Shown here: piece by piece, positions 1 through 11,850 of the stretch
Position numbering within the stretch: the first letter of the stretch is position 1
Layout: each line of letters begins with the position of its first letter
From: a bacterium
Lineage (GTDB): Bacteria > UBP14 > UBA6098 > 4484-93
Direction of reading: 5' to 3'
NCBI GenBank assembly: GCA_021158465.1
Contig: JAGGUN010000014.1
Coordinates: forward strand, 1 to 11,850
Length of the DNA stretch: 11,850 nucleotides
Translations under genes and position numbers: made by a program
Notes under the pieces: model-generated
Told to the model about the DNA's origin: nothing
The model's input: the letters and a program-made list of their open reading frames with translations, nothing else
Databases searched by the model: none

Positions 1-2
1 CG

Positions 3-77
3 GTTGCCTCCATTGCTGTTGGTGGATGGTTTTTTGTTCAGGGTGCACGCGGGCTTATCTATCTGTATTGCCTCTGA
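3..77 (+). CDS. Possible C-terminal tail of an upstream gene (partial)
   Basis: An open frame enters from the left edge and ends at a TGA at 75-77, giving about 24 residues that read VASIAVGGWFF and then a short polar and aromatic tail ending YLYCL. The hydrophobic character would fit the last membrane segment of a membrane protein, and the codons resemble those of the G+C-balanced genes further right. The fragment is too short for family assignment. The antisense reading of the same stretch is also open, so this call is tentative. Confidence 0.25.
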   Translation, partial: VASIAVGGWFFVQGARGLIYLYCL

Positions 78-78
78 C

Positions 79-123
79 AGGAGGTTTCCCCCGGCGATGT
101 CTATATTGCCTGTGCGAAAATGA
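79..123 (+). pseudogene. Tiny ORF with SD; possible severed 5' end of the nucleotidyltransferase gene at 1312-1541
   Basis: An AGGAGG at 79-84 lies directly after the stop of the preceding partial frame and 12 nt before an ATG at 97. The ORF codes only eight residues, MSILPVRK, before a TGA at 121-123. The last codons coincide with the change from balanced to A+T-rich sequence. Joining codon 7 or 8 to the nucleotidyltransferase remnant that begins around 1315-1321 keeps the reading frame and would give a plausible N-terminus (LPVR followed by REQLEGEL). I infer that the A+T-rich unit between them may have split or replaced part of that gene. Eight codons are weak evidence and the SD spacing is long. 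Confidence 0.28.
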
Positions 124-146
124 GAAATTTGACTACCAAAAAAGAC

Positions 147-174
147 TTGACTACAACAAAAAGAATTGTATATT
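147..174 (+). promoter_or_regulatory. Sigma-70-type promoter of the A+T-rich cargo gene
   Basis: A TTGACT box at 147-152 and a TATATT box at 169-174 are separated by 16 bp. Each differs from the TTGACA/TATAAT consensus by one base. Transcription would start near 181, leaving a leader of about 25 nt with an AGAGGTG ribosome site (194-200) before the ATG at 206. This layout supports the ATG at 206 rather than the far upstream ATG at 26. Confidence 0.6.
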
Positions 175-205
175 TAATAACAGAGTGAAATATAAGAGGT
201 GTGAA

Positions 206-1243
206 ATGAGAAGGGGAATGTTTGTTGTCTTTGTGCTGTTCCTTGTGGAGAGATACGGAGTTAATAAAAGTAACACAGCTAAAAGATATAAACCAGAACC
301 AGAATCAAGGCTGGAACGTGCGTGGAATAGAATTATAAAACCAGTTACAACATTAGCGTTATGTTTTGCGATAGGTGTCTGTTCTGCAAAGACAGCTAAA
401 GCAGACGAATATCTATGGAAGAAAATGTATATAGGAGATACTGGATACGGCACTTTTGATTCTACTCGTGTTATCTATTTCAAAGTAATAGATGGTGATA
501 CATTACTGTGCACAGAAGAAACCACTGACAGTGTAGATACTCATTGGGTGTTTCAGACGATTGCCGATACATCCGGTAATGTTTATTACATTAATAAGAG
601 AGATAGCATAGATGCTGAAGGTGCATTTTGGGATTGGGCAATAGTGCAGTTTGTAGGCGAGAGAGGCACAAAATCAGAATTAGAAGCAAGATATAGACCT
701 ATTGCAAACCGTTTTGAATTCGTTGATGCTGGTTCTATTGATGATACAACATCAACATTGTGGATCCATGTGGATGAGATGTACTACAATATTCGTCCAC
801 CACCGACTGAACGAAACATCTATTTTTACGCATTCAACGATACAAGCTATCACGGGAGACCTGTCTTTTATAGAGGTAATCCTGATGAGTATTGGTGTGC
901 AATTATCGGCGGACCGGTTTACAGTTTACCGTTTGAAGCAATAGAGTTGAGTGTTGATGAGATGTCGCGGTTGCCAGCGGGTTCGAAATTGTATGTATAT
1001 CCGTCACCTGCTAACAGCATAGTAAATTTAGTGTTAGGTAAAGAATCTGATTACGGTAAGGTTCGAATATACGATGAGACAGGTCGTTTAGTCGGCGATA
1101 TACACGTGTCCGGTGGTTACGGTAGAGGTGTACGTATAGATGTAAGTGGTCTGTCGAGCGGTGTATACAGTGTAGTTTTTGATGGTGCAGACGTTCACAG
1201 TAACAAAATAACTGCAAAAGGAAAATTTGTAGTAGTGAAATAG
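206..1243 (+). CDS. Putative T9SS-secreted protein with C-terminal type A sorting domain, function unknown
   Basis: The product has 345 residues. The start at 206 is chosen because AGAGGTG lies at 194-200 and a promoter at 147-174; upstream in-frame ATGs would fall before the promoter. The N-terminus is unusually long: a short hydrophobic run (residues 5-14), a charged stretch (15-45), then a second hydrophobic run ending in AKTAKA near residue 66, which looks like a signal-peptidase site. Residues 67-255 are rich in Asp, Thr and aromatic residues and I do not recognise them. Residues 256-345 form a T9SS type A sorting domain: YPSPANS near the start, IYDETGRLV, DVSGLSSGVYSV, and a terminal KFVVVK. 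In known systems such a tail directs transport across the outer membrane and is often removed there. The gene is more A+T-rich than its neighbours, uses more TTA, ATA and GTA codons, and stands alone with its own promoter, suggesting a separate origin. Confidence 0.8.
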   Translation: MRRGMFVVFVLFLVERYGVNKSNTAKRYKPEPESRLERAWNRIIKPVTTLALCFAIGVCSAKTAKADEYLWKKMYIGDTGYGTFDSTRVIYFKVIDGDTLLCTEETTDSVDTHWVFQTIADTSGNVYYINKRDSIDAEGAFWDWAIVQFVGERGTKSELEARYRPIANRFEFVDAGSIDDTTSTLWIHVDEMYYNIRPPPTERNIYFYAFNDTSYHGRPVFYRGNPDEYWCAIIGGPVYSLPFEAIELSVDEMSRLPAGSKLYVYPSPANSIVNLVLGKESDYGKVRIYDETGRLVGDIHVSGGYGRGVRIDVSGLSSGVYSVVFDGADVHSNKITAKGKFVVVK

Positions 1244-1311
1244 ACAAAATAAACAGAACAGGATAAATAGGACGATCCAAAACAATTCATTACATAAGGC
1301 GAATCCACCCG

Positions 1312-1541
1312 AATAGAAGAGAGCAACTCGAAGGCGAGCTCGACAGGATTATCTCCATACTCAAGGATATGGGGGCGCTCAGGATTATCCTTTTCGGCTC
1401 ACTGGCGGACGGCTCCGTCGGCAGCTTCAGCGATATAGACTCATTGTCGTGATGGATACGGACGAGCCGTTTGTAAAGAGGCTGGATAAGGTATATAAGG
1501 CGGTCTGTCCGAGGCTGAGGAGTTTGTCAGGTGATAGTTGA
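1312..1541 (+). pseudogene. Broken MNT-type nucleotidyltransferase gene
   Basis: Frame 1 from about 1312 reads NRREQLEGELDRII, then ILFGSLADGSVGSFSDID, which is the hallmark GS-x10-11-SD-x-D active-site region of small (MNT, DNA polymerase beta-like) nucleotidyltransferases. Directly after the GAC at 1438-1440 the frame shifts: one base is missing before TCATTGTCGTG, so the frame dies at a TGA (1450-1452). The expected continuation, IVVMDTDEPFVKRLDKVYKAVCP, resumes from 1443 in another frame and ends at TGA 1539-1541. The C-terminus is also odd. A third frame from 1511 reads EAEEFVR and then stop, which looks like the true family end, so the stretch expected to read like DILVYT seems to be missing. 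No ATG, GTG or TTG precedes the conserved part after the in-frame TAA at 1264-1266. Such proteins are often paired with a HEPN partner in toxin-antitoxin pairs; none is visible here. Confidence 0.8.
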
Positions 1542-1545
1542 GCTA

Positions 1546-4500
1546 TCAGAAGCTATACCTCGCCGATAGGTTACCGAAATGCTCCGGCTTGTTCCCTTTT
1601 CTTGCCTTGCCCCAGTATCTGCCGACAAGCGATAACCCCTCGACTACACCCGAGCGAATGGACACCTCCCAGCGTAGATTCTCACCGGGAGAATTGCCCT
1701 CCAGCATACCGTAAGGCAAAAGCCCATCATAATCCGTCTTGACATAGGAAAAAGTCATTTCTCCATGAGCAGATATACCACCTATCCTGACACCAGCACC
1801 GGCACTTCCCTTTTCTGTTATTGCCCTGGCGCCAAGTTCAAGCTCGCGGGAGGATGTTATACCGATGGAGAGTTTCGGCTCGACTATGCCAAGCTCCTTT
1901 GTGGCGGAAAGCTCGCTGGCATAGCGTGAGATGTCGTGCTCGGAGTAGCTGTTTTCGACATAATCTACCCGGTCACGCTCATAGTAGATTTCGCATTCGA
2001 CATTGAGAGATCTCCTCCTGTATAAGATTTTAATCAGTCGTTTGGTGTAGTAGTCAAAATGTTTTCCTGTGATGTTTGCTGCATCCATTCGGCGGCTGAG
2101 CCTGTATCCAAGCTCGAGTGAGGCAGGCTGAAGGTGAAACAGATATATATTCGTGATGCAGTTGTAGTAGGCAAGTGAGTTTTTGCTATCGCTGAGGTCG
2201 CTGGGTAATAGTATAAATTTCTTTGAGCTCTCGTCCGATGTTCCCTTTTTGCTGATGAGGTTCACCCTGTATCCGAGCCGTTTTGTGTCGCCTCGCAAAA
2301 ATATCTTCCCCTCGAATGTTGAGCCGGGGATGAAATCGCCTGTATATTTAATCTGCCGGATGTAGTTACCGTAGGCGTCCGGGACGAACTCGTTCCGCTC
2401 GGGATCGAATATATAGTTGCCTTCACCGTAAGGCACCTCGATATACTCATAGGTATAACATGCTGTCTGGGTGTTGGAAAAGTTATATCTCAGCCGTGCG
2501 CTATGGTGTGAGCCGAGCTTCTGTGAAAGCTCGATGTATGCAAGGTCAAAGCTGTTATCTGGAAGCGATGCTTCCTTCGCATACTTGTTCTTCCGGTGCA
2601 GGATGTTGCTGTTTGCCGAGAAGCTTTTGTATTTCCCTTTTACAGAGTATGAGACCTCGTCGAAGATGAGGTAGTTTGTAATACCGTCTCTGTCCTGGCG
2701 GCGGTGGGTAAATCCCAGGCTCTGGTTTATTCCGGAAAGGTTTAATGAAATCTCGGGGGAATACTCGATAAGGCGGGAGCTTTTTCCCGTTTCCTCGCGG
2801 CGGAGGGAGAAACCTGTGCTGATTGCTCCGAGCCTTATCTGTGAGGCTGAGTTAAATAACGAGTAAGAGGCTTTTACCCTGCCGATATTGAGGTTGTTTC
2901 TCGATGAGAACCTCTCCGTGGATATGTTAAGTTCGCCGTTTGACCTCTTCGACTTCATTGTATCCGACAGGGATAATTCCCCGTATCCGAGGGTGAGTTT
3001 TACCCATTGAAAGGGTTGCCAGCTGGCGTTTGTACTGAACATTTCAACATCGTCGTCTGGTAGGGTAGATATTCCCCAGTTTCTTGCTTCATCGGCATCG
3101 TCGAGTCGTGATAGCGGATGGAACCGTCTGTTCCGCCTGATTGCCTCGCCTGCAAGTGTAAAGCCGCTATGGGCAAGTTCCCCTTTTATCCTGAACCCGT
3201 CCGATGTGTTGTCGCCATCATCTATCTTCGACGCGCTGTTCATATCGTAGGTGCTTATGCCGTATTCGGCTTTCGCGCTGATCACCTCCTTGTGCGAGAA
3301 TTCTGCTCCGAGTGTAACCATCTGAGCTGACTCTGGGAGAGGAATCAGCTTCCTCGGCGAGTATCTGCCACCCTCTCCGATGTAGCTGTAATGCTCTCCC
3401 TCCTTAATGTATTCCCCGTTTCCCTCGCCCATATCGTAGAATGTGACAACATAGCTTCCTGTGTCGCCGCCGACATAGACGAAGTGCGAGTCGACAAGTA
3501 TATAATCTCCGGAGTCACTCTCCGTGTATGAGAGTATGTATGCGCTATCGGGGTTATCCCCTGCTGATGATAGGGATGATTGTTCCTCGTGTGAAAGTTC
3601 TGTTTCATCCGTTTCTCTGGCAAACCCACCGATGAATCGGAGTCCGCCGGTTGGTTCAAGCTCGAATGAGGTTAGGTAAAGCGTCTTCTGGTAATCTTCC
3701 CTTATATACTGGAAGTCGACCACTATCCGCGAGTCGTATCGCACGGGACAGCGGGATGTAAATGTTATCTGTGCGGATGAGTAGTCTATTATATAATCGT
3801 TGTTCTCACCTCGTTTGATGAGCCTTCCATCGAACCAGACACGCTCGCTCCCGGCGACGACAACAACATCTGTTGCTCCTTGTGGGGTTATCTCGTATGG
3901 TCCCTGAACCCCGTCCTCGGGCGTTATCCTGACACTGGCGAACTCACCTCTCTGGACACTCAACGCTCCTTCGCCATCGAATCCGCTGAACTTCGCATTC
4001 CCCATAACACCTTTCAGGCGCCTGTCAAGGGAGAGAAAATACCCTCGTTCTGTTTTCAAGTCAAAGTCGCCGAATGTCGAGACGAAGTGTGGTGAGAGGA
4101 ATTTGATAAACAGCTTGTCTATTTCTTCTAACTCCTCCGTTGTTCCCTCCGGCTGGATGGGCGATGTTCTGTCGGATATGGAGGCGACGATGTGGACATC
4201 CCGAGAGAGCTTTCCCCTTGCGAAGAGCGACAGCTCACCATCGACCTCGGGGGAGCGGTTTGTGCCGACCGTTATTGCACGAGATATCTGCCCAGAAGAT
4301 GCCACATCGGGAGAGCTAAAGTCAAAGGTAGGTGGTTTATACGCCGCCCTGACACCGGATACCGAATCGATACTCCTGTGGGCAAACTCACGGGACGACA
4401 CCGGAAGGTAGTTGTAGGAGATGCAGACCGTATCGCAGATACAGGAAGAATCAATGACAATTATGCTGGAATCAAGAATAAAGGCAAAAGGGCAGAAGGA

Positions 4501-4668
4501 GCTATCGGGTTTGCATAAAATTTTAATCGATGATGGTTCGATCACAGGGTCGGGAAGGGCGACCCGTTCGCATCCGGTGATGCAGAATTCCCTCGTTTTC
4601 CCCCATAGAGATATGGAGGTCATCAGTAAAACGAGAGAGAGAAATCTACTTAATCTGCGAGGTTTCAA
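1546..4668 (-). CDS. Large outer-membrane beta-barrel-type protein (1040 aa), function unknown
   Basis: The protein starts with a basic then hydrophobic signal peptide (residues 1-23). The start codon is TTG at 4668; a TGA lies four codons upstream in frame and the next Met is inside the signal peptide. Residues 29-82 contain seven cysteines. Residues 125-330 carry a conserved region I associate with a family of large envelope proteins in FCB-type and candidate-phylum genomes: ITVGTNRSPEVDGELSLFARGKL, then TSPIQPEGTTEELEEIDKLF, FGDFDL, VAGSERVWFDGRLIKRGENN followed by DYIIDY. Residues 330-1040 are alternating polar and hydrophobic segments with many aromatic ends, and the last residues are ARYSF, the terminal Phe typical of outer-membrane barrels. 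It could be a distant SprA-like translocon or a porin; I cannot decide. It is the second gene of a minus-strand operon and overlaps the end of the upstream gene by 23 nt, suggesting translational coupling. Confidence 0.75.
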   Translation of the reverse strand: MKPRRLSRFLSLVLLMTSISLWGKTREFCITGCERVALPDPVIEPSSIKILCKPDSSFCPFAFILDSSIIVIDSSCICDTVCISYNYLPVSSREFAHRSIDSVSGVRAAYKPPTFDFSSPDVASSGQISRAITVGTNRSPEVDGELSLFARGKLSRDVHIVASISDRTSPIQPEGTTEELEEIDKLFIKFLSPHFVSTFGDFDLKTERGYFLSLDRRLKGVMGNAKFSGFDGEGALSVQRGEFASVRITPEDGVQGPYEITPQGATDVVVVAGSERVWFDGRLIKRGENNDYIIDYSSAQITFTSRCPVRYDSRIVVDFQYIREDYQKTLYLTSFELEPTGGLRFIGGFARETDETELSHEEQSSLSSAGDNPDSAYILSYTESDSGDYILVDSHFVYVGGDTGSYVVTFYDMGEGNGEYIKEGEHYSYIGEGGRYSPRKLIPLPESAQMVTLGAEFSHKEVISAKAEYGISTYDMNSASKIDDGDNTSDGFRIKGELAHSGFTLAGEAIRRNRRFHPLSRLDDADEARNWGISTLPDDDVEMFSTNASWQPFQWVKLTLGYGELSLSDTMKSKRSNGELNISTERFSSRNNLNIGRVKASYSLFNSASQIRLGAISTGFSLRREETGKSSRLIEYSPEISLNLSGINQSLGFTHRRQDRDGITNYLIFDEVSYSVKGKYKSFSANSNILHRKNKYAKEASLPDNSFDLAYIELSQKLGSHHSARLRYNFSNTQTACYTYEYIEVPYGEGNYIFDPERNEFVPDAYGNYIRQIKYTGDFIPGSTFEGKIFLRGDTKRLGYRVNLISKKGTSDESSKKFILLPSDLSDSKNSLAYYNCITNIYLFHLQPASLELGYRLSRRMDAANITGKHFDYYTKRLIKILYRRRSLNVECEIYYERDRVDYVENSYSEHDISRYASELSATKELGIVEPKLSIGITSSRELELGARAITEKGSAGAGVRIGGISAHGEMTFSYVKTDYDGLLPYGMLEGNSPGENLRWEVSIRSGVVEGLSLVGRYWGKARKGNKPEHFGNLSARYSF

Positions 4669-5407
4669 TTCTGTCTTTCAGGAGAAAAAAGACTGTTCCC
4701 GCCGATATATCCACATCCTTTGTCCCCTCGGGCAGGGTGATGGTTTTCCAGTCAGGGCTGTTGTATCTTTTTAGGCAGAGCTTATCCCCGATAATGATGA
4801 TCCATGGGGGGTGATACTTTATTCGCTCGGGGGCGCAACTCTCAGGAATATGGATTTTGCCGGTTATCATCTCGAGCTCGTCGAAGGTAATTATCTGGTT
4901 TTCCGAGGGGATAAGGAGCATATTCCCGTCCATATCTTCTGTCTCCCTTGGAATGAGTGAGCTGAGCTGTGAGGCAGATAGTTTCCCGGAGGAGAGCTTG
5001 TAGATGCTTTTTCGGTTGCCAGTTAGAAGGAATATCCCGAAGTATGTGATGGAGAAGCTGATAGGGTCGATCTCCGATATGTCCATGCTGGATATCTTGG
5101 CGAGCTCTCGGTCTGTTCTTACGAGGATTCCGTCTGCGTTGAGGAAATAGAATATAGCGTCATCCTGTGAGACAAACTTTACCAACGGGGCATCTCCCAG
5201 CTGTGATGTAACGGTTCTTTCTGTTAGTGTATCGAGATATACGGCGCTATTTCCTCCCTCATATATTGTGTATATTCTCCCGAAACCGCTCACATAAAGC
5301 ATCTTCGGCTCACCGAGAGATGTATCCACGGGGAATGCAGAGCAGGCAAGAGGAAGCAAGAGAAGAAGAATGTTTGTTACTGCCTGTATCTTCCGTTTCC
5401 ACGCCAT
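4646..5407 (-). CDS. Exported beta-propeller-like protein (253 aa), function unknown
   Basis: The start is set by an AGAGGAG ribosome site (5415-5409 on the minus strand) just before the ATG at 5407. Residues 1-24 are a signal peptide: MAWKRK followed by a leucine-rich core and ACSA. The Cys at 22 is preceded by Pro-Leu-Ala, a poor lipobox, so cleavage by signal peptidase I after Ala24 is as likely as lipidation. The rest shows about six repeats of roughly 40 residues, each with short beta-strand pairs, for example LYVSGFGRIYTIYE (37-50), AIFYFLNADGILVRTD (84-99), IFLLTGNRKSIYKLSSG (125-141) and VFFLLKDRIETS (239-250). This fits a small beta-propeller on the periplasmic or outer face. No catalytic motif is visible. 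It is the first gene of a two-gene operon with the outer-membrane protein gene at 4668-1546 and may be its periplasmic partner; that is inference. Confidence 0.72.
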   Translation of the reverse strand: MAWKRKIQAVTNILLLLLPLACSAFPVDTSLGEPKMLYVSGFGRIYTIYEGGNSAVYLDTLTERTVTSQLGDAPLVKFVSQDDAIFYFLNADGILVRTDRELAKISSMDISEIDPISFSITYFGIFLLTGNRKSIYKLSSGKLSASQLSSLIPRETEDMDGNMLLIPSENQIITFDELEMITGKIHIPESCAPERIKYHPPWIIIIGDKLCLKRYNSPDWKTITLPEGTKDVDISAGTVFFLLKDRIETSQIK

Positions 5408-5423
5408 AACTCCTCTGAATCAA

Positions 5424-5452
5424 ATTATAGATTTACCTACTGGATTTTCCAA
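5424..5452 (-). promoter_or_regulatory. Promoter of the minus-strand operon
   Basis: On the minus strand TTGGAA (5452-5447) and a perfect TATAAT (5429-5424) are separated by 17 bp. Transcription would start about seven bases further, near 5417, immediately before the AGAGGAG ribosome site, so the leader would be only about ten bases. The promoter lies back to back with the plus-strand promoter at 5464-5491. Confidence 0.6.
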
Positions 5453-5463
5453 GAAAATTTTGT

Positions 5464-5491
5464 TTGCTATGGAAAAAGTTTTATTTATAAT
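5464..5491 (+). promoter_or_regulatory. Promoter of the five-gene plus-strand operon
   Basis: TTGCTA at 5464-5469 and a perfect TATAAT at 5486-5491 are 16 bp apart, giving an expected start near 5498 and a leader of about 28 nt. An in-frame ATG at 5469 falls inside the promoter and so cannot be the start of the message made here. Confidence 0.58.
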
Positions 5492-5514
5492 TAATAGCGA
5501 TGGGGCACATCTTA

Positions 5515-5520
5515 AGGAGG
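5515..5520 (+). promoter_or_regulatory. Shine-Dalgarno AGGAGG that fixes the start at 5526
   Basis: A perfect AGGAGG lies five bases before the ATG at 5526. It decides between this start and longer in-frame possibilities at 5370 and 5469, which overlap the divergent promoters. Confidence 0.8.
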
Positions 5521-5525
5521 GGGTT

Positions 5526-7790
5526 ATGGTGGCAATTTTGGTATTACTTCTTCTGGTTTCCCCTGTGTTTGCTAGCACTGGTGGACCTGATGATTATGGT
5601 TACCAGTGGATAGATTCGAGGGAGGCGGGAGGTCCTGTTTTCAACTGGATCGACATAACGGAAACAGGAACGCGTCTTTCGCTGACTGATGACTCTCACC
5701 AGAATATCCCCTTGGGAGGCACATTCTTCTTTTACGGGAACGGATATACGAATGTCAATGTCTGCTCGAACGGATGGCTGAGCTTCACATACGGAGGGAG
5801 CAACATCTCGCTCCCTGCCATACCGAACACTGGGAACCCCAATGCGCTGCTTGCTGTTTATAACTGTGATCTGAATCCGTCGTATTCTGTGGCGCCAGGG
5901 GTGTTCTATGAGAGGCGTGGGAACCTGTTTATCATTGAATATGCCATCTGTGAGTATGGGCATTCTTCCGGTCCTGTTCAGTATTTTGAGGTTATTCTCG
6001 ATATGGGTGGTGGAACGATTCTCTATCAATATCGTTCTACAAGTGTCAGTTCGAGGACCGTTACGATAGGGATTGAGAATGAAACAGGCACGACAGGGCT
6101 TCAGTATTATCGTTCTTCGGGTGCTGTTTTTAGTAACCTTGCTGTTCTGTTTTATGCGTATCCGACTGCTCCGCTTCCGTATTCCTGCGATTTTGATACC
6201 TCAACAGGGGATTTTGTTCTTGTGGACAGTTCGGCAACCAACTGGGAGCTTGGTTCACCGGTTGGGTTTTCTGCCCATTCGACGCCAAACTGTTGGGGGA
6301 CTGTCCTCTCGGGGAGTTACACAGGGCTTGCCGATTGGTGGCTATGGAGCCCGTCGTTTATACTTCAGGCTGTGGATGCGGCGAAGCTTCGCTTTTGGCA
6401 CTGGTATGAGACGGAGGAGGGAGCTGATGGTGGGAATGTTTCTCTCTCTGTCGATGGTGGTTTGACCTGGAACCTGATAACACCCATCGGCGGGTATCCT
6501 GTTGAGTCAATGGAGGGGGCATCGGCAATATTTGGTGAGCCTGCGTTCTCCGGTGTAAGCGATGGCTGGGAACAGGTTACATTCGACATATCGGCATACT
6601 GTGGATACAATGTTGTGATCGGGTTCCATTTTGCGTCTGATGCAACGGAGAGTGATCATTCTGGCTGGTATATAGATGATGTCGAGGTGTATGAACCATC
6701 TGGGACGGTTGTTGGCACTGTGGACCTTTCCCGTACAGAGCCGGATGATGGTGTTCTTGTGGAGATCCCCGATGTAGACAGGAGCACCTATACGGACTCG
6801 CTGGGGGGGTATGTTTTGAGCTATGTTCCTGCTGGTGTGTGGAATGTGGTCTTTTCGAAGCCTGGCTTTGCTCCGGTGACTGTTCCGGGTGTTGAGGTTG
6901 TTGAGGATGATACGGTGAGGGTCGATGTTACTTTGTATCACTCGCTCTTCAACTCCGATTTCGAGGATTCGGCTGGAACATTTCTTGCTTCTCCGGACAC
7001 GGTTGGTTGGGAATGGGGGACGCCGGATTCGTCGCTTGTTATCCCTTTTTCTGGCAGCCGTTGCTGGGGGACAAACCTGTCTGGGAGGTATTCTCCCTAT
7101 GCCAACTGGACGCTTGATGTGCCGCTTCACCTTGAGGACACGGAGCATCCGGTTCTGCGGTTCTATCATTGGTATCAGACAGAGGGAGCGGAAGGATACA
7201 TATTCGATGGGGGGAATATAAAGGCTATTGTTGATACGGTGACGATGGCGGCGGAGATCCTTTATCCTGTTCCGGGCTTCTCGGAGTATGATGGGGTGTG
7301 TGCGTCCATAAATCCGTTTTTGGGAGGAGAGCCTGTTTATGGTGGCTTCGACAGCACAAGATGCTGGGAGGAGGCGAGGTTTGACCTTGTTGACTATGCT
7401 GGGGGATTTATATACTTGCGGTTTCACTTTGCGTCCGATGCTGCGTCGAACTACTCCGGGTGGTTCTTCGATGATCTGGCTGTAATCGACGGGTTGTCTG
7501 TCCGTGAGCTGGATGTTACGCCGGGGCGATTTTTCCTCTCGAACGGGTATCCGAACCCGTTTAACTCATCTGTGTCGCTTGGATTCTTTTTGCCTCGCCC
7601 GGGAGAGATAACATTTGAGATATACAGCATAGGTGGCGAGCTGGTTGCGAGGAGATTTGTTACGGCTGGCTCTGGCTATGGTGAGGTTGTATTTGACAAG
7701 GAGTTCCTCTCTGCTCCGAGTGGGTTGTATCTTGTGAGGGCTGAGTCTTGCGGTGTGCAACAGACGAGGAAACTGCTCCTCTTGAAATAG
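5526..7790 (+). CDS. Multidomain T9SS-secreted protein: nidogen-like, two MAM-like domains, carboxypeptidase-regulatory-like domain
   Basis: The product has 754 residues. Residues 1-16 are a hydrophobic signal peptide ending VFA, with no basic N-region. Residues 20-210 resemble the beta-rich nidogen-like exterior domains of secreted bacterial proteins (GGTFFFYGNGYTNVNVCSNG, then a WLSF motif). Two related domains follow at about 220-390 and 477-655; they share CWGT-x-LSG-x-Y, LRF-x-HWY-x-TE, FHFASDA and SGW-x-x-DD, the pattern of MAM-like domains accompanying M6 (immune inhibitor A) peptidases. Between them, residues 392-470 look like a carboxypeptidase-regulatory-like fold (SLGGYVLSYVPAGVWNVVFS). 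Residues 660-754 are a T9SS type A sorting domain: LSNGYPNPFN, EITFEIYSIGGELV, APSGLYLVRAE, ending KLLLLK. No HExxH or other peptidase motif was seen, so an adhesin or glycan-binding role is more likely than proteolysis. It heads the operon; its stop directly abuts the next ATG. Confidence 0.85.
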   Translation: MVAILVLLLLVSPVFASTGGPDDYGYQWIDSREAGGPVFNWIDITETGTRLSLTDDSHQNIPLGGTFFFYGNGYTNVNVCSNGWLSFTYGGSNISLPAIPNTGNPNALLAVYNCDLNPSYSVAPGVFYERRGNLFIIEYAICEYGHSSGPVQYFEVILDMGGGTILYQYRSTSVSSRTVTIGIENETGTTGLQYYRSSGAVFSNLAVLFYAYPTAPLPYSCDFDTSTGDFVLVDSSATNWELGSPVGFSAHSTPNCWGTVLSGSYTGLADWWLWSPSFILQAVDAAKLRFWHWYETEEGADGGNVSLSVDGGLTWNLITPIGGYPVESMEGASAIFGEPAFSGVSDGWEQVTFDISAYCGYNVVIGFHFASDATESDHSGWYIDDVEVYEPSGTVVGTVDLSRTEPDDGVLVEIPDVDRSTYTDSLGGYVLSYVPAGVWNVVFSKPGFAPVTVPGVEVVEDDTVRVDVTLYHSLFNSDFEDSAGTFLASPDTVGWEWGTPDSSLVIPFSGSRCWGTNLSGRYSPYANWTLDVPLHLEDTEHPVLRFYHWYQTEGAEGYIFDGGNIKAIVDTVTMAAEILYPVPGFSEYDGVCASINPFLGGEPVYGGFDSTRCWEEARFDLVDYAGGFIYLRFHFASDAASNYSGWFFDDLAVIDGLSVRELDVTPGRFFLSNGYPNPFNSSVSLGFFLPRPGEITFEIYSIGGELVARRFVTAGSGYGEVVFDKEFLSAPSGLYLVRAESCGVQQTRKLLLLK

Positions 7791-9020
7791 ATGAGACTTC
7801 TCTTTTTGACCCAATTTTTCCCACCCGAGATAGGTGCATCCCCAAGGAGGATGTGGGAGTTTGTGAGCATCCTCAAGAGTAGGGGGCATGAGGTTATTGT
7901 CGTTGCTGAGGTTCCGAACTACCCCAAGGGGGCTGTATTCCCCGGGTATAAGAACCTTTTCCCGTTTCAGAGGGAGATCTACGACGGTGTGCGTGTCTAC
8001 CGGACCTACATTGCTGGTATGAAGCGTAGGAACCTCATTGAGAGGGTTGCGTCTTACTTCTCGTATATGTTTTGTGCGGTATTTACATCGCTTTTCATCC
8101 GGGAGATCGATCTTATCTTTGCAACAACGCCCTCGCCTTTTAATGGGCTTGTGGGAAAGATTGTCGGGGTTCTGAAGCGGAAGAGGTATATTCTCGATGT
8201 CAGAGACCTCTGGCCTGAAGCAGCTGCACTTGTCGGCAAGCTGGAATCGGGAATGCTCCTCACGACAGCGCTCTTCCTCTCCAGAACAATATATCAGGAT
8301 GCAGAGAGGATATCCGTTGCCATCCCGTACTTCGCGGACATCATATCCTCCTTTTATGGGGTCGAGCGGGAGAGAATATACGACATACCAAATTTCGTCT
8401 ATCCAGAGGCTTTGGGTAGCAGAGCTATCCCCGAAGAAGAGATAAGGGAGCGATACGGGATAAAAAAAGAGGATTTCAACATACTTTACCTTGGCAATAT
8501 CGGGATAATGCAGGGGGTTGACATTCTTGTCGATGTGGCTGAAACGATTAAGCAGGAGAAGGATATCACGATAACTGTCATCGGTGAAGGGGTGGAAAAG
8601 GAAAGGGTCTGCTCGCTTGCTCGCAAGCGTTCTCTGGATAATATCCGTTTCTTTGATGGCGTGCCACAGGGAGAGGTAATGAGTATTCTCAGGGTGTTCG
8701 ACCTTTATCTTGTTATACTTGCCAAGAACCCTGTAAATGAATATGCCTTTCCTGCCAAGCTTGTTGACGCGATGTTCGTGGGAATACCTATTGTCTGTGC
8801 CATAGATGGTTATGGTAGAGCCCTTCTGCAGGAGCACAGGGCAGCCTATTGTGTTCCGGCGGGGGACGCGGAGGCTATGGTAGAGGCTATACTTTTCTTG
8901 AAAGGTTCTCCGTCTGTTCGAGGAGAGTTAGCCTGTTCGGGGCAAAGGTTTATCCGCGAGCACCGCTCTCGGGATGTGCTGTCAGGTAGGATAATCCGCT
9001 TTTTCGAGGGGGGAAGCTGA
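7791..9020 (+). CDS. Glycosyltransferase family 4 (WbuB-like)
   Basis: The 409-residue protein has the two-domain GT-B layout of cytoplasmic glycosyltransferases that move a sugar from a nucleotide donor to a growing lipid-linked glycan. The N-terminal domain begins FLTQFFPPEIGASPRR and includes DVRDLWPE at 136-143, a signature of the WbuB-like subgroup. The C-terminal donor-binding domain shows YLGNIGIMQGVDIL (233-246), VIGEGVEKERV (263-273) and FPAKLVDAMFVGIPIV (320-335). In the last motif the usual paired glutamates of GT4 enzymes are changed, as is common in WbuB relatives. The donor and acceptor sugars cannot be read from the sequence. The ATG follows the stop codon of the secreted-protein gene with no gap, and the ribosome site must lie within that gene's end. 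It probably contributes to O-antigen, capsule or the anchor glycan for T9SS cargo (inference). Confidence 0.9.
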   Translation: MRLLFLTQFFPPEIGASPRRMWEFVSILKSRGHEVIVVAEVPNYPKGAVFPGYKNLFPFQREIYDGVRVYRTYIAGMKRRNLIERVASYFSYMFCAVFTSLFIREIDLIFATTPSPFNGLVGKIVGVLKRKRYILDVRDLWPEAAALVGKLESGMLLTTALFLSRTIYQDAERISVAIPYFADIISSFYGVERERIYDIPNFVYPEALGSRAIPEEEIRERYGIKKEDFNILYLGNIGIMQGVDILVDVAETIKQEKDITITVIGEGVEKERVCSLARKRSLDNIRFFDGVPQGEVMSILRVFDLYLVILAKNPVNEYAFPAKLVDAMFVGIPIVCAIDGYGRALLQEHRAAYCVPAGDAEAMVEAILFLKGSPSVRGELACSGQRFIREHRSRDVLSGRIIRFFEGGS

Positions 9021-10270
9021 TGCGTGTTGCCCCTCCGAAAGAGTCTGTTCTGCTTGCGATAGCAGATGCCTTTTTTGAGCTTCTGGCTATCCTTGTGGCG
9101 TTTGTCGTTAGATTTCGCTTAGGTGTCGGTGGAGAGACGCTGTATAAGCCGTCTCCTACCTCCTACATCGCTCCTTGGCTTGTGCTCGCTGTTTTCTGGT
9201 TTGTTATTTTCTATGCCCACAATCTTTATGTGAAGACGCGCTTTACAACCGTTCTCACCGATATTTCCTCGCTTTTCAAGGCAGTCTTTGTTGGGATACT
9301 CATTCTTGCAGCCGTTACAGCGGACCCTGAACAACCGTTCCGGATACCGAGGCTTATCATATTCACCTATTGGGGGGCGCTTTTTGTTCTGCTTGCTGTG
9401 GAGAGAATTATCTTCAGGCGGACGGTCAGATCCCTCTGGAGGAGAGGGATAGATAAATCCCGTGTGCTTGTTGTCGGTGAGCCTGGATACATGAAGCTCG
9501 TAACCGGATATATAAATTCGCATCCGGAACTGGGAGCAACCGTTGTTACCTCCGGGCAACAGACAGATTTTGATGAGGTGGTCATTGTGCTTGAGAACCC
9601 GAAAGATAGCGAGATTATCGAAATCCTTGCAGGAATACCGCAGAAAGGAAAGCTGTTCCGTGTTATGTCCGGTATAACCGATGTCCTCAAGGGGAAGAGA
9701 GTGTCTAATCTCTATGGCGTTCCAACGGTTATCGTGAAGTTTGGTATATTAAGCGAATGGGGGAAAATCGGCAAGAGTATGTTTGAAATCACTTTTGTTT
9801 CTCTTCTGCTCGCCGCTTTTTCGCCGCTCTTTCTCCTGTGGGGATTACTCCTGCACGCAAAGGGTGAAAGATTTGAGAGGAGAGTGGTGGTTTCTGTCTC
9901 ATCTGAGAGGTTCTGTTTCCCTGTTTTGAAGGACCATTTCTTCCCTTTTTTCGAGCTGTTCCTGCTCTTGCCTGAGGTTCTCAAGGGAAGGATAACCCTT
10001 GTTGGTCCGCTGCTTTTCTCGCCGGAGGCTTACGAGAGGCTATCTGGTGAGCCAGCTATGAGCTTTTTTGCGAAGCAGAATGTCCGTTCGGGGCTTGTTT
10101 CGCTTTCCAGGTTTTATCTCTTGTCGCATCCGCAGGATATCAAGACCGCGATAGAATATGATATATTCTACATCGAGGGGTGGAGAATATTTCTGGACTT
10201 AGAGATAGTTATAAAGGCAATTTTCACTCCTCAGATATGGAGGTTATACAGGTATGAGGACGGAAGATAG
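9020..10270 (+). CDS. WbaP-like polyprenyl-phosphate sugar-1-phosphate transferase homologue, catalytic motif degenerate
   Basis: The 416-residue protein follows the layout of large WbaP/EpsL-type enzymes that load the first sugar onto undecaprenyl phosphate: four membrane segments (about 12-32, 49-69, 86-101, 111-131), a Rossmann-like middle domain (RVLVVGEPGYMKLV at 148-161; about 147-240), then a C-terminal segment with a membrane helix at 255-279. The tail matches the family: VLKGRITLVGP (320-330), VRSGLVSLSRF (355-365), IEYDIFYIEGWRIFLDLEIV (378-397). The usual SPGPVFFRQ and KFRSM motifs are missing, and the catalytic LDELPQL is replaced by FFELFLLL (310-317), so no Asp-Glu pair remains. 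The Arg of LVGPRP is Leu. It may be an inactive scaffold, a regulator or a strongly diverged enzyme. Its ATG shares one base with the preceding stop (TGATG), with a purine-rich GAGGGGGGAAG ribosome site in front. Confidence 0.78.
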   Translation: MRVAPPKESVLLAIADAFFELLAILVAFVVRFRLGVGGETLYKPSPTSYIAPWLVLAVFWFVIFYAHNLYVKTRFTTVLTDISSLFKAVFVGILILAAVTADPEQPFRIPRLIIFTYWGALFVLLAVERIIFRRTVRSLWRRGIDKSRVLVVGEPGYMKLVTGYINSHPELGATVVTSGQQTDFDEVVIVLENPKDSEIIEILAGIPQKGKLFRVMSGITDVLKGKRVSNLYGVPTVIVKFGILSEWGKIGKSMFEITFVSLLLAAFSPLFLLWGLLLHAKGERFERRVVVSVSSERFCFPVLKDHFFPFFELFLLLPEVLKGRITLVGPLLFSPEAYERLSGEPAMSFFAKQNVRSGLVSLSRFYLLSHPQDIKTAIEYDIFYIEGWRIFLDLEIVIKAIFTPQIWRLYRYEDGR

Positions 10271-11027
10271 GTTTATGCGGCTCGTTCGGATACTGAAGCG
10301 GCTCAGGGGTAAGGATGGTTGTCCCTGGGACAGGAAGCAGACTTATACAACCCTTCGACCGCTTATGCTCGAGGAGCTGTATGAGATATTCGAGGCGATT
10401 GATGAGAGCTCCTTCGATAAGTTGAAAGAAGAGCTGGGCGACCTGCTGATGCACATACTCTTTCAGGCAGAGCTTGCTGAGGAGGAGGGTAAGTTTACGC
10501 TCGACGATGTGATCGATGGTATATCGGATAAGCTTGTTCGGAGGCATCCGCATGTATTTGGGGATGTGGAGGTTTCGTCTACGGATGAGATACTTGCCAA
10601 CTGGGCGAAGATAAAGATGCTCGAGCGAGCAAGGGAGGGTAGTAAGGTTTCTGCACTCGATGGGGTGCCGAAGGAACTTCCCGCCCTTTTGCGTGCCCAG
10701 AGGGTTCAGCAGAAGGCAAGCAGGGTCGGATTTGACTGGCAGAAAAAGGAGGATGTTGTCGATAAGGTGAATGAGGAACTGGAGGAGCTCAAGCAGGCTA
10801 TTAGAGCCGGGGATAAAGATGGTGTAGAGGAGGAGCTGGGGGACTTGCTCTTTGCTATAACCAATCTTGCGAGGTTTCTCGATATATCTGCCGAGATGGC
10901 GCTTCTGAAAAGTGTGAAGAAGTTCGAGGAACGGTTCAGGTACATTGAGGAGAAGCTTGATAAGCCTCTGTCTGATGCGACGCTCGAGGAGATGGATGAA
11001 CTCTGGAATAAATCGAAGGAGGAATGA
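10254..11027 (+). CDS. mazG: Nucleoside triphosphate pyrophosphohydrolase MazG
   Basis: The 257-residue protein has the two tandem MazG domains of the E. coli enzyme (263 residues). MazG hydrolyses nucleoside triphosphates to monophosphate and pyrophosphate in the cytoplasm, cleaning the nucleotide pool and lowering (p)ppGpp responses in E. coli. Domain one shows GCPWDRKQT (22-30) and the metal-binding pairs EExxE (40-44) and EELGD (59-63). Further motifs are RRHPHVFGD (97-105, approximate), NWAKIKMLE (116-124) and the linker SALDGVPKELPALLRAQR (133-150) with GFDW at 159-162. Domain two keeps EExxE (174-178) and EEELGD (192-197), so both sites look intact. It overlaps the preceding gene by 17 nt; TGGAGG at 10238-10243 is the likely ribosome site, ten bases before the ATG. 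Confidence 0.95.
   Translation: MRTEDRFMRLVRILKRLRGKDGCPWDRKQTYTTLRPLMLEELYEIFEAIDESSFDKLKEELGDLLMHILFQAELAEEEGKFTLDDVIDGISDKLVRRHPHVFGDVEVSSTDEILANWAKIKMLERAREGSKVSALDGVPKELPALLRAQRVQQKASRVGFDWQKKEDVVDKVNEELEELKQAIRAGDKDGVEEELGDLLFAITNLARFLDISAEMALLKSVKKFEERFRYIEEKLDKPLSDATLEEMDELWNKSKEE
11016..11022 (+). promoter_or_regulatory. Shine-Dalgarno AAGGAGG favouring the second of two adjacent ATGs
   Basis: AAGGAGG ends at 11022, only one base before the ATG at 11024 but four bases before the ATG at 11027. The second ATG therefore has the better spacing. It overlaps the MazG stop (11025-11027) by a single base. Confidence 0.65.
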
Positions 11028-11545
11028 TGGAAGGTATAATCCCTGCGATTATCAAGAGAAGAAGCATTCGAGGCTACAAGGATATTCCCATCGAGGAGGA
11101 GAAGATTTTGCGTCTTCTTGAGGCGGCGCGGCTCGCACCGTCTGCAAAGAACTTCCAGGAATGGCGTTTCGTTGTTGTCAGGGACAGGAATACCAGGGAG
11201 GAGCTTGCCCGTGCAGCGAGAGACCAGATGTTCATTGCGGGGGCTCCTGTTGTTATTGTTCTCTGCGCTGTGAATCGCGGATATAAGATGGCTTGCGGAC
11301 ATCCAGCTTTCTTGATTGACCTTGCGATTGCTGGAGAGCATATCTGTTTGCAGGCAGCGGAGGAAGGGCTTGGAACCTGCTGGATTGGGGCTTTCTATCA
11401 GGATAGGGTAAAGAAGATTCTCGGTATCCCCGATGATGTTTCCGTCGTTGCACTCATTCCAGTTGGATATCCCGATGCCCCTCCGCGGGAGTTCAGCAGA
11501 AAGCCGCTGGAGGAGATTGTTTCCTACGAGAGATGGAGCTTTTGA
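11027..11545 (+). CDS. Nitroreductase-family FMN-dependent oxidoreductase
   Basis: The protein has 172 residues from the second ATG (173 if the ATG at 11024 is used). It belongs to the FMN-dependent nitroreductase fold, which reduces nitro compounds, quinones or other acceptors with NAD(P)H, usually as a dimer. RRSIRGYKD (11-19) binds the FMN phosphate, APSAKNFQEWRFVVV (37-51) is the conserved Pro-Ser-x-x-Asn region, GLGTCWIGAF (114-123) lines the flavin, and PVGYPDAPPR with SRKPLEEIV (145-165) is the usual C-terminal block. It is short, as in the compact subgroup, and the physiological substrate cannot be inferred. No ferredoxin domain is attached. It is the last gene of the operon; no terminator hairpin is obvious behind it. 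Confidence 0.93.
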   Translation: MEGIIPAIIKRRSIRGYKDIPIEEEKILRLLEAARLAPSAKNFQEWRFVVVRDRNTREELARAARDQMFIAGAPVVIVLCAVNRGYKMACGHPAFLIDLAIAGEHICLQAAEEGLGTCWIGAFYQDRVKKILGIPDDVSVVALIPVGYPDAPPREFSRKPLEEIVSYERWSF

Positions 11546-11640
11546 ATTTGGTGCTTCGGAGGGATGTAAATCGGAAAAAGTCAAAGGGTCCAAGAGGCGA
11601 TTAACCTTGCATTTCTCTCCCGATGAAGTAACCGGAAGAA

Positions 11641-11668
11641 TTGACAAACTTCGCAAAATATTTATAAT
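11641..11668 (+). promoter_or_regulatory. Consensus sigma-70 promoter
   Basis: A perfect TTGACA (11641-11646) and a perfect TATAAT (11663-11668) are separated by 16 bp. The expected start is near 11675, leaving a leader of about 50 nt before the ATG at 11727. This is the strongest promoter match in the window and implies high expression of the next gene. Otherwise the 181-bp gap 11546-11726 shows only scattered short frames and no clear hairpin. Confidence 0.75.
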
Positions 11669-11726
11669 ATTTGTAACCTATAATTGTGGCTGTGAGAGAT
11701 TGTGGGAGACCTTAGGAGGTGTCAAA

Positions 11727-11850
11727 ATGTTCAAGGGGTTTTCTGTTTGTGTGGCTTTGCTTCTGCTTTTTGCAGGAGCGCTTTTCTCTGAGGAAGCAAC
11801 TATTCTCTCTTCCTCGGTAGATACTACCGATTCGGCATCTATCCGCAGCC
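11727..11850 (+). CDS. Exported protein, N-terminal fragment (runs off the window)
   Basis: A strong ribosome site, TAGGAGGTG at 11713-11721, precedes the ATG at 11727. The visible 41 residues begin MFKGFSVCVALLLLFAGALF followed by SEEATILSSS, a typical signal peptide with probable cleavage after Ser21. The following Ser/Thr/Asp-rich stretch is the start of a mature exported protein that cannot be identified. The Cys at position 8 lies inside the hydrophobic core and is not a lipobox. Together with the consensus promoter this looks like an abundantly made envelope or secreted protein. Confidence 0.7.
   Translation, partial: MFKGFSVCVALLLLFAGALFSEEATILSSSVDTTDSASIRS

Follow-up and report, generated by a model that had tools for sequence, protein, structure and literature searches.

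The window analyzed here, a stretch of 11,850 nucleotides, carries on its plus strand a run of closely packed genes, one of which encodes a degenerate homologue of the large monotopic phosphoglycosyl transferases (Lg-PGTs). The genes of this run, and the parts of the degenerate protein, are as follows:

7791-9020, plus strand: GT4 glycosyltransferase of the WcaI/WbuB type, with the family motifs kept; probable functional partner of the next gene product
9020-10270, plus strand: degenerate Lg-PGT homologue, an open frame with PF02397 and PF13727 matches over cut-off and an orthologue in a sister species (L034, 3232-4482)
9020-9451, plus strand: N-terminal four-helix membrane bundle, residues 1-144 (model helices 8-33, 46-66, 78-100 and 111-141)
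9452-9748, plus strand: shortened Rossmann-like DUF, residues 145-243 (about 29 residues are absent around residue 178)
9701-9742, plus strand: segment aligned to the beta-hairpin that dimerises WbaP, residues 228-241 (alignment; model strands 229-231 and 234-238)
9755-9862, plus strand: equivalent of the re-entrant membrane helix, residues 246-281 (alignment; model helices 246-266 and 268-281, with a break near Pro269)
9869-9973, plus strand: eroded active-site segment, residues 284-318 (SPGP, KFRSM, D.R.T and LDELPQ lost; F311 at the Asp position)
9974-10225, plus strand: retained C-terminal PGT fold, residues 319-402 (PF02397 match, E 7.7e-9; model fit to PglC)
10254-11027, plus strand: MazG nucleoside triphosphate pyrophosphohydrolase, same gene run
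11024-11545, plus strand: nitroreductase-family protein, same gene run, overlapping the MazG gene by 4 nt

The GT4 stop shares one nucleotide with the start of the degenerate PGT gene (TGATG), and the latter overlaps the MazG gene by 17 nt; the first-pass annotation had likewise described an intact frame that overlaps its neighbours neatly. The feature that it placed at 9764-10240 is real, but covers no more than the C-terminal domain in a frame of 416 codons plus stop. MazG is probably unrelated in function to the degenerate PGT. Elsewhere in the window, 5370-7790 encodes a secreted protein (InhA-like MAM domains, a carboxypeptidase-regulatory-like domain and a weak Por secretion tail), and the stop of this gene abuts the GT4 start. 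Two long overlapping ORFs occupy the minus strand at 1546-4668 (1040 aa) and 4646-5407 (253 aa), and neither has a Pfam match.

Judged by its sequence, the 416-residue protein is a diverged, WbaP-like Lg-PGT homologue. It belongs to the PF02397 superfamily by homology over the curated cut-off (residues 319-402, 39.7 bits for a cut-off of 27), with partial coverage of the profile (positions 96-175 of 179), and also matches PF13727 (residues 68-211, 29.4 bits for a cut-off of 25). We assign it to the large type because a four-helix bundle and a shortened PF13727 DUF precede the PGT domain, which is the WbaP layout. In a profile-profile alignment, the N-terminal bundle region matches intact Lg-PGTs with 84.9 bits across residues 9-177, and profile positions 178-206, within the DUF, have no counterpart in the protein. 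The best NCBIfam model, TIGR03025 (exopolysaccharide polyprenyl glycosylphosphotransferase), scores 118.5 bits, under its cut-off of 295.55.

The defining feature of monotopic PGTs is described as an Asp-Glu dyad. In the alignment with intact homologues, the position of the catalytic Asp is occupied by Phe311 in the window protein and by Leu in the sister species, and the losses extend well beyond it: (i) the family motif KR..D reads K..FE, (ii) SPGPVFF.Q.R.G is rewritten to AKGERFERRVVV, (iii) KFRSM is deleted, (iv) GPRP has become GPLL (GPLF in the sister species), and (v) PGITG has become SGLVS. Only 40 residues separate the membrane helix from NVLKG, compared to about 69 in the family profile, so that about 29 are missing. 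The motif LKG.ITLVGP and the C-terminal helices EYDIFYIEGW...LDLEI are kept. These results agree with the first-pass annotation, which had recognized a sugar-1-phosphate transferase homologue devoid of a working active site, with KFRSM and SPGPVFFRQ absent and the loop between helix and dyad shortened; all the strings that it quoted lie in the 416-residue frame (FFELFLLL at residues 310-317, VLKGRITLVGP at 320-330, EYDIFYIEGW at 379-388 and DLEIV at 393-397). Its claim that the whole dyad is lost has to be narrowed to the loss of the nucleophilic Asp, since E312 falls on the dyad Glu in the profile-profile alignment and this Glu may thus survive. An intact dyad elsewhere in the protein was looked for by the alignments and by a six-frame profile search; none was found, and the six-frame search detected no family motif in another frame.

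Since the nucleophilic Asp and the loops involved with Mg, the UDP-sugar and undecaprenyl phosphate are gone, the protein is very probably unable to transfer sugar-phosphate to undecaprenyl phosphate. If the active site had instead been rearranged, with E312 or another acid taking the part of the Asp, the protein could still be a working PGT; this would be in keeping with the position of E312 in that one alignment and with the fold kept in the predicted model. It is nevertheless very improbable, because the Asp and the SPGP, KFRSM, GPRP and arginine-bearing segments have all disappeared together and the activity of PglC requires Arg88 and Arg145, basic residues that bind undecaprenyl phosphate (PMC10519829). 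In the window protein, the later Arg position appears to read Ser and the segment preceding the dyad is deleted, although this part of the alignment is uncertain and the correspondence with Arg88 and Arg145 is a presumed one.

An AlphaFold2 model built from 26 sequences has modest confidence (pLDDT 68.6, pTM 0.45) and shows the four helices, the DUF core, a helix-break-helix at residues 246-281 and the C-terminal helices. It is biased towards the PGT fold because the alignment consists mostly of intact PGTs. WbaP (PDB 8T53) was the only Foldseek match at E <0.001 (E 3.1e-10). With VIA-align, the model superimposes on WbaP with Z 15.6 over 348 residues (rmsd 14.3 A), and its residues 245-405 superimpose on PglC (8e37) with Z 12.8 over 151 residues (rmsd 3.0 A); the re-entrant helix and the PGT fold are therefore present in the predicted model, which leans on PGT homologues. 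For an intact homologue (L035), a model built from that sequence set reaches Z 21.6 to WbaP and 19.1 to PglC. The DUF of this homologue matches dinucleotide-binding Rossmann domains with Z 12-14.5 whereas that of the window protein reaches only about 6, a drop suggesting that its nucleotide site is probably eroded too. The segment 228-241 aligns with the WbaP-type hairpin, but pLDDT is only about 36-57 there.

The sister species (Zixibacteria 4484_93, genome G001) belongs to the same genus as the window genome. Its orthologue, the only one known, is 84% identical across 416 residues without any gap, shares the same losses and lies in the same gene order (GT4, degenerate PGT, MazG, nitroreductase). 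For this species pair, dN/dS (Nei-Gojobori, bootstrap intervals over codons) is 0.176 for the degenerate PGT, compared to 0.135 for GT4, 0.127 for MazG, 0.155 for the nitroreductase and 0.068 for the internal control, the intact Lg-PGT that these two genomes also encode. The rate of the dead catalytic domain (dN 0.109, 0.075-0.152; dN/dS 0.18, 0.10-0.31) is about three times that of the intact one (dN 0.038, 0.022-0.054), as expected if catalysis is no longer selected, yet the dead domain is still under purifying selection. The DUF, hairpin segment included, is the best conserved domain (89% identity), the four-helix bundle (residues 1-144) has a dN/dS of 0.12, and residues 284-330 belong to the less conserved parts of the protein (77% identity; dN/dS 0.20, 0.07-0.49). 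On these rates, the constraint on the protein is relaxed compared to that on a working active site, yet clearly present.

A decaying pseudogene or a sequencing or assembly artefact would account for a change faster than that of the intact paralogue. This is the least probable of all the explanations weighed here, and we rejected it, in agreement with the first-pass annotation: the frame is open in two species, there are no indels, dN/dS is 0.18, the changes cluster in third positions of codons (44, 29 and 112 at the first, second and third positions), and no motif is out of frame.

A PF02397 match was found in all 17 genomes of the class, usually in one large and one small protein. The degenerate extra copy is confined among them to the two species of this genus, and the other PGT homologues that we read (from the class, other phyla and Lachnospiraceae) retain the Asp-Glu dyad. 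A profile search with the two sequences over 386 genomes revealed no third dyadless case, only the sister species; a scan of genome contigs with the single protein, which reaches close relatives only, gave the same result. The survey of PF02397 in 193 genomes concerns the strongest matches only, so that weak dyadless copies would go uncounted in it. The search of plasmids gave one weak, N-terminal match, and no PDB entry matched the protein when it was used alone as a sequence query. A limited search of the open-access literature found no report of PGT pseudoenzymes or catalytically inactive PGTs. What appears to be new, as far as this weak evidence of absence can indicate, is a conserved member without the dyad; family, fold and architecture were already known.

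In the tree, a stem of 2.95 changes per site, the longest internal branch, leads to the window and sister proteins, whose own tips measure 0.07 and 0.10. Such a long stem with short tips is the mark of much change followed by constraint. By path, the nearest rows come from family f2, within the same class, but a branch of this length is not placed reliably. An origin by duplication of the genome's own Lg-PGT was considered and not retained, since the tree does not group the two proteins, although the length of the branch keeps the tree from rejecting it. The long stem and subsequent constraint would also suit a neofunctionalised enzyme or binding protein, for example one acting on another polyprenyl substrate through E312 or other polar residues conserved in the rewritten segment (S292, S294, S295, E296, R297 and C299). 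We consider this unlikely, as the protein displays no recognisable new motif and the rewritten segment (284-330) is not among its well conserved parts.

As to the enzymes that could supply a lipid-linked sugar, the first-pass annotation had asked whether the genome encodes a second, intact PGT; it encodes two, a large one on contig C11 and a small one on C22. The intact Lg-PGT, found in both species, stands alone outside any polysaccharide cluster (L142, 10092-11510), beside a gene reading as an ATP synthase epsilon subunit, and L147 has the same arrangement. The small PGT lies downstream of a gene that reads, from its sequence, as a GT2. Its sequences in the two species (L002 on C22 and L148 on G001:C17) share 97% identity, with a dS of 0.058 against 0.34-0.68 for the other loci compared, and a recent exchange of this gene between the two species is possible. 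The genome also encodes flippase-type (PF01943) and Wzy-type (PF04932) proteins, and lipid-linked glycan assembly therefore probably exists in this cell.

The GT4 is, at close identity, limited to this genus, matching the distribution of the degenerate PGT. Two of its nine distant relatives outside the class (L169, on the minus strand, and L171, 1378-3309; family f72) are fusions with a small PGT, in ORFs of about 645 aa that combine a WcaI/WbuB-type GT4 with a PGT whose DELPN is intact. A GT4 of this type can therefore work beside a PGT. The 1.5 kb flanks of the other seven contain no PGT motif. In genomes of family f2, from this class, the GT4s and the PGTs lie on different contigs and consequently do not show an ancestral arrangement.

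Given the coupling with GT4 and the natural GT4-PGT fusions, our best guess, with a probability of about 0.45, is that the protein is a pseudoenzyme derived from an Lg-PGT and serves as an inner-membrane anchor or scaffold for the coupled GT4. It would sit in the inner membrane with its bundle, DUF core, re-entrant helix and C-terminal membrane-surface helices kept, and would hold at the membrane the translationally coupled GT4, which would add its sugar to the undecaprenyl-pyrophosphate sugar made by one of the two intact PGTs. The membrane topology, the binding of GT4 and the identity of the acceptor are inferred. Selection keeps the bundle together with the DUF core and the helices of the membrane surface, which suits a structural role. 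Conversely, GT4 enzymes of the WcaI/WbuB type often bind membranes unaided, which speaks against an anchor, as do the seven of nine relatives lacking a flanking PGT motif and the possibility that E312 is the old Glu.

The main rival, which is somewhat doubtful, is a regulatory or structural heterodimer with the intact Lg-PGT of contig C11, in which the dead subunit would tune the live one or place it beside GT4. It is suggested by two characterized systems. WbaP is a homodimer formed through the DUF hairpin, is inhibited by UMP and has a DUF implicated in sensing (PMC10942596), and EpsZ of Myxococcus xanthus is an Lg-PGT whose active dimer depends on a partner, EpsW, that promotes its dimerisation (PMC12802240). 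The presence of the intact Lg-PGT in both species and the conservation of the DUF with its hairpin segment are consistent with such a pairing. However, the two paralogues are very diverged and ungrouped in the tree, and the DUF that would mediate it is about 29 residues short, with Rossmann matches well below the Z of 14.5 of the intact control model.

Besides the preferred anchor or scaffold for GT4, we tentatively envisage a dedicated pseudo-PGT subunit that pairs with the live Lg-PGT and/or GT4 and controls where or when glycan synthesis starts. If true, it would be a pseudoenzyme regulator within a superfamily said to be defined by its dyad. A selected Asp-less member beside a glycosyltransferase would separate the scaffold role of Lg-PGTs (bundle, DUF, re-entrant helix) from catalysis and would provide a natural test of whether Lg-PGTs bring the glycosyltransferase of the next step into a membrane complex.

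Among known systems, WbaP of Salmonella enterica (PF13727 and PF02397) is the best structural match and has the same succession of bundle, DUF, re-entrant helix and PGT fold; the window protein differs from it by the absence of the catalytic Asp and substrate loops, by its shortened DUF and, as the rmsd to WbaP indicates, by the placement of domains in the model. PglC of Campylobacter concisus (PDB 8E37, 8G1N) has the catalytic-domain fold of the model, but its Asp-Glu dyad, Arg88/Arg145 and mobile loop are lost or rewritten here. The GT4-PGT fusions (bifunctional PGTs) link the same type of GT4 to a PGT-fold domain; theirs is an intact small PGT, whereas the genes are separate here and the PGT has a large architecture and a dead site. 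EpsZ/EpsW offers a precedent for a regulatory partner of an Lg-PGT, although that partner is a response regulator and not a dead PGT. Finally, EcpK, a tyrosine pseudokinase of M. xanthus, is reported to be a pseudoenzyme important for exopolysaccharide synthesis (PMC12004946); it differs from the putative pseudo-PGT by its fold and by the step concerned.
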